A stretch of 64,000 bases of DNA from Chryseobacterium gleum. Its GTDB lineage: Bacteria; Bacteroidota; Bacteroidia; Flavobacteriales; Schleiferiaceae. Below the pieces are notes generated by a model. That model saw only the letters and a list, made by a program, of their open reading frames with translations. It was not told where the DNA came from and searched no databases. The stretch covers positions 1 to 64,000 of the forward strand of contig CAMCXO010000002.1 of the NCBI GenBank assembly GCA_945883565.1, in the 5' to 3' direction. The first letter of the stretch is position 1. Each line of letters opens with the position of its first letter. The position numbers and the translations under genes were made by a program. This document shows, one piece after another, positions 1 to 64,000 of the stretch.

Positions 1-230
1 GGCGGTTGAATGTTTGAAGCCGGCAGTTGAACGTTTGAAGCGGGCAGTTGAATGTTTGAAGCGGGCAGTTGAACGTTTGAAGCCGCCGGTTGAACGGTTG
101 AAGTGGGCGGTTGAATGTTTGAAGCCGCCGGTTTAACGTTTGAAGTGGGCGGTTTAACGTTTGAAGCCGGCGGTTGAACGTATGATGCGGGCGGTTGAAC
201 GAATGAAGTCGGCAGTTGAATGTTTGAAGC
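1..230. repeat. 21-bp tandem repeat array, about 11 units
   Basis: The motif GTTGAA (or GTTTAA) recurs exactly every 21 bp at 5, 26, 47, 68, 89, 110, 131, 152, 173, 194 and 215. Units differ by point changes, mainly in a GCCGGC/GCGGGC segment. The array runs off the left edge of the window and ends directly against repeat copy 1. Because 21 is a multiple of 3, frames stay open across it, but nothing suggests coding. Confidence 0.95.
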
Positions 231-392
231 CGCGCCAGGGATTGAAGTGGAAAGCCCGCAGCCGCGCCCGGATTTGGGTTTGGTTGTGGGCTTTTTAATG
301 CGCGGCGAGGACTTGGAGCAGAAAGCCCGGCCCGCGAGGGGCTGAAGGGGCTTTGGCTTTTGTATGGTTTTTGGCCCCGAGCGGGGGCGCCC
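231..392 (+). repeat. Dispersed modular repeat, copy 1 (central module A)
   Basis: This is a GC-rich element with a left arm (CGCGCCAGGGATTG, then AAAGCCCGCAGCCGC), a T-rich centre ending in GGGCTTTTTAATGC, a right arm (GCGGCGAGGACTTGGAGC, then AAAGCCCGGCCCGCGAGGGG) and a terminal GCGGGGGCGCCC. AAAGCCC in the left arm can pair with GGGCTTT in the centre, and GCCGC with GCGGC. It lies 4 bp past the stop codon of the minus-strand phytase gene, so its CCCCG/CGGGG end could act as a terminator for that operon. Near-identical sequence recurs at 8634-8796, and diverged versions at 36647-36842 and 40655-40704. Confidence 0.9.
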
Positions 393-396
393 TGTT

Positions 397-1434
397 TTAA
401 GGGGTTTTTACCATTGCTTGTAAAAGGTCGTTCATGGCGTATAGGTGGAAGGTTTTGTCGTCGCTCATGGCGATTAACAGTCCGCCGGGGAATTGGCTTA
501 GGGGGCCTGAATGTATTTCGATGCCGTCGGTTTCTTTGGCTTGATAGGGGGTATAGCCGAGGTGTTTGTGTGGTGGTTGGGCTTGGAAAAACTGTAATCG
601 GCCGGCGCCTTGATCGCTAACTACCAGCATGCTTTGGCCGCTTGGGGGCTGGTAAAGGGCGATGCCTTCGTGGTCTTCGGCAAACTGGGTGGTTCCGAAT
701 AGGGCAATTTGGTTGGTATCGGCTTGTGCATGGGCTTGGTATTGGCGTATGCCTACTTGTTCGTCGCTGTAATACAGGTGCTGGTTTTGGGTGTCGACGC
801 AGAGGGCCTCTATTTCTTTTTTGCCGCTAAAGCGTCCGATTTTGCGAACCAGTTGGGCTTTTAGGCCTTGGTTTAGGCTATCGGCTTGCAGCCAATATTG
901 CCAGATGTATCCGTTTTTCGGGCCGTTTTTTCGTCCTATAAATACGTAAACGCCTTGGCTGTTGTTGGTTTTGTACCCGGTAACGCCCATAAGGTCGCGG
1001 TATTCGTTTCCGGTTTCGCCTTCAAACATGGGCAATCCGCCTCCATCCAGTGGGGTCATATCGGGTAGGCTGTAAACCCTTAAGTTGTGGCTATGGCGTT
1101 CGCTTACCAGCAACAGGTCTTTGGTGCCCATTTCGCCAAGTTGTACCCCTTGTACGATGTGGCAATTGTTGGGACGGTTAAGGGGGAATACGCTTAGGTG
1201 GTTGAGTTTTTTACCTTGAAGGTTGAAGGCGTAAACGCCTCCGTTTTCGTCTTTATCGGTTCCCCAAAACAGGCTGGAGTCGGGCTGGGTAGGGTGCAGC
1301 CAAAAGGCCGGATCGTCTGAATCGTAGGGCAGGGTATCGGTAATAAATCGGGGTGCCACGCTTGGTGGGCTTTGGGGTTTTTGCGAGCAGGCCCAAAAGG
1401 CCAATAGGGGTAAGAAAAGAAGGACCTGCTTCAT
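397..1434 (-). CDS. Beta-propeller phytase (3-phytase), lipoprotein
   Basis: Predicted secreted phytase of the six-bladed beta-propeller, calcium-dependent class, which removes phosphate from phytate. The protein has 345 residues. It opens with a lipoprotein signal (MKQVLLFLPLLAFWAC, Cys16 as lipid site), followed by the family signature DSDDPAFW at residues 38-45 and later acidic calcium/phosphate-site stretches such as EDHEGIALY. The ATG at 1434 was chosen because it starts the signal peptide and overlaps the TGA of the upstream lipoprotein gene (ATGA); an upstream extension would lie inside that gene. It is the last gene of a three-gene minus-strand operon with a TonB receptor. Family assignment is firm; phytate as true substrate is inferred. 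Confidence 0.9.
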   Translation of the reverse strand: MKQVLLFLPLLAFWACSQKPQSPPSVAPRFITDTLPYDSDDPAFWLHPTQPDSSLFWGTDKDENGGVYAFNLQGKKLNHLSVFPLNRPNNCHIVQGVQLGEMGTKDLLLVSERHSHNLRVYSLPDMTPLDGGGLPMFEGETGNEYRDLMGVTGYKTNNSQGVYVFIGRKNGPKNGYIWQYWLQADSLNQGLKAQLVRKIGRFSGKKEIEALCVDTQNQHLYYSDEQVGIRQYQAHAQADTNQIALFGTTQFAEDHEGIALYQPPSGQSMLVVSDQGAGRLQFFQAQPPHKHLGYTPYQAKETDGIEIHSGPLSQFPGGLLIAMSDDKTFHLYAMNDLLQAMVKTP

Positions 1435-2438
1435 TTGTTGAAAATAAGTTGAACGTTTCCGGTTTCGAGGTCTTCGCATTCGAGGTTTAGAATAATTCCA
1501 TCGGCGGTTAATTCGAAGCTGCCTTTGTATTCAAATTCTTCTACCGAACCGTCTTCGTTTTCTACTTCAACCAAAAAGACCAGATCGCCTTGTTGAGCGT
1601 CGTTGGTTAAATCGTCGAGTTCGCCTTTTATCTCTATTTCGATGTTCACGGTTTCGGTATTGCCACATTCTTCTACTTCTTCGGTGGCGGTTAGGATTAG
1701 AAGAAACTGGATGTCTTCAAAGTCTATTTCCATTTCGAAAGCGTCGATATCGGCTGGATTGAGGCCCGTAACATCGGCTTGTACGCCCGCAAACAGGGTA
1801 TTGATGGCCGAAATGAGGTCTTGGTTTATTTCGGGGGCTTCGTATTTGCCGTAGGCCAGTTCGTCGTCGAGTACCAAATAGGTAAAAGTAACGGCCGGGT
1901 TAAAAACCACATTTTCGGTGGTGGTGAGGCCGGTAATGCTCAATACCACGAGACGGTTTTCGGTGTTAATTAGGTCGTCGTCGAACAAATCGGGGTCGGT
2001 TTCGAATTCGAGAACCACTTCTTCTACCCCGGCCGGGAAGGTGAAGCTTCCTAAACCCGTGGCGGTATTGTATTCTAAATCGAGGTCTAAACCCTGATCG
2101 GAGGAAATGGTGCAATCGTCAATTTCGTAATAAGCTGTTGCGCCGAGAATGTATTGATCGAGTTGGTTAAAGCCTTCAAATTCGGTGATGGCGAAGTTGA
2201 TTTTGGCGTCTTTTTCGAGTGGTACTTGTTGACCGCCAATTTCGCCCGGAACAAAACGGTCGGTTAGAGCAAAAACCACTTCTATTTTGTCTTCGTCTTC
2301 TATGGCGCCAAACTCGTCGGTGTCGAGCACAATTTGTTTGGGCATATTTTCGGCCGAAATGGCTTTAGAAAGGTCGATGTTTTCTTTGGTGCAGGCCATT
2401 AGGCTTAGAAGGCCGGCAATAAGGCTAAGGTTTTTCAT
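1431..2438 (-). CDS. Acidic surface lipoprotein of the phytase operon
   Basis: A 335-residue protein with a lipoprotein signal peptide (lipobox LMAC, Cys16). It is very rich in Asp and Glu and predicted mostly beta, with runs such as EDEDKIEVVFALTDRF and EVVLEFETDPD that recall calcium-binding beta-sandwich (Calx-beta-like) repeats. I do not recognise a named family. It lies 14 bp downstream of the TonB receptor and overlaps the phytase start by 4 bp, so the three are almost certainly cotranscribed. Its position matches that of a SusD-like surface-binding partner, but it has no SusD features. An acidic calcium-binding protein would fit calcium-phytate handling; that is inference. Confidence 0.75.
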   Translation of the reverse strand: MKNLSLIAGLLSLMACTKENIDLSKAISAENMPKQIVLDTDEFGAIEDEDKIEVVFALTDRFVPGEIGGQQVPLEKDAKINFAITEFEGFNQLDQYILGATAYYEIDDCTISSDQGLDLDLEYNTATGLGSFTFPAGVEEVVLEFETDPDLFDDDLINTENRLVVLSITGLTTTENVVFNPAVTFTYLVLDDELAYGKYEAPEINQDLISAINTLFAGVQADVTGLNPADIDAFEMEIDFEDIQFLLILTATEEVEECGNTETVNIEIEIKGELDDLTNDAQQGDLVFLVEVENEDGSVEEFEYKGSFELTADGIILNLECEDLETGNVQLIFNK

Positions 2439-2452
2439 GTTTTTGGGTTGAA

Positions 2453-5152
2453 TTAAAAGTTAAAGCGAACGCCTAAACGCGACCACCAGGCGTAGAATTC
2501 GCGTTGAATGAGCACGTCTTCGCTGCCGGCGTAAACTTCGAAAGGCTGGTTGGTTAGGTTCATGATTTCGGCAAAAATGCGCCAGTTTTTGTTGAGGGTG
2601 TAGCTGCCGCTGAAGTCGAGTTGCAGGCGCGATTTTACATAGGTATCTTCTAAGGCCGAGCCTCCAATTTCGCTTAGGTAGGTTCCATTAAAGTTTAAGA
2701 TGGCTCTGGCGCTTAGGCGTTTGTTTTCGAATCCGAGAGCGAAGTTGCCAATGTGATCGGCTTGACCGGGAAGTGCGAGGCTTTCAAAAGCGTTGGTTCC
2801 TCCATTTCGCGCTTGAATTTCGGCTGTAGAGGTGGTGTAAGTGTAGTTTAGGTAAAGGTTTAAGTATTTAAACAGGCTTGGTAAGAAGTCGAGTTTGCGT
2901 TGGAAAGCGGCTTCAAAACCCAGTATTTGGGCTTGTTCGCCATTTTGGGCCTGGGTAATGTTGATGTTGGTGGCCAAGGGGTTGTTGCTGTTTAGAGGGT
3001 AATTGCTGTTAAGCAATCGACGAGAATAAATAAAGTTATTGAGGTTTTTGAAGAAGAAACCTCCAGAGATTATGCCCACCGTGGTGAAATAGTGTTCGGC
3101 AGAAAGGTCGAAGTTAAAAGCACCAACCGGCAACAATTGTGCATTGCCAATGGTGGCTTCTTCATCTTCGAGGTTAACTTCTTGAGAAGGTACGATTTCT
3201 GCAAAATTTGGACGGGCATAGCTGTAGGTGGCAGAAGCGCGCAATTTGGTGTAGTAGCTCCAATTGTATTTAAGGTGCAATTGTGGGAGGAGGAAGTCGT
3301 AAGTGGTGCCTCCTGTAACCGGGATTATTTCTTGCAAATCGCCTGCGGCATCGATCACCACATCTTGCGATTGGTAGTTGACTTTGGTTTGTTCGTAACG
3401 CAATCCACCCAAAACGGTCCATTTTTTAAATTCCTGACGGGCCATCAGGTAGGCGGCCAAAACGTCTTCGGTGGCTTCAAAAGCATCGAGGGCTTCGTCT
3501 ATTTGTTTGTCTTCTACCTGCAATTCGAATTGAGCCGGATTGGCATTTAGGTAGTCAATTACCAAATTGGGGTCGGCGAATGCGGATAAGCTGTATCTGC
3601 CGTCGAGGAAGTTATCGTCTACCAAGCCGCCGGTAAATTCGTCTAGGTTGGGAACACCACCAAGGCTTTCGAAATAATCTTGGGTAATGGAATAGCTTTT
3701 TTGTTTGCGGCGGAATTTGGCTCCGAATTTCACCCATCCGTTGTATGCTCCTGTTTTATAGGGCATTTGAACATTGAATTTGGCGGTTATGTTTTCGTCT
3801 TTGGCCAGTGTTTTGCCCACTTCCAGTACGTCGAATTCGAAGGCACCGTTATTAAGGTAATCGGCACTTTGAAGTCGAGGCCATTCGTTGTTCGAGAAAT
3901 CGAGGGTAGAGGGCATGCCGCCTAAAAAGTTGGCGCTGTGGTCGAAAGGGGTGTTTTGTTCGGCATAGGCGTATTGAACTTCGTAGTCGATGCGCATTTT
4001 AGACAGTTCGTGAACGGCGCCCAGATTAAGGGTGGTGATGGCCTGAGATTCGAAACGGTCTTTGGTGTTTTTTTCAACCTCTTCGTCTTCGGGTTTAAAT
4101 ACATATTGACGTCGCCATTCTCTGTCGGTAAAACGGCTGTAAAGCACCCTTGAATAGATTTGGGTTTTGGGGTTGAGTTGGTAATCGAGTGTAGCGCTTA
4201 AACCTGTGCGGGTTCGGGTAAGTTCGTAGTCGCGCAGCTCGAGCTCATTGTCGAATGGTTCACGTTCCCAGTTGTCGGATCCTAATTCGTTTTGGTAATA
4301 AGAGGTATTGAGGAGAAGTCCAAATTTGTTGTTGAAGAAACGTTTTCCAAATTGAAGCGAGCCTTGGGTATTGGGTCTATTCATTAAGGCGTTGTAGCCA
4401 CCCACGACGCTGCCGCTTATTTCGGTTTTTTGGCTTGAGGCGTATTTGGTGTTGAGGTTAACGCTGCCGCCTATGGCATCGCCGTCCATATCGGGGGTTA
4501 GGGCTTTGGTTACTTCTATGCTGGCCAATTGGTCGCTGGGCACCGCATCGAGGGCCACAAAGCGCACATCGGCTTCGGGCGAGGGTATTTGTTCGCCGTT
4601 TACGCTTATATTGGTGAATTGAGGGGCCAGTCCACGCACCAGAACATAACGTCCTTCACCTTGGTCGCGTTCTATGTTTACACCCGGAATGCGTTGAAGG
4701 GCTTCGGCTGCATTGGGGTCGGGGAAGCGGCCTATTTGGTCGGCAGCCACTATGTTTTTGAGGTTATCGGCCGAGCGCTGGGTATTGAGGGCTTTGGCCT
4801 GTCCCAATAGTGCGCCCGTAATGGTAACCCCTTGCAGCTGCACAATTGAGGATTTTAGATTGAACTCAACGGTTTTTACTTCGTTGGCAGATAGTTGAAT
4901 TTGTAGAATGGTATCGCGGTAGCCTAGTACTTTGCACACTAAGCGGTGTTGACCGGCTGGTAAATTCAAATAAAAGTTACCATCTAAATCGGCTACAGTT
5001 CCGGCTTTGTTAGATTCTGAGAAAACGGCAGCACCCGGTAAAAGCGAGCGGTTAAGCGCGTCGAAAACGCGGCCTTTAACAGCTGCTGTTTGGGCCGATA
5101 GTATTGGGCCCGACAAAGCCGCAAATAACAAACAGTATTTGAGCAGTTTCAT
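2453..5152 (-). CDS. TonB-dependent receptor (phytase-linked)
   Basis: Outer-membrane active transporter of 899 residues. In order: signal peptide (MKLLKYCLLFAALSGPILSAQ region), carboxypeptidase-regulatory-like domain at about 22-110, TonB plug at about 120-235 (RIPGVNIERDQGEGRYVLVRG, VTKALTPDMDGDAIGGSVN), and a 22-strand barrel ending in an aromatic C-terminus (WSRLGVRFNF). The ATG at 5152 is preferred over an in-frame TTG two codons upstream. It heads the operon with the acidic lipoprotein and phytase, so its cargo is probably phytate or a lower inositol phosphate; the sequence alone does not prove this. The plug form (DMDGDAIGGSVN) is common among receptors for organic nutrients. Confidence 0.93.
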   Translation of the reverse strand: MKLLKYCLLFAALSGPILSAQTAAVKGRVFDALNRSLLPGAAVFSESNKAGTVADLDGNFYLNLPAGQHRLVCKVLGYRDTILQIQLSANEVKTVEFNLKSSIVQLQGVTITGALLGQAKALNTQRSADNLKNIVAADQIGRFPDPNAAEALQRIPGVNIERDQGEGRYVLVRGLAPQFTNISVNGEQIPSPEADVRFVALDAVPSDQLASIEVTKALTPDMDGDAIGGSVNLNTKYASSQKTEISGSVVGGYNALMNRPNTQGSLQFGKRFFNNKFGLLLNTSYYQNELGSDNWEREPFDNELELRDYELTRTRTGLSATLDYQLNPKTQIYSRVLYSRFTDREWRRQYVFKPEDEEVEKNTKDRFESQAITTLNLGAVHELSKMRIDYEVQYAYAEQNTPFDHSANFLGGMPSTLDFSNNEWPRLQSADYLNNGAFEFDVLEVGKTLAKDENITAKFNVQMPYKTGAYNGWVKFGAKFRRKQKSYSITQDYFESLGGVPNLDEFTGGLVDDNFLDGRYSLSAFADPNLVIDYLNANPAQFELQVEDKQIDEALDAFEATEDVLAAYLMARQEFKKWTVLGGLRYEQTKVNYQSQDVVIDAAGDLQEIIPVTGGTTYDFLLPQLHLKYNWSYYTKLRASATYSYARPNFAEIVPSQEVNLEDEEATIGNAQLLPVGAFNFDLSAEHYFTTVGIISGGFFFKNLNNFIYSRRLLNSNYPLNSNNPLATNINITQAQNGEQAQILGFEAAFQRKLDFLPSLFKYLNLYLNYTYTTSTAEIQARNGGTNAFESLALPGQADHIGNFALGFENKRLSARAILNFNGTYLSEIGGSALEDTYVKSRLQLDFSGSYTLNKNWRIFAEIMNLTNQPFEVYAGSEDVLIQREFYAWWSRLGVRFNF

Positions 5153-5302
5153 GTGCAAATGGGTTTTGGTTACAAGGGCGAATTACTCCTTTTAAGGTTA
5201 ACTGTAGGCAAAATGCCGGGCAATAAAAAGGCAACAATCGATTTTGAAGAGGCAGTAAAAAGTTAACAGGCTTTTGGGGCTAAAAGAAGTTTGACTGTTT
5301 TT

Positions 5303-6955
5303 CTACTGTATGGAAATGAGTAGTTTGCGCAAGTTATCGCCTTGTTTTATGCCCAATTTTTTGCGTAAACGGTGCCTGGCAACCCGTAAACTATCGGTAG
5401 AAATGTTAAGCAATGTGGCTATGTCTTCGCTGTGCATGTTAATTTTCATCAAGGCACATAGCCTAAGGTCGCTCGGGCTTAAATCGGGATTAATGCCCTG
5501 AAGTTTTGGGAAGAAATCGGAGTAAATGTTTTCAAAGCTTGCTTGAAACTCGTCCCAATGTTGGTCGCGCTTGATGCCGGCTTGAATTTTTCTGGCCATT
5601 TTTTCGAGTTCGGCGCCGGTTTCGGTTTGTTTTGGAAGGGCTAAAAGCAGGTTGTGAATGTCTTGTAAGAGTCGGTTTTTTTCGATGAGTTGAAGCAATC
5701 GACCGCTTATTACCCTTTGTTGACTTTCGAGTTCCAGTTCGAGGTGTTTTTCTTGAAGGGCCTTGTGTTTAAGTTCAATTCTCAGGCTTTCTTGTGCTTG
5801 TTGGGCCATTTCGAGCTGTGCATTCTGAAGGTCTTGTTGTTTTTGAAAGAGAAGATTTTGCTGACGTGATTTGAGTTTTTGGCGGTTTACCAGCACCACC
5901 AGAAAGCTTAAAGTTAACACTCCAATGGCGGTGAAGGCCAGGCTGAGCTTGTGTTCGTATTCTTTTTCGCGCAATAATCGGCTTATTTGGGCTTCGTGTC
6001 GATTAAGTTCGAACAATGCCTGAAAAAAGGCAATTTGCTGACTGCTTTCTTTTGAAAACAGGCTTTCGAAAAGGTCGCGGCTTTCTTCCTGATAGAAGTA
6101 GGCCGAATCGTGTTGTGCCATAAGAGCGTGGGTTTTGCCTAAGTCGCGCAAAGCCGAGCTCGATTGATAAGGCAGGTTGAGGGCGTTTGCCAGATTTAAT
6201 GCCTGTCGGGTGTTGTAAAATGCGAGGGGGTAGTTTCCGGTTTTACGGTAAAAGTCGCCTAAGTTGTTGAGGTTAACTACCCGTTCAACCTCGTTGCCTT
6301 TGGCACGGTTAATGGCTTCGGCCAAACGGAAGTGTTCAAAAGCCGTTTCATAGGCTTCGAGGTCTTCAAAAATGCTGCCCAGATTTTCGTGAATATGGGC
6401 TTGACCTAAACTATCGTTTAATTGGGTGTACAGTTTTAATGCTTGGTGCTGGAAGAAAAGGGCGCTGTCGTATTGGGCTTTTTTTTCGAAAATATGTCCA
6501 ATTTCGCCGAGTGTTTCGGCCCAATGCGGGTATTTTTTCTCTTTTTTAAAAACCTCTTCGGCCGACTTCAAATAGATTAGGGCATCGTTGTAATGGGATG
6601 TAGCGGCTTTGAGCCGGCCAATTTGCAGGTCGTTGATGGCCAGTTCTAGAGTGTTAGGTTCAAACAGCCTATCGCTTTCTAAATAGTATTGAAGGCTTTG
6701 GTCGTAAATGCCGCGCTTAAAGAACAGCTGACCCATGAGGCGATAGGCTTTAGCCAAGAGGGGAGAGTTAAGGTCTTGCCCGCTTTGATTAAGATTATCA
6801 AAAGCTTTTTGAGCAAAATACAGAGCCGAATCGGGTTTTTGATCGGCAAGAAGTTCGGCGCGTTCTATCCAATAAGAGGTATTGCCTTTTTGGGCCATGG
6901 CCCAAAAAGAAGGCCAAGCGAAAAGCAGCCACAGTAGGCACCCGATTCGTTGCAT
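5303..6955 (-). CDS. TPR-containing membrane regulator with C-terminal LuxR-type HTH
   Basis: A 550-residue regulator of a class widespread in Bacteroidota. It has a signal peptide, about seven tetratricopeptide repeats (residues 25-320), one membrane span near 335-355 (AFTAIGVLTLSFLVVLVN), a coiled coil at about 360-440, and a C-terminal helix-turn-helix at about 490-550 (LSPSDLRLCALMKINM, DIATLLNISTDSLRVARHRL). The layout suggests periplasmic sensing coupled to cytoplasmic DNA binding. It lies upstream of the phytase-locus TonB receptor on the same strand with a 150-bp gap, so regulation of that locus is possible but unproven. Confidence 0.85.
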   Translation of the reverse strand: MQRIGCLLWLLFAWPSFWAMAQKGNTSYWIERAELLADQKPDSALYFAQKAFDNLNQSGQDLNSPLLAKAYRLMGQLFFKRGIYDQSLQYYLESDRLFEPNTLELAINDLQIGRLKAATSHYNDALIYLKSAEEVFKKEKKYPHWAETLGEIGHIFEKKAQYDSALFFQHQALKLYTQLNDSLGQAHIHENLGSIFEDLEAYETAFEHFRLAEAINRAKGNEVERVVNLNNLGDFYRKTGNYPLAFYNTRQALNLANALNLPYQSSSALRDLGKTHALMAQHDSAYFYQEESRDLFESLFSKESSQQIAFFQALFELNRHEAQISRLLREKEYEHKLSLAFTAIGVLTLSFLVVLVNRQKLKSRQQNLLFQKQQDLQNAQLEMAQQAQESLRIELKHKALQEKHLELELESQQRVISGRLLQLIEKNRLLQDIHNLLLALPKQTETGAELEKMARKIQAGIKRDQHWDEFQASFENIYSDFFPKLQGINPDLSPSDLRLCALMKINMHSEDIATLLNISTDSLRVARHRLRKKLGIKQGDNLRKLLISIQ

Positions 6956-7030
6956 GGGGTGAATGTAAAAGTGGCTTGTTTAGTGTATGTTAAGATTTTT
7001 TTTTAAGCCTTAAGCGGTTGAGCCGGTTAT

Positions 7031-8497
7031 TTACCGGTTTTGAGGCCGGTTATTTTTAAGGTGATCCATAACCTGCAGCAAAATGTGGTCGTGGGTTAAA
7101 TCGAAATTTGGCGGTATGGCATGCTGTGGCTTGACACCAAAACCAAACACATGTTGTTTGGCATTTGAAACCACGTGGTAGTGCGCTATTTTGGTGGTAA
7201 AACCGGAATGAGGCAAACGGAGCTGATATTGCACCATAGCGTTGGTTCCACTTTCTGTGCCTCCGGTTTCGCTGCCAAACACCAGGGCACCTTGTGCTTT
7301 TAACTGCGCCGCTACCAAGGCCGCTTGCGAAAACGTAATGCCATTGGTTATGAGGCTAAGAGGTTTGGTGTAGGCGTTTTTATTTGGTTTATAGCTAAAC
7401 GTATAAGTTCGGTAGTTTGCTTTTTTATGTTTAGAGGGTTTTAAAGAGAAAGCCGTTTTGGTAAGGCCACTCCAAAAACCCAATTTGGCTTGTTTTACAT
7501 CGAGATTTTGGTTTTTGGGTTTTTCCATATGGAATTCGAAAGGCTCGTTGCTTAAGTATTGCAGCAGTTTGTTGCCATTTGAGAAAAAACCGCCCGGGTT
7601 GTTGCGCAAGTCTATTATGAGATGCAGTTCGGGCATGGAGGCTAATATTTCAAACACTTGTTGGTAATACTTTTTGTAGGTTTTGCGGTCTGAAAAACTT
7701 TTAATCTGCAAATAAGCCAATTGCGAAGAGGTATCGACTGCAAAAACACTCCAGTTGTTGCTGTTGAGTACTTTAAAATTGGTTGGTAAGGGCATTTTGG
7801 GCAATGGCGGGAGTTTGCCAACTTGAGGTTTTAGCGTTTGGTGTTTGAGTTCGCCTGAATTGGATAGAAAGTCGAGTTCGAATTGTTCGGAATAGCCATA
7901 ACGGTGCAGAAAGTAAATTTTAAAGTAGAGCGGTGTGATGGCTTCCACAAAGGCTTGGGTGAGACCATCGCGTTGTTGCAAAGAGTCGATGCTTTGTAGA
8001 ATTTGTTTGATAGGCATTTGGTTAATAGAAAGAATTTCGTTGCCAATTTGAAGATTGGGGTATAGTGTGGTGTCGATGTTTTTTACGAAAAGCCGATTTT
8101 CGATTCGATTGAACTCTAGTGGAATTAGTAATGGTTTGTTGGCTAAGGTTTCGCTCCATGATTTTGAGAAGGCTCCTACCGTGTGGCCACATTTGAGTAG
8201 GGCAATGAGTTTTTTTGCTTTTATACCGAATTGTCGCTCGCTTAAACTATCGGGCATATTGGCCATTTGTTCTTCAAAATGCGATTGAAATTGGGAAGAC
8301 GAAGTGTATTGAAATGGATTGGGGTGATAATGTGTTAGGGTTTTATAGAGTATGCTGTAGTCTTCGGTTAGTTGGGCTTTTGTAAGCATTTTGCCGTTTA
8401 CCATCGGCGTGGTTTGGGCCGAGGAAGGAAAAGAAAAAGGCCCTGCGAAGGTGAAGATTAGGCAAAAGAAAAGAAGGCACGAATGGAATTTCTGCAT
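7031..8497 (-). CDS. S41 family (tail-specific type) serine peptidase
   Basis: A 488-residue exported peptidase with an N-terminal signal peptide, an N-terminal helical region, a PDZ-like segment near 130-170 (GNEILSINQMPI) and an S41 protease domain. It keeps the hallmark DLRNNPGG followed by the FSQAA nucleophile region (Ser390) and GSETGGTESG. The C-terminus ends in a basic NNRPQNR stretch. It likely cleaves peptides or proteins in the envelope; substrate unknown. It is monocistronic on the minus strand, about 75 bp from the start of the TPR regulator, and divergent from the TonB receptor at 8927. Confidence 0.85.
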   Translation of the reverse strand: MQKFHSCLLFFCLIFTFAGPFSFPSSAQTTPMVNGKMLTKAQLTEDYSILYKTLTHYHPNPFQYTSSSQFQSHFEEQMANMPDSLSERQFGIKAKKLIALLKCGHTVGAFSKSWSETLANKPLLIPLEFNRIENRLFVKNIDTTLYPNLQIGNEILSINQMPIKQILQSIDSLQQRDGLTQAFVEAITPLYFKIYFLHRYGYSEQFELDFLSNSGELKHQTLKPQVGKLPPLPKMPLPTNFKVLNSNNWSVFAVDTSSQLAYLQIKSFSDRKTYKKYYQQVFEILASMPELHLIIDLRNNPGGFFSNGNKLLQYLSNEPFEFHMEKPKNQNLDVKQAKLGFWSGLTKTAFSLKPSKHKKANYRTYTFSYKPNKNAYTKPLSLITNGITFSQAALVAAQLKAQGALVFGSETGGTESGTNAMVQYQLRLPHSGFTTKIAHYHVVSNAKQHVFGFGVKPQHAIPPNFDLTHDHILLQVMDHLKNNRPQNR

Positions 8498-8633
8498 GGT
8501 TAAAAATAGATAAAGTGGACGGTTGAGTTGCTTGTATTAAAAAGTGTTGATTTTAGATATATAAGAGCCAAAGGGAATTGTTTTTTGATGTTTGCCGGGA
8601 TTATTGTGATTGAGAGGAAAGGGTGTTTTGTTT

Positions 8634-8796
8634 CGCGACAGGGATTGAAGTGTAAAGCCCACAGCCGCGCCCGGATTTGGTTTTGGTTTTGGGCTTTTTA
8701 ATGCGCGGCGAGGACTTGGAGCGGAAAGCCCGGCCCGCGAGGGGTTGGAAAGGTTTTTGGTTTTGATTGGATAATATGCCCTGAGCGGGGGCGCCC
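8634..8796 (+). repeat. Dispersed modular repeat, copy 2 (central module A)
   Basis: Same order as copy 1: CGCGACAGGGATTGAAGTG, AAAGCCCACAGCCGC, T-rich centre, GCGGCGAGGACTTGGAGCGG, AAAGCCCGGCCCGCGAGGGG, and terminal GAGCGGGGGCGCCC. Differences from copy 1 are point changes plus a diverged spacer before the terminal GCGCCC. It fills most of the 429-bp divergent intergenic region 8498-8926. No tandem array adjoins this copy. Outside the element I see only AT-rich promoter-type sequence, with no small gene. Confidence 0.9.
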
Positions 8797-8909
8797 AAAA
8801 AACAATTTCTTAATGGTTGGGTTTAGTTTGGATTGTTGGGTTGCGATGAATTTGTTTTAGGCTTTTGTTTGGGGCTTTATAAACATTTTTGTTTTCATAG
8901 TTTTAACGC

Positions 8910-8915
8910 GGAGGT
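8910..8915 (+). promoter_or_regulatory. Shine-Dalgarno-like GGAGGT before the TonB receptor
   Basis: GGAGGT lies 11 bp before the ATG at 8927. This stands out because most start sites in this window have no purine-rich Shine-Dalgarno sequence, as is normal in Bacteroidota. Whether it is used is unknown. Confidence 0.4.
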
Positions 8916-8926
8916 AACACATACGT

Positions 8927-11677
8927 ATGAATGCACTTTTTAAGGCGTTTTTGGCGCTTTTTTGTTTGTTAGGAACACAGGTTTTGAGGGCTCAAATTGC
9001 CGGTCAGGTTGTTGATGAGAACAATGAGGCGGTGGCTGGAGCGAGTGTATTGGTGGTGGGCACCAAGGTTGGGGCGGTTAGCGATTTTGATGGCCGTTTT
9101 AGTTTGAATTATAAGGGGGCTTATCCTGTAGAAATTCAGGTTGGTTTTATTGGGTACAGTGTTTTGGTTGTAGAGCTTAAGCAGGAGAATTCGAAGCTTA
9201 GGTTGAAGTTAAAGCCTGATAGTCAGGTATTGAAAGAGGTATCGGTGGTTCAAAGGCGTTTGAGTGAAAAACAGAAAGAATCGGCTTTAACCGTTGAGGC
9301 TTTGGATGCTTTGGCTATAAAGGAGACACCGGCGGTGAGCTTTTACGAGGGATTGGGTAATTTAAAGGGGGTTGATTTAACTTCGGCTTCTATTGGTTTT
9401 AAGGTGATTAACACCAGAGGTTTTAACAGTACATCGCCGGTGCGATCGCTTCAAATTATTGATGGGGTTGACAATCAGGCGCCGGGTTTGAATTTTAGTT
9501 TGGGTAATTTTTTAGGTGCCAGCGAGCTTGATGTTTTAAATGTGGATGTGATTGCGGGCGCGAGCACTGCCTTTTATGGACCTAATGCGTTTAATGGGGT
9601 AATTAGCATGACGACTAAAAATCCCTTTCAATTTACGGGTTTAAGCAGTAGCATTAAGGTAGGAGAGAGGCGACTGGGTGAGTTTGCGATGCGTTATGCC
9701 CAAAAGTTTCAAGATAAAAACGGGGTAGATCGGTTTGCTTATAAACTGAATGTTTATTATTTGCGTGCCGATGATTGGGAGGCTGACAATTTGGATCCGA
9801 CCGAACAATCGCTTACAGATGTTAGTAATCCCGGGGGATATGATGCAGTCAATAGGTATGGTGATGAGGTGTCGTTTGACGATGGAGGTTTAACAAGGAC
9901 TTATCCGGGTTTAGGTACTTTTTACCGAACCGGGATAGAAGAGCGGCATTTGGTTGACTACAATACTCGGAATTTAAAGTTGGGTACCGCCTTGCATTAT
10001 AGGTTTAGGCCTGATTTGGAGTTGAGTTATGGGTTTAATTTTGGAAATGGAACAACGGTTTACCAGGGCGACAATCGTTTTAGTTTAAAGGATATATTGT
10101 TCTTTCAGAATAAGATACAATTGGAAAAGAAAGATAAGTGGTTTGTACGGGCTTATGCAACGAATGAGAATGCCGGGAATTCTTACGATGCTTATTTCAC
10201 GGCCTTGAGGATGCAAGAAAGCGTGGTGCCCAACCAGGGGCTTTGGGGTTCGGATTATCGTGGTTTTTGGGTGAATTATTTAAATCAAATAAGAAGCTTG
10301 GAGGGTTATCCGGCGCCAGGCACTCCATTTGAGGAATTCAATCGTATTATAGATTCGTTGGTACAGGCGAATTTGCCATTTTTTCAGGATTTGCATAATC
10401 AAAACAGGCAAATTACCGATGCGCGATACGGGGGAGATTTGTTAACGCCCGGAACGCCTGAGTTTGATTCGTTGAAGACCCATATAATTAGCCGCTCTCC
10501 TAATGATGGAGGAACTAAGTTGATTGACCGTTCGGCGCTTTATCATGTTCAAGGGGAATATAAATTTGATGAAATGCGTTGGGGCTTGTTTAGGCTTGGT
10601 GGCAATTTCAGAATGTACAGGCCGGTAAGTGATGGAACTATTTTTAGTGATTCGGCCGGGCGACGTATTAGCAATAGTGAGTTTGGAATATACGGAGGTT
10701 GGGAGAAAAAATATGCGGATAACAAAATGAAATTGAGTGCTACGGCAAGATTGGATAAAAATGAGAATTTTAATTTTCTATTTTCTCCAGCTGCTTCGGC
10801 GGTTTACGAGTTAGACTCAAAAAATACAGTGCGTTTGTCTGTTTCATCAGCGATTCGCAATCCGACGCTTCAAGATCAGTACTTGTTTTACAATGTAGGC
10901 CGTGCCACCTTATTGGGGAACTTAAATGGTTACGATTCGTTGGTAAGCGTTGATGAAGTTCAGTCGTTTTTAGGGGCAGGGGTAAGCGAAAGGGCTAATT
11001 GGCAATGGGGCTATTATAATATTGATCCTGTTCGTCCGGAGCAAGTTCGCACGGTGGAAGCAGGTTATAGGACCACTTTGTTTGATAAGATTTACTTGGA
11101 TCTTAACTATTATTTTAGTTGGTATACAGATTTTATCGGGTACAATTTGGCATTGAAAATTGAAGATGATCCGAATGCTGGCGCAGACAATCGTTTGAGC
11201 AGTACAGAAGCTTTCCGCATAGCTACCAATGCTCAAAGCACTGTAACCACTCAGGGTTTTTCGGCCGGATTGAATTACTACTTTGGAGATTATTATGCAT
11301 TAAGCGGTAATTATACTTGGAATGTGTTGAACACAGAAACCGACGATCCCATTATTCCGGCATTTAATACACCCGAGCACAAGTATAACATTAGCTTTTC
11401 GGCGCGTGATTGGAAGATGGGGAAAGTAAAAGAGATTGGATTTAATATTACTTATAAGTGGATTCAGGGCTTTTTGTTTGAAGGCAGTCCGCAGTTTACC
11501 GGCACCATAGATGACTACGATATGTTGGATGCTCAAGTGAGTAAAAAGGTGAGTAAATGGAATACGACTTTTAAGTTAGGGGCATCTAATTTGTTAAATA
11601 ACAAGGTTTTTCAGGTGTATGGAGGGCCTAGGGTAGGACGGTTGGCGTATTTATCGGTTGTTTATGATGCATTTTAA
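8927..11677 (+). CDS. TonB-dependent receptor paired with a secreted hydrolase
   Basis: A 916-residue outer-membrane receptor with a signal peptide (to about residue 22), carboxypeptidase-regulatory-like domain (about 23-105, IAGQVVDENNEAVAGASV), TonB plug (about 115-230, with GPNAFNGVISMTTKNPF) and a long beta-barrel ending AYLSVVYDAF. The barrel carries large extracellular-loop regions (for example around residues 420-530), typical of receptors for bulky substrates. No SusD gene follows. The next gene, 55 bp downstream, is a T9SS-secreted alpha/beta hydrolase, so the pair may release and import an ester-linked or lipidic compound. Substrate unknown. Confidence 0.92.
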   Translation: MNALFKAFLALFCLLGTQVLRAQIAGQVVDENNEAVAGASVLVVGTKVGAVSDFDGRFSLNYKGAYPVEIQVGFIGYSVLVVELKQENSKLRLKLKPDSQVLKEVSVVQRRLSEKQKESALTVEALDALAIKETPAVSFYEGLGNLKGVDLTSASIGFKVINTRGFNSTSPVRSLQIIDGVDNQAPGLNFSLGNFLGASELDVLNVDVIAGASTAFYGPNAFNGVISMTTKNPFQFTGLSSSIKVGERRLGEFAMRYAQKFQDKNGVDRFAYKLNVYYLRADDWEADNLDPTEQSLTDVSNPGGYDAVNRYGDEVSFDDGGLTRTYPGLGTFYRTGIEERHLVDYNTRNLKLGTALHYRFRPDLELSYGFNFGNGTTVYQGDNRFSLKDILFFQNKIQLEKKDKWFVRAYATNENAGNSYDAYFTALRMQESVVPNQGLWGSDYRGFWVNYLNQIRSLEGYPAPGTPFEEFNRIIDSLVQANLPFFQDLHNQNRQITDARYGGDLLTPGTPEFDSLKTHIISRSPNDGGTKLIDRSALYHVQGEYKFDEMRWGLFRLGGNFRMYRPVSDGTIFSDSAGRRISNSEFGIYGGWEKKYADNKMKLSATARLDKNENFNFLFSPAASAVYELDSKNTVRLSVSSAIRNPTLQDQYLFYNVGRATLLGNLNGYDSLVSVDEVQSFLGAGVSERANWQWGYYNIDPVRPEQVRTVEAGYRTTLFDKIYLDLNYYFSWYTDFIGYNLALKIEDDPNAGADNRLSSTEAFRIATNAQSTVTTQGFSAGLNYYFGDYYALSGNYTWNVLNTETDDPIIPAFNTPEHKYNISFSARDWKMGKVKEIGFNITYKWIQGFLFEGSPQFTGTIDDYDMLDAQVSKKVSKWNTTFKLGASNLLNNKVFQVYGGPRVGRLAYLSVVYDAF

Positions 11678-11731
11678 GTTTATTACTTGCTGTGTTATGC
11701 GTACATTAACGCCCAAATTCTAAAACAGCCT

Positions 11732-13342
11732 ATGAAGAACAAGTTTACCCTATCGCTCGGTGCTTTGGCCCTGAGTGCCTCTTTGCTTACGGCACAAACC
11801 CGATACCTTGATGAGGTATTCAGCGATGCAGACATTACAGTTATGAGCGACCAGGTTTACGGCATAAATTTTAGCCTGTATGTTCCTGCCAGTTTGGGCG
11901 GTCCGCAGCTTATTCCTCAATTTATGGATATTTACATGCCCAACCCGGCGGTAGATCAAGTAAGCGAGCGCCCGGTCATCATTTATTTACACACCGGAAG
12001 TTTTTTACCTAAAGGTTTGGCATCTCCAATGGGGGAAAAAACCGACAGTGCAGCAGTTGAGGCTTGCCGACGTTTTGCACGCATGGGTTATGTGACCATT
12101 TCGGCTACGTATCGTGTGGGTTGGTTGGCTAACAGTACTAATTTAGATTTGCGTCGCGGCACAAATCTTTTAGCTGTTTATAATGCCGTTCAAGACGTAA
12201 AGGCTTGTGTTCGTGCCCTTCGTGGTTTGGAAGCTACTGCCAATCCGTTCGAAACCGATATGCAGCATGTCGCATTGGTGGGTCAGGGATCAGGTGGTTA
12301 TATAACATTGGCTTATGCTTCATTAGATAAGCTAAGCGAAATTGTGGATCCTGATAAATTCAAATATGAAGTAGGTGGAACTGGAATATTCGGTCAAAGC
12401 GTTTCGGCCGGAACACCTTATGTTGATACCAACATTGTTGGTGACTGGAATGGTTATGGTGGAAAAGTGACTTTAACTGGTGGAACCACCCCTTTAGGTC
12501 TTCCTGCTATTGATCTTACTCAACCGGGTCGTAACTACCAAAATACGCCTGGTTTGCCAGACGATGTGAGCGTGGTAGTAAATATGGGTGGCGCTTTGGG
12601 TGATTCGGCTTGGTTAGAAGCCGGAGCAACTCCAATGATTAGTGTACATTGTCGCTACGACTTTTTTGCGCCTTATTACAGAGGCATGGTGCAAGTACCT
12701 GTAGGTGGTCAGTTCTTCCCTGTGGTAGATGTGGTTGGTAGCTACGTAGCTATAAAAGAGTCTTTTGAATTGGGCAACAATGCTTTTTACTTAAACGGTA
12801 ACTGGAATGATGCTCTTTCTGTTAAGGCCCGAAATAATGTTCATAATGTGGGTAATTACAATAATTTGCTCACCTTTAATATTCCACCGGCTAACCCAGC
12901 ATTGCCATTTGCCGTGAATAGTAATCCTTGGGATTGGTGGGATCCGGCAGATCCACTGGGTGTAAACGAAACTAACCCAAATATAAAAAGCCAAAGCATG
13001 GCTTACATTGATACCGTTATGGACTTTATAGTTCCACGTATTGCTTATGCTTTTAAACAAAATGGGTTGAATGTACCAGGTTTGGGCGAGGAAGAGTTTT
13101 CTGTTGATTTAAGTGGAATAGAGATTTATCCTAATCCTGCTCAAGGTTTTGTGAATGTTAAAAGCAGCGATAGCGAGCTTGAAGGTGTGGTTCTCATGGA
13201 TATTACTGGAAAAGAAGTTCGTAGATGGAGCTTAAATGGTAACGAAGCTCGTTTGAATCTTGAAGGTATTCGTCCGGGAATGTATATTTTGCAAGTGAAA
13301 AGTGTTGAGGGACAAACTTCGCGTCGTTTGAGTTTGAAGTAA
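11732..13342 (+). CDS. Secreted alpha/beta hydrolase (carboxylesterase-like) with T9SS sorting domain
   Basis: A 536-residue protein whose ATG at 11732 begins the signal peptide (MKNKFTLSLGALALSASLLTAQ); earlier in-frame codons give no signal. The hydrolase core has an oxyanion-type HTGS at about 100-103, strand motif GYVTISATYRVGW, and a nucleophile elbow VGQGSGGY, a variant of GxSxG with Gln two before the Ser. The last 80 residues form a type A T9SS sorting domain (IEIYPNPAQGFVNV ... GMYILQV ... RRLSLK), so it should reach the cell surface. The context with the preceding TonB receptor suggests ester cleavage coupled to uptake. Confidence 0.85.
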   Translation: MKNKFTLSLGALALSASLLTAQTRYLDEVFSDADITVMSDQVYGINFSLYVPASLGGPQLIPQFMDIYMPNPAVDQVSERPVIIYLHTGSFLPKGLASPMGEKTDSAAVEACRRFARMGYVTISATYRVGWLANSTNLDLRRGTNLLAVYNAVQDVKACVRALRGLEATANPFETDMQHVALVGQGSGGYITLAYASLDKLSEIVDPDKFKYEVGGTGIFGQSVSAGTPYVDTNIVGDWNGYGGKVTLTGGTTPLGLPAIDLTQPGRNYQNTPGLPDDVSVVVNMGGALGDSAWLEAGATPMISVHCRYDFFAPYYRGMVQVPVGGQFFPVVDVVGSYVAIKESFELGNNAFYLNGNWNDALSVKARNNVHNVGNYNNLLTFNIPPANPALPFAVNSNPWDWWDPADPLGVNETNPNIKSQSMAYIDTVMDFIVPRIAYAFKQNGLNVPGLGEEEFSVDLSGIEIYPNPAQGFVNVKSSDSELEGVVLMDITGKEVRRWSLNGNEARLNLEGIRPGMYILQVKSVEGQTSRRLSLK

Positions 13343-13372
13343 GTGTGTTTCTTGTTTTGTTGGTTTTTTGAC

Positions 13373-13400
13373 AAACCGCCTCTACGGAGGCGGTTTTTTA
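13373..13400 (+). terminator. Rho-independent terminator after the hydrolase gene
   Basis: AAACCGCC, loop TCTACGGA-type centre, GGCGGTTT, then a T run. A second hairpin at about 13410-13440 (AACCGCCTTACA against TGTAAGACGGTT) faces the other way. Confidence 0.85.
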
Positions 13401-13440
13401 TTTTAAAAAAAACCGCCTTACAAAGGTTGTAAGACGGTTT

Positions 13441-13906
13441 CAAATGCCACCTAAACCAACAAGAAAGCGGCAAATTCTGCGATTATTACAGCATGAATTG
13501 TGCCAAAGTGGTGAATTTCTTGATTTATTAAAAATATAGATGAAACCCGCAAGATGCGCATAAAATCTACATTCTTTAGGGAATTTGGTTAGACGCTTCT
13601 ATAGCCTGGTATTTTTCAAAGATGTTGGTACTTCTAATGGTGAATAAGGAAGTGTGGTAATTTATGCAAATGAAGCAGAATTATTTGTTTTAAATGCTTT
13701 TGTAAATAAATCACTTTTGATATGTACTAAGAAAGGCTCTGAACCTGAATTAACAGATGCAGAGCCTAATGGCTTATTTTACTTGGTAAAAAGTTGAAGA
13801 CTTTTAGATTTGAATATCCATATCATGCAGAGGTGTTTCAATGGCAATAATGACAAAAGAAAGAACGACGAAAACCCTCTTGAGAATTCAAATAAAAGTT
13901 TGGTTT
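13441..13906. other. Intergenic region, no gene seen
   Basis: About 465 bp of AT-rich sequence with stop codons in all frames. The only structure noticed is an inverted repeat AGGCTCTG (13734-13741) against CAGAGCCT (13760-13767), with no strong T run. I find no credible small ORF, tRNA or known RNA motif. Confidence 0.6.
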
Positions 13907-14242
13907 CTAGTCTTTAGATCCCAGTAATAATAAGTCATTTACTACCACTTCGGTAACATAGCGGGTTTGACCGTCTTTTTCGAAGGATCGGTTTACGAGT
14001 TTACCGCTAATGGCAATTTGTTGGCCTTTGGTCACATATTTTTGAAAGAGTTCAGCAGTTCTGCCCCAAGCCACTAGATTATGCCATTGGGTTTCGGTTA
14101 CTTTTTCGCCTTTTTGGTTTTTGTAAGTTTCGTTGGTAGCAAGCGAAACTTTTGCAAGTTTGCCGTTGTCGCCAAATTCTTTGATTTCGGGGTCTGATCC
14201 CAAATTGCCTATTAGCATGACTTGGTTGCGCATTGTGCTCAT
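13907..14242 (-). CDS. ssb: Single-stranded DNA-binding protein, short form
   Basis: A 111-residue OB-fold protein with the usual SSB order: RNQVMLIGNLGSDPE, VSLATNETYKNQKGE, TQWHNLVAWGRTAE, KGQQIAISGKLVNRSFE. It binds single-stranded DNA during replication and repair. The ATG at 14242 (MSTMRNQ) is preferred; the extra N-terminal 14 residues of the longest frame lie in the promoter region, and an ATG at 14233 is also possible. It stops right after the OB fold (LLLLGSKD) and lacks both the Gly/Pro-rich linker and the acidic DDxPF-type tip that recruits partner proteins. A second ssb is at 30474-30890. Confidence 0.9.
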   Translation of the reverse strand: MSTMRNQVMLIGNLGSDPEIKEFGDNGKLAKVSLATNETYKNQKGEKVTETQWHNLVAWGRTAELFQKYVTKGQQIAISGKLVNRSFEKDGQTRYVTEVVVNDLLLLGSKD

Positions 14243-14265
14243 TTTTGTGTGTATTATTTTCAATT

Positions 14266-14273
14266 CAAAAGTA
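14266..14273 (-). promoter_or_regulatory. Candidate -7 box (TAnnTTTG) for ssb
   Basis: On the minus strand TACTTTTG lies 24 bp upstream of the preferred ssb ATG and fits the Bacteroidota -7 consensus. No clear TTTG -33 box is seen at the expected distance, so this is tentative. Confidence 0.35.
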
Positions 14274-14325
14274 TGATCTATCAACTATAATTTGTACGTT
14301 TATTCGTATAAAAACGTTTAAACTT

Positions 14326-14691
14326 ATGAGGTCCGATTCCAGCAGTAAAGACAGATTATGCCAAGAGTGTGGCTCTGTATTAAGAGGTAGAATAGACCAA
14401 CGTTTTTGCGATGAGTATTGCCGGGTGGCGTATCACAACCGCAAGAAACGCTTTAGAGGGCATATGAATAGCCAAAAGTCACAATGTCAAAAGAATCAGG
14501 AAATACTTGATTGGTTATGGCAAACTCGTACAAATATGATTCACATCGAGCTATTAAAGGCGTTAGGTTACACGGAGTTGGAGGTGGTAGTTGAAAATGA
14601 GAATAAGGCTTCTGTTTACAACTTGAGAGAAAAAGAGAATGGATTTTGGGAAATAGAAAGAAGTGGTTCTGCGGAAGTTTCTGATAGTTGA
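14326..14691 (+). CDS. Small zinc-ribbon protein of unknown function
   Basis: A 121-residue protein beginning at the ATG at 14326; the upstream part of the open frame overlaps the ssb promoter and is not plausible protein. Residues 1-45 carry a treble-clef/zinc-ribbon pattern, CQECGS then FCDEYCRVAYHNRKKR, with four cysteines as likely zinc ligands and a basic tail that could touch nucleic acid. The C-terminal half (about 55-121) is mixed alpha/beta, ending in strands such as KASVYNLREKENGFWEI. I recognise no named family. It is divergent from ssb, sharing an 83-bp intergenic region. Confidence 0.7.
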   Translation: MRSDSSSKDRLCQECGSVLRGRIDQRFCDEYCRVAYHNRKKRFRGHMNSQKSQCQKNQEILDWLWQTRTNMIHIELLKALGYTELEVVVENENKASVYNLREKENGFWEIERSGSAEVSDS

Positions 14692-14702
14692 GGGCATTAA
14701 AA

Positions 14703-14726
14703 AAGCCGCTTCTCTACAAGCGGCTT
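14703..14726. terminator. Bidirectional terminator
   Basis: Perfect AAGCCGCTT / AAGCGGCTT stem with a 6-bp loop. The minus-strand reading ends in a strong T run, so it best serves as terminator for an RNA arriving from the plus-strand zinc-ribbon gene's opposite side, namely the csgG-type operon; the plus-strand side has a shorter T tract. Confidence 0.8.
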
Positions 14727-14752
14727 TATGTAAGTAATTGTTAGTTTTAACT

Positions 14753-15454
14753 TCAATAACGACCTTTTTGGTAACTGAACTTAAAGTCTTGGGTCCAGAT
14801 TTTATCTTCCATGTCTTTCATGTGAAATGTGCTGTATTGGCCCCTTGGCATATACTTTAAGGCTTCATAAGCCAAGAAAACGCTGGGATCGACATACTTT
14901 GCAGTGGCTGTGGCCACCGCGTCAACAGCCATACCTACAACGCCGCCGAGCTGAACATTGGACCTAGTGTCGTAAGTCATTACCCCTCTTCGTTCGAAGA
15001 TAATTTCGTTGGTGGGAATGTATTTTACAATGAACTCTGCATCAATTTGAATACTGTTAGCGAGGTATGATTTTTCCCAAGTATGAATGATGGTGAATAC
15101 CGCCATATCGGCTCCGAATATTTCTTGGAATTTGGTCAAATTGGCGTTTATAAAAAGCTCGGCGTCATATGCACTTTCTTGTTTCATCATTTCGAATGAC
15201 AACATAGGTGGCACTACATAGTAACCTAAATCGGCAAAGGGACGCCCTACCACCGTTTGCAGATATGCTTTGGCATCAACATTTGTGGTTCTATTGATGG
15301 GAGGCATAATGACAACAGCAGAAGGCTTTACATCGTAATAGGCACCGTATGCGTTTTGCTTTGTTGTCATTTGGGATTTGCAGGCACCTAATAGGAGTAC
15401 AATTCCAACAAGCACCAATGGTTTAACGACCTGTGCGTGATTTCTTTTTTTCAT
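14753..15454 (-). CDS. DUF799-type envelope lipoprotein
   Basis: A 233-residue lipoprotein (lipobox LLLGAC) matching the DUF799 family by its core: VVIMPPINRTTNVDAKAYLQ, PFADLGYYVVPP and a C-terminal region of small helices. DUF799 proteins are usually encoded with a CsgG-family protein and a DUF4810 lipoprotein, and all three are here in order. They are thought to form an outer-membrane-associated complex whose cargo is not known. It is the last gene of the operon and overlaps DUF4810 by 32 bp. The start at 15454 gives a complete signal peptide. Confidence 0.8.
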   Translation of the reverse strand: MKKRNHAQVVKPLVLVGIVLLLGACKSQMTTKQNAYGAYYDVKPSAVVIMPPINRTTNVDAKAYLQTVVGRPFADLGYYVVPPMLSFEMMKQESAYDAELFINANLTKFQEIFGADMAVFTIIHTWEKSYLANSIQIDAEFIVKYIPTNEIIFERRGVMTYDTRSNVQLGGVVGMAVDAVATATAKYVDPSVFLAYEALKYMPRGQYSTFHMKDMEDKIWTQDFKFSYQKGRY

Positions 15455-15884
15455 CGTTTTTTTTGGAATTTGATTTTTTGCTTTTTACAGATTTCTTTTT
15501 GCTGTCGGTAGATTCAGAATCTTCGGACTCCGCCTGTTTTTCTAGCCTTTTTAAAATATTTTCCATTAAAATGGCAGATTCCGGATACAAATCCAGCTCT
15601 TTTTCAAACATTTTCATGGCTTTATCGTAATCCCCGTCCATCATAAGCAGATATCCATAATCGGCATAAACGCCTGGAGGTACCGTTTTAAGCAAGCCCT
15701 TTTTTTGGTCTCGAATTACCTCATTTAGTGCTTTATATAAATCTTTCTTGCTTTTTTCGTCTTGATCGCGGGTATAATCATATAGGGCTTCACTGTAATC
15801 GTGCCATTGATATAAAGGCTTAGGTGCATTGCAAGAGGATAAGAATAATAAGGCCCCTACAATGGCTGAGAATATTTTTCTCAT
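15423..15884 (-). CDS. DUF4810-type lipoprotein
   Basis: A 153-residue lipoprotein (lipobox FLSSC) with the family core PLYQWHDYSEALYDYTRDQ followed by TPR-like helices (GVYADYGYLLMMDGDYDKAMKMFEKEL). The last 35 residues are an extreme Lys/Ser/Asp tail, a likely disordered charged extension not needed for the fold. Its stop lies inside the next gene (32-bp overlap) and its ATG overlaps the previous stop (ATGA), implying translational coupling in the CsgG/DUF4810/DUF799 operon. Confidence 0.82.
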   Translation of the reverse strand: MRKIFSAIVGALLFLSSCNAPKPLYQWHDYSEALYDYTRDQDEKSKKDLYKALNEVIRDQKKGLLKTVPPGVYADYGYLLMMDGDYDKAMKMFEKELDLYPESAILMENILKRLEKQAESEDSESTDSKKKSVKSKKSNSKKNDEKKKSRTGR

Positions 15885-16219
15885 TGAATATTTATTTTGC
15901 GTGTTTCTTGAGCAGATAGGAAAATTTCTTGTTTATAAAGAAGTTGACCATTGAAGCTTACTTGAATCAAGTGACGACCAGGGCTAATGGCATACAATTT
16001 TCTTTTTGGGCCTCTTGAGCCTTCTTTATTAACTAGTGCATTAAAGGGGGTGTTATCATCTACCTGAACAGTCAAACCGTCCTTGTATTTATTGCTAGGG
16101 CCAACAAATTCCAGGTAAGATTCGTTTTCACGTCCTTGGGCCGATTCACGCACGGCTGTACAGCTGATTCCTGCTGCGTATAGAAAAACAAGGCTTATTA
16201 GGGTGACTATTTTTCTCAT
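15881..16219 (-). CDS. Small lipoprotein of the CsgG operon
   Basis: A 112-residue predicted lipoprotein (signal MRKIVTLISLVFLYAAGISC). The mature part is beta-rich (GLTVQVDDNTPFNALV, RHLIQVSFNGQLLYKQEIFLS), resembling a small PEGA-like or carrier-domain sandwich, though I cannot name the family. It sits between the CsgG-family gene (TAATG overlap) and DUF4810 (ATGA overlap), so it is probably a complex subunit. Standard CsgG/DUF4810/DUF799 operons usually list three genes, so this is an additional member. Confidence 0.7.
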   Translation of the reverse strand: MRKIVTLISLVFLYAAGISCTAVRESAQGRENESYLEFVGPSNKYKDGLTVQVDDNTPFNALVNKEGSRGPKRKLYAISPGRHLIQVSFNGQLLYKQEIFLSAQETRKINIQ

Positions 16220-17151
16220 TATTTAGCTTCTTTTATGGTGTATTTTTCTAATTGGGCAGGGTCCACTTCGCCATTGCGCATGCTGAGTATGGCGTATTCG
16301 TTGGGTTCGGTGCCATCGGTCATAATTACTTCAACTTGGGCTACTTTTTTACCGGGCAATTCAACCATCATACCTGTTTGAGGGTTTTTTACTTTTTTCC
16401 CTCTTTCATAAACATCAAAAACATCGCCGGCTTTGATGCCTTGTGATGCACCCCCGGCCATTAAAATAGCATCTTGATCGAAGGATAAAAATGCGCTTGT
16501 CCAAGGGCGTTCCATGCAATTGTTGATGATGTTTTCTACCAACTTTGACATAGCAGCCGATATAGCTTTGTCGCTAAGTGAAGCATCGAAATCGGCATTG
16601 CTGCCTAGACCCATTACGGTTTTGGTTGAAACTTCTGCTTCACCTTTTCCTTCTTCAGAATAAATGATTTGCCCTGTGGAGACATCAATTAATCGGAGGC
16701 TTACACCGGCCTGAACCGTTTGGGTTTTTGATTTAGAAAAGACCTTTACATCGCCTTGATTTTTTCTTCCAAATTCGGTTACCGAACCTACAATTACATA
16801 ATCGGCAGCCACTTTAGAATAATCTGAACCGGCTGCTTCTTCCATTATTTTATCTATTTCGCCCCTTTCTAATAAAATAAATTTACCACTTGAAGCCAAT
16901 TTGGTAGACAAAATGTCGAGTGCTTGATTGGCAATCGGGTCGTTTTCTTTTTGATAAAAAATGCCTTTGGCATAAGTTGTTTCGTTGGTAAACCGCGCAA
17001 TGGCCACAGTTCTTTTTAATACTCGGCCTTCCGATTGAAGAGCCTGTCCTGTGGTTGTTTGACCTTCTGGCCGTTCAACATTTTTCTGAGAATAGGCCTG
17101 TTGGCTTAATGCCATAACGAAAGCGCCCAATAGTACAATTTGGTTTTTCAT
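16219..17151 (-). CDS. CsgG/HfaB-family envelope protein
   Basis: A 310-residue exported protein. The ATG at 17151 begins a normal signal peptide (MKNQIVLLGAFVMALSQQAYSQ), whereas the longer frame adds 30 residues without one. The CsgG-type domain spans about residues 45-230: KRTVAIARFTNETTYAKG, LLERGEIDKIMEE, ADYVIVGSVTEFGRK, VSLRLIDVSTGQIIYSEEGKG. No lipobox Cys is seen, unlike true CsgG. The C-terminal 80 residues form a separate beta domain (GIKAGDVFDVYERGKKV). It heads a four-gene operon with three lipoproteins. It should assemble in or at the outer membrane; curli-like function is not implied because no csgA/B/E/F is present. Confidence 0.85.
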   Translation of the reverse strand: MKNQIVLLGAFVMALSQQAYSQKNVERPEGQTTTGQALQSEGRVLKRTVAIARFTNETTYAKGIFYQKENDPIANQALDILSTKLASSGKFILLERGEIDKIMEEAAGSDYSKVAADYVIVGSVTEFGRKNQGDVKVFSKSKTQTVQAGVSLRLIDVSTGQIIYSEEGKGEAEVSTKTVMGLGSNADFDASLSDKAISAAMSKLVENIINNCMERPWTSAFLSFDQDAILMAGGASQGIKAGDVFDVYERGKKVKNPQTGMMVELPGKKVAQVEVIMTDGTEPNEYAILSMRNGEVDPAQLEKYTIKEAK

Positions 17152-17395
17152 TGGTTTTAGGTTAAAAGTTTTGTTAGGTGGATTTTGACCCGCTACAAAA
17201 ACACTAAAAATTGTGCCGACTTTATTTAAAGTTTCCAACAAGCTTAAAATTTTTTTATTGACGCGAAAGTATTATAAAATAGCACTTTGAATTGTATTGA
17301 TTATGTTTTTTATTGTAATGTTGTTTTAAAGGCTCAGGAATTGCAATATGGTGACAAGGAAATTTGTTAGCGGTTCAAACTATCTAACACGAATT

Positions 17396-19720
17396 ATGAA
17401 GCGTTTATATATTTTGATGTTTATCGGTTCTTTGATTTGGATGCCTTTCTACATGGAGGCTCAGGAAATGGTTACAATTATTGGCGAAGTTCGATCTAAT
17501 GATGATAGTCAACCCGTACCTGGGGCATCTGTTCAATTACTGCCCATTGGATTGAAGACCATAACCGATGAACAAGGACATTTTTTGTTCGATTTAGAGA
17601 AAACCGTTACTTTAAGTAATACAAGAATTTTGGTATCGGCCTTGGGGTACAGTTCACATGAAAAAGAAATCATTAAGAGCCTAACTTCGGATAGTTTATA
17701 CTTTAAAATTGAACTAAAAGCTGTTAAAACAGAACTCCAAACTGTAGTAATTACGGCTTCAAAGTATCAACAAAAACAAGAAGAAACAACCTTGTCGTTA
17801 AGTGTTTTAAAGCCTTATTTGTCTGAGAATAAAAATGCTACTGATGCGGAGCGCTTACTTGAACAAACACCTGGGGTGCATTTAACAGACGGGCAAATTA
17901 ATATTAGAAGCGGAAGTGGATGGAGCTACGGAGCTGGAAGCCGAGTTCAAGTATTGCTGGATGGATTGCCGTTGGTTTCTCCCGACGCAGGGCAAGTTCA
18001 ATGGAGCTTGCTTCCATTAGAAGCGATGGGTCAGTTTGAAATTTTAAAAGGAGCATCTTCGGCACTTTTTGGCACCGCAGCACTAAACGGTACCATTCAG
18101 CTTTCAACCATTCAACCTGGAAGTACACCTAAAACACATATCAGCCTTTTTCATTCTTTTTACAATTCGACTCCAAGGCCTGAGTTAAAATGGTGGGGAG
18201 CCGAACAGAACCGATTAGGAGTGCGCTTCATGCACAGCGAAAAAAAAGGAAATAGCAGTATAGTTTTAAGTGGCCTGGCGCAATTGGATCAGGGGTATAA
18301 ATGGAAGGAAAATGACGATAAAGCAAGGCTTTTTGCTCAGTGGACCCGGCTTTCCAGTAAAATAAAAAATTTGGAGTTTGGTATATCAGCTGGCGCAGTT
18401 TACAGCGAAAATGGTGAGAGTTTACTTTGGAATGGGCAAGATTCGGCCTATATCGCTTTAAATCGCAGCGTTAATCGAAACAAGGGAACAGATTTTTTTA
18501 TCGACCCCAAGGTAAAATACCGTCATGGTCGAAATCTTCATGTGTTACAAGGGCGGTTTATGCGGGTAGAAAACCAGTCTAGAAATCTTACCACTGTTTT
18601 TGACAATTCTTCAGTTCAAAGTCAGTTACAATATCAAAATCAGCAGTTTTTTAGCAATAGAAGTGTGTTGACTATGGGTTTGTATGGTAATTGGGGAGCA
18701 AGTGAGTCTGTTATTTTCGGAGGATTTCATACGTCAGGCAATGCTTCAGCCTTTGCTCAATATGATTTCAAATGGCGAAATGGAAGTGCTTCTTTAGGTG
18801 GAAGATGGGAATACGCAGAAGTCAATAAATTAGAATACAGTCAACCTGTATTGCGTTTTGGTTTAAATCAAGCTTTAAGCCAATCTACTTATGTGAGAGG
18901 GTCTTTTGGACAGGGATTTAGGTTTCCAAGTATGGCCGAATTGTATACTTCCACGAATATAGGTGCTTTATATGTTTACCCGAATTCGGAACTAAAACCA
19001 GAAAAAGGTTACTCTGCTGAAATGGGCCTCAGACAGGTTGTAAAGAATTCCAAGGTTAATGCGTATGCCGATGTTTCGGCTTATTTGATGCATTATGATC
19101 AGATGATGGAGTTTTCGTTTGCTGTTTGGGGAAGTATACCCCAAAACCCTTTGGGCTTAGGTTTCAAGTCGGTTAACATTGGTGCATCCAGGGTTAGTGG
19201 TGTTGAACTGGAAATAGGAGCTGAGGGTAAATTGGGCGAAATAGGAATTCGGGTATTGGGCGGTGCGAATTTTTCAAATCCTGTGATTTTAGAACCACAA
19301 CAAGTCTTTATAACCGACGCACAGGGCAATGCTTTAACCTATGAAGGTACTTCTTCAAATTCAGTTAATAACCGTTTAAAATATCGATACACTCAGCTTT
19401 ATCGATTTGATATTGAAGTGGATTGGAAGAGATTTATATTCGGTTCCAGTACCAGAGGAAATAATTATATGCAGAATGTTGATGCTATTTTTGAGAACCC
19501 TCAGCTAAACTTTATTTTACCCGGAAATGGCATATTTGAGGCACGTCAGCGATTAAACAGGCCCGATTGGATTTTTGATACCAGACTGTTTTACAGACTT
19601 AATACACATTGGCAAATTGGGTTTTTAGTTGAAAATGCGACCAACCGAGAAGTTATGAGCAGGCCAGCCAAATTGGAAGCACCCAGAAGGTTTACTTTAA
19701 GTGTGAGATTTGAAGGTTAA
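17396..19720 (+). CDS. TonB-dependent receptor
   Basis: A 774-residue outer-membrane receptor. The ATG at 17396 begins the signal peptide ([15 protein letters not shown]), and an in-frame ATG 48 bp upstream gives no sensible N-terminus. Domains: carboxypeptidase-regulatory-like at about 25-110, plug at about 120-230 ([39 protein letters not shown]), and a barrel with the [11 protein letters not shown] segment common in siderophore/metal receptors, ending [11 protein letters not shown]. It is divergent from the CsgG operon across 244 bp. It precedes pyrH by 43 bp but is functionally unrelated. Cargo unknown; an iron or cofactor chelate is possible. Confidence 0.9.
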
Positions 19721-19763
19721 ACCACGTTCGCATTTTCTATTTTCGCCACACAAATTTTACCCC

Positions 19764-20471
19764 ATGAAGTACAAACGCATTCTACTAAAGCTCAGCGGCG
19801 AGGCCCTGATGGGCGATCAACAATACGGTATTGATGGCAATCGCTTAATTGAATACGCCAAAGAAATCAAAACCGTGGTAGATGAGGGCGTAGAGATGGC
19901 AATCGTAATTGGTGGTGGAAACATTTTCAGAGGTGTTCAAGGCGCCAGTAAAGGGATGGATCGAGTACAAGCAGATCATATGGGGATGTTGGCTACCATG
20001 ATAAATGGATTGGCGCTTCAATCGGCCTTAGAAGAAATTGGAATCAAAACCCGCCTACTTTCTGCAATTGAAATGAATAAAATTGCAGAGCCTTTTATTC
20101 GCAGAAGGGCTATGCGTCATCTTGAAAAGGGTAGGGTGGTTATTTTTGGTGCCGGAACCGGCAACCCATATTTCACTACCGATACTGCGGCCACTTTGAG
20201 AGCTATTGAAATAGATGCCGACGTTATTTTAAAAGGCACGCGGGTTGATGGCATTTATACCGCAGACCCTGAGAAAGATGCTACTGCGGTTAAATATGAC
20301 ACTATTACTTTCGATGAAGTAATTTCTAAGGGCTTAAATGTGATGGATATGACAGCTTTTACATTGAGCCGTGAGAACAGCTTGCCCATTTTGGTTTTCG
20401 ATATGAACGCTCCAGGCAATTTAAAGAAAGTGGTATTGGGTGAAAAAGTGGGCACTTTGGTGAACCATTAA
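19764..20471 (+). CDS. pyrH: UMP kinase
   Basis: A 235-residue amino-acid-kinase-fold enzyme that phosphorylates UMP to UDP in the cytoplasm. Visible motifs are [52 protein letters not shown] and [11 protein letters not shown]. The ATG at 19764 gives the standard start [13 protein letters not shown]. Paired with frr 11 bp downstream, a common bacterial arrangement. A TATTTTCG sequence at 19738-19745 may be its -7 box. Confidence 0.97.
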
Positions 20472-20482
20472 CATCTTAAATT

Positions 20483-21046
20483 ATGAATGAAGAACTTGAT
20501 TTGGTATTCGATACCGCTAAAGAGCAGATGGAAAAGGCCATTCTGCATATGGAAAAAGAACTAGTTAAAATTCGAGCCGGAAGGGCTAACCCCAGTATGC
20601 TGGAAGGCATTAAGGTTGAATATTATGGAGCTCTTACTCCGTTAAGTCAGGTATCCAACATTTCAACCCCCGACGCCCGCACACTCGCTGTTCAGCCATG
20701 GGAAAAAAAGATGATTTCTGAAAACGAAAAGGCTATTTTGGCGGCAAATTTGGGTTTTAATCCTATGAATAATGGGGATCAAATAATGATCAACATACCG
20801 CCATTAACCGAAGACCGTAGAAAAGATTTGGTAAGAAGATCAAAGGCGGAAGCAGAAGATGCTAGGGTGGGCATACGAAATGCCCGTAAAGAAGCCATGG
20901 AAGAAATCAGAAAATTAGGTAAAGATGGTCTTTCTGAAGATTTGGTTAAGGATGCTGAAACAGAAGTTCAGAAGATTACCGATGGCTATACAAAAAGAGT
21001 TGATGTGGTTCTCGAGAAAAAAGAAAGCGAAATTATGGCTATCTAG
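20483..21046 (+). CDS. frr: Ribosome recycling factor
   Basis: A 187-residue protein of normal length that splits post-termination ribosomes with EF-G. It shows MEKAILHMEKELVKIRAGRA, VEYYGALTPLSQVSNIS, TLAVQPWEKKMI and the C-terminal helix LVKDAETEVQKITDGY. Directly follows pyrH and is followed by a strong terminator. Confidence 0.97.
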   Translation: MNEELDLVFDTAKEQMEKAILHMEKELVKIRAGRANPSMLEGIKVEYYGALTPLSQVSNISTPDARTLAVQPWEKKMISENEKAILAANLGFNPMNNGDQIMINIPPLTEDRRKDLVRRSKAEAEDARVGIRNARKEAMEEIRKLGKDGLSEDLVKDAETEVQKITDGYTKRVDVVLEKKESEIMAI

Positions 21047-21067
21047 ACATTTGTTTTTTCTAACATT

Positions 21068-21109
21068 CCGTTCAGTAAGTTTGGCCAAAACTTATTGAAC
21101 GGATTTTTT
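21068..21109 (+). terminator. Terminator of pyrH-frr abutting the murF start codon
   Basis: Long stem CCGTTCAGTAAGTTT against AAACTTATTGAACGG (one mismatch) with loop TGGCC-type centre at 21068-21102, followed by ATTTTTT. The T run ends at 21109 and the murF ATG starts at 21110, leaving no room for a separate leader. Confidence 0.85.
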
Positions 21110-22378
21110 ATGAAGGAACTTTACGGCCGCTTCATAGGTTGCAACAACCTACAAATAGATTCCCGAAAGGTACAAGAGGGTGATGCTTTTTGGGCTATAA
21201 AAGGCGAACGCTACAATGCCAATGCCTTTGTTTCTGAGGTCTTAGATAGAGGCGCAGCTCTGGTAGTTGTTGATGAAGAGGTACCTGAATGGAAGGATAA
21301 CAGAGTTCATAGAGTTGTTAATGGTTTGCAGGCATTGCAGGAATTAGCCCGATATCATAGGCAGCAACTTCGAATCCCTGTTATTGGTCTTACAGGGAGC
21401 AACGGGAAAACCACCACTAAAGAATTGATGCGTGAAGTTTTGAGCAGCGCTTTTAATGTTCTGGCTACTCAAGGCAATCTGAATAATCACATTGGTGTTC
21501 CATTGAGCTTGTTGGCAATTAAGCCACATCATCAGATGGCGATTATTGAAATGGGTGCGAATGCCCAAGGTGAAATCTCTTTCCTTTCGTCTATTGCTCA
21601 GCCGGATATTGGTTATGTTACAAATTTTGGACTGGCTCATTTAGAGGGTTTTGGAGGGCCTGAGGGGGTTATTAGGGGGAAAAGTGAATTATACTATTTT
21701 TTACGAGACAGTCAGAAATTATGCTTGGTTAATGCAGATGATGCCATCCAACTAAGACAAAGTATAGGCCTGAATCGTGTGCTTTTTGGTCAAAAACTAC
21801 CCTTGCCCTACCAGTTTAAATTGGAGAGCGAAAGCCCTTTTGTTATATCTCACAATGGTCGAAAAACCGAACTTAACTTGATAGGTTCTTACAATTTCAG
21901 CAACGTGGCGGCGGCTTTTACATTGGGATTACACTTCAATATATCTGAAACGCTTATTGAAAGCGCATTAAAAAATTATGTTCCAGGCAATCAACGGTCA
22001 GAGTTCAGGCAAACAGAACGCAATAAAGTGATAGTGGATTGCTACAATTCAAATCCCAGTAGTTTGGAAGCCGCTTTGAAGAACTTTGCTTTATACGAGG
22101 GCAAACGTTTGGCTATATTAGGCGATATGTTCGAGCTTGGAGAATTTGAACATATTGAACACCAACGGATGATTGATTTATGTGTTAAATTAGGAATAGA
22201 AGAGGTGTTATTGGTTGGAAAAGCATTTTCAAAAACAGATTTCCCCGATTTTGTAAGAAACTTTAGCCAAACAGATGAGGCATTGAAATTTTTAATGAGC
22301 CAAGCCCTTACAAATCGATTTATCCTATTGAAGGGCAGCCGTGGCATGTCTTTAGAAAGATTAATACCCGCGCTTTAA
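21110..22378 (+). CDS. murF: UDP-MurNAc-tripeptide--D-alanyl-D-alanine ligase
   Basis: A 422-residue Mur ligase that adds D-Ala-D-Ala to the peptidoglycan precursor. N-terminal substrate domain (LQIDSRKVQEGDAFWAIKGE), ATP-binding loop GLTGSNGKTTTKELM, central domain with NNHIGVPLSLL and EMGANAQGEI, and C-terminal domain with DCYNSNPSSLEAAL. The ATG at 21110 is preferred to a TTG at 21095, which lies inside the terminator stem. It overlaps the downstream MtfA-type gene by TAATG. About 20 residues shorter than E. coli MurF, normal for Bacteroidota. Confidence 0.95.
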   Translation: MKELYGRFIGCNNLQIDSRKVQEGDAFWAIKGERYNANAFVSEVLDRGAALVVVDEEVPEWKDNRVHRVVNGLQALQELARYHRQQLRIPVIGLTGSNGKTTTKELMREVLSSAFNVLATQGNLNNHIGVPLSLLAIKPHHQMAIIEMGANAQGEISFLSSIAQPDIGYVTNFGLAHLEGFGGPEGVIRGKSELYYFLRDSQKLCLVNADDAIQLRQSIGLNRVLFGQKLPLPYQFKLESESPFVISHNGRKTELNLIGSYNFSNVAAAFTLGLHFNISETLIESALKNYVPGNQRSEFRQTERNKVIVDCYNSNPSSLEAALKNFALYEGKRLAILGDMFELGEFEHIEHQRMIDLCVKLGIEEVLLVGKAFSKTDFPDFVRNFSQTDEALKFLMSQALTNRFILLKGSRGMSLERLIPAL

Positions 22379-23220
22379 TGGCCATTTTTTTTAACATTGC
22401 GGCATCTGCTTTGTTGGGAACCTTTATTGGATTCATTAGGTTCTATCTGAAGCAACAATGGTATAAGGTTCGTTTCAATAGCTTCAATTTATTACACAAA
22501 ACAGGGCTTAGTCCAGGAGAAAAAGCCTTACTTACTTCCAAATTCCCTTATTACAGATTTCTTGGTTATCTTCTTAAAATTGAATTTGAAAAGCGTTTGT
22601 TATTTTTCATCCATGATAAAAAATTCATCATCCGCAGCCGGATAATTTCAGAAGTTACTCGCGAAATGCAAATCGAAATTGGCGCCATTGTCGTTCAAAT
22701 AAGTTTGGGATTGCCTGCTTTAAAACTGATGCATTTTAATAGAATTCTTATTTATGATGATGCTTATTACAATAAAATAACCCGAAAAATGCATCAAGGG
22801 GAAGTTAATCAAATGGGATTAATCGTGCTTTCATGGGCACATTTTCAAAAAGGTATAGAAAACCCATATGATGGCAAAAACCTTGGTTTGCATGAGTTTG
22901 CACATGCCATAAAACTGGAAAACAGCATCGAAAACCGAGAGTATGATTTTATTTCAGGCCGATTGTTAGGTAAACTTGAAAAACTGTTTAATCAACGAAG
23001 GGCCGACATTAAAAATGGGTTGACAGCACTTAGGCCTTATGCAGGCACCAATTTGCATGAATTCTTCGCTTGTGGAGTTGAATGGTTCTTCGAAGCACCC
23101 CGAGAACTCAAAGATTCTGAACCAGAACTTTATAAACTCTTATGCCGGTTGCTAAAACAAGACCCTTTATTCATGGCTTCACAAAACGAACGAATTACCA
23201 GACTTTTGCCAGAGCGTTAA
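22378..23220 (+). CDS. MtfA-type zinc peptidase
   Basis: A 280-residue protein of the MtfA (M90) family: one N-terminal membrane helix (IAASALLGTFIGFIRFY), then the peptidase domain with the zinc motif HEFAH (His172, Glu173, His176), a downstream NLHEFFACGVEWFFE segment carrying a third ligand (Glu near 235), and a conserved YNKITRKMHQGEV-type strand region. E. coli MtfA cleaves peptides and binds the Mlc repressor; no such partner can be inferred here. The N-terminal membrane anchor seems common in Bacteroidota members. It is translationally coupled to murF and convergent with the M43 protease, the two stops overlapping by 4 bp. Confidence 0.88.
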   Translation: MAIFFNIAASALLGTFIGFIRFYLKQQWYKVRFNSFNLLHKTGLSPGEKALLTSKFPYYRFLGYLLKIEFEKRLLFFIHDKKFIIRSRIISEVTREMQIEIGAIVVQISLGLPALKLMHFNRILIYDDAYYNKITRKMHQGEVNQMGLIVLSWAHFQKGIENPYDGKNLGLHEFAHAIKLENSIENREYDFISGRLLGKLEKLFNQRRADIKNGLTALRPYAGTNLHEFFACGVEWFFEAPRELKDSEPELYKLLCRLLKQDPLFMASQNERITRLLPER

Positions 23221-25277
23221 CGCATTAGGACCAATCTTATATTTTTTACAGATGTATTATGTGCAATTTGTAAGGTGTAAACGCCATTGGGCAATTCAGT
23301 GCCCATAACCAATTCGAATTCGTTTTGGTTACTTTCTTCAATGTGAAAGCGCACCTGCCTTCCTCTAGCGTCAAACAATTTCCATTTACTTAAATCTGAA
23401 TTTAAGTTCTCGTTGGTTTGTATTACAAAATGGCCTTGACTTGGATTTGGCCACGCTTTAACAGTTGATTCGTTTTGCAGCAAATCGGTGTTTAAGCTAC
23501 CTGTAATCATGATGTCGTCTAGATGAATATTATTGCCATTACCCGAAATAAACTCCCATCGAATTTGAACGGGATTACTTTGACCGGCATAAGCATTTAA
23601 ATTGATGTCTGATTTTATCCAATCGCTTTCAGCGTTTGGAATAAAAGCTGTGTTTTGGGTTTTCCCTCCGCTTAAATTGACAACATTAAACAAGCGGATA
23701 AGTGACCAGTTTTGACCGCAGTCGGTACTTATAGATAGACGCATGGCATCGGAATTACCAGTAGCAGCGGTTCTTGCAAAAGCGGTATAAAAAGATAAGT
23801 TTACATTGGTGTAGAAGCGCAAATCAAGGCTTGGGCTGTAGAGGAAATCTGTTTGTCCTTTGGTGGCATAATAGTTATTTAGAACCACTGACCGATTACT
23901 TAATCGTCCAATGCCCGAAACACTGTTAAAGGCATCATAATCATTCACACTTTCTGAGGCCCAAAGGTTTCCTGGAACAGATTGGGTTTCAAAATCCTCA
24001 CTTAAAATTGGCACTTGTGCAGCTTGACCATCTTTTACTTTGATATAAAAAGAAAGGGTGGTATCGTGGTTTTGATTTGGGTTCAAAGCTGTAAGGCTAA
24101 CAGAGTAAACACCTGGTGTATTGTAAACCACACTAGGGTTTTCTAGGTTGCTGTTAGAAGGTGTGCCTCCTGGAAACTGCCAATTAAGCGAAGAGAAATT
24201 TCCGCCAATAACCCTTTCGAAAAACTGAACACTTTCACCTTTGCATAATTCTCGTTTATCGGAAATAAAAAAGGCTTTTGGTTTGCAAACAAGGCCAACT
24301 ACTCCTGTAGCCGACAAATTAGAAGGAGCTGATACATCACCTCTAAGTTGCAAATCGGCTAATACCGATTTTATACGCCCTTTTTGCCCGATTGTAAAGG
24401 TGTTTTGACAATCGGTATAATCCATATAGTTTTCAATCATATCAGGTAAATCCGGACTGTCGTTGTTACAGGTATTACTTCCTGTTGGGCAGCCGAAAAG
24501 TTCTTCAAAAACAGGAGGGGTATCTGAAACAAAATCGCCACTGCCTGAACATCCTCCTTGAAAAGGGTGGTATAAGCTCAAGTAATGTCCAACTTCATGG
24601 GTCAAGGTTCGCCCGTCGGTAGTTCCTGTGCCTATTGTACCCATTTGGTCGTGACGTATTACAATGCCATCTAAAGTTGGGCTTTGATTAGGAACCGGGA
24701 AATAAGCATAACCCAAAACATTAGATACTCCACTTAAACGGATATCGCGTACTACCCAGATATTAAGGTATTTTCTATTATCCCAAGAGATTAAGCTTTT
24801 CACATTGTCGTTAGCGTTAATACTCCAATTGCTTTGAATGCGGTTGATTCCACTGGTACAATTTCCATTAGGATCTATGGTTGCCAACTTAAACTCTACT
24901 TCTGGGTCGCTCGCAACAGATTGAAAAATTGGACGGAGGTTGGAAGCATCTTGATTTTGCCTTCTGTAATCTTCATTAATTACTCTTAAAGCATTTAGTA
25001 CTTGTTCGCGGCTAATATTGTCACTTTGATCTGCATATATAATATGTACTACAACGGGTATGGTATGTAAAACCATAGCTGATTTTTGTGTTGTTGTAGA
25101 TGCGTTTGCGGATAAAAGAGAATCCACTTGTTCATAGGCTTTCAGCAATTCAGGATGTTTTTGAATGGCGGCTTCTTTGGCAAGTTCAAAGCCACATTTG
25201 TGGGGCTGTTGGCCTCGGCTTTGGGCGAAAGTAGAAAGGGGTAGCAGAGCCAGGTAGGCAATAAAATAACGTAACAT
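23217..25277 (-). CDS. Secreted M43 (pappalysin-like) metalloprotease with PKD and T9SS domains
   Basis: A 686-residue secreted protease. The ATG at 25277 opens the signal peptide MLRYFIAYLALLPLSTFAQ; the upstream extension has none. The catalytic domain (about 50-310) has the zinc motif HEVGHYLSLYH (His227, Glu228, His231, His237) and the Met-turn NYMDYTDC. A PKD-like domain follows at about 325-410 (NWQFPGGTPSN), then a jelly-roll-like beta domain at about 420-580 (SISTDCGQNWSLIRLF) and a T9SS sorting domain at the end (VKAWPNPSQGHFVI). Intact active-site residues suggest a functional extracellular protease. Divergent from the ribosomal operon. Confidence 0.92.
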   Translation of the reverse strand: MLRYFIAYLALLPLSTFAQSRGQQPHKCGFELAKEAAIQKHPELLKAYEQVDSLLSANASTTTQKSAMVLHTIPVVVHIIYADQSDNISREQVLNALRVINEDYRRQNQDASNLRPIFQSVASDPEVEFKLATIDPNGNCTSGINRIQSNWSINANDNVKSLISWDNRKYLNIWVVRDIRLSGVSNVLGYAYFPVPNQSPTLDGIVIRHDQMGTIGTGTTDGRTLTHEVGHYLSLYHPFQGGCSGSGDFVSDTPPVFEELFGCPTGSNTCNNDSPDLPDMIENYMDYTDCQNTFTIGQKGRIKSVLADLQLRGDVSAPSNLSATGVVGLVCKPKAFFISDKRELCKGESVQFFERVIGGNFSSLNWQFPGGTPSNSNLENPSVVYNTPGVYSVSLTALNPNQNHDTTLSFYIKVKDGQAAQVPILSEDFETQSVPGNLWASESVNDYDAFNSVSGIGRLSNRSVVLNNYYATKGQTDFLYSPSLDLRFYTNVNLSFYTAFARTAATGNSDAMRLSISTDCGQNWSLIRLFNVVNLSGGKTQNTAFIPNAESDWIKSDINLNAYAGQSNPVQIRWEFISGNGNNIHLDDIMITGSLNTDLLQNESTVKAWPNPSQGHFVIQTNENLNSDLSKWKLFDARGRQVRFHIEESNQNEFELVMGTELPNGVYTLQIAHNTSVKNIRLVLMR

Positions 25278-25403
25278 TTTCTTTGTTTTTGTGTTTTTAA
25301 GAGCAATTTCAGAATAGATATTGTGCAATTGCTTTGGGCTTCGAAGAAACAAAATTTTTTTGCTCCACTTTAACCATCATTGGAAAAATTAATACAAGCC
25401 CTA

Positions 25404-25432
25404 TTGTTTTATCAAAAATAATTGTACTTTCG
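25404..25432 (+). promoter_or_regulatory. Probable promoter of the rplM-rpsI operon
   Basis: A TTG at 25404-25406 is followed 18 bp later by TACTTTCG at 25425-25432, then CAGCCC. This resembles the Bacteroidota TTTG...TAnnTTTG form. It lies 44 bp upstream of the rplM start. Confidence 0.6.
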
Positions 25433-25476
25433 CAGCCCGAATTTGCGCAGGCATATCATAACCAAAGAATTAGATA

Positions 25477-25932
25477 GTGGACACGCTAAGTTATAAGACG
25501 GTATCAGCCAACGATGCCACCGTAGATAAAAAATGGGTAGTGGTTGATGCAGAAGGTCAATCACTTGGAAGATTGGCTTCGAAAGTGGCTAAATTGCTAC
25601 GTGGAAAGCACAAAACCTCATTTACCCCGCATGTTGATTGCGGAGATAATGTGATAGTATTGAATGCTTCGAAAGTTCAGTTGACAGGTAAGAAGTGGGA
25701 TGATAAAGAGTATATCAGTCACACTGGATATCCTGGTGGTCAAAAACGCATTTCAAGTGCACAGTTATTCAGCAAAAGCCCAATTAGATTAATTGAAGCT
25801 TCTGTTAAAGGCATGTTGCCAAAGAACCGCCTGGGTCGTGATATGTTTCGAAACCTTTATGTTTACGAAGGTGGTGCACATAAGCACGAAGCTCAGCAAC
25901 CTACAACGATAAATATTAACGAATTCAACTAA
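25477..25932 (+). CDS. rplM: Large-subunit ribosomal protein uL13
   Basis: A 151-residue ribosomal protein with LGRLASKVAKLLRGKHK, GDNVIVLNASKV, YISHTGYPGG and MLPKNRLGRDMFRNLYVYEG. The start is GTG at 25477; the resulting MDTLSYKTVSAN matches the usual N-terminus of Bacteroidota L13, which supports this start. First gene of a run rplM-rpsI-rpsB-tsf. Confidence 0.97.
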   Translation: MDTLSYKTVSANDATVDKKWVVVDAEGQSLGRLASKVAKLLRGKHKTSFTPHVDCGDNVIVLNASKVQLTGKKWDDKEYISHTGYPGGQKRISSAQLFSKSPIRLIEASVKGMLPKNRLGRDMFRNLYVYEGGAHKHEAQQPTTININEFN

Positions 25933-25939
25933 TTAAAAC

Positions 25940-26335
25940 ATGAGTGTTATTCACAGCTTGGGAAGACGCAAAACTGCTGTAGCGCGTGTATACATGAAGC
26001 CTGCAGATAAGAATGGGCCTTCGATTACAGTAAATAACCGTGATTATAAGGAGTATTTCTCAACTTCTACCTTACACTACAAAGTAGAACAACCTTTGCG
26101 TGTTTTAGAGTTATTGGATAAGTATACCATCAAAATTAATGTAGAAGGTGGTGGTTCAACTGGTCAAGCTGAGGCTATTCGTATGGGCCTTTCACGCGCT
26201 CTTTGTGAAGAGAATCCAGAGAATCGTAGTTTATTAAAGCCTGAAGGCTTTTTAACACGTGATCCACGAATGGTTGAGAGAAAGAAATTTGGTCAGAAAA
26301 AGGCCCGTAAGAGATTCCAATTCTCTAAGCGTTAA
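25940..26335 (+). CDS. rpsI: Small-subunit ribosomal protein uS9
   Basis: A 131-residue protein with HSLGRRKTAVARVYMKP at the N-terminus, the GGGSTGQAEAIRMGLSRAL core, and the basic tail KFGQKKARKRFQFSKR that reaches the tRNA sites. Seven bp after rplM; cotranscribed. Confidence 0.98.
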   Translation: MSVIHSLGRRKTAVARVYMKPADKNGPSITVNNRDYKEYFSTSTLHYKVEQPLRVLELLDKYTIKINVEGGGSTGQAEAIRMGLSRALCEENPENRSLLKPEGFLTRDPRMVERKKFGQKKARKRFQFSKR

Positions 26336-26353
26336 TTTGAGTTTAGTATCCAA

Positions 26354-26387
26354 ATTTTCAGGACTCTTGAACAGGCTACCTGAAAAT
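26354..26387 (+). promoter_or_regulatory. Stem-loop in the rpsB leader
   Basis: ATTTTCAGG (26354-26362) pairs perfectly with CCTGAAAAT (26379-26387) across a 16-base loop, 28 bp before the rpsB start. Without a T run it is more like a leader structure than a terminator. In other bacteria rpsB leaders can mediate S2 autoregulation; that role here is speculative. Confidence 0.4.
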
Positions 26388-26415
26388 TGCTTTATAGAGA
26401 ACGTAAACAAAAAAC

Positions 26416-27174
26416 ATGTCTAAAATAGAAATCAAAACTTTGTTGGATGCTGGGGTGCATTATGGTCACCTTACACGTAAATGGCATCCGAACATGGCTC
26501 CCTATATTTTTATGGAGCGCAATGGCATTCACATTATCGACTTGCACAAAACAGCTGCGAAGCTTGAGCAAACTTGTGAAGCTCTAAAAAAAATGTCGGC
26601 TCAAGGAAAAAAAATACTTTTTGTCGCAACTAAGAAACAAGCCAAAGAAATTGTGGCTGAATATGCCTCGAAGTTAAATATGCCTTATATAGTAGAGCGC
26701 TGGCCAGGTGGTATGTTAACCAATTTCGTTACCATTCGTAAAGCGGTTAAGAAAATGGCAGGCATTGACAAAATGAAGCAAGACGGTACATTTGATACCC
26801 TCTCAAAACGCGAGCGTCTGCAAGTTGATCGTCAACGGGCTAAGTTAGAAAAGAACTTAGGCTCAATTTCAGACATGACCCGTTTGCCTGCTGCTTTGTT
26901 TGTGGTGGATATAAAGCGCGAACATATTGCCATTGCAGAAGCTCAAAAGCTAGGCATACCAACTTTTGCCATTGTGGATACCAATTCAAATCCGCATGAG
27001 GTAGATTATGTTATTCCGGGCAATGATGACGCTTCAAAATCGATAGCTGTACTTATGGAGTACATAAGTTCTGCCATTATAGAAGGATTAAGCGATCGCA
27101 AAGAAGATAAGGAAAAGCCAGGTCGCGAGAAGTTAGCGAAAAAGGCCGCTCAAGTTGGTCAAGACGACATCTAA
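26416..27174 (+). CDS. rpsB: Small-subunit ribosomal protein uS2
   Basis: A 252-residue protein with the S2 signature GVHYGHLTRKWHPNMAPYIF, followed by FVATKKQAKEIV, RWPGGMLTNFVTIRK and FAIVDTNSNPHEVDYVIPGN. The Lys/Glu-rich C-terminal 25 residues are a normal variable tail. Precedes tsf, the usual bacterial order, with a hairpin between the two. Confidence 0.98.
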   Translation: MSKIEIKTLLDAGVHYGHLTRKWHPNMAPYIFMERNGIHIIDLHKTAAKLEQTCEALKKMSAQGKKILFVATKKQAKEIVAEYASKLNMPYIVERWPGGMLTNFVTIRKAVKKMAGIDKMKQDGTFDTLSKRERLQVDRQRAKLEKNLGSISDMTRLPAALFVVDIKREHIAIAEAQKLGIPTFAIVDTNSNPHEVDYVIPGNDDASKSIAVLMEYISSAIIEGLSDRKEDKEKPGREKLAKKAAQVGQDDI

Positions 27175-27211
27175 AGATATTAACCTAAAGTTAATCTTAC
27201 CTATTCCAAAG

Positions 27212-27246
27212 CAGGGGTTTATTCTCAGAATTTTACCCCTGTTTTC
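27212..27246 (+). terminator. Hairpin between rpsB and tsf
   Basis: CAGGGGT (27212-27218) pairs with ACCCCTG (27235-27241), followed by TTTTC. It may be a partial terminator that lowers tsf expression relative to rpsB. Confidence 0.5.
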
Positions 27247-27273
27247 ATTTAACACAAACCCAAAAAAAGTCAT

Positions 27274-28101
27274 ATGTCAACTATCACAGCTGCTGATGTG
27301 AACAAGCTCCGTAAAATGACCGGAGCCGGAATGATGGATTGCAAAAAAGCTCTTACCGAAGCGGAGGGCGACTTTGACAAAGCCATTGAGTATTTGCGTA
27401 AACAAGGCCAAAAGGTGGCGGCTAAACGAGCCGACAGAGAGGCCAGTGAAGGCGCTGTTTTGGCTGGAACCAATTCCAACCAAACTAAAGGTTATATTGT
27501 GAGCCTAAATTGTGAAACGGACTTCGTAGCCAAAAATGAAGGCTATGTTAGCTTGGCAAATCGCTTTCTTGACATTGCTATTCAACACGATGTTAATTCA
27601 TTGGAAGAATTTTTATCTCTGCCATTTGAAAGCGGTTTAAGTGTTAGCGACAAATTGGTAGAACAAACTGGAGTAATAGGTGAGAAAATTGAAATCTCTG
27701 CTTTCGAGGTTCTTTCTGCTCCTTTTGTGGCTTTTTATATCCATTCAGGCAATAAACTGGCGACTTTAGTTGGACTCAGTGCGAAAGCCGAAGAAGCAGG
27801 TAAAAATGTGGCCATGCAAGCTGCTGCCATGAATCCTGTTGCCTTGAACAAAGATGAAGTTAGTCAAGAAATAATAGAGCGCGAAATAGAAATTGCTAAA
27901 GAGTTGGCGCGCAACGAAGGCAAACCTGAAGACATGCTAGAGAAAATTGCTATTGGTCGGTTAAGCAAGTTCTTTAAAGAAAATACTTTAGAAGAACAAG
28001 AATTTATTAAAGACAACAAATTGTCGGTTAATAAGTATCTTGAAACAGTAGAGAAAGGCCTGAAGTTAACAGGCTTCCGCCGGATTGGCTTGGGTATTTA
28101 A
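27274..28101 (+). CDS. tsf: Elongation factor Ts
   Basis: A 275-residue guanine-nucleotide exchange factor for EF-Tu. N-terminal UBA-like domain with VNKLRKMTGAGMMDCKKAL and the conserved TDFVAKNE segment are visible. Length is normal for Bacteroidota. It closes the ribosomal run and is followed by a strong terminator. Confidence 0.98.
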   Translation: MSTITAADVNKLRKMTGAGMMDCKKALTEAEGDFDKAIEYLRKQGQKVAAKRADREASEGAVLAGTNSNQTKGYIVSLNCETDFVAKNEGYVSLANRFLDIAIQHDVNSLEEFLSLPFESGLSVSDKLVEQTGVIGEKIEISAFEVLSAPFVAFYIHSGNKLATLVGLSAKAEEAGKNVAMQAAAMNPVALNKDEVSQEIIEREIEIAKELARNEGKPEDMLEKIAIGRLSKFFKENTLEEQEFIKDNKLSVNKYLETVEKGLKLTGFRRIGLGI

Positions 28102-28114
28102 AATTCCAATTTAA

Positions 28115-28142
28115 AAGCCGGTCTGAAAAGCCGGCTTTTTTT
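28115..28142 (+). terminator. Terminator of tsf abutting the next start codon
   Basis: AGCCGG / CCGGCT stem (28116-28136) with flanking A-T pairs, then a run of seven T. The ATG of the following membrane-protein gene begins at 28143, immediately after the T run. Confidence 0.85.
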
Positions 28143-28577
28143 ATGAATAAAAGCCTGCGACTTTTTGAGCTCATCCATGAGCAAATTGATTGGCTTCGAA
28201 GAATTGTTGTTTTAGAACTTCTATTTATTGTTTTACTTCTGTTTTTAGATCTAAGTATCAGTGTGAAATGTTTTCTTTTGATGACTGCTGTTTGGTGTTT
28301 AGCGAATTTTTTGGTGACAGTTTGGCTTCAAAGTCATATAAAGAAAAAAAAGTTACTCCAAGATTCTTCAAATTTTCAATCGGTTAAGAAGCATACAGTT
28401 TACATGCTAATATCAAATGTCTTCTTAGACGTGGCTTATTTTGGCTCCGGTGTTTTTGTTATGTCTTTTGCTCCGAAAGAAGTCACAATTGGCTTGGGTT
28501 TTGGGCTAATTTGGCAAGGGATAAAATTGTTCTTTTTTGATTCTTATTATTTGTTTTTAAATCGAATGAACCGCTGA
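28143..28577 (+). CDS. Four-span membrane protein, possibly DUF6992-like
   Basis: A 144-residue integral membrane protein with four predicted spans at about 20-38, 42-62, 88-108 and 113-135. A charged loop (HIKKKKLLQDSSN) separates the two halves. The ISNVFLDVAYFGSGVF and GLIWQGIKLFFFDSYY segments recall small Bacteroidota membrane proteins annotated DUF6992; this is from memory and uncertain. No catalytic motif is seen. Its ATG directly follows the tsf terminator, and it is convergent with gldD (3-bp gap). Confidence 0.7.
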   Translation: MNKSLRLFELIHEQIDWLRRIVVLELLFIVLLLFLDLSISVKCFLLMTAVWCLANFLVTVWLQSHIKKKKLLQDSSNFQSVKKHTVYMLISNVFLDVAYFGSGVFVMSFAPKEVTIGLGFGLIWQGIKLFFFDSYYLFLNRMNR

Positions 28578-28580
28578 ATT

Positions 28581-29123
28581 CTATTTCCAATAAAAGCTTT
28601 CAACCAACCTTATTACTTCTTGAAACATGAATTCGTCGACCGGTTTTAAGCTGTCCGGATTTGGCGATGCGAAAAAATAAACTGCCCCTCTCACAAAATG
28701 TTGATTACTATCGGTTAAGTAAAACTGAGTGTTACTGGCTGTTTGTCCATGCATTTTGTAAACCATTCCGAAAACCCTATTTTCTATATTTTCAAATTGC
28801 TTTTCTGAAATTCCATCTGCCTTCACACTGTGCTGGTAGGCCAAATCTTGAGCCTCTTTTAACAAATGCTCTATAGAGGTATCGGTGGTTTTGTATGTAA
28901 GCTGTATGCGCGCTTTTATTACCGGGTAGTAAATATCTCCCCAGCAATTTCCTTTGTCTTCCCATTCTGCTTGGGTATTCTTGTAGAATCCAAATGGACA
29001 ATTCTGTAAAAACGGTGTGTATTCTTTTTTTGGCAATCCAATCCGTAAATGTCCATAGGGCAGAGGCTCCTCAGAATTTTGGCAAGCTAGAAAGAATAAA
29101 ATGGGATAAAGTTTTCTAATCAT
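28581..29123 (-). CDS. gldD: Gliding-motility lipoprotein GldD
   Basis: A 180-residue lipoprotein (MIRKLYPILFFLAC) with GldD features: PYGHLRIGLPKKEYTPF, CPFGFYKN, then KGNCWGDIYYPVIKARIQLTY and FFASPNPDSLKPV near the end. GldD is needed for gliding in Flavobacterium and is linked to T9SS function. The ATG at 29123 overlaps the gldE 3' end by 8 bp; the longer frame lacks a signal at its start. It closes the mutY-ssb-gldE-gldD block. Confidence 0.9.
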   Translation of the reverse strand: MIRKLYPILFFLACQNSEEPLPYGHLRIGLPKKEYTPFLQNCPFGFYKNTQAEWEDKGNCWGDIYYPVIKARIQLTYKTTDTSIEHLLKEAQDLAYQHSVKADGISEKQFENIENRVFGMVYKMHGQTASNTQFYLTDSNQHFVRGAVYFFASPNPDSLKPVDEFMFQEVIRLVESFYWK

Positions 29124-30453
29124 CTGCAAGTAAATAGGGCGCATCAGGGCTTATACTTACTTTTACCCTTTGGATTCGTCGTTTATCTAATGCTTCTACT
29201 GTGAACCGGTATTTATTAAAGTCAACAATATCATTTAAATCGGGTAGTTTACCACTTAATTCAATGATGAATCCAGCTAATGTTTCTGCTTCACCTTTTG
29301 CCTCTTCAAAAGTGTTTTCATCTATTTCCAATATTTTATAAAAGTCTTTAAGCGAAGTTTTGCCTTCGAAAACATAATTATAGTCATCTAATTTACTGTA
29401 AGCCACTTGGTCGTCGTCGAACTCATCAGATATGTCTCCTACAATTTCTTCGATTACATCTTCTAGTGTGACAATACCGGAAGTCCCTCCGAATTCATCT
29501 ACGACAATGGCCATGTGGCTTCGTTTAGTTCTGAATTCTTGAAGCAAATCGTCTATTTTTTTGAGTTCAGGCACGAAGAAAGGTTTGCGAAGGAGGGCTT
29601 TCCAATCAAAGTCGTTCTGAGCATCAACATGAGGTAGTAAATCTTTAATGTGCAAAATTCCTGTCATTTGATCAAAAGTGTCATTGAAGACAGGAATTCG
29701 CGAATACCCAGAATCTCGAATGCACTCCAGAACAACATCAAACGAGGCCTGAGATTCTAAAGCCACTACATCAATTCGAGGGGTCATAATTTGCTTAACT
29801 GCCGTGTTACCAAACTTTACAATGCCTTCCAATAGTTTCTGTTCATCACCATCGCTAATAGGCTCATGTGTTATTTCGAGGGCTTGTGATAAATCGTCTA
29901 ACGAGAGATTTCGGCCTTTAACAGGTTTAAATCTGCCGTCAAAGAAAGAACCACTTTTTACCATTAGGATGCTAATGGGCGAAAAAAACCAGGTTACAAC
30001 AGAAATAAAGGGAACCATTCGCCGGCTAAAGCTTAATGAATTTCGGCTTGCGTAAACTTTAGGTAGTACCTCTCCAAAAAGCAATAAAAGAAAGGTGATT
30101 CCCACTACTTGAACTATGAATTCAGCCAAAGAATTACCCCCAAAATCAACATGAACCCCAATGAGATAAGAGCTAATGATTACAATACCAATATTCACTA
30201 AATTGTTAACAATTAAAATTGTTGCTAATAATTTTTTAGGCGCATCTAAAAGCTCCAGTACAGCCTTATCTCGGCTGTGTTTTTCGTCTTCCATTTCAGC
30301 CAAATCGGATGCTTGGAGAGAAAAGAATGCCACTTCCGATCCGGAAATAAGGGCAGAAGCCAATATGAGTGCTAAAAGTACAAGCATCACTGGGAGGCTT
30401 GTAAGCAGAAGTTCTATCGAAAAGTCAACGCTAATAGAAGGGTCGGGGTCCAA
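29116..30453 (-). CDS. gldE: Gliding-motility-associated protein GldE (CNNM/CorC type)
   Basis: A 445-residue membrane protein: a DUF21-type region of about four spans (residues 12-170), two CBS domains (about 205-330, IMTPRIDVVALE, HMAIVVDEFGGTSGIVTLEDVIEEIVGDI) and a C-terminal CorC/HlyC domain (about 345-430). GldE is required with GldD for gliding or T9SS function in Flavobacterium; related proteins are linked to Mg2+ or Co2+ handling. The start codon is TTG, supported because it gives MDPDPS, the usual GldE N-terminus. It lies 20 bp after ssb. Confidence 0.93.
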   Translation of the reverse strand: MDPDPSISVDFSIELLLTSLPVMLVLLALILASALISGSEVAFFSLQASDLAEMEDEKHSRDKAVLELLDAPKKLLATILIVNNLVNIGIVIISSYLIGVHVDFGGNSLAEFIVQVVGITFLLLLFGEVLPKVYASRNSLSFSRRMVPFISVVTWFFSPISILMVKSGSFFDGRFKPVKGRNLSLDDLSQALEITHEPISDGDEQKLLEGIVKFGNTAVKQIMTPRIDVVALESQASFDVVLECIRDSGYSRIPVFNDTFDQMTGILHIKDLLPHVDAQNDFDWKALLRKPFFVPELKKIDDLLQEFRTKRSHMAIVVDEFGGTSGIVTLEDVIEEIVGDISDEFDDDQVAYSKLDDYNYVFEGKTSLKDFYKILEIDENTFEEAKGEAETLAGFIIELSGKLPDLNDIVDFNKYRFTVEALDKRRIQRVKVSISPDAPYLLADD

Positions 30454-30473
30454 GGTTAGTAAATTGGTTAAAC

Positions 30474-30890
30474 CTAAATGGGGGAATGATTATTGGTCCC
30501 TTGGCCAAATGCCCCTTGGTTATCGAGCAATCGAGTAGAGCCCTCTACTGCGGTTTCAGATTTATTGAGTAAGCTTAACTGATTTGCAACAATTTGAACG
30601 CTTTGTCTTTGCATACCTTTATTATCCATCCAAAATCGATACTGCAAACGTCCTTCAACATAAACCTGATTGCCTTTAAACAGATATTGTTCGCAAAAAT
30701 TGGCCAGTTCTTTTTGGCTCACTACAATGCGGTGCCATTCTGTTTGTTCCACTTTTTTGCCTTCTCTGTTAACGAACACATCAGCGGTAGCCAAATTAAA
30801 GCGCACCAACTTTAAATGTTCGTAATGGTGAATTTCTGGATCTTGACCCAAATAACCAATCAGCAGTACCTTATTCAGTGTTCCGGGCAT
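30474..30890 (-). CDS. ssb: Single-stranded DNA-binding protein (gld-linked copy)
   Basis: A 138-residue OB-fold SSB: NKVLLIGYLGQDPEIH, VRFNLATADVFVN, TEWHRIVVSQKELANFCE, KGNQVYVEGRLQYRFW. Its place between mutY and gldE is conserved in many Bacteroidota. The C-terminal 30 residues are a short linker ending GTNNHSPI rather than the acidic DDxPF tip, and no frameshift was found that would restore it. It is more diverged than the copy at 13907-14242. Confidence 0.93.
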   Translation of the reverse strand: MPGTLNKVLLIGYLGQDPEIHHYEHLKLVRFNLATADVFVNREGKKVEQTEWHRIVVSQKELANFCEQYLFKGNQVYVEGRLQYRFWMDNKGMQRQSVQIVANQLSLLNKSETAVEGSTRLLDNQGAFGQGTNNHSPI

Positions 30891-30942
30891 GACGCAAAGA
30901 TAATGGAATGGTGAAGCTGTTTGTATTATAGGTTATGCCGTT

Positions 30943-31926
30943 TTAAGGATATAAACCATAGTGCTTTAACGCCCTTAACAACGGAACAGGGAAACCATAA
31001 TTTATCAAATCTGTAGGCCGAACTGAGATGCAATCTTGTATCTCGGTCGCATAACCAGTTACAAAAGCCACTTGAATGTGTAATTTTCGATGGGTAAGAA
31101 CATGTTCTATTTCAAACAAAGCCTGTTCTTTATAATTTTCAAGCCAATTTGGAAATTCATATAAATTAGACCAAATGCCTTTTGAAGGCCGGCGTTTTAC
31201 AAAAACTTGTCCATCTTCGTTCAAAACCAATGCAAACCTGATTGTCAATTCTTTTTTTGGTTTAGGAGGACTCTTAAAGGGCAATTTATGGGCATTACCC
31301 ATGGCGCGGGCTTCACAACAATCGAACACAGGGCATATTTCGCATTTTGGATTTGGTTTGCAAATGGTGGCTCCCAACTCCATAATAGCCTGATTAAACA
31401 AATCGGCTTTTGCGTGCCGCATAAGTTCAATGGCCAATGATCGGTACACTTTTCTTGAAGTTGGCGCATCAATAGGCAATTCTAAATTATACAACCTTGA
31501 TAATACCCGAAAGGCATTTCCATCTAATGCCGGTTCGGTTTCTCCAAAAGCGAAAGATGCAATAGCTGCCGCAGTGTAAGGGCCAATACCAGGTAAAAGC
31601 GCTAATTTTTGTGCCGTCTCAGGGAAATTGCCATTGTTTTCAAACGCTACCCAACGAGCCGTTTTTAGTAAATTTCGAGCCCGGCTGTAATAACCCAATC
31701 CTTGCCACAAACTAAATACTTCATCATCATGTGCCTTCGCTAACTCAAAAACCGAAGGGTATTTATTTACAAACTCCTGATAATAAGGTAGCCCCTGAGC
31801 AACTTGGGTTTGCTGAAGAATTATTTCCGATAACCATATTTTGTATGGGTCTTTGGTGAATCTCCAAGGTAATGGTCGAGCATTCTGTTCATACCATAGC
31901 ATCCAATGGCTTACGCATTTGTGCAT
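30943..31926 (-). CDS. mutY: A/G-specific adenine glycosylase
   Basis: A 327-residue base-excision repair enzyme that removes adenine opposite 8-oxoguanine. It shows the N-terminal helical domain (PLPWRFTKDPYKIWLSEIILQQTQV), the helix-hairpin-helix LLPGIGPYTAAAIASFAFG with the catalytic Asp in LDGNAFRVLSR, the cysteine cluster CKPNPKCEICPVFDCC for a 4Fe-4S site, and a C-terminal NUDIX-like domain that recognises 8-oxoG (FVKRRPSKGIWSNLYEFPNW). First gene of the mutY-ssb-gldE-gldD block and divergent from the HU gene. Confidence 0.96.
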   Translation of the reverse strand: MHKCVSHWMLWYEQNARPLPWRFTKDPYKIWLSEIILQQTQVAQGLPYYQEFVNKYPSVFELAKAHDDEVFSLWQGLGYYSRARNLLKTARWVAFENNGNFPETAQKLALLPGIGPYTAAAIASFAFGETEPALDGNAFRVLSRLYNLELPIDAPTSRKVYRSLAIELMRHAKADLFNQAIMELGATICKPNPKCEICPVFDCCEARAMGNAHKLPFKSPPKPKKELTIRFALVLNEDGQVFVKRRPSKGIWSNLYEFPNWLENYKEQALFEIEHVLTHRKLHIQVAFVTGYATEIQDCISVRPTDLINYGFPVPLLRALKHYGLYP

Positions 31927-31951
31927 TTTTTAAAACTTATGTTTTCAAGTG

Positions 31952-31980
31952 TTTGCAAAGAAAATTGTGGGCTATATTTG
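31952..31980 (+). promoter_or_regulatory. Consensus Bacteroidota promoter of the HU gene
   Basis: TTTG at 31952-31955, a 17-bp spacer, and TATATTTG at 31973-31980, a full match to TTTG-N17-TAnnTTTG. It lies 49 bp upstream of the HU start in the mutY/HU divergent region. Confidence 0.75.
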
Positions 31981-32028
31981 CAGCCCTCAAATCTAAACGT
32001 TTAACAGTCCTAATATCACACCCCTAAC

Positions 32029-32325
32029 ATGACGAAAGCGGAGATAGTGGCGCGAATTGCCGACAAATCTGGAATGGAAAAGGCCGATGTACAAGCCACA
32101 GTGGAAGCATTTATGAAAGAAGTGAAGCATTCCTTGGAAAGCGGCGATAATGTGTATCTACGTGGTTTTGGAAGCTTTATAGTAAAGCGCAGAGCCGAAA
32201 AAACAGGTCGTAACATTTCTAAGAACACTACCATTATCATTCCTGAACATTTTATTCCGGCCTTTAAGCCTGCCAAAGTGTTTATGGAAAGCGTTAAGAA
32301 AAAAGTTAAGAAAGCCAACGGCTAA
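32029..32325 (+). CDS. HU/IHF-family DNA-binding protein
   Basis: A 98-residue histone-like protein that bends DNA. It has the helical N-terminus (MTKAEIVARIADKSGMEK), strand region VYLRGFGSFIVKRRAEKTGRN and IPEHFIPAFKPAKVFME, with the Pro-containing beta arm (ISKNTTIIIPEHF) that intercalates DNA. A basic tail KKKVKKANG extends it slightly. Preceded by a strong consensus promoter and followed by a TPR gene, the 29-residue protein and rng in a conserved Bacteroidota order. Confidence 0.95.
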   Translation: MTKAEIVARIADKSGMEKADVQATVEAFMKEVKHSLESGDNVYLRGFGSFIVKRRAEKTGRNISKNTTIIIPEHFIPAFKPAKVFMESVKKKVKKANG

Positions 32326-32330
32326 TTACT

Positions 32331-32834
32331 TTGAAAAAAGAAGGGATTATAGTTATTGGATCGGGGTTGCTGCTGGCAACCCTGATTTATCTTGCTCCCA
32401 GGTTTTCAACGACTGCTGTTGAAAAGAACACAGAGGCTACAGCCGAAAATCATAATCACAGCCCCGATAGTTTAGAAATCATGGTTCAACAAGCAGTTGA
32501 AATGTTGAACACAGGAAGCGCTCCTCCAATGCAAGCCATTGGGCTTTTGCGCAAAGTAGTTGAAATAGAACCCAATCATGTTAATGGAAATTTCTATTTG
32601 GGCTATTTCTCTATCATGAGTGGGCAATTCGACAAAGCCAAAGAACGTCTTAGTATTGTTTTACAAGCATTGCCAGAACATGCAGATGCTCTTTTACTAA
32701 TGGCTCAAGCAAACAAAGGACTTGGGCAAAACGAAGAGGCCAAAGCCCATTTAAAAAAATGCTTGGCCGCCAATCCATCTACCGAAACCAAAGGCCAAGC
32801 CGAGGCACTCTTGGCCGAAATTGAAAAACTTTAA
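32331..32834 (+). CDS. Membrane-anchored TPR protein
   Basis: A 167-residue protein that starts with TTG at 32331, 5 bp after the HU stop; that start completes the N-terminal anchor GIIVIGSGLLLATLIYL. After a short linker it has about three tetratricopeptide repeats (residues 65-160; HVNGNFYLGYFSIMSGQFDKA, LLLMAQANKGLGQNEEA). It likely serves as a periplasmic-facing adaptor. Located between HU and rng; specific role unknown. Confidence 0.85.
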   Translation: MKKEGIIVIGSGLLLATLIYLAPRFSTTAVEKNTEATAENHNHSPDSLEIMVQQAVEMLNTGSAPPMQAIGLLRKVVEIEPNHVNGNFYLGYFSIMSGQFDKAKERLSIVLQALPEHADALLLMAQANKGLGQNEEAKAHLKKCLAANPSTETKGQAEALLAEIEKL

Positions 32835-32854
32835 CTCTAAAATATTTGCAAATT

Positions 32855-32944
32855 ATGCCAAGCGGTAAAAAACGTAAGCGCCATAAAATGGCAACGCACA
32901 AAAGAAAAAAACGCCTTAGAAAAAACCGTCACAAAAAGAAGTAA
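32855..32944 (+). CDS. 29-residue basic protein (AURKAIP1/COX24-like, likely ribosome-associated)
   Basis: A 29-residue ORF starting MPSGKKRKRHKMATHKRK with 20 Lys/Arg/His. The sequence matches a small protein conserved across Bacteroidota, often labelled AURKAIP1/COX24 domain protein after the mitochondrial small-subunit protein mS38. That resemblance and its position just before rng suggest a ribosome or rRNA partner, but function is inferred. It begins 20 bp after the TPR gene with an A/T-rich leader and ends in TAA. Too short for standard ORF cut-offs. Confidence 0.85.
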   Translation: MPSGKKRKRHKMATHKRKKRLRKNRHKKK

Positions 32945-32988
32945 GCGGTTTTGTTAATTCTCATCCGCAAGCACCGCTTAGGTGCTTG
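32943..32988 (+). promoter_or_regulatory. Two mutually exclusive hairpins upstream of rng
   Basis: AAGCGGT (32943-32949) can pair with ACCGCTT (32973-32979); CAAGCACC (32968-32975) can pair with GGTGCTTG (32981-32988). Both share bases 32973-32975, so only one can form at a time. The first stem includes the stop codon of the 29-residue gene. No T run follows. A role in controlling rng is a guess. Confidence 0.4.
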
Positions 32989-33062
32989 TGGTGTTTACAT
33001 TAGAACTCTTTATAACCGGGAATTACCTTTCATAGAAGGCCCCCCTAAGCTTATTGCATCCC

Positions 33063-34610
33063 ATGAACCTTGAACTACTAATTAGTTCACGGATGCGCGA
33101 ACAAACCGATATTGCCATGCTTCGAGATGGCAAATTGGTGGAACTGCACAACGAAAAGGAACAAGACGGTTTTAACGTGGGCGATGTTTACCTCGCCCAG
33201 GTTAAAAAACTGGTTCCAACGCTTAATGCCGCATTCGTGGATGTCGGTTACGAGAAAGATGCCTTTCTCCATTACCACGATCTGGGTCCCCAGATCAAAT
33301 CTCTTTTAAAATACATTTCCAAAACCCAAAAAGGAAAGCAACTTTGGTCGCTTCAAGATTTTGAACGCGAAACCGATATTGATAAAGATGGGAAAATGGA
33401 AGACGTTCTCAAGCTTGGACAACGCATATTGGTTCAAATTGCCAAAGAACCTATCTCAAGCAAAGGACCGAGAATAACTTCTGAAATTTCTATCGCTGGA
33501 CGCTTTATGGTTTTAGTACCCTTTTCAGAACGGGTATCGGTTTCTCAAAAAATTGAAAGCAAAGAAGAAAAAGACCGTTTAAAAGACCTTGTAAAACCCA
33601 TTAAGCCACCTGGTTTTGGTCTCATAATAAGAACAGTTGCCGAAAATTGCACTTTGGTTGAACTCGAAAGCGACCTTCAGAACCTTTTAAAACGCTGGAA
33701 AAATTTACATAAAAATGTAAATGGTGCCAAACCGCCAACTTGCGTGCACCGCGATTTAAACCGCTCATCGGCTCTAATGCGCGATTTATTGAATGACAGC
33801 TTTAGTTCGGTTTTTGTAGATACCGAAGAAATGCAGCAAGGTGTTCTGGAATACCTTCAAAGCACCGACCCTGAAAAATGCAATCTGGTTAAATTGTATA
33901 CAGGCAAAATGCCTATGTACGAGCATTTTGGAGTTGAGCGTCAAATCAAGACCAGCTTTGGAAAAAATGTAAGCTTTGGCAGAGGTGCCTATTTAATTAT
34001 AGAACACACCGAAGCCATGCACGTTATCGATGTTAACAGTGGCAACAGAAAAGGATCGGGAGAGAACCAAGAAGACAATGCCCTTGAAGTTAATATTCAA
34101 GCTGCCGAAGAAATTGCGCGTCAATTGCGTTTGCGCGATATGGGAGGAATTATAGTGGTCGATTTTATCGATATGCACAAATCCGACAACCGAAAGCTCC
34201 TCTACGAAAAGCTTAAAGAAGAAATGAGCAGCGATCGGGCCAAACATAAAATACTTCCTCCAAGCCGATTTGGTCTCATTGAAATTACCAGACAAAGGGT
34301 AAGGCCTGAAATGATTATCAAAACGCGAGAAGACAATCCTGATGGTCCGGGAGAAATAGAAGCCCCGATCAATATTCTTTACCATATTGAAAACCATTTG
34401 CAGCTTATCACCAGCCAAGAAAAAGTAAAACAGCTTTTTTTACATACCCACCCTTTCTTAGCCGCCTACCTTACACAAGGTTGGCTAAAAAGCCTCCGAC
34501 GAAAATGGAACAAGGTGTACGGTACAAAAATTAAAGTTATTCCAAGAGATGGTTTTAAGTTTCTTGAATACCATTTCTACGACAAACAAGATGTTAAGTT
34601 TGAGCTATAA
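33063..34610 (+). CDS. rng: Ribonuclease E/G family endoribonuclease
   Basis: A 515-residue endoribonuclease of RNase G length that processes rRNA and mRNA. It has an N-terminal S1 domain (FNVGDVYLAQVKKLVPTLNAAFVDVGYEKDAFLH in outline), the 5'-sensor and RNase H-like region, and the catalytic core with the two metal-binding Asp motifs MHVIDVNSGNRKG and GGIIVVDFIDM. No long disordered scaffold domain is present, so it is G-like. ATG at 33063 (MNLELLISS) is preferred to a TTG three codons earlier. Confidence 0.95.
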   Translation: MNLELLISSRMREQTDIAMLRDGKLVELHNEKEQDGFNVGDVYLAQVKKLVPTLNAAFVDVGYEKDAFLHYHDLGPQIKSLLKYISKTQKGKQLWSLQDFERETDIDKDGKMEDVLKLGQRILVQIAKEPISSKGPRITSEISIAGRFMVLVPFSERVSVSQKIESKEEKDRLKDLVKPIKPPGFGLIIRTVAENCTLVELESDLQNLLKRWKNLHKNVNGAKPPTCVHRDLNRSSALMRDLLNDSFSSVFVDTEEMQQGVLEYLQSTDPEKCNLVKLYTGKMPMYEHFGVERQIKTSFGKNVSFGRGAYLIIEHTEAMHVIDVNSGNRKGSGENQEDNALEVNIQAAEEIARQLRLRDMGGIIVVDFIDMHKSDNRKLLYEKLKEEMSSDRAKHKILPPSRFGLIEITRQRVRPEMIIKTREDNPDGPGEIEAPINILYHIENHLQLITSQEKVKQLFLHTHPFLAAYLTQGWLKSLRRKWNKVYGTKIKVIPRDGFKFLEYHFYDKQDVKFEL

Positions 34611-34616
34611 TAGAAA

Positions 34617-34643
34617 TTGCCCTTAACCATTGGCTAAGGGCAA
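34617..34643. terminator. Weak hairpin between convergent genes
   Basis: TTGCCCTTA / TAAGGGCAA perfect 9-bp stem with a 9-base loop, 7 bp after the rng stop. The T tract is weak on both sides; it may terminate rng and the opposing flavoprotein gene. Confidence 0.5.
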
Positions 34644-34689
34644 CTCTAACCTAAATTAACCTAAATCAACAGCGGTCTTTTCAACGCCT

Positions 34690-35889
34690 TCAAGGCAAGT
34701 AGGAAAGGCCGTTTTTCGTTTTCCATAAAAAGTATTTTTCAAATAATACTTTGCTGAAATCGCCCAATAAATTAGGAATCATTACAGCAAAGGCCCTTGG
34801 TTTAAATAGCTTATTGCCCAATATTATCACTTCTTTATTGCCGGCATCCATCACACAAATGGCCGGAATATCACCCCAGGCCTTTGACTTTAATTTCTTT
34901 TCGCCTTTTACCACTCGGCAAATGTTTTCGGCCACAATCTTACCGGTTTCATCGCTCGGAAATCCTGTTTTCGGACTGTTAAACGGAACGCAGCCAGGCT
35001 CAAAAGGCGCTTTCACATCTACCGCTATACCTGCCGCCCATACGTTTTGATACTTATGGTGTTGATAAGCATCCGAAACCGGTATATAGCCTGCTAAGGT
35101 GGCATCTAAAAGCGGACTGTTTTGAATGAAATCGACACCCACAAATGGAGGCATGAGCATGGTAAAAGTCGATTCCAATCGCTCGCCCCCTTCCAAAATT
35201 ACCGCATCTTTAAGAACTTCTTTTACAGCCGTTTCTTTTCTAAACTCAATGTCAAACATCTTCAAAAAGGTGGTCAACATGGTTTCGGCTCCTGTCATAC
35301 CGTCTATACCAAAATGCCCAATATAGGTTTCGGGCGTAATCCAAGTTAATTTAACTTTTTTCCTGAGTTTTTGCTTGCGAAGCCAAGTATCCATGTTAAA
35401 CAAAAACTCGTACGCCGCACCCATACATCCCGCATTTTGGGTGGCACCTATTACCATCGGACCCGGATTTTGCAAAAAAGCATCCAAGCGCTTACGGGTT
35501 GCCATTGCAGCATCTGGAGTACCTATATAATGCGCATGCTCGCGCAAGCCCGGTACAATGTCAAATTTTACTTTAGGCCCGGTAGCCAAAACCAAATGGT
35601 CGTATCCAAAATGCCCTTTCGAGGTTTTAACCACTTGCTTAACCGGATCTACTTCTATGGCATCGGCCAAAACAAACTCAACCCCCTTCTTCGCAAAAAT
35701 CTCCTCCCGCTTTAAAGTAATGTCTTTAATCTCCCTGCGTCTAAAAGGTACCCATATTAAAGAAGGAATAAACGTGAATACAGGCGATTTATCAATTACC
35801 GTTACCTCTACCTGCTTACCCAATTTGCGCTTTAACTCAAGCGCTGCCGTCATACCGGCAAAGTTTCCTCCAATGATTAGGGCCCTCAT
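34690..35889 (-). CDS. Sulfide:quinone oxidoreductase-like flavoprotein, copy 1
   Basis: A 399-residue FAD protein of the SQR/NDH-2 superfamily. ATG at 35889 gives the Rossmann start MRALIIGGNFAGMTAALELK; the longer frame adds 12 residues of no use. Further motifs: DHLVLATGPKVKFD, GCMGAAYEFLFNMD (position of a redox Cys), a quinone-pocket region, and KVLFEKYFLWK at the membrane-associated C-terminus. Its close relative is at 46079-47536, with the same WVPF/HFGIDGMTGAET-type segments. Likely oxidises sulfide or a related thiol and feeds quinone; the exact donor is uncertain. Convergent with rng. Confidence 0.82.
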   Translation of the reverse strand: MRALIIGGNFAGMTAALELKRKLGKQVEVTVIDKSPVFTFIPSLIWVPFRRREIKDITLKREEIFAKKGVEFVLADAIEVDPVKQVVKTSKGHFGYDHLVLATGPKVKFDIVPGLREHAHYIGTPDAAMATRKRLDAFLQNPGPMVIGATQNAGCMGAAYEFLFNMDTWLRKQKLRKKVKLTWITPETYIGHFGIDGMTGAETMLTTFLKMFDIEFRKETAVKEVLKDAVILEGGERLESTFTMLMPPFVGVDFIQNSPLLDATLAGYIPVSDAYQHHKYQNVWAAGIAVDVKAPFEPGCVPFNSPKTGFPSDETGKIVAENICRVVKGEKKLKSKAWGDIPAICVMDAGNKEVIILGNKLFKPRAFAVMIPNLLGDFSKVLFEKYFLWKTKNGLSYLP

Positions 35890-36041
35890 AATCAAATAAT
35901 TTGAAGCTAAAAAAGCAAGCATCAAACTATTGAAAAATGACTGCGGTCAGCAAATTATATGATTGTTATCATAATCGCGAACCAAAAAACCAACTCACTT
36001 ATTGGCCCTCCATTCGCATTGAACCGACTAAAAACGTAGGC

Positions 36042-36350
36042 TTATAAATTTAAAAGCCCATTCTCGGCATCCGAAATACCAGCCGGTGCATAGGCATCCG
36101 CTTCCGAATCGTTTACCCACACTTCGTCATTTACCAAATAACGAAAAGCGTAAGTCTTTCCGGTTTCCAAATCCAAAGTTATTTTATGAGAGCCATCTTT
36201 TAATTTGCGCATGGCTTCCGATTCCTTATTCCAACCATTAAAGTCGCCTACCACCCGTACCATATCGGCAGGATTTTCTTCAGTACCCGCATATTCGAAC
36301 GTTACCTTACAAATTGGTTTCGACTTAAGGAACTGCTTTTTAATTGACAT
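36042..36350 (-). CDS. Isoamylase early-set (CBM48-like) domain protein
   Basis: A 102-residue single-domain protein related to the glycogen-binding N-set of branching enzymes and AMPK beta: VTFEYAG, MVRVVGDFNGWNKESEAMRK, YAFRYLVNDEVWVNDSEADAY. It has no catalytic domain. Such stand-alone proteins are common in Bacteroidota and are presumed to bind glycans or partner enzymes. Ends one gene-length before the repeat-rich island; the 150 bp to the upstream flavoprotein gene holds only AT-rich sequence. Confidence 0.85.
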   Translation of the reverse strand: MSIKKQFLKSKPICKVTFEYAGTEENPADMVRVVGDFNGWNKESEAMRKLKDGSHKITLDLETGKTYAFRYLVNDEVWVNDSEADAYAPAGISDAENGLLNL

Positions 36351-36646
36351 GGTTTTGTTTATTCTTGATTATGAGGCAAAAGTATAACAGCCACAGCGCG
36401 AAAGTGTAAGAATTCGCCCAGTGAAGTGTTAAATTTTGGTAAACAACCCTCAACCCCGCCCCAAACATCTCCATTTTTTTAATGTCCGAACTTTCCATCA
36501 ACCAGAAAACAACCAACCTTTTGCTAGTATATAAAAAATGAAAAGCCCCTAAATGTTAAAACAAAAGCCATTCGACCGCTCAAACAGCCACATTCCTCTA
36601 CCTTAAAAAAATAGCAGCCGTTCGAAACCATATTTAATCAAAATTA

Positions 36647-36842
36647 GGGCGCCCCCGCGCGGGGAATAAAAACCATTCAAAACCCAAACACCATCAGAGC
36701 CCCTCGCGGGCCGGGCTTTCCGCTCTAAGTCCTCGCCGCCATTGTCTGAACCATGATTTTCTGGATTTAAGGATGGGCATGATTAATTCAAAAGGCTTTG
36801 GTCAAGGCGGCTGCGGGCTTTCCACTGCAATCCCTGGCGCGA
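36647..36842 (-). repeat. Dispersed modular repeat, copy 3 (central module B)
   Basis: Inverted relative to copies 1 and 2. On the minus strand it reads CGCGCCAGGGATTGCAGTG, AAAGCCCGCAGCCGCC, then a different centre (about 36741-36806) containing AATCATGCCCATCC and GGTTCAGACAAT, then GGCGGCGAGGACTTAGAGCG, AAAGCCCGGCCCGCGAGGGG and GCGGGGGCGCCC. So the arms match copies 1 and 2 while the centre is replaced. The replacement centre is homologous to the 100-bp units at 40256-40654. The 296 bp before it (36351-36646) hold no gene. Confidence 0.88.
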
Positions 36843-36871
36843 ATCTTAACATGGTATAAACCTCAGCATCC

Positions 36872-37219
36872 CTGCACCGTGGTCTAACTTTCCCGCATGG
36901 GCGTCAACCCTTCCCGCTCCGGGGTCAAATACTCCCGCAGAGGCATCAACCCTTCCCGCACCGTGGTCAAACTTTCCCGCATGGGCGTCAACCCTTCCCG
37001 CACCGTGGTCATACACTCCCGGGTGGGCGTCAACCTTTCCCGCACCGTGGTCATACACTCCCGGGTGGGCGTCAACCCTTCCCGCACCGTGGTCAAACTT
37101 TCCCGTATGGGCGTCAACCCTTCCCGCACCGGGGTCTAACTTTCCCGTATGGGCGTCAACCCTTCCCGCACCGGGGTCAAACTTTCCCGTATGGGCGTCA
37201 AACACTCCCGCGCTTATGT
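36872..37219. repeat. 21/42-bp tandem repeat array
   Basis: About 16 units of 21 bp in two alternating types, one with CACCGTGGTCA and the other with ATGGGCGTCAAC, both starting TTCCCGC, giving a 42-bp higher period. On the minus strand the array stands upstream of the CGCGCC left end of repeat copy 3, separated by about 30 bp, the same position the 21-bp array of 1-230 takes next to copy 1. Frames stay open because 21 is a multiple of 3, which yields spurious ORFs on both strands. Confidence 0.93.
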
Positions 37220-37418
37220 CAAACACCGAAGCGAGTGCTTTAACCAATAAGAAAAAAAGAGAACCAAAAGCTAACGGCACTAAAAGCGTTGTTGCTTTCG
37301 AGAATGTGGCCAATATCGTAAGAACGTACCCTTGTCGTCGCGCTAAAGAACAAAAATATAAAATGATCAACAAACCAAAATACAACCCAAATATCCACCA
37401 CCGCAAATCGTCGATTCC

Positions 37419-37446
37419 GTAGGGGCAGACCTGCGTGTCTGCCCTG
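37419..37446. repeat. REP-like palindrome 1
   Basis: GGGCAGAC (37423-37430) pairs with GTCTGCCC (37436-37443) across a 5-base loop, preceded by GTAG. Palindromes of this GTAGGGGC... form often lie in or near RAYT genes, as here. Confidence 0.8.
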
Positions 37447-37480
37447 ATACTAATACGAATAATGACAATACAAACCCGAT

Positions 37481-37510
37481 GTAGGGGCGAACACGTAGGT
37501 TCGCCCCTAC
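37481..37510. repeat. REP-like palindrome 2
   Basis: Perfect 12-bp inverted repeat GTAGGGGCGAAC / GTTCGCCCCTAC with a 6-base centre ACGTAG. It sits directly before the RAYT remnant and reads through it in frame. Confidence 0.9.
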
Positions 37511-37515
37511 GTCGG

Positions 37516-37719
37516 GTGGTGCAATGGTTCAAAACAATGTCCACCAATGAATATATACGGGGTGTAAAAACATTGCGGTGGCAACCGTTTGATGGTAAAT
37601 TATGGCAACGCAATTACCACAAACATATAATTCGTAACGAACAATCGTATCAAACCATATTGGAATACAGAATAAACAATCCTGTAAAATGGGAAGACGA
37701 TAAAATTAATTTCAAATGA
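37516..37719 (+). pseudogene. Truncated REP-associated tyrosine transposase (RAYT), C-terminal part
   Basis: The frame ending at 37719 encodes the C-terminal part of an IS200-like Y1 transposase of the REP-associated class: VVQWFKTMSTNEYIRGVK, then GKLWQRNYHKHIIRNEQSY with the position of the catalytic Tyr, and EYRINNPVKWEDDK near the end. The N-terminal half with the HUH metal motif is absent; upstream sequence is the two palindromes and unrelated DNA. RAYTs move or process REP palindromes, and the flanking inverted repeats fit that family. It cannot be active by itself. Confidence 0.82.
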
Positions 37720-38187
37720 AATTCACGGGAGAAAATTAGAAAAGTGTTTACCGAGCAATAGCCAACATGTTAACCCAATTTTCGCAAAGGGCGCCAATTC
37801 CAAAGCACAACGAGCCATTCTATCTTGTTTCAACAATTCAAGTGTTGTCAATTTTCTATTTCGTGAAACGCTATGGGGAAAAGAGCCTAAAAACCAATTC
37901 CTCTACCAGCTCTTCAGCGACATCCATTCGGGTTCCTTATTTTGAACAATTGGGTTTTCTGATTTTCGCTCCTCCCATCATTTAAGCACCAAAACACAAC
38001 CGTCCATTCCCTTTCCTTTTCTTCCCCATAATAATTCCCATTTAATAACCCCACCTTTCCCTACAAGCATTCCCTTCACACTCCATGTAAAAGCCATAAA
38101 ACCCAATTATGGCTTAAAAAGAATTTTTATTTACGACTTTGTAAGTATTCATATTATGTATAATTTCCCACAACAATTTCTTAATTC
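37720..38187. other. Intergenic region, no gene seen
   Basis: About 470 bp of A/C-rich sequence on the plus strand. A 72-codon open frame at 37767-37985 has no protein-like features. The last 80 bp, ending in an AT-rich block, probably contain the promoter of the gene at 38188. Confidence 0.55.
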
Positions 38188-39075
38188 ATGCTAAAATTCG
38201 ACCATAAAGGCTTCTTTGCCATGTTAGAACGTCAACTGCCTCCGGGCGAAAGTCTCCCAAAATGGCTCGCCACCAACCTCAACCTTTCCGACAGCAACGC
38301 CTACCGTCGAATAAATGGTGAACGCCCATTACAGCTAGACGAACTCCTATTTATCTGCGCCAAAATACCCGAAATAGCCCTCTACGCAGCAGAACTTTTC
38401 CCAAAACACAACCTTAAAGTCATTCAACTTCAACAATTTCACAATCAACAGTCTTTCAAAACCTATCTCACCACCATTCTCAACCTATTTAAAGAAGCCA
38501 AAAAAGCCGAAGACTTTCGCTTTCGCTATGTAGCCCGCGATTTACCGCTGTTCTATTTCCTTTCTAATCCCATTACCCTGCAATTTAAATACAACCAATG
38601 GGTGGGAAACAAACAAGCTGAAACCCTCGACACCGAAACCCTCGCCCTTGCCAATCAACTGTGGCAACTCTACCTCAGCATGCCCTCTGAAGAAATTTGG
38701 TTAAGCACCGCATTTCAAGCCCAATACTTACAACTATTCTACGAACAAGAAACCGATGGTTTACAGTCACACCAGGCCGATATGCTTAAAGTGAGCCTGA
38801 AACAGCTGTATCAAAACAGCAAAAAATGGCGGCTTCAAAACCAAAAAGAAAATGGCGGTCCTCTAAGCGCCTATATCTGCCACAGCCTGCACATGAACAA
38901 CGGTGCCCTTTTGCACAGCCGGGGTAAAAACATTTATTTGGGCAGCATTTCGGGTGTATTCTATTTCCACTCTGCCAATCCACGACTGTTAGACCACTTT
39001 AACCAACAATGGCAAAAACACAAATCGTGGGCTGCCATTCCAATCGAGAACGTCAAAATCGATCTGGAAAGTTAA
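38188..39075 (+). CDS. HTH-like regulatory protein of unknown function
   Basis: A 295-residue cytoplasmic protein. Residues 25-65 look like a helix-turn-helix (WLATNLNLSDSNAYRRINGE, then LQLDELLFICAKI), the pattern of XRE-like regulators in Bacteroidota. The rest (70-290) is mostly helical, with no catalytic motif, and may be a sensing or dimer domain; FRYVARDLPLFYFLSNP is the most distinctive segment. The coding strand is C/A-rich, unlike most plus-strand genes earlier in the window. It is followed by paired palindromes and an unknown helical-protein gene. I recognise no named family. Confidence 0.6.
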   Translation: MLKFDHKGFFAMLERQLPPGESLPKWLATNLNLSDSNAYRRINGERPLQLDELLFICAKIPEIALYAAELFPKHNLKVIQLQQFHNQQSFKTYLTTILNLFKEAKKAEDFRFRYVARDLPLFYFLSNPITLQFKYNQWVGNKQAETLDTETLALANQLWQLYLSMPSEEIWLSTAFQAQYLQLFYEQETDGLQSHQADMLKVSLKQLYQNSKKWRLQNQKENGGPLSAYICHSLHMNNGALLHSRGKNIYLGSISGVFYFHSANPRLLDHFNQQWQKHKSWAAIPIENVKIDLES

Positions 39076-39229
39076 AAAACCACCCCACCTCAGCGGCTTT
39101 AAGCCACTTTTTTAGGAGGGCAAAAGGTGGTTTTAATACAAAAGCAAATAAATTTCATCAAAAAACACCGATTTTGCCAAAATCACGCTCGTACTAAAAC
39201 CCTTTATTGGCGCGGATTTCCTACCGTTT

Positions 39230-39277
39230 TTCGCCATTTTGGCGAAACTTAATTCTTTTTTTCGCCAAAATGGCGAA
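39230..39277. promoter_or_regulatory. Paired palindromes, candidate operator or structured leader
   Basis: TTCGCCATTTTGGCGAA (39230-39246) and its exact reverse complement TTCGCCAAAATGGCGAA (39261-39277) are separated by 14 bp. Each is itself an interrupted palindrome (TTCGCCA/TGGCGAA), so they can fold singly or as one 17-bp stem. They lie 87 bp upstream of the 39364 gene, downstream of an HTH-like gene. The 288-bp gap shows no other feature. Confidence 0.65.
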
Positions 39278-39363
39278 GGTTTTTCCGGCGCGTCTTTGGT
39301 GCTTTGTCACGTCAAAAGGCCGAATGACAAACACGTTTAACTCACAAAAAAAACAAAAGCATC

Positions 39364-40161
39364 ATGAAAGACCGTAGTCGCAAAATCAACAACATGTTCC
39401 AGCATTTAACCCTGCACTTCAACACCAACCGCAGCAGCTGGGAAAACATCAACTACCTAAGTCCCACTGTAAACAGCTTCCTCGAGCAATCGGCTCAGCA
39501 CAATGCCCTGCTGGTACAGAGCCATGCCCTCAACACCAAATTCGCCTATATCCGCGATGAGGAACGCGAGGTTTTCAATCTTAGAATAACCCATTTAGCG
39601 GGCACTTTACAAAACCTATCGGTCGACCTTAACAACGCCGACCTCAACAAAGCGGTAAGCATAAGCAAACGGGCGCTCTGGTCTAACCACTTAAGTGTAA
39701 GCTTTAAAATGGCAGAAAACATAATGCAAGTGGCCCAATTGCACGAAGACGAACTTCAAGCCAATCCCACCACCAAATTAATTTTCGACCAAGCCAAAAC
39801 AGCCTACCAATCTTTCACCACCCGAATTTGGTTGCCCGGATTACGCCGAAACGAACGCACGCTCTGTTTGCAGAACATCAAAAACCTCGAAAAATCTACC
39901 CTCGAGCTTTTGCGCAAACAACTCGATTTTCGCATCATGGTAACCCAAAACGGCTCACCCGATTTCTTCGAGGCTTACAACATCATCCGCAAAATGCCCA
40001 TCTCTAAAAGCTACAGAAAAAAGGTTGAAAACACACAAACCGAGACGATGGAGACTGGCGCAAACCCATCGGTTGCACTCGTCGAAACCCCGGTGGTTGA
40101 GCTTGTCGAAACCCCAACAGCCGAAAACAACAACCCCAACGAATACGCCATAGCTGTTTAA
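39364..40161 (+). CDS. Helical protein of unknown function with REP-modified tail
   Basis: A 265-residue, largely alpha-helical protein without signal peptide. Notable segments: NMFQHLTLHFNTNRSSWENI, FAYIRDEEREVFNLRITHLA, and LRKQLDFRIMVTQNGSPDFF. I recall Bacteroidota proteins of about 200-230 residues with a similar ending but no assigned function; the link is weak. The last 40 residues differ: low-complexity, with VETP repeated (VALVETPVVELVETP), translated from a REP-like DNA repeat at 40070-40115. A strong terminator follows. Confidence 0.65.
   Translation: MKDRSRKINNMFQHLTLHFNTNRSSWENINYLSPTVNSFLEQSAQHNALLVQSHALNTKFAYIRDEEREVFNLRITHLAGTLQNLSVDLNNADLNKAVSISKRALWSNHLSVSFKMAENIMQVAQLHEDELQANPTTKLIFDQAKTAYQSFTTRIWLPGLRRNERTLCLQNIKNLEKSTLELLRKQLDFRIMVTQNGSPDFFEAYNIIRKMPISKSYRKKVENTQTETMETGANPSVALVETPVVELVETPTAENNNPNEYAIAV
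40070..40115. repeat. REP-like repeat inside the 3' end of a gene
   Basis: Two near-copies of GGTTG-x-x-CTxGTCGAAACCCC, at about 40070-40091 and 40095-40115. The second, GGTTGAGCTTGTCGAAAC, is a REP-type sequence known from many genomes. In-frame it adds the repeated VETP to the protein. Confidence 0.7.
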
Positions 40162-40177
40162 CCCACAGCCCAAACAG

Positions 40178-40207
40178 AGCCGGATGCCCAAAGCATCCGG
40201 CTTTTTT
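40178..40207 (+). terminator. Rho-independent terminator
   Basis: AGCCGGATGC (40178-40187) pairs with GCATCCGGCT (40193-40202), loop CCAAA-type, followed by TTTTT. Ends transcription of the 39364 gene. Confidence 0.92.
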
Positions 40208-40255
40208 ATTTTACCAAACCCAAACACCATAACAACTCCCCGGCCCTTTCAGCAA

Positions 40256-40654
40256 GGCGACTGGTATACAGCAGAAATCCCACATCCGCCTCAACCTAAA
40301 GCGTCCAGCTTAATCATGCCCATCCTTAAATCCTATAAATCAAGGTTCAGACAAGGGCGACTGGTATACAGCAGAAATCCCACATCCGCCTCAACCTAAA
40401 GCGTCCAGCTTAATCATGCCCATCCTTTAATCCTATAAATCAAGGTTCAGACAATGGCGGTTGGTATACAGCAGAAATCTCACATCCGCCTCAACCTAAA
40501 GCGTCCAGCTTAATCATGCCCATCCTTCAATCCTATAAATCAAGGTTCAGACAAGGGCGACTGGTATACAGCAGAAATCCCACAGCCGCCTCAACCTAAA
40601 GCGTCCAGCTTATCATTCCCATCCTTCAATCCTATAAATCAAGGTTCAGACAAT
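40256..40654. repeat. Four tandem 100-bp units (central module B)
   Basis: GGCGA/GGCGG followed by CTGGTATACAGCAG-type sequence recurs at 40256, 40356, 40456, 40556 and the last unit ends at 40654, so the period is 100 bp (99 for the final unit). Each unit carries CCACATCCGCC, AGCGTCCAGCTTAATCATGCC and GGTTCAGACAA. The last part matches the central module of repeat copy 3 (36741-36806). Units differ by only a few bases, implying recent amplification. Confidence 0.95.
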
Positions 40655-40704
40655 GGCGGCGTGGGCTTGCAGCGCAAAGCCCGGTCCAAAAGGAGGCGCC
40701 CGCC
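40655..40704 (+). repeat. Dispersed modular repeat, copy 4 (right arm only)
   Basis: GGCGGCGTGGGCTTGCAGCG, then AAAGCCCGGTCC and GGAGGCGCCC, a diverged copy of the right arm of copies 1-3. GGGCTT and AAGCCC can pair into a hairpin. It joins the last 100-bp unit exactly as the right arm joins module B in copy 3. The left arm is missing, its place taken by the array. Confidence 0.75.
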
Positions 40705-40711
40705 ATTTTGC

Positions 40712-41413
40712 TTATTGAACTTTTAGCCGTAAGCTTAAAAAATATTCGTACAGACTTACATTGAGCAAGATGAGCGCCATGCCATAGAAAGCGTCTTCGA
40801 AGGGTATGGTAGATAGGCGGATGCCAAGGTTGTGGGCATTGTTGTACCACACCACTTCTTGAGGTATGCCGGTGCCGGTTAATACACCGTTTACAAGCAT
40901 AAAGGGCACCAAAATGAGGCCAAAGGCGCGCAGAAATTTGGGCAGCCAGGGGGTTTTTTTGAGGTAAACGTGGTAGGCCATTAGCAGGCCGAGCAGCAAA
41001 AAGGTGGTGAAGGTGTACCAACGTTGTACGTTGAGGGTGGCAATGCCTAGTGGAAACCATACCAGAAATTTGGCCAGTGACTGGCCTACCCATTGGGGTG
41101 GGTCTTGGGGCAAAAAGTAATTGAGAACGCGGTAAATGAAAATGCAACTGAAAGGCACCACCACAAAAAAGAGTATTTCTTCTATCGGCAAGCCCCAAAA
41201 ATGCTGCCCGATGAGGTAGCGGGGATTAAAACCCCAAATGCCTCGGGCGGTAAAAAAAGCATCCCATGGAATAAAAACAAGGGCGCTAAGGGCGATGGCC
41301 AAAAACAAGGGGCCAAAGCTTTTGTAATAGGACAGGCGGCTTTCAAAGCTTCGCAGCAGGGGTACGCTAAGGGTAAAAAGATCGAGGGCGAGGTAGAGGT
41401 ATTTTTCTTGCAT
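40712..41413 (-). CDS. Lycopene cyclase, CrtYcd-type membrane protein
   Basis: A 233-residue integral membrane protein that matches the two fused repeats of the heterodimeric CrtYc/CrtYd lycopene beta-cyclases: PWDAFFTARGIWGFNPRYL, GLPIEEILFFVVVPFSCIF in the first half, and a second, similar half with PWLPKF and STIPFEDAFYGMALIL. It closes beta-rings on lycopene-type carotenoids. The ATG at 41413, 4 bp after crtZ, was chosen; the longer open frame runs antisense-like through crtZ in another frame. Last gene of the carotenoid operon. Confidence 0.9.
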   Translation of the reverse strand: MQEKYLYLALDLFTLSVPLLRSFESRLSYYKSFGPLFLAIALSALVFIPWDAFFTARGIWGFNPRYLIGQHFWGLPIEEILFFVVVPFSCIFIYRVLNYFLPQDPPQWVGQSLAKFLVWFPLGIATLNVQRWYTFTTFLLLGLLMAYHVYLKKTPWLPKFLRAFGLILVPFMLVNGVLTGTGIPQEVVWYNNAHNLGIRLSTIPFEDAFYGMALILLNVSLYEYFLSLRLKVQ

Positions 41414-41417
41414 GCCC

Positions 41418-41900
41418 TTAGGCGGTTTTGCGGATTTTGCGGCTGCGTTGTATTTCGGCGGCCCAGTACTTGGGGTGAACGATGAGCATGCCAAAGCTCT
41501 CGCCTTGGTATTTGCCCAAATGTTTGTGGTGCATTTTATGGGCGTATCGAATAACGCGGAAATACAACCAATTGCTGTTTTTAAACCAGTTAAAGCGCTG
41601 GTGTATAAATACCTCGTGTACCAGAAAATACGCCAATCCGTAAACGGCAATGCCAAAGCCAATGGCCACCGAAACGGGGGCTTTATACATCATGCCCAGC
41701 ATAATGCAAAGCCAACTGGGTATGGCGAAGATGAGGAAAAAGAGGTCGTTTTTTTCGAAAAAGCCGGGTTCTTTAACGTGGTGGTCTTCGTGCACATTCC
41801 ATAAAAAGCCGTGCATAACGTATTTATGGGTAAACCAAGCCACAAATTCCATAGCAATAAAGGTGGCTATCAGAATGGCAATCCAAATGAAAGTGTTCAC
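41418..41900 (-). CDS. crtZ: Beta-carotene hydroxylase
   Basis: A 160-residue membrane di-iron hydroxylase of the fatty-acid hydroxylase family, adding 3-OH groups to beta-rings. All four His clusters are present: HKYVMHG, HEDHH, HEVFIHQR and HKMHHKHLG. The start is GTG at 41900, forming a GTGA overlap with the stop of the upstream hydratase-like gene. Length is typical of bacterial CrtZ. Confidence 0.95.
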   Translation of the reverse strand: MNTFIWIAILIATFIAMEFVAWFTHKYVMHGFLWNVHEDHHVKEPGFFEKNDLFFLIFAIPSWLCIMLGMMYKAPVSVAIGFGIAVYGLAYFLVHEVFIHQRFNWFKNSNWLYFRVIRYAHKMHHKHLGKYQGESFGMLIVHPKYWAAEIQRSRKIRKTA

Positions 41901-42532
41901 AGACTAAGATTTAAGACGATGAAAAATAAAGCTTGTATCCATAACACATGAATAGCCAAAGGGTTTTGAAGTTTCTGCATTCGGTAAACCAACAGGACTT
42001 GAAACAGCAAACCAACCACAAACCAGGCTATGTAGTTTTGAAGGGGTATTTCGTTTTGGGCCCAGTGCCAATAGTCAATTTGAATGGCTACGGGCTCAAT
42101 AAGCAAATCGAGCATAACCATTAAGATGGCTCCGCCGGCAATTTGAAGGGCTTTGCTTAAAAACAGGCGTTGGGCAACGGCTCGTGCGCCCATACTGAGA
42201 ATGAACCAGTTGAGGCCAATTATAACCGGAATTCCGGAGATTTTAAAGCCAAGGTTTTGGCCGTAGTGGTAGCTGCCAAACGGAAATCCGGTGTGTACGC
42301 CTATCCATTCAATGGCATAGCCCAGCACCACCATAATGATCATGCGTTTGCGCAAAAGGGCGGTTTGGCTTTTTTGATAAAAATATAGGAGGGCCGAACT
42401 TAGCAAAAGATGGAAAGGGGTGAGGGCCGCAAACAGTTGGCGGTAAGGCGAGCTCATGCCCACTATACCTACCAAATGAAAAATAAACAGAATGATTACG
42501 CCTCCGTATCGGCCCCAAAAGGTAGAATTCAT
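41897..42532 (-). CDS. CruF-type carotenoid 1,2-hydratase-like membrane protein
   Basis: A 211-residue protein with about six membrane spans of the DUF422/CruF family: EWIGVHTGFPFGSYHYG is the hallmark, then GLNWFILSMGAR and LDLLIEPVAIQIDYWHW. CruF adds water at the C-1' end of acyclic or monocyclic carotenoids on the way to myxol-, saproxanthin- or flexixanthin-type pigments. ATG at 42532 overlaps the desaturase stop (ATGA). Pairing with a CrtD-like desaturase fits this chemistry. Confidence 0.85.
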   Translation of the reverse strand: MNSTFWGRYGGVIILFIFHLVGIVGMSSPYRQLFAALTPFHLLLSSALLYFYQKSQTALLRKRMIIMVVLGYAIEWIGVHTGFPFGSYHYGQNLGFKISGIPVIIGLNWFILSMGARAVAQRLFLSKALQIAGGAILMVMLDLLIEPVAIQIDYWHWAQNEIPLQNYIAWFVVGLLFQVLLVYRMQKLQNPLAIHVLWIQALFFIVLNLSL

Positions 42533-43998
42533 GGGTTTTGCGCTATAAGTTGGGTGGCTATTTTGGCCGAAAGCATACACAGCGGAATGCCCCCTCCGGG
42601 GTGGGCGCTTCCGCCCGCAAAGTACAGGCCTTTAATTTGGCTGCTGAAGTTAGGATGGCGGAAAAAGGCAGAAAGCGGATCGTTGCTGGAGGTGCCATAC
42701 AAGGCGCCACGGTAGCTAGAGGTTTTGGCTTCGATGGTAGGAGGATCTAAAATGCTCTCGCTTACAATATGGTCTTCGAGTTTAACCCCCAACACCACAT
42801 TTAGGCGTTCAAGGGTTTTTTGGCGAATAAGTTGGGTGAGTTGGCTCCAGTCTTGCCCAAAGTCTCCCGGCACATTTACCATTACAAACCAGTTTTCGCA
42901 ACCAGGGGGTGCATCGGTGGGGGTGTATTTAGAGGTGATGTTAACGTACACTGTGGGGTCGCCGGAGCTGGTTTTGTTTTTAAAAATGGCCTCAAATTCT
43001 TGCTCGTAGTGGTTAGAAAAGAAGATGTTGTGTAAGCCAAGGTTGTTAAAGACGCGGTTTATTCCCCAATAAAAAATAAGGGCCGAACTGCTTCGCTCTT
43101 GCCGAAGTATGCGCTCGGGGGCTTTTTGTCCGGGTAAAAGTTTTCGGTACGTGGTATGCACATCGGCATTGCTCAGCACCACCTTGGCTTTTAGGGTTTC
43201 ATTTGGGGTTTGAATGCCAATGGCGCGGCCCTTTTGAACCAAAATTTGTTTAACAGGGGTATTAAAATGGTAGCAAACGCCTAAATCGAGGCCCAGATTA
43301 TAAAGGGCTTGGGTTATGGCGTACATGCCTTTTTGGGGGTAAAAAGTGCCGATGTTGTGCTCGAGGTGGGGAATAATTTGCATAACCCCAGGGCTTAAAT
43401 ACGGACTGGAACCGTTGTAAGTGGCAAAGCGGTTAAAAAGCTGTGCCATTTTAGGTGTTTTGAAACGCTTTTGGTTAAGCTGGTTAAGGTTTCCGCCTAA
43501 ATGCAAACGGTGTATGGCAAAAAGAGCGGGCAATACTTCTTTTCGGAAATAACTGCTTACTTTATGCAAAGAAGATTCAAGAAAGAGGGCGCGCGTAGTG
43601 TTGTACAAAAAGGCGCTTTCTTGCAAATATGCGAGGGTATTTGAAGCGGGTTCGCCCAGGGCTTTTTCGGCCTCCTTGGCAAAATCATGGGCTAGGCTCC
43701 AGGCTGTAAAATGGGTGCCATCGTCCCAAAAGTACCGGCAAGCTTCGTCTACTTTGAGGTATTCGAAATAGTCCTCGGGTTTTTTGCCGGCTTCTTCAAT
43801 AAGTTCTGTTATAAGGTGGGGCATGGTAAACAACGAAGGGCCTGCATCGAAACGATAGCCATCTTGTTCAAAAACCGAAAGCTTACCGCCCGGATAAGCA
43901 TTGGCTTCGAAAACCTGAACCTCGTACCCCATCAACCGCAGGCGCACGGCCGCGGCCAAACCTGCCACTCCTGCGCCCACCACCAAAGCGTTTTTCAT
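42529..43998 (-). CDS. Carotenoid desaturase, probably CrtD-type (1-hydroxycarotenoid 3,4-desaturase)
   Basis: A 489-residue FAD enzyme of the phytoene-desaturase family with the dinucleotide motif VVGAGVAGLAAAVRLRLMGY near residue 5 and the C-terminal FAGGSAHPGGGIPLCMLSAK. The stretch RFDAGPSLFTMPHLITEL and the YFWDDGT segment look more like CrtD than like Bacteroidota CrtI, which usually has FDMGPSWYWMP; this subfamily call is from memory. Its coupling to a CruF-like hydratase, whose product CrtD uses, supports it. Without crtB and a clear crtI the cluster needs earlier enzymes from elsewhere. Confidence 0.85.
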   Translation of the reverse strand: MKNALVVGAGVAGLAAAVRLRLMGYEVQVFEANAYPGGKLSVFEQDGYRFDAGPSLFTMPHLITELIEEAGKKPEDYFEYLKVDEACRYFWDDGTHFTAWSLAHDFAKEAEKALGEPASNTLAYLQESAFLYNTTRALFLESSLHKVSSYFRKEVLPALFAIHRLHLGGNLNQLNQKRFKTPKMAQLFNRFATYNGSSPYLSPGVMQIIPHLEHNIGTFYPQKGMYAITQALYNLGLDLGVCYHFNTPVKQILVQKGRAIGIQTPNETLKAKVVLSNADVHTTYRKLLPGQKAPERILRQERSSSALIFYWGINRVFNNLGLHNIFFSNHYEQEFEAIFKNKTSSGDPTVYVNITSKYTPTDAPPGCENWFVMVNVPGDFGQDWSQLTQLIRQKTLERLNVVLGVKLEDHIVSESILDPPTIEAKTSSYRGALYGTSSNDPLSAFFRHPNFSSQIKGLYFAGGSAHPGGGIPLCMLSAKIATQLIAQNP

Positions 43999-44036
43999 GG
44001 AAGAGGTAACAATTGTGGGGCTTTAGGGTTCGATTA

Positions 44037-45008
44037 TTATTGCAACTTGAAGTTTATTGGAACGGTATTTTGCACTTTAGTAGGCTTGCCTCTGCAAAAT
44101 CCGCAAGATGGCCACCCTTCGTATTTTTTAATAACTTCTTTGGCCGCATCGTCAAGTAAAGGATGTACGGATTTGACGATTTTAACCTGAGTGGTTTTGC
44201 CTTCTTCATCAATGACAAACGAAACGAATACCTTTCCTTGAATGCCTTTCTTTCTTGCCTTTTCAGGGTAGTCCACATTTTTCGCAATAAACCGCATGAG
44301 GTCTAACTGTTGTGCCTCAATAGCAGCCGGATTTACAAAAACACGGGTGTAATTAAAGGTTTTGTTCTCAAAACGGCTTTGGCCTCCTACAAGTTCGCCA
44401 TTTTCATAGGTTTCGGTATAAAACACATCACAATGTTCCTGAAAGCCTTCCCACAGTCCATGCTTGAAGCCATCAACCACGGGGCCTTGGGCTTTGGATT
44501 TGCCCGAGATTTCGAGGTAAACCCCATGGCCATTTTTTACCATTTGGTTGCCCAATGAGTCGAAGTTTTCTTGAATGTAGGCGTAGGATTTGTCTTTTTC
44601 ATTCTCGCTTTTTATCCACTGCAAAATGGTTTTAAGCTGTCCATTGGCATACCAAAGCTTAGATTCGCCTAAGAGTTGGTTGTTTTTATAAGATTCGCGT
44701 TTTTCTATTTTGCCGTTGCTGTAGTAAGCATCAAGAGGTCCTTCGAGTTTTTGCTCTAAAACATCCTTGGAAAAGCCTTTCTTTATTAATTGATGCTCAA
44801 TGGTGTAAATCTCGAAAGCAAATAAGCTGTCGCTAGGGCTATAGGCGGTATTAATGCGGTAGGTTTCGGCTTTGTTTTTTAAACAAAGTTGTTTAACTGA
44901 ATCAAAAAACAGGGTGTCGCCCAAGTTTTGGGCAAAAGGGCTTAATGGGGCGTGTAATAGAAACAAAATGCCCCAGAGTCGCAAGAATTTAAAATGTCGA
45001 AAATGCAT
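44037..45008 (-). CDS. TonB C-terminal domain protein with MORN-like repeats
   Basis: A 323-residue exported protein: signal peptide to about 27, MORN-variant repeats at about 90-210 (GPLDAYYSNGKIEKRESY, GESKLWYANGQLK, HGLWEGFQEH) and a TonB C-terminal domain at about 235-323 (FIAKNVDYPEKARKKGIQGKVFVSFVIDEEGK). It lacks an N-terminal transmembrane anchor and proline-rich spacer of an energy-coupling TonB, so it likely binds envelope partners instead. The TonB_C end has a CGFC-type pair (WPSCGFC). It lies 38 bp upstream of the carotenoid desaturase on the same strand. Confidence 0.85.
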   Translation of the reverse strand: MHFRHFKFLRLWGILFLLHAPLSPFAQNLGDTLFFDSVKQLCLKNKAETYRINTAYSPSDSLFAFEIYTIEHQLIKKGFSKDVLEQKLEGPLDAYYSNGKIEKRESYKNNQLLGESKLWYANGQLKTILQWIKSENEKDKSYAYIQENFDSLGNQMVKNGHGVYLEISGKSKAQGPVVDGFKHGLWEGFQEHCDVFYTETYENGELVGGQSRFENKTFNYTRVFVNPAAIEAQQLDLMRFIAKNVDYPEKARKKGIQGKVFVSFVIDEEGKTTQVKIVKSVHPLLDDAAKEVIKKYEGWPSCGFCRGKPTKVQNTVPINFKLQ

Positions 45009-45192
45009 TTGGATAATAAGTTAGCTCCAAAATTACGGCTATACTTTTAAGCGTGGGTTAAAAAAGTCTTTCACTATTCGATGTGAAATGTATCCGGTCA
45101 TTTTTTGCAACTTAGAAAAAGGGAAAAAGTTTTGGCATAAAATGAATGGGTTTGATGGGCGTCTCCTTTAAATTGCCCAAAAATGGTTGAGC

Positions 45193-45909
45193 ATGAAGCT
45201 TGGTTTAAATGGTGTGCTCGTTTGTGGTCTTTTGTTGATGGCTTGGGCTTGTGGCCCATCGGGTTCATCAAAGAGCGAGCTTAAGGTATACGGGGCCATG
45301 CATGAGGCCATGCACGGCGGAAAAATTGCCGGAGTGGTGAGGCTAGACACGGTAGCCCAAAATGCCAAGGTGTATGGTTTGGGTCCGGGGGAGTTTATTA
45401 GGGGCGAGTTGTTAATTTGGGAAGGGCATGTGTACATGGCCTCAATTAATGAAGGGGGCCAGATGGAAGTTAAAGAGAACCCCACAGCGAAAGCCCCCTT
45501 TTTTGTGGCCACAGAGATAGAAAATTGGGAAATGCTGGAATTGCCCGATTCGGTAAACGAACTTATGGCTCTTGAAAAGTTTTTAACCCAACGAAGTGGT
45601 TCTTCTGAAGGGCCATTCGCATTTAAACTATTGGGCAACATGAAAAAGGCTGAGGTACATGTGGTCAATCTGCCATTGGGCAGCAAGGTGCGCAAGCCTG
45701 AAGATGCCCATATTGGCCAACAAAACTTCGAATTTGAAAATGAAGAGGCGGTGGTTTTGGGTTTTTTCTCTAAAGTCCATCAGGGCATTTTCACCCACCA
45801 CGACCGTTTTGTGCATGCGCACTGGATGAGCCGGGACAAGCAAAAACTGGGGCATTTAGAAGACCTGTCGTTTTCGCCTGAAAGCGTTGAGCTCTGGATT
45901 CAGAAGTAA
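45193..45909 (+). CDS. Acetolactate decarboxylase-like lipoprotein
   Basis: A 238-residue protein with an N-terminal lipoprotein-type signal (LLLMAWAC), then the AlsD/BudA fold: VYGAMHEAMHGGKIAGVVRL, GLGPGEFIRGELLIWEGHVY and a zinc-ligand region HAHWMSRDKQKLGHLED with H-x-H and GH spacing typical of the family. The known enzyme converts acetolactate to acetoin in the cytoplasm, so an exported copy is unexpected. ATG at 45193 starts the signal; a TTG two codons earlier is the longer frame. Divergent from the TonB_C gene. Confidence 0.8.
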   Translation: MKLGLNGVLVCGLLLMAWACGPSGSSKSELKVYGAMHEAMHGGKIAGVVRLDTVAQNAKVYGLGPGEFIRGELLIWEGHVYMASINEGGQMEVKENPTAKAPFFVATEIENWEMLELPDSVNELMALEKFLTQRSGSSEGPFAFKLLGNMKKAEVHVVNLPLGSKVRKPEDAHIGQQNFEFENEEAVVLGFFSKVHQGIFTHHDRFVHAHWMSRDKQKLGHLEDLSFSPESVELWIQK

Positions 45910-46078
45910 CCTAACTTAAGAGTGGCCGCCGGCTACAATGCGCATAATCTTAAGATTGAGGACCAAGAACCGCCAAATTTGCCAAGGAATAAACCGCCTG
46001 AAGAACCGGGTACTCTTGCCCGGAACGGTGGCGAAATGGTGTTCAGAATAGGGCCTGAAATCAGTGGTGGGCTTCATA

Positions 46079-47536
46079 TTATTCGGGAATTAAGTACCAG
46101 AAGGGTTTAGACTTGGCTTTGTAGAGAAAGAGGTAATGCAGAAGAATCTTAATCCAATGTCCGGCTAATCCGGCTTCGCCTACGGTATGGTTAAGGTCGC
46201 GTCCGAAGCGGGGGTATTTGGCCCAATCTTGAACAATGGGAAAAAGGGTCATGGTGGCGGCCATGCCTTTGCCCATGCCAAAACCGGCCGAAACCACACA
46301 AGCCGCGCCCATTTTGGCCATCGAAGCTTTGTGGGGATGGTGATGGTTGTCGCGCAATAGCTTTTCGGCCAAATTTAAAGCCACCACTTTACCAATAACC
46401 CCCGAAGGCATTCCGGTTCGAGGCGCTGTTGGATACAAATCGTTCCCATTTTTGGTTTTCATGGGTTTGGAAATGGTATGAGGAGGGGCAAAGGCAATTC
46501 CGGCTGCATACAACTGGGGGTAAACAGGGTTTTGGTAAATACTGGGCCAATCATCGGCCGTCCATTCTTCATAGGGTTTAGGGGTATAATCGGCATCAAC
46601 CTTCATAAAGCCGTTTTTGGCAAAAATGGTTTCGGTGATGTCGTCTCCGTTTCGACCGTATGCCTTTAAGGGCACTCCAGAAAAGGAAGGAATAAGCATG
46701 GTAAAGTCGAATGGCAGTTCGTGGTATTCGCCTTCGAGGTTTTCGTAAGTAATAATGTGGTTATCTATCTTTTTAACCCCGGCGCGCTTTATCCATTCAA
46801 TGTTAAACTCGGTTAAGATGCTTTCGGCGAAAACCGTGGTAGAGGTGATGTATCCATTGCGTTGAACAAAAGCGCCCCCCATGCCAAAATCACCTACTTC
46901 ATACTCGTTGGTTAGCCATATAAGTCTGGCCTTATCCTGCAAATCGCGTTTTTTAATTTCGGAGGCTATATTTAAAATGTATTCGAAAGCTGCACCTTGA
47001 CAAGTAGCCATGGGGTTGCCGGTGCCCACCACGAAAGTTTGAGGTTGACCGGCTTCCATCTTTTTGAAGCACAGTTGGAGTTCTTCCCAGGCATGTTCGG
47101 CGTGGCCAAAAGTGCACACCGATTTAGATTGTCCCAAAGAGGGGTCTAATCCAGCTGTGGCTTCGAAATTGAGCTTAGGACCGGTGGCGTTTATAAGGTA
47201 GTCAAATGATAAACGTTCGGTTTGTCCTAACCGGCTGCTGTGGGTGTGTTCAATTTCTACGAAGGCTTTTTCTTGGTTTAGGCCTTCCGGATATAGGCTA
47301 ACGGCTTTTGCTTGGTAGAAGGTTATGCCCATGCGTTTGTAAACGGGGGCCAAATCGAAGGTAACATCTTGGCTTTTCATTCTTCCCACCCCTACCCAAA
47401 TGTTCGAAGGAATCCATTGGTATTTGCTGTTTGGGCTTACCACCACCACCTCGTGTTTGTTTTTTACTTGGCGTTTGAGGTGTTGGGCTGCGGTATGCCC
47501 AGAAACGCCCGCACCTAAAATAACAATTCTTGCCAT
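46079..47536 (-). CDS. Sulfide:quinone oxidoreductase-like flavoprotein, copy 2
   Basis: A 485-residue FAD enzyme of the SQR type: IVILGAGVSGHTAAQHLK, YQWIPSNIWVGVG, FDYLINATGPKLNFEA, GNPMATCQGAAFEYILNI (Cys at a redox-site position), DFTMLIPSFSGVPLKAYG and a hydrophobic C-terminus (GHWIKILLHYLFLYKAKSKPFWYLIPE in part). It keeps a long C-terminal extension absent from copy 1 at 34690-35889. It probably passes electrons from sulfide to quinone. No sulfur-oxidation genes adjoin. The 169 bp to the AlsD-like gene show nothing notable. Confidence 0.85.
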   Translation of the reverse strand: MARIVILGAGVSGHTAAQHLKRQVKNKHEVVVVSPNSKYQWIPSNIWVGVGRMKSQDVTFDLAPVYKRMGITFYQAKAVSLYPEGLNQEKAFVEIEHTHSSRLGQTERLSFDYLINATGPKLNFEATAGLDPSLGQSKSVCTFGHAEHAWEELQLCFKKMEAGQPQTFVVGTGNPMATCQGAAFEYILNIASEIKKRDLQDKARLIWLTNEYEVGDFGMGGAFVQRNGYITSTTVFAESILTEFNIEWIKRAGVKKIDNHIITYENLEGEYHELPFDFTMLIPSFSGVPLKAYGRNGDDITETIFAKNGFMKVDADYTPKPYEEWTADDWPSIYQNPVYPQLYAAGIAFAPPHTISKPMKTKNGNDLYPTAPRTGMPSGVIGKVVALNLAEKLLRDNHHHPHKASMAKMGAACVVSAGFGMGKGMAATMTLFPIVQDWAKYPRFGRDLNHTVGEAGLAGHWIKILLHYLFLYKAKSKPFWYLIPE

Positions 47537-47637
47537 GGCAATTGGTTAAGACCTTTCGGCTGTTTGCCATAAAAGTATTGGCAATTAAGCCTTTGGCCCG
47601 TAATGAAAGTCACTTAGGCCCGAATAAAAATAGATTT

Positions 47638-48837
47638 TTAGAGATTGCTTAATGCCTGATTCAGTGCTTCGCAGGCAAATTCTATTTCGTGATCGAGAAT
47701 GTTTAATGGAGGTGCAAGCCTAAGACTTCGGTCGTTAAACAAAAACCAGTCGATTAAAACGCCTTTATCGAATGCCAATTGAACGGCTATTTGCAGTTGT
47801 TGAAAATTTTCGAGTTCTAACGACATCATGCAGGCTTTGCCCTTTAATTTTTGGGCAAATTCCGGATGCAAAAAGTGTCGAAATCGGCTTTCTACCCATA
47901 AAGCCCGTTCTGCCAATTTTTCGTTTTGCACAATCTCGAGGGCAGCCAATCCGGCGGCGCAACTTACCGGATGTCCACCAAAAGTGCTGATATGACCTAG
48001 AACCGGTAAATGGGTAAAGCTGTTCAAAAGGTTTTGGGAAGCGGCCAGAGCGCCTAATGGCATGCCCCCGCCCAAACTTTTGGCCAACACCACTATATCG
48101 GGCTGTACGTTAAATTCGTGGAAAGCAAAGAGTTTTCCGCAGCGTGCATAAGCGGTTTGAATTTCGTCGAATATCAGCAAACAACCGTGCTCTTGGCATT
48201 TTTGGGCAATGGCTTCTAAGAAGCCAGCCTCAGGCCAAATGTATCCTGCTTCGCCCTGAACCGGTTCAACCAATACAGCAGCATATTTAGAAGAGATGGC
48301 TTTAAGCGCATCAATTTCGTTGAAAGGCAGACGTGTATGGCCAGGAACAATAGGTAAAAAACCATCAGAAAAGGCATGGCTGCCCATGGCACTTAAGGCT
48401 CCCATAGTAGACCCGTGGTATGCGTTAATAAACGACACCACTTCAAATCGCCCTGTATGTCGGCGGGCTAATTTTAAAGCTGCTTCTATGGCCTCGCTGC
48501 CGGAGTTTACAAAGTATACGGCCTTAAATGGATGGCCTAAGGCGTTTGTTAAAGCTTCTGCCAAAGCCACTTGTGGGGCCTGTATGTGCTCGCCATACAC
48601 CATGGTATGAAGGTATTTGGCGGCTTGGTTTTGTATGGCTTGTACTATTTCGGTTCGTCCGTGGCCTAGGTTGCTTACCGAAATGCCGGAAATAAGATCG
48701 AGATAGGCCTTACCGGAAGTAGAATGTATCCAGCTGCCTGAAGCACTTTGTATTTCAAGCAGCATAGGCTGAGGCGAAGTTTGGCCAACACTTGAAAGGT
48801 ATCGCTGTCTAAGAGGCGTTTCGGGATGCCAATACAT
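47638..48837 (-). CDS. Class III (acetylornithine/ornithine-type) aminotransferase
   Basis: A 399-residue PLP enzyme: VNSGSEAIEAALKLARRHTG, FINAYHGSTMGALSAMG, LLIFDEIQTAYARCGKLF and VVLAKSLGGGMPLGAL with the Schiff-base Lys, then HISTFGGHPVSCAAGLAAL. Such enzymes transfer amino groups from acetylornithine, ornithine, GABA or similar amines. Which one is unclear: no arginine or proline genes adjoin. It begins 6 bp after the Spy-like gene on the same strand, so it may be at the end of the ECF operon. Confidence 0.9.
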   Translation of the reverse strand: MYWHPETPLRQRYLSSVGQTSPQPMLLEIQSASGSWIHSTSGKAYLDLISGISVSNLGHGRTEIVQAIQNQAAKYLHTMVYGEHIQAPQVALAEALTNALGHPFKAVYFVNSGSEAIEAALKLARRHTGRFEVVSFINAYHGSTMGALSAMGSHAFSDGFLPIVPGHTRLPFNEIDALKAISSKYAAVLVEPVQGEAGYIWPEAGFLEAIAQKCQEHGCLLIFDEIQTAYARCGKLFAFHEFNVQPDIVVLAKSLGGGMPLGALAASQNLLNSFTHLPVLGHISTFGGHPVSCAAGLAALEIVQNEKLAERALWVESRFRHFLHPEFAQKLKGKACMMSLELENFQQLQIAVQLAFDKGVLIDWFLFNDRSLRLAPPLNILDHEIEFACEALNQALSNL

Positions 48838-48843
48838 GTGTTT

Positions 48844-49302
48844 TTAACGAATTTCAGCTTCGGGTTTTCGCCTTTTATGCAGTTGTTCCATTACTTTTCT
48901 GTGAAATTCCATTTCGGAGGCATACAATCGCCCTGCTTTTTGAGGGCCTAAAATTCTCTTGAATTTCAAGTAGTATTTCTCGCGGGTTAATGCCATTTCT
49001 TTTTCTAGCTCAATTCCACGCATCATACCCAATTCGGCTTGTTCGGCATTTAAAGGGTTGCGTTTAGACGCCATGGATTTGTGCAAATTTCGTCTTTCGC
49101 GGTGCATTTTAGAAATGCTCTCTTCATACTCATTAAAAAGTGGCCAAAATGCCTGAGCTTCCTCTGGGCTTAGCTTCAATTCGCGTGTTAAAAACGCGAT
49201 GCGCATGCTGCGAACTCTTTCTTCGCGCGATTGGGCGTCTTGGGTTTGGGCGCTGAGTGGCGTAATGGCCAGAATCAACAAAAAAGCAAGAAGGTGTTTC
49301 AT
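48844..49302 (-). CDS. Spy/CpxP-like periplasmic helical protein
   Basis: A 152-residue exported protein (signal MKHLLAFLLILAITPLSAQ) with two long helices rich in Glu, Lys and Arg: LTRELKLSPEEAQAFWPLF-type segment, then NEYEESISKMHRERR and LEKEMALTREKYYLKFK. The LSPEEAQAFWPLFNEYE form is typical of proteins encoded behind Bacteroidota ECF sigma factors. It likely senses envelope stress or acts as a small chaperone. ATGA overlap with the anti-sigma-like gene. Confidence 0.8.
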   Translation of the reverse strand: MKHLLAFLLILAITPLSAQTQDAQSREERVRSMRIAFLTRELKLSPEEAQAFWPLFNEYEESISKMHRERRNLHKSMASKRNPLNAEQAELGMMRGIELEKEMALTREKYYLKFKRILGPQKAGRLYASEMEFHRKVMEQLHKRRKPEAEIR

Positions 49303-49745
49303 GGGGCAAATGGTGTTGACAGATAGTACGTTTCTGCAATTTCTTCTAGTTGTTCATCTTCAAGTTGGTCAAATGACCAGTCGTTCCATTCAAGTTCGGC
49401 TTGAGAATATTCTACATAACCAATGGGGTCTTGAAGCAGAAAGTCATAATATACCGTTGGCCACTCAGGTAGTTCTTCCCAATTTAAATCGGGCTCTGTT
49501 GCGAAAAACGGGGTTAGGCTTAGCCACAAAAGAACAGCTGCGGCGGCTGCGAGCCAAGGAAGGAATACCAGTATTCTGGGTTTGCCTGTGCTTGCGCTGG
49601 CCTCATGGTTGTGGTTTTGGGGAATGGCCAACAAGCTTTCGCGCAAATCGGTGGGCAAAGCGACCTTCTCTTTGGGCAAAATACCAGGGCCAAATTGCTT
49701 TTCCCAATCTGTTTTGAGTTGATATAGGTTGTCGTGTTCTTCCAT
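49299..49745 (-). CDS. Probable anti-sigma factor
   Basis: A 148-residue protein with an N-terminal cytoplasmic part, one membrane span at about 57-77 (ILVFLPWLAAAAAVLLWLSL) and an acidic periplasmic tail (DLNWEELPEWPTVYYDF, LEDEQLEEIAE). Anti-sigma identity rests on topology and on position between an ECF sigma factor and a Spy-like gene; no zinc-binding anti-sigma motif is seen. Confidence 0.6.
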   Translation of the reverse strand: MEEHDNLYQLKTDWEKQFGPGILPKEKVALPTDLRESLLAIPQNHNHEASASTGKPRILVFLPWLAAAAAVLLWLSLTPFFATEPDLNWEELPEWPTVYYDFLLQDPIGYVEYSQAELEWNDWSFDQLEDEQLEEIAETYYLSTPFAP

Positions 49746-49783
49746 AGCCTGTTGGGTATTGGATGCCTTTAAATGCGTGCGGT

Positions 49784-50308
49784 TTAATGGTTTAGTAAAA
49801 TCTCTTCTATTTTTTTTCTGGCATGGTGAAAAGAAGCCTTTAAGGCTCCAACACTTAAACCCAATTCGGCGGCCATGGTTTCGTAGGGCATTTCTTCGTA
49901 ATACCGCAATTCAAATACCTGGCGTTGACGTTCGGGCAATTGAGCCAAAGCTGTTAGGAGGCGGGCTTCTAAATCGGCGGCCAATGGAAAATCGAATGGG
50001 GCCGGTTGTTCGTCTAGTATTTCAGCGCCCAGAAATTCGCGTTTGCTTCTTAAAAAGCCCATGCTCTCGTTGTAGGCAATGCGATAAACCCAACTCATTA
50101 TGTGCGCATCTCCCCGAAATTCCGGCAGGCCTTTCCAGATTTTTATAAAAGTGTTTTGTACCGTATCGCGAGCATCGTCTTCATTTTGAACCCATCGAAG
50201 TACCAAGCGGTAAATTTCGTCGCCCTTTTGTACCACCAACCATTCGAAGATTTGTTCGAATTGTTTGTTGTGTAGCCACTGGGCCAAAGCTGGTTCTTTA
50301 CCCTTCAC
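49784..50308 (-). CDS. ECF-family RNA polymerase sigma factor
   Basis: A 174-residue sigma-70 factor: region 2 at about 20-85 (YRLVLRWVQNEDDARDTVQNTFIKIW, AHIMSWVYRIAYNESM) and region 4 at about 120-170 (LPERQRQVFELRYYEEMPYETMAAEL). The start is GTG at 50308, the only codon upstream that keeps region 2 intact. Its target regulon is unknown. First gene of a group with an anti-sigma and a Spy-like protein. Confidence 0.92.
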   Translation of the reverse strand: MKGKEPALAQWLHNKQFEQIFEWLVVQKGDEIYRLVLRWVQNEDDARDTVQNTFIKIWKGLPEFRGDAHIMSWVYRIAYNESMGFLRSKREFLGAEILDEQPAPFDFPLAADLEARLLTALAQLPERQRQVFELRYYEEMPYETMAAELGLSVGALKASFHHARKKIEEILLNH

Positions 50309-50347
50309 TGGCTCTTTGATGCCTCCGTAGGGTAAAAGTTTAATGTT

Positions 50348-51304
50348 CTAATAATTTTTTCTTTCAATGGCTTTGAGGGCGGCTTCTACAATGGCCGTGG
50401 TACTTAATCCGTACTTTTCTAAAAGTTGTTCGGGGGTGCCACTTTCGCCAAAGCTGTCGTTAACGGCTACATATTCGAGCGGACAAGGGCGGTTTTTTAC
50501 CAAAACCTGTGCAATGGCATCGCCCAAACCACCATACCGCTGATGTTCTTCGGCGCTTACCGCACATGCTGTTTTAGCTACCGACTGCAGTATGGCCGAT
50601 TCGTCTAGTGGTTTTATGGTGTGCAGGTTGATGACTTCTGCCGAAATGCCTTTTTCGGCCAAGATATCGGCAGCTTCCAAGGCCTTCCACACCAAATGGC
50701 CGGTGGCAAACAAACTTACCTCGTTACCCGGTTTTAGTATAAGGGCTTTTCCAATCTCGAATACCTGATTAGCAGGGGTAAAATTGGGTACCTTAGGTCT
50801 GCCGAATCGCAAATAAACGGGTCCGTCCCATTCGGCTATGGCCAAAGTAGCGGCTTTGGTTTGGTTGTAGTCGCAAGGGTTTATTACCGTCATGCCCGGA
50901 AGCATACGCATTAGGCCAATGTCTTCTAAAATTTGGTGGGTGGCACCATCTTCGCCTAAGGTTAATCCGGCATGAGAAGCGCAGATTTTCACATTTTTTC
51001 CGCTATAAGCTATAGATTGACGGATTTGGTCGTACACCCTGCCGGTAGAGAAATTGGCGAAGGTGCCCGTAAATGGAATTTTTCCGCCAATGGTCAGTCC
51101 GGCAGCAATGCCCATCATATTGGCTTCGGCAATGCCTATTTGAAAGAAGCGTTCGGGGAAGGCTTTTTGAAAGGCGTCCATCTTAAGACTGCCAGTAAGG
51201 TCGGCACAAAGGGCCACCACATCAAGATTGGCATGGCCGAGTTCTAACAATCCCGCGCCAAAGCCGCTGCGGGTATCTTGATTGCCTTGGTTGGTATAGG
51301 CCAT
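50348..51304 (-). CDS. Transketolase, C-terminal subunit
   Basis: A 318-residue protein made of the pyrimidine-binding domain (residues 1-170; [17 protein letters not shown] with the catalytic Glu, [22 protein letters not shown]) and the C-terminal transketolase domain ([19 protein letters not shown]). Bacteroidota often encode transketolase in two subunits for the pentose phosphate pathway. It lies one base after the vWA gene, which separates it from the N-terminal subunit gene. Confidence 0.93.
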
Positions 51305-51305
51305 A

Positions 51306-52691
51306 CTATTTGAGTTTTACAACGGTGCTTCCGCCCGAGCTAATGTTAAAAGATTTGCTTATGCTGTAATGGGTACTTTGTGAGCGTTTAGGGCGATAAA
51401 TAATGCGGTAATTTCCGGGTTGTAATTCGTAATTGTATTTCATTTGATCGGGCATCAAATCAACCACCCACTCCAGTTGGTTGCCATTTTCAACAAACAA
51501 ACTGCCATACCCTGGTGATGCACCTTGCAAACTGAGTTTACCTGGAGGTGGTATGGCCAGAGAGGTGGTTTTAACTTGATCAATGCGAATGCGTTCTACA
51601 TACCGGGGCAAAGTCAGTATTTCTACCTCATACTCGCCTACCAGGTACTTTTGAGCGGTATTGATAGGTTGAATGTTTAAGGTTTGACAAGTTCTTGGGT
51701 TGCGAACAATACAAGAAATTTGGGTCAAAGCCCTGCCACCCGGCTGTTTAATTTCCAGAGTTCCACGGGGTGTACTCAGGCCAATGTGATTGTGCCTGCC
51801 TGCCGATAATTGAATACTGTCTAAGCTAACCGGGGGAATGGTATGCACTTGAAGGCGATAATTGATAAGGGGATCGAGAATGAGGGTGTCAGGCAGGCCT
51901 TTCAGATTGAGGGTATGCACAAAATTGTAAACCGCCTTTCCACTCACTCGGTTAAAAAAGGTCATGGCTACATCGGTTTCAGTGGCATTTCCGGCCAAAT
52001 CGAGTAGATTAACCTGTGCTGTGGTGTTGTCGAGGGCCTGAGAAATAACCACATCGAGTACCTTTTGGAAGGTTTTTTCATCAGCAGCATCGAAATATTG
52101 GCCCACGCAATCGAAGCTTTTCTTAAGCCCATCGTCTAAGCCAATGCCAATGACGAATGGTTTTAAAATAATACCTTTTTTCTGAAGCAGTCGGGAAGCT
52201 GCGCAAGGGTCTTCGTCGCAAGCTTCTATGCCATCGGTAATAAGTACGATAATATTTCGGCAATTGTCGCAATTGGGGAAGTCGGTTGCGGCTTTTAAAA
52301 GCGAACGCGCAATAGGGGTGGTGCCCTTGGGTTGAAGGCCTTTAATAACTTGCTTAATTCGGCCTAGGTTATTGGGCGCGAAACCAACTTCCAAACGGGT
52401 ATCATCGCAATCTTGGGGAGGCACCGGTTTTTGATGCCCGTATACCCTAAGTGCCAATTGGAAGGGCTTATTCGGTAAACTGTTAAGAGAATCGAGCATT
52501 CGGGCCATGAGATTTTGAGCCACATCTATTTTTGAGCCTGTTTGCCAGCGGCCATACATGCTTTGTGAGGCATCGAAAACAAAAAGAATGCGCGTTAAAG
52601 GCAATTCTTGTTTGGGTTCGGGCTCTATTTGGCCATACAATTGGGCGCAAAACGCCAGCAGTAGGTATAAAAATGAAAGCTTTTTATGCAT
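51306..52691 (-). CDS. Exported vWA-domain protein
   Basis: A 461-residue protein with a signal peptide ([21 protein letters not shown]) and a von Willebrand A domain at about 32-215: the MIDAS motif DASQSMYG, then [12 protein letters not shown] and [15 protein letters not shown]. The remaining 245 residues are beta-rich with no recognised fold. It probably binds ligands in the periplasm or at the surface. Its ATG overlaps the N-terminal transketolase stop (ATGA) and its stop is one base from the C-terminal transketolase start, so it is translationally coupled to both halves. A mechanistic link between the two is not obvious. Confidence 0.85.
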
Positions 52692-53536
52692 CAATAGTCG
52701 CCCAGAGTTTCAGGAATTTGGGCCAAAGCGAGGGCCAATTGATCATTGTTTGGGGCAATACCGTGCCATTCGTGAGTGCCTTGCATAAAATCGACCCCGG
52801 CACCCATTTGCGTATGCATAATAACAGCAACCGGTTTTCCTTTATGACTTCTGCTTTTAGCATTTACCAAACCATTTAAAACCGATGGCATGTGATTGCC
52901 TTGTTCAATTTCTAATACATCCCAGCCAAACGCTCTAAATTTTTCTGCCAAATTGCCCATGGGCAAAACCGTATTCGTAGAGCCATCTATTTGCTGTCCA
53001 TTGGCATCAACAGTAGAAACTAAATTATCGATACCGCGCGCACCTGCATACATAATAGCTTCCCAGATTTGACCCTCTTGTAATTCGCCATCTCCGTGTA
53101 AAGTATAAACCAAATGTGGTTTTTGATTCAGTTTTTTAGCTTGTGCAGCCCCAATGGCAACCGACATTCCTTGACCGAGAGAACCGCTGGCCACAAAAAC
53201 ACCGGGCAAATTTTCATGGGTGGTTGGATGGCCCTGAAGGCGTGAATTTATTCTGCGAAAAGAGGCCAATTCTGTAGTGGGGAAATAACCGCTTCGGGCT
53301 AGGATGCTGTAATATACAGGCGAAATATGGCCGTTGGAAAGAACGAATACATCTTGATTTTCAGCATTTGGATCGAAAGAGGCCGGAGTATGCTCGAGCA
53401 AATGAAAATACAAGGCTGTAAAGAATTCTACGCAACCTAAAGATCCACCCGGATGCCCCGATTGTACTTGGTGCACCATGCGAACAATATCGCGTCTAAC
53501 TTGGTGGGCTATATGCTCCAAAGCCGTTATTTCCAT
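52691..53536 (-). CDS. Transketolase, N-terminal subunit
   Basis: A 281-residue thiamine-diphosphate-binding subunit: HQVRRDIVRMVHQVQSGHPGGSLG, ASGSLGQGMSVAIGAA and the GDG motif in LHGDGELQEGQIWEA. Works with the C-terminal subunit at 50348-51304. Divergent from the OmpA gene across 99 bp. Confidence 0.93.
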   Translation of the reverse strand: MEITALEHIAHQVRRDIVRMVHQVQSGHPGGSLGCVEFFTALYFHLLEHTPASFDPNAENQDVFVLSNGHISPVYYSILARSGYFPTTELASFRRINSRLQGHPTTHENLPGVFVASGSLGQGMSVAIGAAQAKKLNQKPHLVYTLHGDGELQEGQIWEAIMYAGARGIDNLVSTVDANGQQIDGSTNTVLPMGNLAEKFRAFGWDVLEIEQGNHMPSVLNGLVNAKSRSHKGKPVAVIMHTQMGAGVDFMQGTHEWHGIAPNNDQLALALAQIPETLGDY

Positions 53537-53635
53537 TCGTATGCTTTAAATAAACCCCAAAGGTATTAAGCACAAGCTCAGTAATTGAGGTAAAACCCTT
53601 TTGGCTTTCTAACTTCGCAAAAATTTCTCTGTAAA

Positions 53636-54622
53636 ATGCGCAATGCTTTCATTTTGGCTTTTGGCACTCTGTTTCTGTTGAATTCTTGTGTTTCGAGTAA
53701 AGTTCACAATGCTCTAAAATCTCAGCACAATGAGGCTTTAGCAGAGTTAACAGACTTGCGCAGAGCGAAAGGAGAACTCGACAACGCTTATTCTGATGCC
53801 CAGCGCAAGCTTGAGGAGGCTGAAAAATCGCGACAAACCCTTATGAGTGACACTATGTCATCTGGCGAAAAAATTCGCAAGTTGTCGCGGAATTATGCCG
53901 ATTTGAACAAATCTTATGAGTTTTTGCTGGAAAACAACAATGCATTGTTAAGCCAAAGCGCACGTGAAAACCGGGCGATGCTCGAACGCCTGCAAGATTT
54001 GGATATGAAATTACGCGATAAACAAGATTCACTTGAAACCGAGAGACAAACGTTGGTCGAACTTACCCAGAAACTAGAACAACGTTCGGCCCGGGTAAAC
54101 GAATTAGAGAGCATTATAGGCAAACAAGACAGTACTGTTCGCCACATCAGAAATACACTGGGTCATGCACTTAAAGCCTACGAAGGCAAGGGTTTAAGTG
54201 TAGAAACCCGCGATGGCAAGGTGTATGTTTCGCTCGAAAACAGCCTTTTGTTTGCCAGTGGAAGTTGGACAGTAAACGATAAAGCAAAAGCGGCTTTAGG
54301 GGCTTTGGCTCAAGTTTTAGCCGAAAATCCAAGTATGCAAATTAATGTGGAGGGCCATACCGACAATGATGCGTTTAAAGGCAAAACGGCGGTTCAAGAC
54401 AATTGGGATCTGAGTGTGATGCGTGCTACCGCTGTGGTGAAAGCCATCGTGGGCAATAGCGGAGTTAATCCAACGCGAATTGTGGCCAGTGGTCGAAGCG
54501 AATATTTGCCACTGCTTCCGAACGATAGTCCCGAAAATAAGGCCATCAACCGAAGAACGGAAGTTATTGTAAGTCCCGACTATTCCGAGCTCTTCAAATT
54601 AATGGAGCAATTGGAAGAATAG
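53636..54622 (+). CDS. OmpA-family lipoprotein with coiled coil
   Basis: A 328-residue lipoprotein (MRNAFILAFGTLFLLNSC) with a long coiled coil at about 25-170 (LKSQHNEALAELTDLRRA) and a C-terminal OmpA domain at about 190-320 (FASGSWTVNDKAKAALGAL, NVEGHTDNDAFKGK, NRRTEVIV). It likely tethers the outer membrane to peptidoglycan. A TAACTTCG sequence at 53610 may be its -7 box. Stop is two bases before ribD's TTG start. Confidence 0.9.
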   Translation: MRNAFILAFGTLFLLNSCVSSKVHNALKSQHNEALAELTDLRRAKGELDNAYSDAQRKLEEAEKSRQTLMSDTMSSGEKIRKLSRNYADLNKSYEFLLENNNALLSQSARENRAMLERLQDLDMKLRDKQDSLETERQTLVELTQKLEQRSARVNELESIIGKQDSTVRHIRNTLGHALKAYEGKGLSVETRDGKVYVSLENSLLFASGSWTVNDKAKAALGALAQVLAENPSMQINVEGHTDNDAFKGKTAVQDNWDLSVMRATAVVKAIVGNSGVNPTRIVASGRSEYLPLLPNDSPENKAINRRTEVIVSPDYSELFKLMEQLEE

Positions 54623-54623
54623 T

Positions 54624-55658
54624 TTGGAAGCGTTTATGCAAAGGGCTTTGGCTTTGGCCCGAAATGGGAACCATTCCACGTCTCCAAATCCAAGAGTGGG
54701 TTGTGTTATCGAGCACCAAGGCCGTATAATAGGGGAGGGCTGGCACCAAAAAGCAGGGCTTCCCCATGCTGAAGTAGTGGCATTTAACTCGGTTAAGCCA
54801 GAAGACAGGGGGCTCTTAAATCAATCGAGGGTGTTTGTAAACCTTGAACCATGTTCACATTACGGCCGAACACCCCCCTGCGCTGATTTGATCATTAAAC
54901 ACCGGCCACGGCAAGTTGTGGTAGCCAATGCCGACCCGAATCCAATGGTTTCTGGAAGAGGGGTGCGTCTGCTTCAAGAGGCCGGAATAGATGTTGTTCA
55001 GGGAATTTGTGAAGCAGAAGGGAGGTATTTAAACAGAAGGTTTTTTTGTTTTCATCAGAATCAACGTCCGTATATTTTACTGAAGTGGGCGCAGACTTCG
55101 GATGGTTTTATTGATAAATCGCGCGAAGTTGGAGAAAAAGGCAGTATTGCCATCAGCAGCCCTTTGGCACAATGGCATGTTCATAAATGGCGAAGTGAAG
55201 TGGGCGCTATAGTTGTAGGAAGACTAACGGCCGAAAACGACAGGCCAAAACTGAGCAACCGTTTGTGGTTTGGAAATTCTCCGGTTCCAATTGTTATAGA
55301 TCCGGAGCGAAAATTATGGGATGGGCCTCTTTTTAAGGCTGAATCGGGCACCTATAGATTTGGGATTCATAGCAAACCACAACCTCAAGAAAGCGAAGTA
55401 TTTGAAAAAGATATTGATGAGGATGTTTGGCTTTCTATTTTAAACTTGGCTTTTGAAAGGCAATGGCTGTCTATAATGGTAGAAGGTGGGGCTCAAACTC
55501 TCAAGCATTTGTTGGAAAGAGACCTTTGGGACGAAGCCCGGGTTTTGATTTCCCCTAAGTATTTTGGAAAAGGATTGGAGGCGCCGAAATGGCAACAAAA
55601 ACCGGAGCTTGTAAACCATATCGGGAAAGACCGATTAGAGGTTTATTTTAGGCGGTAA
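54624..55658 (+). CDS. ribD: Riboflavin biosynthesis bifunctional deaminase/reductase
   Basis: A 344-residue enzyme for two steps of riboflavin synthesis. The N-terminal deaminase (1-145) has HAEVVAFN and EPCSHYGRTPPC zinc ligands; the C-terminal reductase (150-344) has LKWAQTSDGFI, VGRLTAENDRPKLSNR and MVEGGAQTLKHLLE. The TTG start at 54624 adds MEAF before MQRALALARNG, giving the usual FMxRALxLA start of RibD; the ATG at 54636 is the alternative. Convergent with tsaB, 26 bp apart. Confidence 0.93.
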   Translation: MEAFMQRALALARNGNHSTSPNPRVGCVIEHQGRIIGEGWHQKAGLPHAEVVAFNSVKPEDRGLLNQSRVFVNLEPCSHYGRTPPCADLIIKHRPRQVVVANADPNPMVSGRGVRLLQEAGIDVVQGICEAEGRYLNRRFFCFHQNQRPYILLKWAQTSDGFIDKSREVGEKGSIAISSPLAQWHVHKWRSEVGAIVVGRLTAENDRPKLSNRLWFGNSPVPIVIDPERKLWDGPLFKAESGTYRFGIHSKPQPQESEVFEKDIDEDVWLSILNLAFERQWLSIMVEGGAQTLKHLLERDLWDEARVLISPKYFGKGLEAPKWQQKPELVNHIGKDRLEVYFRR

Positions 55659-55684
55659 TGGTTTTGAAGGGCAAAAAACACCAC

Positions 55685-56377
55685 TCACGAAGTTGTGCGA
55701 AGTTTCTTTTTGCCTGCTACAAATTCTTTTAAATAGTCGGGTTCGTAAGTATCTAAATTGACGAAGTGTTGTTTGTGAAAAGCTTCAAGTGCGGGATTAA
55801 TTAGCCCTTTGGCCGTAGGCAAGGGCCCATCAAAAACAACAAAATGGGCAGCTTCTAGTATTTCTTTGGCTTTTCCAGCCCCATCTCCGAAACAGATTCC
55901 AGGCTGTGGCGGTAAGCGCTCGGTAAGCATCATGGCCGATCGGGGATACAAAGCCTCCCCGTTTTCATCGTAACCAGCAGTATATACTTCCATTCGGCGA
56001 GCATCGACCATAGGCCAATATACTCTATGCTCCAAATGGTTATGTGTTTCTAGGAAATGCCAAAACAGACCTTCGAGACTTGATATGGCCAAAAGCGGAA
56101 TGTTAAGTGCCAAACAAAGGCCTTTAGCGAACGAAACGCCTATACGTAAACCTGTATAAGAGCCTGGACCCACTCCAATGGCTACAGCCGACAAATCGTT
56201 CCATATGTGATTTGAATTCGAAAGTGCGATTTCTGCAAACAGATGCAAATTTTCGGCATGCACAAAGCCGTTGTTTGCTTCTTCTTTGATGCCCACTAAC
56301 TGTTTTCCTTTAGCAACGGCTACGGAACAATTGAGAGATGAAGATTCAATTAAAAGGATAAGGGGCGTTTCGGGCAT
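55685..56377 (-). CDS. tsaB: tRNA threonylcarbamoyladenosine synthesis protein TsaB
   Basis: A 230-residue ASKHA-fold partner of TsaD for the t6A tRNA modification. Key segments: LILLIESSSLNCSVAVAKG, VGPGSYTGLRIGVSFAKGL and MVDARRMEVYTAGYD. It lacks the metal-binding motif of TsaD, as expected. Last gene of the accC-DUF4294-tsaB run. Confidence 0.93.
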   Translation of the reverse strand: MPETPLILLIESSSLNCSVAVAKGKQLVGIKEEANNGFVHAENLHLFAEIALSNSNHIWNDLSAVAIGVGPGSYTGLRIGVSFAKGLCLALNIPLLAISSLEGLFWHFLETHNHLEHRVYWPMVDARRMEVYTAGYDENGEALYPRSAMMLTERLPPQPGICFGDGAGKAKEILEAAHFVVFDGPLPTAKGLINPALEAFHKQHFVNLDTYEPDYLKEFVAGKKKLRTTS

Positions 56378-56379
56378 GC

Positions 56380-57078
56380 TTAGAAATCGGGCTTGGCAAT
56401 ATTGGCTTTAGTGCGTTCTTTTAAAATGCCTTCTAAAAAGGCTTTCTGCAAAATATTTTCAATCAACCGGTCCTCATCGTCGTTGGTTGGGGCATATGAT
56501 TTTTTAAGGCTTATGTCGTAAAAACCAGCAGTAGTATTGTAAATAAAGGCACGCCAACCCGAACGATACTCTTTTACCAATTCGTAAGCGGTTACCCCAG
56601 TTTCTCTAAAAATTAGCTTGCATAAGATTTGACCTTCAGATCTGGTGAGTTTGCGCAATTCAGGCTCGAATTGTTCCTTTAAATATTTCTCGAATTCCTT
56701 GATGTATTTTTTCCTTTGTTTTTTTTTATTGATACGTAAAAGACGGGCGTTCAGCGTATCAAGCTGTGTTCCGGCTAAAACAGCCCAAGGGTAGGCTTTA
56801 TACACCCGTCTTTTGAGCACATAGTAGCGCCGCCGGGCTTCTTCATTGTTAAAAATTGGCGTTGGGATGAACAGCACATCCGACAGTACAATCATTGGAA
56901 CGGTATCGCCGTCTATAATTATGGCTTGGGTAATGCCACGGTCTTTGTTTTTCAAAACGTATTGAAAAACAGAATCGGCCGGGTTTTTAGGTTTTATACT
57001 ATCGACCTGAGCGATTAAGTTGCCAAAAAGAAATACAAGACTTAAGATGCCGACAATGGGCCTCGCATTCTTCTCCAT
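56380..57078 (-). CDS. DUF4294-family exported protein
   Basis: A 232-residue protein with a signal peptide (IVGILSLVFLFGNLIAQ) and the DUF4294 core: IIDGDTVPMIVLSDVLF, RRRYYVLKRRVYKAYPWA and LTRSEGQILCKLIFRETG. The family is restricted to Bacteroidota and has no known function; the conserved Arg/Tyr-rich helix is its main signature. It overlaps accC by 37 bp and precedes tsaB by 2 bp. Confidence 0.88.
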   Translation of the reverse strand: MEKNARPIVGILSLVFLFGNLIAQVDSIKPKNPADSVFQYVLKNKDRGITQAIIIDGDTVPMIVLSDVLFIPTPIFNNEEARRRYYVLKRRVYKAYPWAVLAGTQLDTLNARLLRINKKKQRKKYIKEFEKYLKEQFEPELRKLTRSEGQILCKLIFRETGVTAYELVKEYRSGWRAFIYNTTAGFYDISLKKSYAPTNDDEDRLIENILQKAFLEGILKERTKANIAKPDF

Positions 57079-58559
57079 TCTGATGCCTCACGGTTTGTAT
57101 TAGAATCTGCGAGATTCAAAACGATGGATTGGGTTTGTTGTTGTTCCCAAATCATGCCTGCAACATAAGCCGCCAGTTGTTCTTCATTCTCATTTAAACT
57201 AGCCTGAAGCATTTCGGGACTGAAATGTTTTTTAACAAAATGGGTATCGAAGTTACCTGATCGAAATGCGTCATGAAGCATCACAAATCGACCAAAGCTA
57301 AGAGTGGTTTCTACTCCGGTTATTCTGTATTCATCAATCGCCCTGACCATTCGGTCTAAAGCGGCTTCCCGGTTGTGTGCATGAACCGTGAGTTTTGAAA
57401 TCATCGGGTCATAATAAATCGGAACGTCCATTCCTTCTTCAAAGCCGTCGTCAACCCGAACACCTGGGCCATCGGGTCGTTTGTATTCGCGTAACTTGCC
57501 TATATCGGGCAAGAAGTTATTAGCCGGATTTTCGGCATACACCCTGAGTTCGATGGAATGGCCATGTATTCGGAGATCGCTTTGTTTAAACGAAATGGGT
57601 TTGCCTTCGGCGATGTAAATCATTTCTCTAACCAAATCAACACCTGTAATAAGCTCCGTAACCGGGTGTTCTACTTGAAGGCGGGTGTTCATTTCCAGGA
57701 AGAAAAAATCGTGATTTTCATCGAAAATAAACTCAACTGTACCGGCACCTCTATAGTTGCAGGCTTTGGCCACCGCTACGGCTGCTTGTCCCATTTTTTC
57801 GCGCAATTCGGCACTTAGAACAGAAGAAGGGGCTTCTTCAACTACTTTCTGGTGACGTCTTTGAATGGAGCATTCGCGTTCAAAAAGGTGTATCACATTT
57901 CCATGGGTATCGGCTAATACTTGAACCTCGATGTGACGAGGCGAACCCACATATTTTTCAACGAATACGCTTCCATCGCCAAAAGCTGAGGTAGCTTCGC
58001 TAACGGCCAGTTGCATTTGTTCAGCAAATTCTTCGGCTTTTTCTACTATGCGCATGCCTTTACCACCGCCACCGGCAGCGGCTTTAATAAGCACTGGGAA
58101 ACCAATTTCTTGGGCCACTCGCTGCCCTTCTTCTAGGCTTTGTAAAGCCCCGGGAGTGCCGGGTACCATAGGTACATTAAAAACTTTAACGGCGGCCTTG
58201 GCTTGAAGCTTATCGCCCATTATATGTATGGCTTCCGGGGTTGGCCCAACAAAAATGAGCCCTGCTTCTTCCACCTTGCGTGCGAAATTGGCGTTTTCTG
58301 ATAAAAAGCCATAACCAGGATGGATAGCCTGTGCGCCAGTGGTTTGAGCTGCCTCAATTATTTTATCCATCAATAAATAAGACTTACTTGAGGGTGGGGG
58401 CCCAATGCATACCGCCTCATCGGCAAAACGAACGAAAGGGGCGGTCCGGTCAGCTTCCGAATAAACCGCTACTGTAGCAATACCCATTTCGCGGGCAGTG
58501 CGCATAATTCTGAGGGCTATTTCGCCGCGATTGGCGATAAGAAGCTTCTGGATTTTCAT
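57042..58559 (-). CDS. accC: Acetyl-/propionyl-CoA carboxylase, biotin carboxylase subunit
   Basis: A 505-residue ATP-grasp enzyme that carboxylates biotin. Visible: IQKLLIANRGEIALRIMRTA, KAAAGGGGKGMRIV (ATP loop), EKYVGSPRHIEVQVLAD, FLEMNTRLQVEHPVTEL and the C-terminal FDTHFVKKHF segment. It could serve acetyl-CoA or propionyl-CoA carboxylase. No accB or carboxyltransferase gene adjoins. Heads the run with DUF4294 and tsaB. Confidence 0.93.
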   Translation of the reverse strand: MKIQKLLIANRGEIALRIMRTAREMGIATVAVYSEADRTAPFVRFADEAVCIGPPPSSKSYLLMDKIIEAAQTTGAQAIHPGYGFLSENANFARKVEEAGLIFVGPTPEAIHIMGDKLQAKAAVKVFNVPMVPGTPGALQSLEEGQRVAQEIGFPVLIKAAAGGGGKGMRIVEKAEEFAEQMQLAVSEATSAFGDGSVFVEKYVGSPRHIEVQVLADTHGNVIHLFERECSIQRRHQKVVEEAPSSVLSAELREKMGQAAVAVAKACNYRGAGTVEFIFDENHDFFFLEMNTRLQVEHPVTELITGVDLVREMIYIAEGKPISFKQSDLRIHGHSIELRVYAENPANNFLPDIGKLREYKRPDGPGVRVDDGFEEGMDVPIYYDPMISKLTVHAHNREAALDRMVRAIDEYRITGVETTLSFGRFVMLHDAFRSGNFDTHFVKKHFSPEMLQASLNENEEQLAAYVAGMIWEQQQTQSIVLNLADSNTNREASEWRRMRGPLSAS

Positions 58560-58684
58560 AGACTTAAGTATTCGAATGGGCGTAAAGGTAGAAAGGACGG
58601 CCTAAAACGTACCATGACATTGGGCAGGATATTTTTTTATGTGTGTGAATATCAGTATTAAAAAATTGTTATTTTTAATGTCTC

Positions 58685-60886
58685 ATGTGCAAGTCCGTAA
58701 AATCAAACCTAAGAGTAAGGGCGGCCGTGGTTTTGATGTGCTTTTTTCTGCATAACATCAAAGCCCAGTCGCTTTGGAATGATGTAGCCAAAAGCAGCGA
58801 TTTTACTCTTCCGCTCAGCTTGGAAATGTCTACTTACCGGAGTTTAAGCATTGACTTTGATTTAATATCTGCATTTTTATTAACCGATAAGGCTGATACA
58901 ATATTGGATTTCCCCTTTCCCTTACCAGAAGGAGGTTACATATGGTTTAAAATAGCTTTAGACGATGTTATCCCACCAATGCTAGCTGCTAAATATCCCC
59001 GAATTAGAGCTTTTACGGGTTTCAATCCTTTAAACCCGCAACAAAGGCTTAAACTTAATATTGGTTCTTATGGCTTAAGTGCATATGTTTTAGATGCAGA
59101 TGCAGTTTATGTTTTGGATCCGGCTATTTCTGGAAACACGGAATTTTATGCGAGCTACTCAAAAGGACATGCGAAGCCAATTCAGAATTCAATCTGTCAT
59201 GTAAACAATCAGGTTGTTTATCTAAGTAGTTCAGGTCCTTCTGTTTATTTTCCGGGCTTGAACGCAACCGCTTCGGTTCGAAAAGTAGTTTTGGCTGTTG
59301 CTGCAACCGGAGAAGTTGGGGATTGGCATGGTGGCAGCGTAGATAATTTGCTTTCAGAAATTGCAGTGCAGGTACACAGGGTCAATGCAATTTTTGAACG
59401 CGATTTAAGCGTCCATTTTACTCTGGCGGAAGGAAACGACACATTGTTGTATACGCACGCCCAAACCGATCCATTTTTAGACCATCTTAGTCTGGACGGA
59501 ATGCTGAGCCTGAATCAGGTTTTGGTTGATTCTTTAATCGGTTCATCAAATTACGATGTGGCCCATTTGTTTGGTGTCGGCGCCGGAACTTTCTCTAATG
59601 GGGTGGCATTGCTTTCTGGTCAAAAAGCAAAGGGCTATACTGGGGTAAGCGCCTTGGCATCAAATCCATTTACAACAGATGCCTTCGCCCATAGTTTGGG
59701 TCATCAGTTTGGAGCCAATCATACCCAAAACAATGCTTGTTTACGTATTGCAAGTTCGGCATTTGAGCCAGGCAGCGGTAGTACGTTGATGTCTTTGGCT
59801 GGTGGTTGTACCCCTAATTTGCAGTTGTCGGCGAGCAGCTACTTTCATAACCATTCTATTCACGAAATACAGCATTTTCTCGAGTTTGGTCCTGGAATGA
59901 ATGCCTTTTTACCGCGGGGAACAGTGCAATTTTCGCCTGTTATTACGGTAGATACCAGTGTTTATTACATTCCTAAATCAACACCGTTTAAACTTCAGGG
60001 TCAAGTCACGGATGCTGAGGGGAATACCCTATTGTTTAACTGGGAACAGTACAATTTAGGTCCTACAGGCCAATTAACAAATCCTGCTGGTAACGCGCCT
60101 GTGTTTAGAAGTACAGCTCCAGGGCCTTCTGCAGTGCGTTATTTTCCGGCTTTGCCATCTTTGATTAATGATGTACAAACAGATGATGAAGTGCTGCCGT
60201 CCTACTCTCGAAATCTTAGGTTTCGACTAACTGTACGCGATAACCATTGGCAATCGCCTGCTCAAAGTTCGGCACAAGTTAATTTACAGGTAGATGGGCA
60301 ATCGGGCCCTTTTAAGTGGGTTTACCCCGCAGCCAATGGTTATTTGGTTAATAACAGAGCGGTGCAGTTGGTGTGGGACGTGGCAAACACAAATTTACCT
60401 CCTGTTAATTGCCAATTTGTTAATATTTATTTCAGTGCCGATTCTGGAAGCAGTTTCTTGGATACTCTTTTTATAAATTACCCCAACATAGGCAGTGCAA
60501 ATTGGTTCATTCCGGCTAATCTAGAAACGCGTGGAGGTAGGTTATGGATAGAAGCGGCAGATAATATTTTCTTCCAATTGTCAAGTGTGTTTGAAATAAA
60601 CAATAAGCCCTTGCAACTGGAGGACTATAGTGTGAAAGGCTTTGATGTATACCCGAATCCAATTAAGCCGGGACAAAGCTTAACGGTCATTTGGCCTGAT
60701 AATCTTTTGGAAAGTTCTACAATAGGTTTATATGACCTCAGTGGGCGAAAGCTTTTTGAGGGCATCGGCGTTAAAAGAAATGAGGTGGGTAAAATTTTAA
60801 TCCCCGATCACCTCCAAAATGGAATGTATATTTTGGAGGTGGAGTCGGGTAGCATTAGGATTAGAGAGCGAATTTTAATTCAATAA
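58685..60886 (+). CDS. Reprolysin-like (M12B) T9SS-secreted protein lacking the catalytic Glu
   Basis: A 733-residue secreted protein: signal peptide (VVLMCFFLHNIKAQ), a reprolysin-type domain at about 190-415, beta domains, and a T9SS sorting domain at the end (FDVYPNPIKPGQSLTV ... GMYILEV). Relatives have AHExGHQFGANHT; here the motif reads AHSLGHQFGANH, with His336, His340 and His346 kept but Ser337 in place of Glu. The codon AGT differs from GAA/GAG at all three positions, so a sequencing error is unlikely. It likely binds zinc but cannot cleave by the normal mechanism. Other domains appear intact. Confidence 0.88.
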   Translation: MCKSVKSNLRVRAAVVLMCFFLHNIKAQSLWNDVAKSSDFTLPLSLEMSTYRSLSIDFDLISAFLLTDKADTILDFPFPLPEGGYIWFKIALDDVIPPMLAAKYPRIRAFTGFNPLNPQQRLKLNIGSYGLSAYVLDADAVYVLDPAISGNTEFYASYSKGHAKPIQNSICHVNNQVVYLSSSGPSVYFPGLNATASVRKVVLAVAATGEVGDWHGGSVDNLLSEIAVQVHRVNAIFERDLSVHFTLAEGNDTLLYTHAQTDPFLDHLSLDGMLSLNQVLVDSLIGSSNYDVAHLFGVGAGTFSNGVALLSGQKAKGYTGVSALASNPFTTDAFAHSLGHQFGANHTQNNACLRIASSAFEPGSGSTLMSLAGGCTPNLQLSASSYFHNHSIHEIQHFLEFGPGMNAFLPRGTVQFSPVITVDTSVYYIPKSTPFKLQGQVTDAEGNTLLFNWEQYNLGPTGQLTNPAGNAPVFRSTAPGPSAVRYFPALPSLINDVQTDDEVLPSYSRNLRFRLTVRDNHWQSPAQSSAQVNLQVDGQSGPFKWVYPAANGYLVNNRAVQLVWDVANTNLPPVNCQFVNIYFSADSGSSFLDTLFINYPNIGSANWFIPANLETRGGRLWIEAADNIFFQLSSVFEINNKPLQLEDYSVKGFDVYPNPIKPGQSLTVIWPDNLLESSTIGLYDLSGRKLFEGIGVKRNEVGKILIPDHLQNGMYILEVESGSIRIRERILIQ

Positions 60887-60895
60887 ATTCGTCTA

Positions 60896-62047
60896 TTACA
60901 CAAAAGAATCTAAAATGCCTTTTAGGCAATTTTCTATACGGTCCCAGTCGGCTTCTGTTAAATTAGAGCCAGATGGCAAACACAAACCGTGGTTAAAAAG
61001 GTCTTCACTAGTTCCATTTAGATATGCTTTGGCGTTGGAGTAAACAGGTTGCAAGTGCATCGGCTTCCAAAGTGGACGGCACTCTATGTTTTCAGCATCC
61101 ATACCCAAGCGAATAGTCTCTCTCGTTAAACCCTTGTTTTCGTCGGGATTAACATATATGCAGCTTAACCAACGATTTGAAAACAATTCGGGTCCTTCTT
61201 CTTGAAAACGGACATTAAGACCCTTGGAATTGTAAGCTTGAAAAAACGTTTTATATCTTTCAAAATTGGCTCTTCGAGCCGCAATACGCTCACTTAGTAC
61301 CTCCATTTGACCGCGGCCAATGCCAGCTGAAATATTGCTTAATCGGTAGTTATAGCCTATTTCAGAATGTTGATAATGAGGCGCAGCATCACGGGCTTGG
61401 GTTGAGAGAAACCGGGCTTTGTCAATAAAGTTTTTATGGGCGCTAGCCAAAGCACCTCCTCCACTGGTGGTGATGATTTTGTTGCCATTAAAGCTTAAAA
61501 CCCCTTGTTGTCCAAGGCTTCCACAGGGTTTGCCTTTGTAAGTGGAGCCTAAACCCTCTGCAGCATCTTCAATTACGGGGATGTCATATTTGGCTCCTAT
61601 GGCCAAAATCTCGTCCATATTGGCCGGCATTCCATAAAGGTGTACCGGAATAATGCATTTGGGTTTGCGGTTTTGGGCTATAAAATCTTGAACGGCTTTT
61701 TCTGTAAGTTCAGGGTCAATATTCCAGGTTTCGCGCTCAGAATCTATAAGAACCACATCGGCACCTAAGTAAACAATTGGGTTTACTGATGCGCAAAAAG
61801 TAAAGCTTTGCGCAATAACAACATCTCCGGGTTTAACACCAATATTGATAAGCGCCAAGTGTAAAGCGGCTGTTCCCGATGTAAGGGCTGCAGCATGTAA
61901 GCCACCCAAACGCTCGCCAATTTGGTTTTCGAAAGCATCCACATTAGGGCCTAAAGGCGCAACCCAGTTGTTTTCGAAGGCTTCGGTAACGTACTTAATT
62001 TCGTTTTGACCCATATGTGGGCTCGACAACCAGATTTTAGATTTCAT
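60896..62047 (-). CDS. DegT/DnrJ aminotransferase, PglE-like (amino-sugar 4-transaminase)
   Basis: A 383-residue PLP sugar aminotransferase: LSSPHMGQNEIKYVTEAF, ALTSGTAALHLALI, VIEDAAEGLGSTYKGK and SFNGNKIITTSGGG with the Schiff-base Lys. Its N-terminus and spacing resemble PglE, which makes UDP-4-amino sugars for N,N'-diacetylbacillosamine. It is the last gene of the overlapping glycan cluster; no PglF-type dehydratase is in the window. Confidence 0.9.
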   Translation of the reverse strand: MKSKIWLSSPHMGQNEIKYVTEAFENNWVAPLGPNVDAFENQIGERLGGLHAAALTSGTAALHLALINIGVKPGDVVIAQSFTFCASVNPIVYLGADVVLIDSERETWNIDPELTEKAVQDFIAQNRKPKCIIPVHLYGMPANMDEILAIGAKYDIPVIEDAAEGLGSTYKGKPCGSLGQQGVLSFNGNKIITTSGGGALASAHKNFIDKARFLSTQARDAAPHYQHSEIGYNYRLSNISAGIGRGQMEVLSERIAARRANFERYKTFFQAYNSKGLNVRFQEEGPELFSNRWLSCIYVNPDENKGLTRETIRLGMDAENIECRPLWKPMHLQPVYSNAKAYLNGTSEDLFNHGLCLPSGSNLTEADWDRIENCLKGILDSFV

Positions 62048-62688
62048 AAATTGGTTTTTCTAAGTTGAGCTGCAGGAACCCCTACAACGGTTTCTTTTGG
62101 ATTTACGTTTTTGTTTACAACGGCTCCGGCACCAATTATGGCGCCTTGGCCAATTTTGATGCCTGGAAGGATGGTGGCCCCAGAGCCAATGAAAACAGAA
62201 TCTTCTATTAAAACCTGACCGCTGATGTTAACAGAGGGCATTATTGAACAAAACGCCCCAATCTCCACATCATGACCGATAGTACAGTTAAGATTTACAA
62301 AGGTATGATGGCCTAAAACAATGTTGTACGTGAGCACGCAAGATGCCGAAATCAATACGCCTTCTCCCATTTGCACACTCTCGTGATCGTAAACAATAGT
62401 GGAAGGGTGAATATGGCTAGGCCATTTTTGATTTTTGCCAATAGTTATTTTAGATACGATGGCCTTTTTTTGTGCCGGATGACTTAGTCCAATATACAAC
62501 GAGCAGTGTTCTTCGAATTCTGTAGGTATTGGTCCTTGAATTTCAAATTGTAGAAAATGGTTTTTAAGTGGATTATCGTCGAAAACCACAATCTCTTCAT
62601 TTGTGAGGGGTTTCAAAAATCCAAAATAGATTTCTTTGGCCAATCCACCCGCCCCCAAAAGGACTGTTTTATTTGAATTTGTGCTCAT
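62044..62688 (-). CDS. Sugar O/N-acetyltransferase, PglD-like
   Basis: A 214-residue enzyme: an N-terminal Rossmann-like part (VLLGAGGLAKEIYFGF) and a left-handed beta-helix of hexapeptide repeats (IVYDHESVQMGEGVLIS, NCTIGHDVEIGAFCS, IGQGAIIGAGAVVNKNV). His in TIGHD is the expected catalytic base. ATG at 62688 overlaps the sugar-transferase stop (ATGA). It likely acetylates the amino group added by the next enzyme. Confidence 0.88.
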   Translation of the reverse strand: MSTNSNKTVLLGAGGLAKEIYFGFLKPLTNEEIVVFDDNPLKNHFLQFEIQGPIPTEFEEHCSLYIGLSHPAQKKAIVSKITIGKNQKWPSHIHPSTIVYDHESVQMGEGVLISASCVLTYNIVLGHHTFVNLNCTIGHDVEIGAFCSIMPSVNISGQVLIEDSVFIGSGATILPGIKIGQGAIIGAGAVVNKNVNPKETVVGVPAAQLRKTNL

Positions 62689-63302
62689 AAGGCCTCTGAA
62701 ATCTCCCCTCCACTTATGGTTAACCAAATGTAAACAAGGTCTTTGCTTAAACGGTACTTTCTTATGTAGTCCAAATTTAGTCGCACTTTCTCTGGCCAAA
62801 TAATTTCGTCGTTGTAGCGAATAGGATCTTCAACCTGGGCCAAAATAGCGCTTTCGTTTTTAAATTTGATGGAAGCTGGTCCCGTAATCCCGGGGCGTAA
62901 TTCCAGAATTTTTCGATCGTTGCCTTTCAAGGCATCTGCATAACCGGGCACATCAGGCCTGGGACCAACAAAACTCATTTGACCAATAAATACGTTAAGG
63001 AGCTGAGGCAGCTCATCGAGTTTGAATTTCCGGAGAATGCCGCCTATGGCCGAAATACGTGGGTCTTCGTCGGTTGTAATGGTGGTGGTTACATGTTCTA
63101 TTGGCCTCATGGTGCGAATTTTTATTACCTTAAAAGGTTTACCATGACGGCCAATGCGGGTTTGAACAAAAAAGCCGTTCATTTTTGTATCGATAGTGGA
63201 CATAACCCAAGCTAATAGAATGAGCCAGCCAAACGCCAATAAGCCAAAAGCCGACAATGCCAAGTCGAAAGCGCGTTTTGTAAGCATTTGGCGTTTGTTC
63301 AT
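62685..63302 (-). CDS. Polyprenyl-phosphate sugar-1-phosphate transferase, PglC-like
   Basis: A 205-residue membrane-bound phosphoglycosyl transferase that loads the first sugar onto a lipid carrier. One N-terminal membrane segment (LSAFGLLAFGWLILLAW), then FVQTRIGRHGKPFKVIKIRTM, KLDELPQLLNVFIGQMSFVGPRP in outline with its Asp-Glu pair, and ELRPGITGPASIKF. Length is that of the short monotopic PglC type. TAATG overlap with the sulfotransferase gene. Confidence 0.93.
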   Translation of the reverse strand: MNKRQMLTKRAFDLALSAFGLLAFGWLILLAWVMSTIDTKMNGFFVQTRIGRHGKPFKVIKIRTMRPIEHVTTTITTDEDPRISAIGGILRKFKLDELPQLLNVFIGQMSFVGPRPDVPGYADALKGNDRKILELRPGITGPASIKFKNESAILAQVEDPIRYNDEIIWPEKVRLNLDYIRKYRLSKDLVYIWLTISGGEISEAL

Positions 63303-64000
63303 TACGACTGTGTTTGTTTGAAAGAATGTATACGCGACATGGTAAGTTCAAAGGCCGATTGAATGTCGCCTAGGTCAAAACGCACACCTTCTTTTTGGGC
63401 TTTTCCAACTGATGAAGGTCGTACATCGGCTACAGCATTAGTCAATATGTCGTCTGTTACGGGAATGTCAAGAAATAAAGCGATTTTTTTGAGCGCTTCT
63501 TTGGGTTGAGCCACGAATTCTTCGTAAACGAATACCAGTTTTTGCTCTAACGGAATGGCTTGTAAGTCGTTAAGGGTTATGTTTACACTTTCTATCCATT
63601 GTTTGGCTGCAACGTATTCAACCGATTTTTCACTTTGCAAATCGGCCCGCATGTCTTCGTATATCGGCCCCCAAAAGCTTAGCTTCTTTTCTTTTGATCC
63701 CAATTGTTTTAAGCGATTCCAACCAAAACGGGCGGCGTAAAAGGGAAGGTCAATTTTTGGAACATACCTTAATTTCTTTAACGTGTATTCCAGATCAAAA
63801 GGAGCTACCCAACGGTGTTTGGCAGAAGCCACTACATCAAGTCCTGAACGCAACATCACCAAATACTTGGCATTGGGGAAGTTTTTGAAAATATAACCTA
63901 AGCGTAAAGAATTGGCACAGGTTTTCTCAAGAACAATGGGCGTTTTAGTGCTGCGGAGAGCATCGAACGCTTTATGATAGAAATATTTTGTTTTGGAATT
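63302..64000 (-). CDS. Sulfotransferase-like protein, 5' end outside the window
   Basis: The last 232 residues of a larger protein; the reading frame stays open to the right edge. TPIVLEKTCANSLRLGYIF and MLRSGLDVVASAKHRW match the middle and 3'-phosphate-binding regions of PAPS-dependent sulfotransferases; the P-loop should lie beyond the edge. A downstream helix (FVYEEFVAQPKEALKKIALFLDIP) fits the family's C-terminal part. Its overlap with the sugar-transferase gene suggests sulfation of a glycan built by the cluster. The in-frame start near 63862 is only internal. Confidence 0.85.
   Translation of the reverse strand, partial: NSKTKYFYHKAFDALRSTKTPIVLEKTCANSLRLGYIFKNFPNAKYLVMLRSGLDVVASAKHRWVAPFDLEYTLKKLRYVPKIDLPFYAARFGWNRLKQLGSKEKKLSFWGPIYEDMRADLQSEKSVEYVAAKQWIESVNITLNDLQAIPLEQKLVFVYEEFVAQPKEALKKIALFLDIPVTDDILTNAVADVRPSSVGKAQKEGVRFDLGDIQSAFELTMSRIHSFKQTQS

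Follow-up and report, generated by a model that had tools for sequence, protein, structure and literature searches.

Tandem operators are well known for regulators of the XRE or lambda-repressor type. In iteron-type plasmid origins (pSC101, R6K, pPS10), direct repeats of ~20-22 bp lie upstream of a gene and are accompanied by an inverted-repeat operator at the promoter, and the centromere arrays of plasmid partition, parC/ParR and sopC, have periods of about 11 and 43 bp. Among the literature found, the nearest printed repeat is the TAACTGA heptamer, which is directly repeated 5' of genes in Beggiatoaceae and in some Bacteroidetes (PMC4679880).

The locus considered here lies in the window, that is, the whole stretch of 64,000 nucleotides that was analyzed, and comprises two neighboring genes, the second of which, together with its homologues, is labeled FAM.

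38188-39075, + strand: HTH-type gene, 295 aa, with an XRE-like N-terminus; candidate binder of the palindromes
39364-40161, + strand: FAM gene, 265 aa; member of an orphan multi-copy family, all-alpha according to a model of a relative

Like the operators of XRE/lambda-type regulators, the locus has 17-bp interrupted palindromes, predicted to lie on one DNA face, and an adjoining HTH gene of the right type; unlike them, its sites lie before the neighbor FAM and not before the HTH gene, and their arms vary among paralogues. The likeness to iteron origins consists in direct repeats of ~20-22 bp upstream of the gene (36/49 new loci, see below) and in inverted sites at the putative promoter; in the window the repeat has 16 units and lies about 2 kb upstream of FAM, with the HTH gene between. 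On the other hand, FAM is present in several copies per genome, the units differ and are often degraded, no Rep match was found, and the relative that was modeled is predicted to be all-alpha. With parC/ParR and sopC the FAM loci have in common phased repeats, 5' of a gene, on which a protein filament could nucleate, whereas the period and the protein are different. Because FAM has no Rep match and is multi-copy, membership in the iteron or partition systems is not claimed. The TAACTGA repeats resemble the FAM arrays in being short direct repeats upstream of genes, in some Bacteroidetes, but they have a fixed 7-bp unit and precede many unrelated genes, whereas FAM arrays combine a 21-bp step and varied units with a single family (PMC4679880). 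No description of FAM or of its arrays was found in the open papers searched, most subscription papers lying outside that search.

The Palindrome Pair Before FAM Genes

The intergenic region between the two genes contains the following elements.

39230-39246, no strand assigned: palindrome 1, TTCGCCATTTTGGCGAA (TTCGCCA-TTT-TGGCGAA), proposed operator site 1
39261-39277, no strand assigned: palindrome 2, TTCGCCAAAATGGCGAA (TTCGCCA-AAA-TGGCGAA), proposed operator site 2
39285-39363, + strand: FAM leader, conserved; similar in the four own-genome copies (four-copy alignment)

The palindromes are separated by 14 bp (39247-39260), with 31 bp from center to center, and both coordinates and sequence agree with an earlier note on this DNA, which had described two 17-bp interrupted palindromes that are exact reverse complements. 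In the window's own genome (2.86 Mb), the exact pattern TTCGCCA-N3-TGGCGAA has three sites and the reversed control pattern none; two of the three are the window pair, and the third (C2:175815) lies before a paralogue of the FAM gene and has a partner with two mismatches 14 bp off, at 31 bp between centers. With up to two mismatches the pattern outnumbers the control only slightly (31 vs 21 sites), and at that stringency the motif is not special in its own genome. Across six draft genomes (G000, G033-G036, G019) there are nine exact sites, distributed over three of the six, and none of the control; comparison of the site places with the FAM coordinates put all nine directly 5' of a FAM gene, so that in these genomes the exact motif is associated exclusively with FAM. 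The genome-wide search that the earlier note had proposed thus found the motif not to be scattered. G033 and G036, which belong to the same genus and have no FAM match, have no exact site; in G019 FAM is present, but with other palindrome arms.

A pair was counted as strict when it had arms of 7 with at most one mismatch each, similar arms, centers 27-37 bp apart and a distance of at most 350 bp from the start. By this definition 7/17 FAM upstreams of the window's bacterial family carry a pair, as compared with 6/850 shuffles of the same upstreams and 0/97 upstreams of other ORFs of >=150 aa in the fetched stretches. The ten misses include three upstreams shortened by contig ends, to 173, 142 and 15 bp, and two loci in which a pair is visible by eye (L016, L079). 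The motif is thus also present before homologous genes, so that it passes the refutation test proposed in the earlier note. In two mostly distant sets of FAM genes, which overlap each other, the counts are 0/29 and 1/62 (L150), and an 18th family copy contained in those sets (L101/L199) has no pair.

Short palindromes are frequent in bacterial intergenic DNA, and with two mismatches allowed motif and control are of similar frequency, yet an origin by chance or as a dispersed REP-like repeat is scarcely credible in view of the three exact sites in 2.86 Mb, all at FAM, the nine of nine in six genomes, and the rarity of strict pairs in shuffled upstreams. REP palindromes occur in many dispersed copies, which three exact sites in 2.86 Mb are not; the strict-pair test and the six-genome scan together refute this explanation.

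The arms differ from locus to locus (TTCGCGA in L065, TTTCCCAA in L069, TGTCTCGA in L076, CTGTCG in L079), those of the window, TTCGCCA, recurring in L066, L073, L074 and, with one site degenerate, L016. Despite these differences, the spacing between centers is 30, 31 or 32 bp in the eight pairs measured, six of which had passed the strict test, where 27-37 bp is allowed, and two of which (L016, L079) were picked by eye. In the own-genome copy on C50, both half-sites are altered together (TTCGCGA-AAA-TCGCGAA vs TTCGCCA-N3-TGGCGAA in the window). The pair of the C58 copy, whose FAM protein is 82% identical to that of the window, is poorly palindromic; among the stretches compared between these two copies, the one with the palindromes has diverged furthest (29/48 columns identical), as against 77/82 alignment columns in the leader and 655/771 and 658/873 identical nucleotides in the FAM and HTH genes.

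Two like palindromes at a near-constant helical spacing (30-32 bp, eight loci) before homologous genes form the arrangement of a tandem operator. Near-constant spacing together with changing but symmetric arms is to be expected of two DNA sites for dimers and not of a single RNA stem, and the sequence comparison supports the view that the pair behaves like regulatory sites. The suggestion that the spacing suits a dimeric regulator has thus gained from the comparison, as it is retained in eight pairs though the arms vary. Taken alone the pair would be an ordinary operator, and arms that differ between paralogues while the spacing stays fixed would amount to a natural experiment in the evolution of operator and regulator specificity.

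The Adjacent HTH-Type Gene as Candidate Binder

The reading preferred here, with a probability put somewhat above even, is that the pair is a two-dimer tandem operator in the FAM promoter region, for which the adjacent HTH protein or a paralogue would be the likeliest binder. One protein dimer would dock on each palindrome, and the 31 bp between centers, equal to three helical turns, would bring the two dimers to one side of the DNA helix and so allow them to cooperate. We infer from these features that the palindromes are protein sites on DNA, that they are positioned at a promoter, and in which direction they would regulate it.

The binder proposed is the XRE-like HTH protein encoded next to FAM (38188-39075), or else a paralogue, and the chance that the palindromes are bound by the HTH protein is judged a shade under even. 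A single-sequence model (overall pLDDT 52.5) predicts helices at residues 6-16, 23-30, 35-42, 50-59 and 61-70, with block-mean pLDDT of 83-88 for residues 11-40; this predicted XRE-like five-helix N-terminus would agree with the HTH-like gene that had been noticed upstream of the palindromes. In Pfam the product has only a BetR match, with E 0.043 and below its cut-off, and a search of the PDB by sequence returned no useful match for the product.

In the four genomes with FAM, an HTH homologue lies <=2.5 kb from 8/18 FAM genes. It is upstream of FAM in three of the four own-genome copies and at a single FAM copy in each of G034 and G035; at the three FAM copies of G019 it is either downstream or no more than 2.3 kb away. 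HTH relatives are present in 66/88 family genomes, vs 4/88 for FAM, and at four loci (L069, L076, L074 and L016, the last with one site degenerate) the pair is present with no HTH gene in the examined stretch; for these two reasons the HTH protein is disfavored as the sole binder.

Where the arms of two loci differ, so do their HTH proteins at and just after the predicted recognition helix, the region reading NAYRRINGERP in the window (TTCGCCA), GAYRKINGNRG on C58 (TTTGGACA-like) and NVYRRIKGESA on C50 (TTCGCGA). In L066, which also has TTCGCCA arms, it reads SAYRKISGERG, with GER common to L066 and the window. The link between arms and residues is weak because positions of the recognition helix differ between these two TTCGCCA loci as well, the two in which the HTH gene is complete, and the correspondence is only suggestive. 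The HTH neighbor would nonetheless be the best candidate binder, its main rival being the FAM protein itself.

RNA Structure and the Putative Promoter

When the 86-nt palindrome region is treated as RNA, it folds strongly (-29.8 kcal/mol, z = -4.16, 0/200 shuffles as good), and palindrome 2 with the TTTTT that follows it scores as a terminator in the terminator scan of the window. Both results would suit hairpins, or one long stem, serving in a leader or read-through mRNA as a terminator, an attenuator or a protein-binding hairpin, but this explanation is improbable: a run of five or more T follows palindrome 2 in only 4/8 loci (the window, L074, L066, L016; not L065, L069, L076, L079), the long stem is exact in the window only, a spacing of 30-32 bp has no obvious RNA rationale, and an Rfam search gave no family at gathering score. 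An intrinsic terminator or attenuator with a conserved T-run was accordingly rejected across the eight loci, although the window itself fits the consensus. The single 17-bp stem that the earlier note had offered beside two small hairpins did not find support, the exact mirror arrangement being found in 1/8 loci, and the long-stem reading was rejected.

Flavobacterial promoters carry a -33 box, and under the tandem-operator reading site 2 would touch or overlie the FAM promoter on its -33 side, and binding would thereby control FAM transcription. A TTTG at 39303-39306 within the FAM leader may be part of the -7 box of this putative promoter; compared with the flavobacterial -7 consensus TAnnTTTG (PMC9723704), it lacks the TA at the right distance. 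Points against the operator are this missing TA, the terminator score of palindrome 2, the poor symmetry of the C58 pair, and the lack of a strict pair in ten of the 17 family upstreams (three of them cut short), in the 18th copy and in nearly all distant FAM genes.

Two further hairpins flank the FAM transcription unit as predicted.

39092-39113, + strand: hairpin with T-run after the HTH gene, AGCGGCTTTAAGCCACTTTTTT (from the sequence and the palindrome listing)
40176-40204, + strand: terminator-like hairpin after the FAM gene (terminator scan)

The first is a possible terminator that would part the HTH gene from the FAM transcript. Similar hairpins are found 3' of the HTH genes on C58 and C50, and the terminator scan does not have the 39092-39113 hairpin among its + strand entries.

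The FAM Family

The window's own genome has four FAM copies. A search in the window's bacterial family gave 17 matches in 4/88 genomes; the profile built from those members matched 5/395 genomes of the order, one of them weakly, and 14/395 genomes of the phylum, own included, some by weak or partial matches. A profile of distant members matched 47/294 genomes and 31/151 genera in the class of G642, some of these genomes being counted on weak or short matches alone, with up to nine matches per genome; as the class search scored no more than nine candidates in any genome, these copy numbers are lower bounds. The carriers that could be named (ten loci) are a Stygiobacter MAG and other Ignavibacteria, Bacteroidetes and one Spirochaetes MAG.

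Searches in Pfam, NCBIfam, PADLOC and PHROG gave only scattered weak or sub-threshold matches, none common to more than two members, and the PDB contains no convincing relative by sequence. A Rep family is absent from the Pfam matches of the window FAM (E up to 1) and from those of 17 members of A1 and 8 of A3 (E up to 0.1), and Pfam scans of the window FAM and of members yielded no transposase or integrase match. For the relative L128, an AlphaFold model built with nine sequences is a long all-helical bundle (mean pLDDT 83.8, pTM 0.51). It has no confident structural relative in the PDB (best E 0.077), and in a second structural search the best matches, at Z 9.3, were generic three-helix and BAR bundles, which according to the tool may reflect no more than a common arrangement of helices. 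From the model, FAM is a predicted all-alpha orphan family. L132 has a stop within frame and was excluded from the protein alignments.

A phage origin was rejected as far as tested, that is, by pattern-limited scans of viral contigs, in which no FAM relative was confirmed, by PHROGs, where one of 24 members matched a tail-spike model (E 2.5e-5), and by a viral fold library (best E 0.12 for the L128 fold). Among plasmids, searched with one FAM member, no relative was confirmed.

Arrays With a 21-bp Step

Two arrays with a 21-bp step are present in the window.

36869-37204, no strand assigned: 21-bp repeat array with 16 units, which alternate between the types TTCCCGCACCGTGGTCAAACT and TTCCCGTATGGGCGTCAACCC
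1-232, at the start of contig C2: array of eleven 21-bp units (GGCGGTTGAACGTTTGAAGCC)

The alternation of the two unit types leads Tandem Repeats Finder to report a period of 42 for the former. The latter has no FAM on its window side, and a FAM copy may lie past it, beyond the end of the contig.

Short degenerate tandem repeats also lie upstream of distant FAM genes, and they were counted by lag scans over all lags 12-69, in which a top lag of 20-22, 41-43 or 62-64 defines the 21 series. In the first scan, 27/35 usable upstream regions (38 were given, 3 being too short) had a 21-series top lag above all 20 shuffles. L079 and L118 were missed because their top lag lies elsewhere, although they have strong signals at 22 and 42 bp, and no signal was seen for the window, L064, L065, L076, L101 and L107; in L064 and L065 the contig reaches only 122 and 564 bp beyond the 5' end of the HTH gene, so that an array farther out could not show. 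Seven of nine further upstreams, scanned without a shuffle control, had 21-series lags; of the nine, L127 coincides with L117, L132 has a different repeat with a higher score, L130 shows no such lag and L133 is masked. On new loci the signal exceeded all 30 shuffles in 37/51 upstreams and in 0/18 downstream flanks. Since the upstreams of L145, L146 and L199 overlap earlier loci, L145 (positive) and L199 (negative) were dropped, also from the downstream control, L146 having already been skipped for masked bases, which leaves 36/49 upstream and 0/16 downstream; in 5/16 downstream flanks a repeat with some other period is significant. The pairs L127/L117, L145/L135 and L199/L101 are the same places, and L073/L066 are nearly the same sequence. 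The 13 new loci without signal are L166 and L183-L187, which are all six tested copies of G901, together with L165, L178, L182, L191, L192, L197 and L155, whose repeat is of 27 bp. As seen from the other side, 273 kb of fetched sequence, mostly FAM loci, contain 15 arrays of the 21 series (20-22, 41-44, 62-64), 13 of them upstream of and close to a FAM gene and the other two in the window (36793-37316, 2 kb from FAM, and 1-336, with no FAM known), besides four repeats of other periods. The 21-bp arrays thus precede most examined FAM genes.

The unit varies from locus to locus at a constant step, the exceptions being the close relatives L123/L126, L117/L121, L103/L116 and L066/L073, and in many arrays some unit columns are nearly fixed and others freely variable. 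In a test for two conserved clusters spaced 10-11 bp within the units, adjacent columns proved to be conserved jointly (z 9.1 at lag 1), the minimum fell at lag 7 and lag 10 had no excess (z -0.2); the unit finder used for this presumes a 21-bp step, so its step counts are no evidence for the period, and its weakest entries (e.g., L101, L065, L107) may not be arrays. A conserved coding heptad repeat was rejected, as 18/32 arrays have stops in all six frames and the 14 open ones differ in frame (two of the 32 repeat another locus), and so was a CRISPR array, the 21-bp units being contiguous and without spacers.

FAM is probably a multi-copy gene of the chromosome, with the expression or action of each copy linked to the 21-bp array upstream of it. 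A broader proposal, held tentatively and at clearly less than even chances, is that FAM and its locus-specific phased arrays form an undescribed, widespread chromosomal system in which a helical protein assembles on the array. This protein, alone or with a partner, would assemble on sites two helical turns apart on one DNA face; the unit would drift or be replaced in each copy, giving every copy its own address while the 21-bp step is retained; and some copies in the window's family would have gained the paired operator, with arms diverging from copy to copy, perhaps preventing cross-talk of paralogous units. It is this larger point, an orphan multi-copy family with arrays of 21-bp step before most of its examined genes, that gives the locus its interest: a helical step conserved without conservation of sequence is unusual and predicts a filament-like or cooperative protein-DNA assembly, and the link to the arrays is the first functional clue for FAM. 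Together FAM and its arrays may point to a new system of gene control or DNA organization.

The main rival for the palindromes themselves holds that they, like the 21-bp array, are bound by the FAM protein and not by the HTH protein, in an iteron-like, self-regulating circuit where the direct repeats would be the platform and the inverted promoter sites would switch the gene off. The motif does track FAM and not HTH (G033 and G036 have HTH relatives but neither FAM nor motif), distant genomes have the FAM-array link with no HTH gene among the neighbors noted, and 21 and 31 bp correspond to two and three helical turns. This explanation is nevertheless rather unlikely, for FAM has no recognized DNA-binding domain, the fold of its relative being a helical bundle with generic matches, the palindrome arms bear no likeness visible on inspection to the array units of the same locus, and distant FAM genes with arrays almost never have the palindrome pair.

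Neighborhood of FAM Genes

Ten hand-picked neighbors were scanned, namely nine of the 24 first downstream same-strand ORFs and L077:3040-3804; four are peptidoglycan hydrolases, two integrases and one a KilA-N gene, and three have no match. The integrase genes, after FAM in L066 and L152, and the KilA-N gene in L161 count in favor of the view that a mobile element or an insertion-prone island carries FAM and has its ends or recombination sites at the palindromes. FAM is moreover multi-copy, with several copies near contig ends, and a transposase-like remnant lies upstream in the window. Even so this view has a low probability, given that FAM has no transposase or integrase match, that nine of nine exact sites are 5' of a FAM gene, and that no relative was confirmed in viral contigs (pattern-limited) or, for one member, in plasmids.

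The stretch 37420-37720 of the window contains inverted repeats (GTAGGGGCGAACACGTAGGTTCGCCCCTAC) together with an ORF, ending in ILEYRINNPVKWEDDKINFK, that looks like what is left of a REP-associated transposase. At 40081-40113, the C-terminal coding part of FAM holds, in the coding frame, GTCGAAACCCCGGTGGTTGAGCTTGTCGAAACC, which is similar to a widespread palindromic repeat. After FAM, at 40248-40658, there are about four copies of a 100-bp direct repeat with 94% matches.

In two genera, small peptidoglycan hydrolases (M15 or CHAP) are encoded directly 3' of FAM.

L064 6428-6835: hydrolase ORF 3' of FAM
L065 2569-2976: hydrolase ORF 3' of FAM, a near-identical copy of the L064 one, from whose scan its identity is taken
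L067 2109-2768: hydrolase ORF 3' of FAM
L147 2739-3170: hydrolase ORF 3' of FAM
L151 910-1341: hydrolase ORF 3' of FAM

Arrays that look CRISPR-like by appearance are found near FAM genes in two genomes, at L110 157-781 and in the downstream flank of L163.
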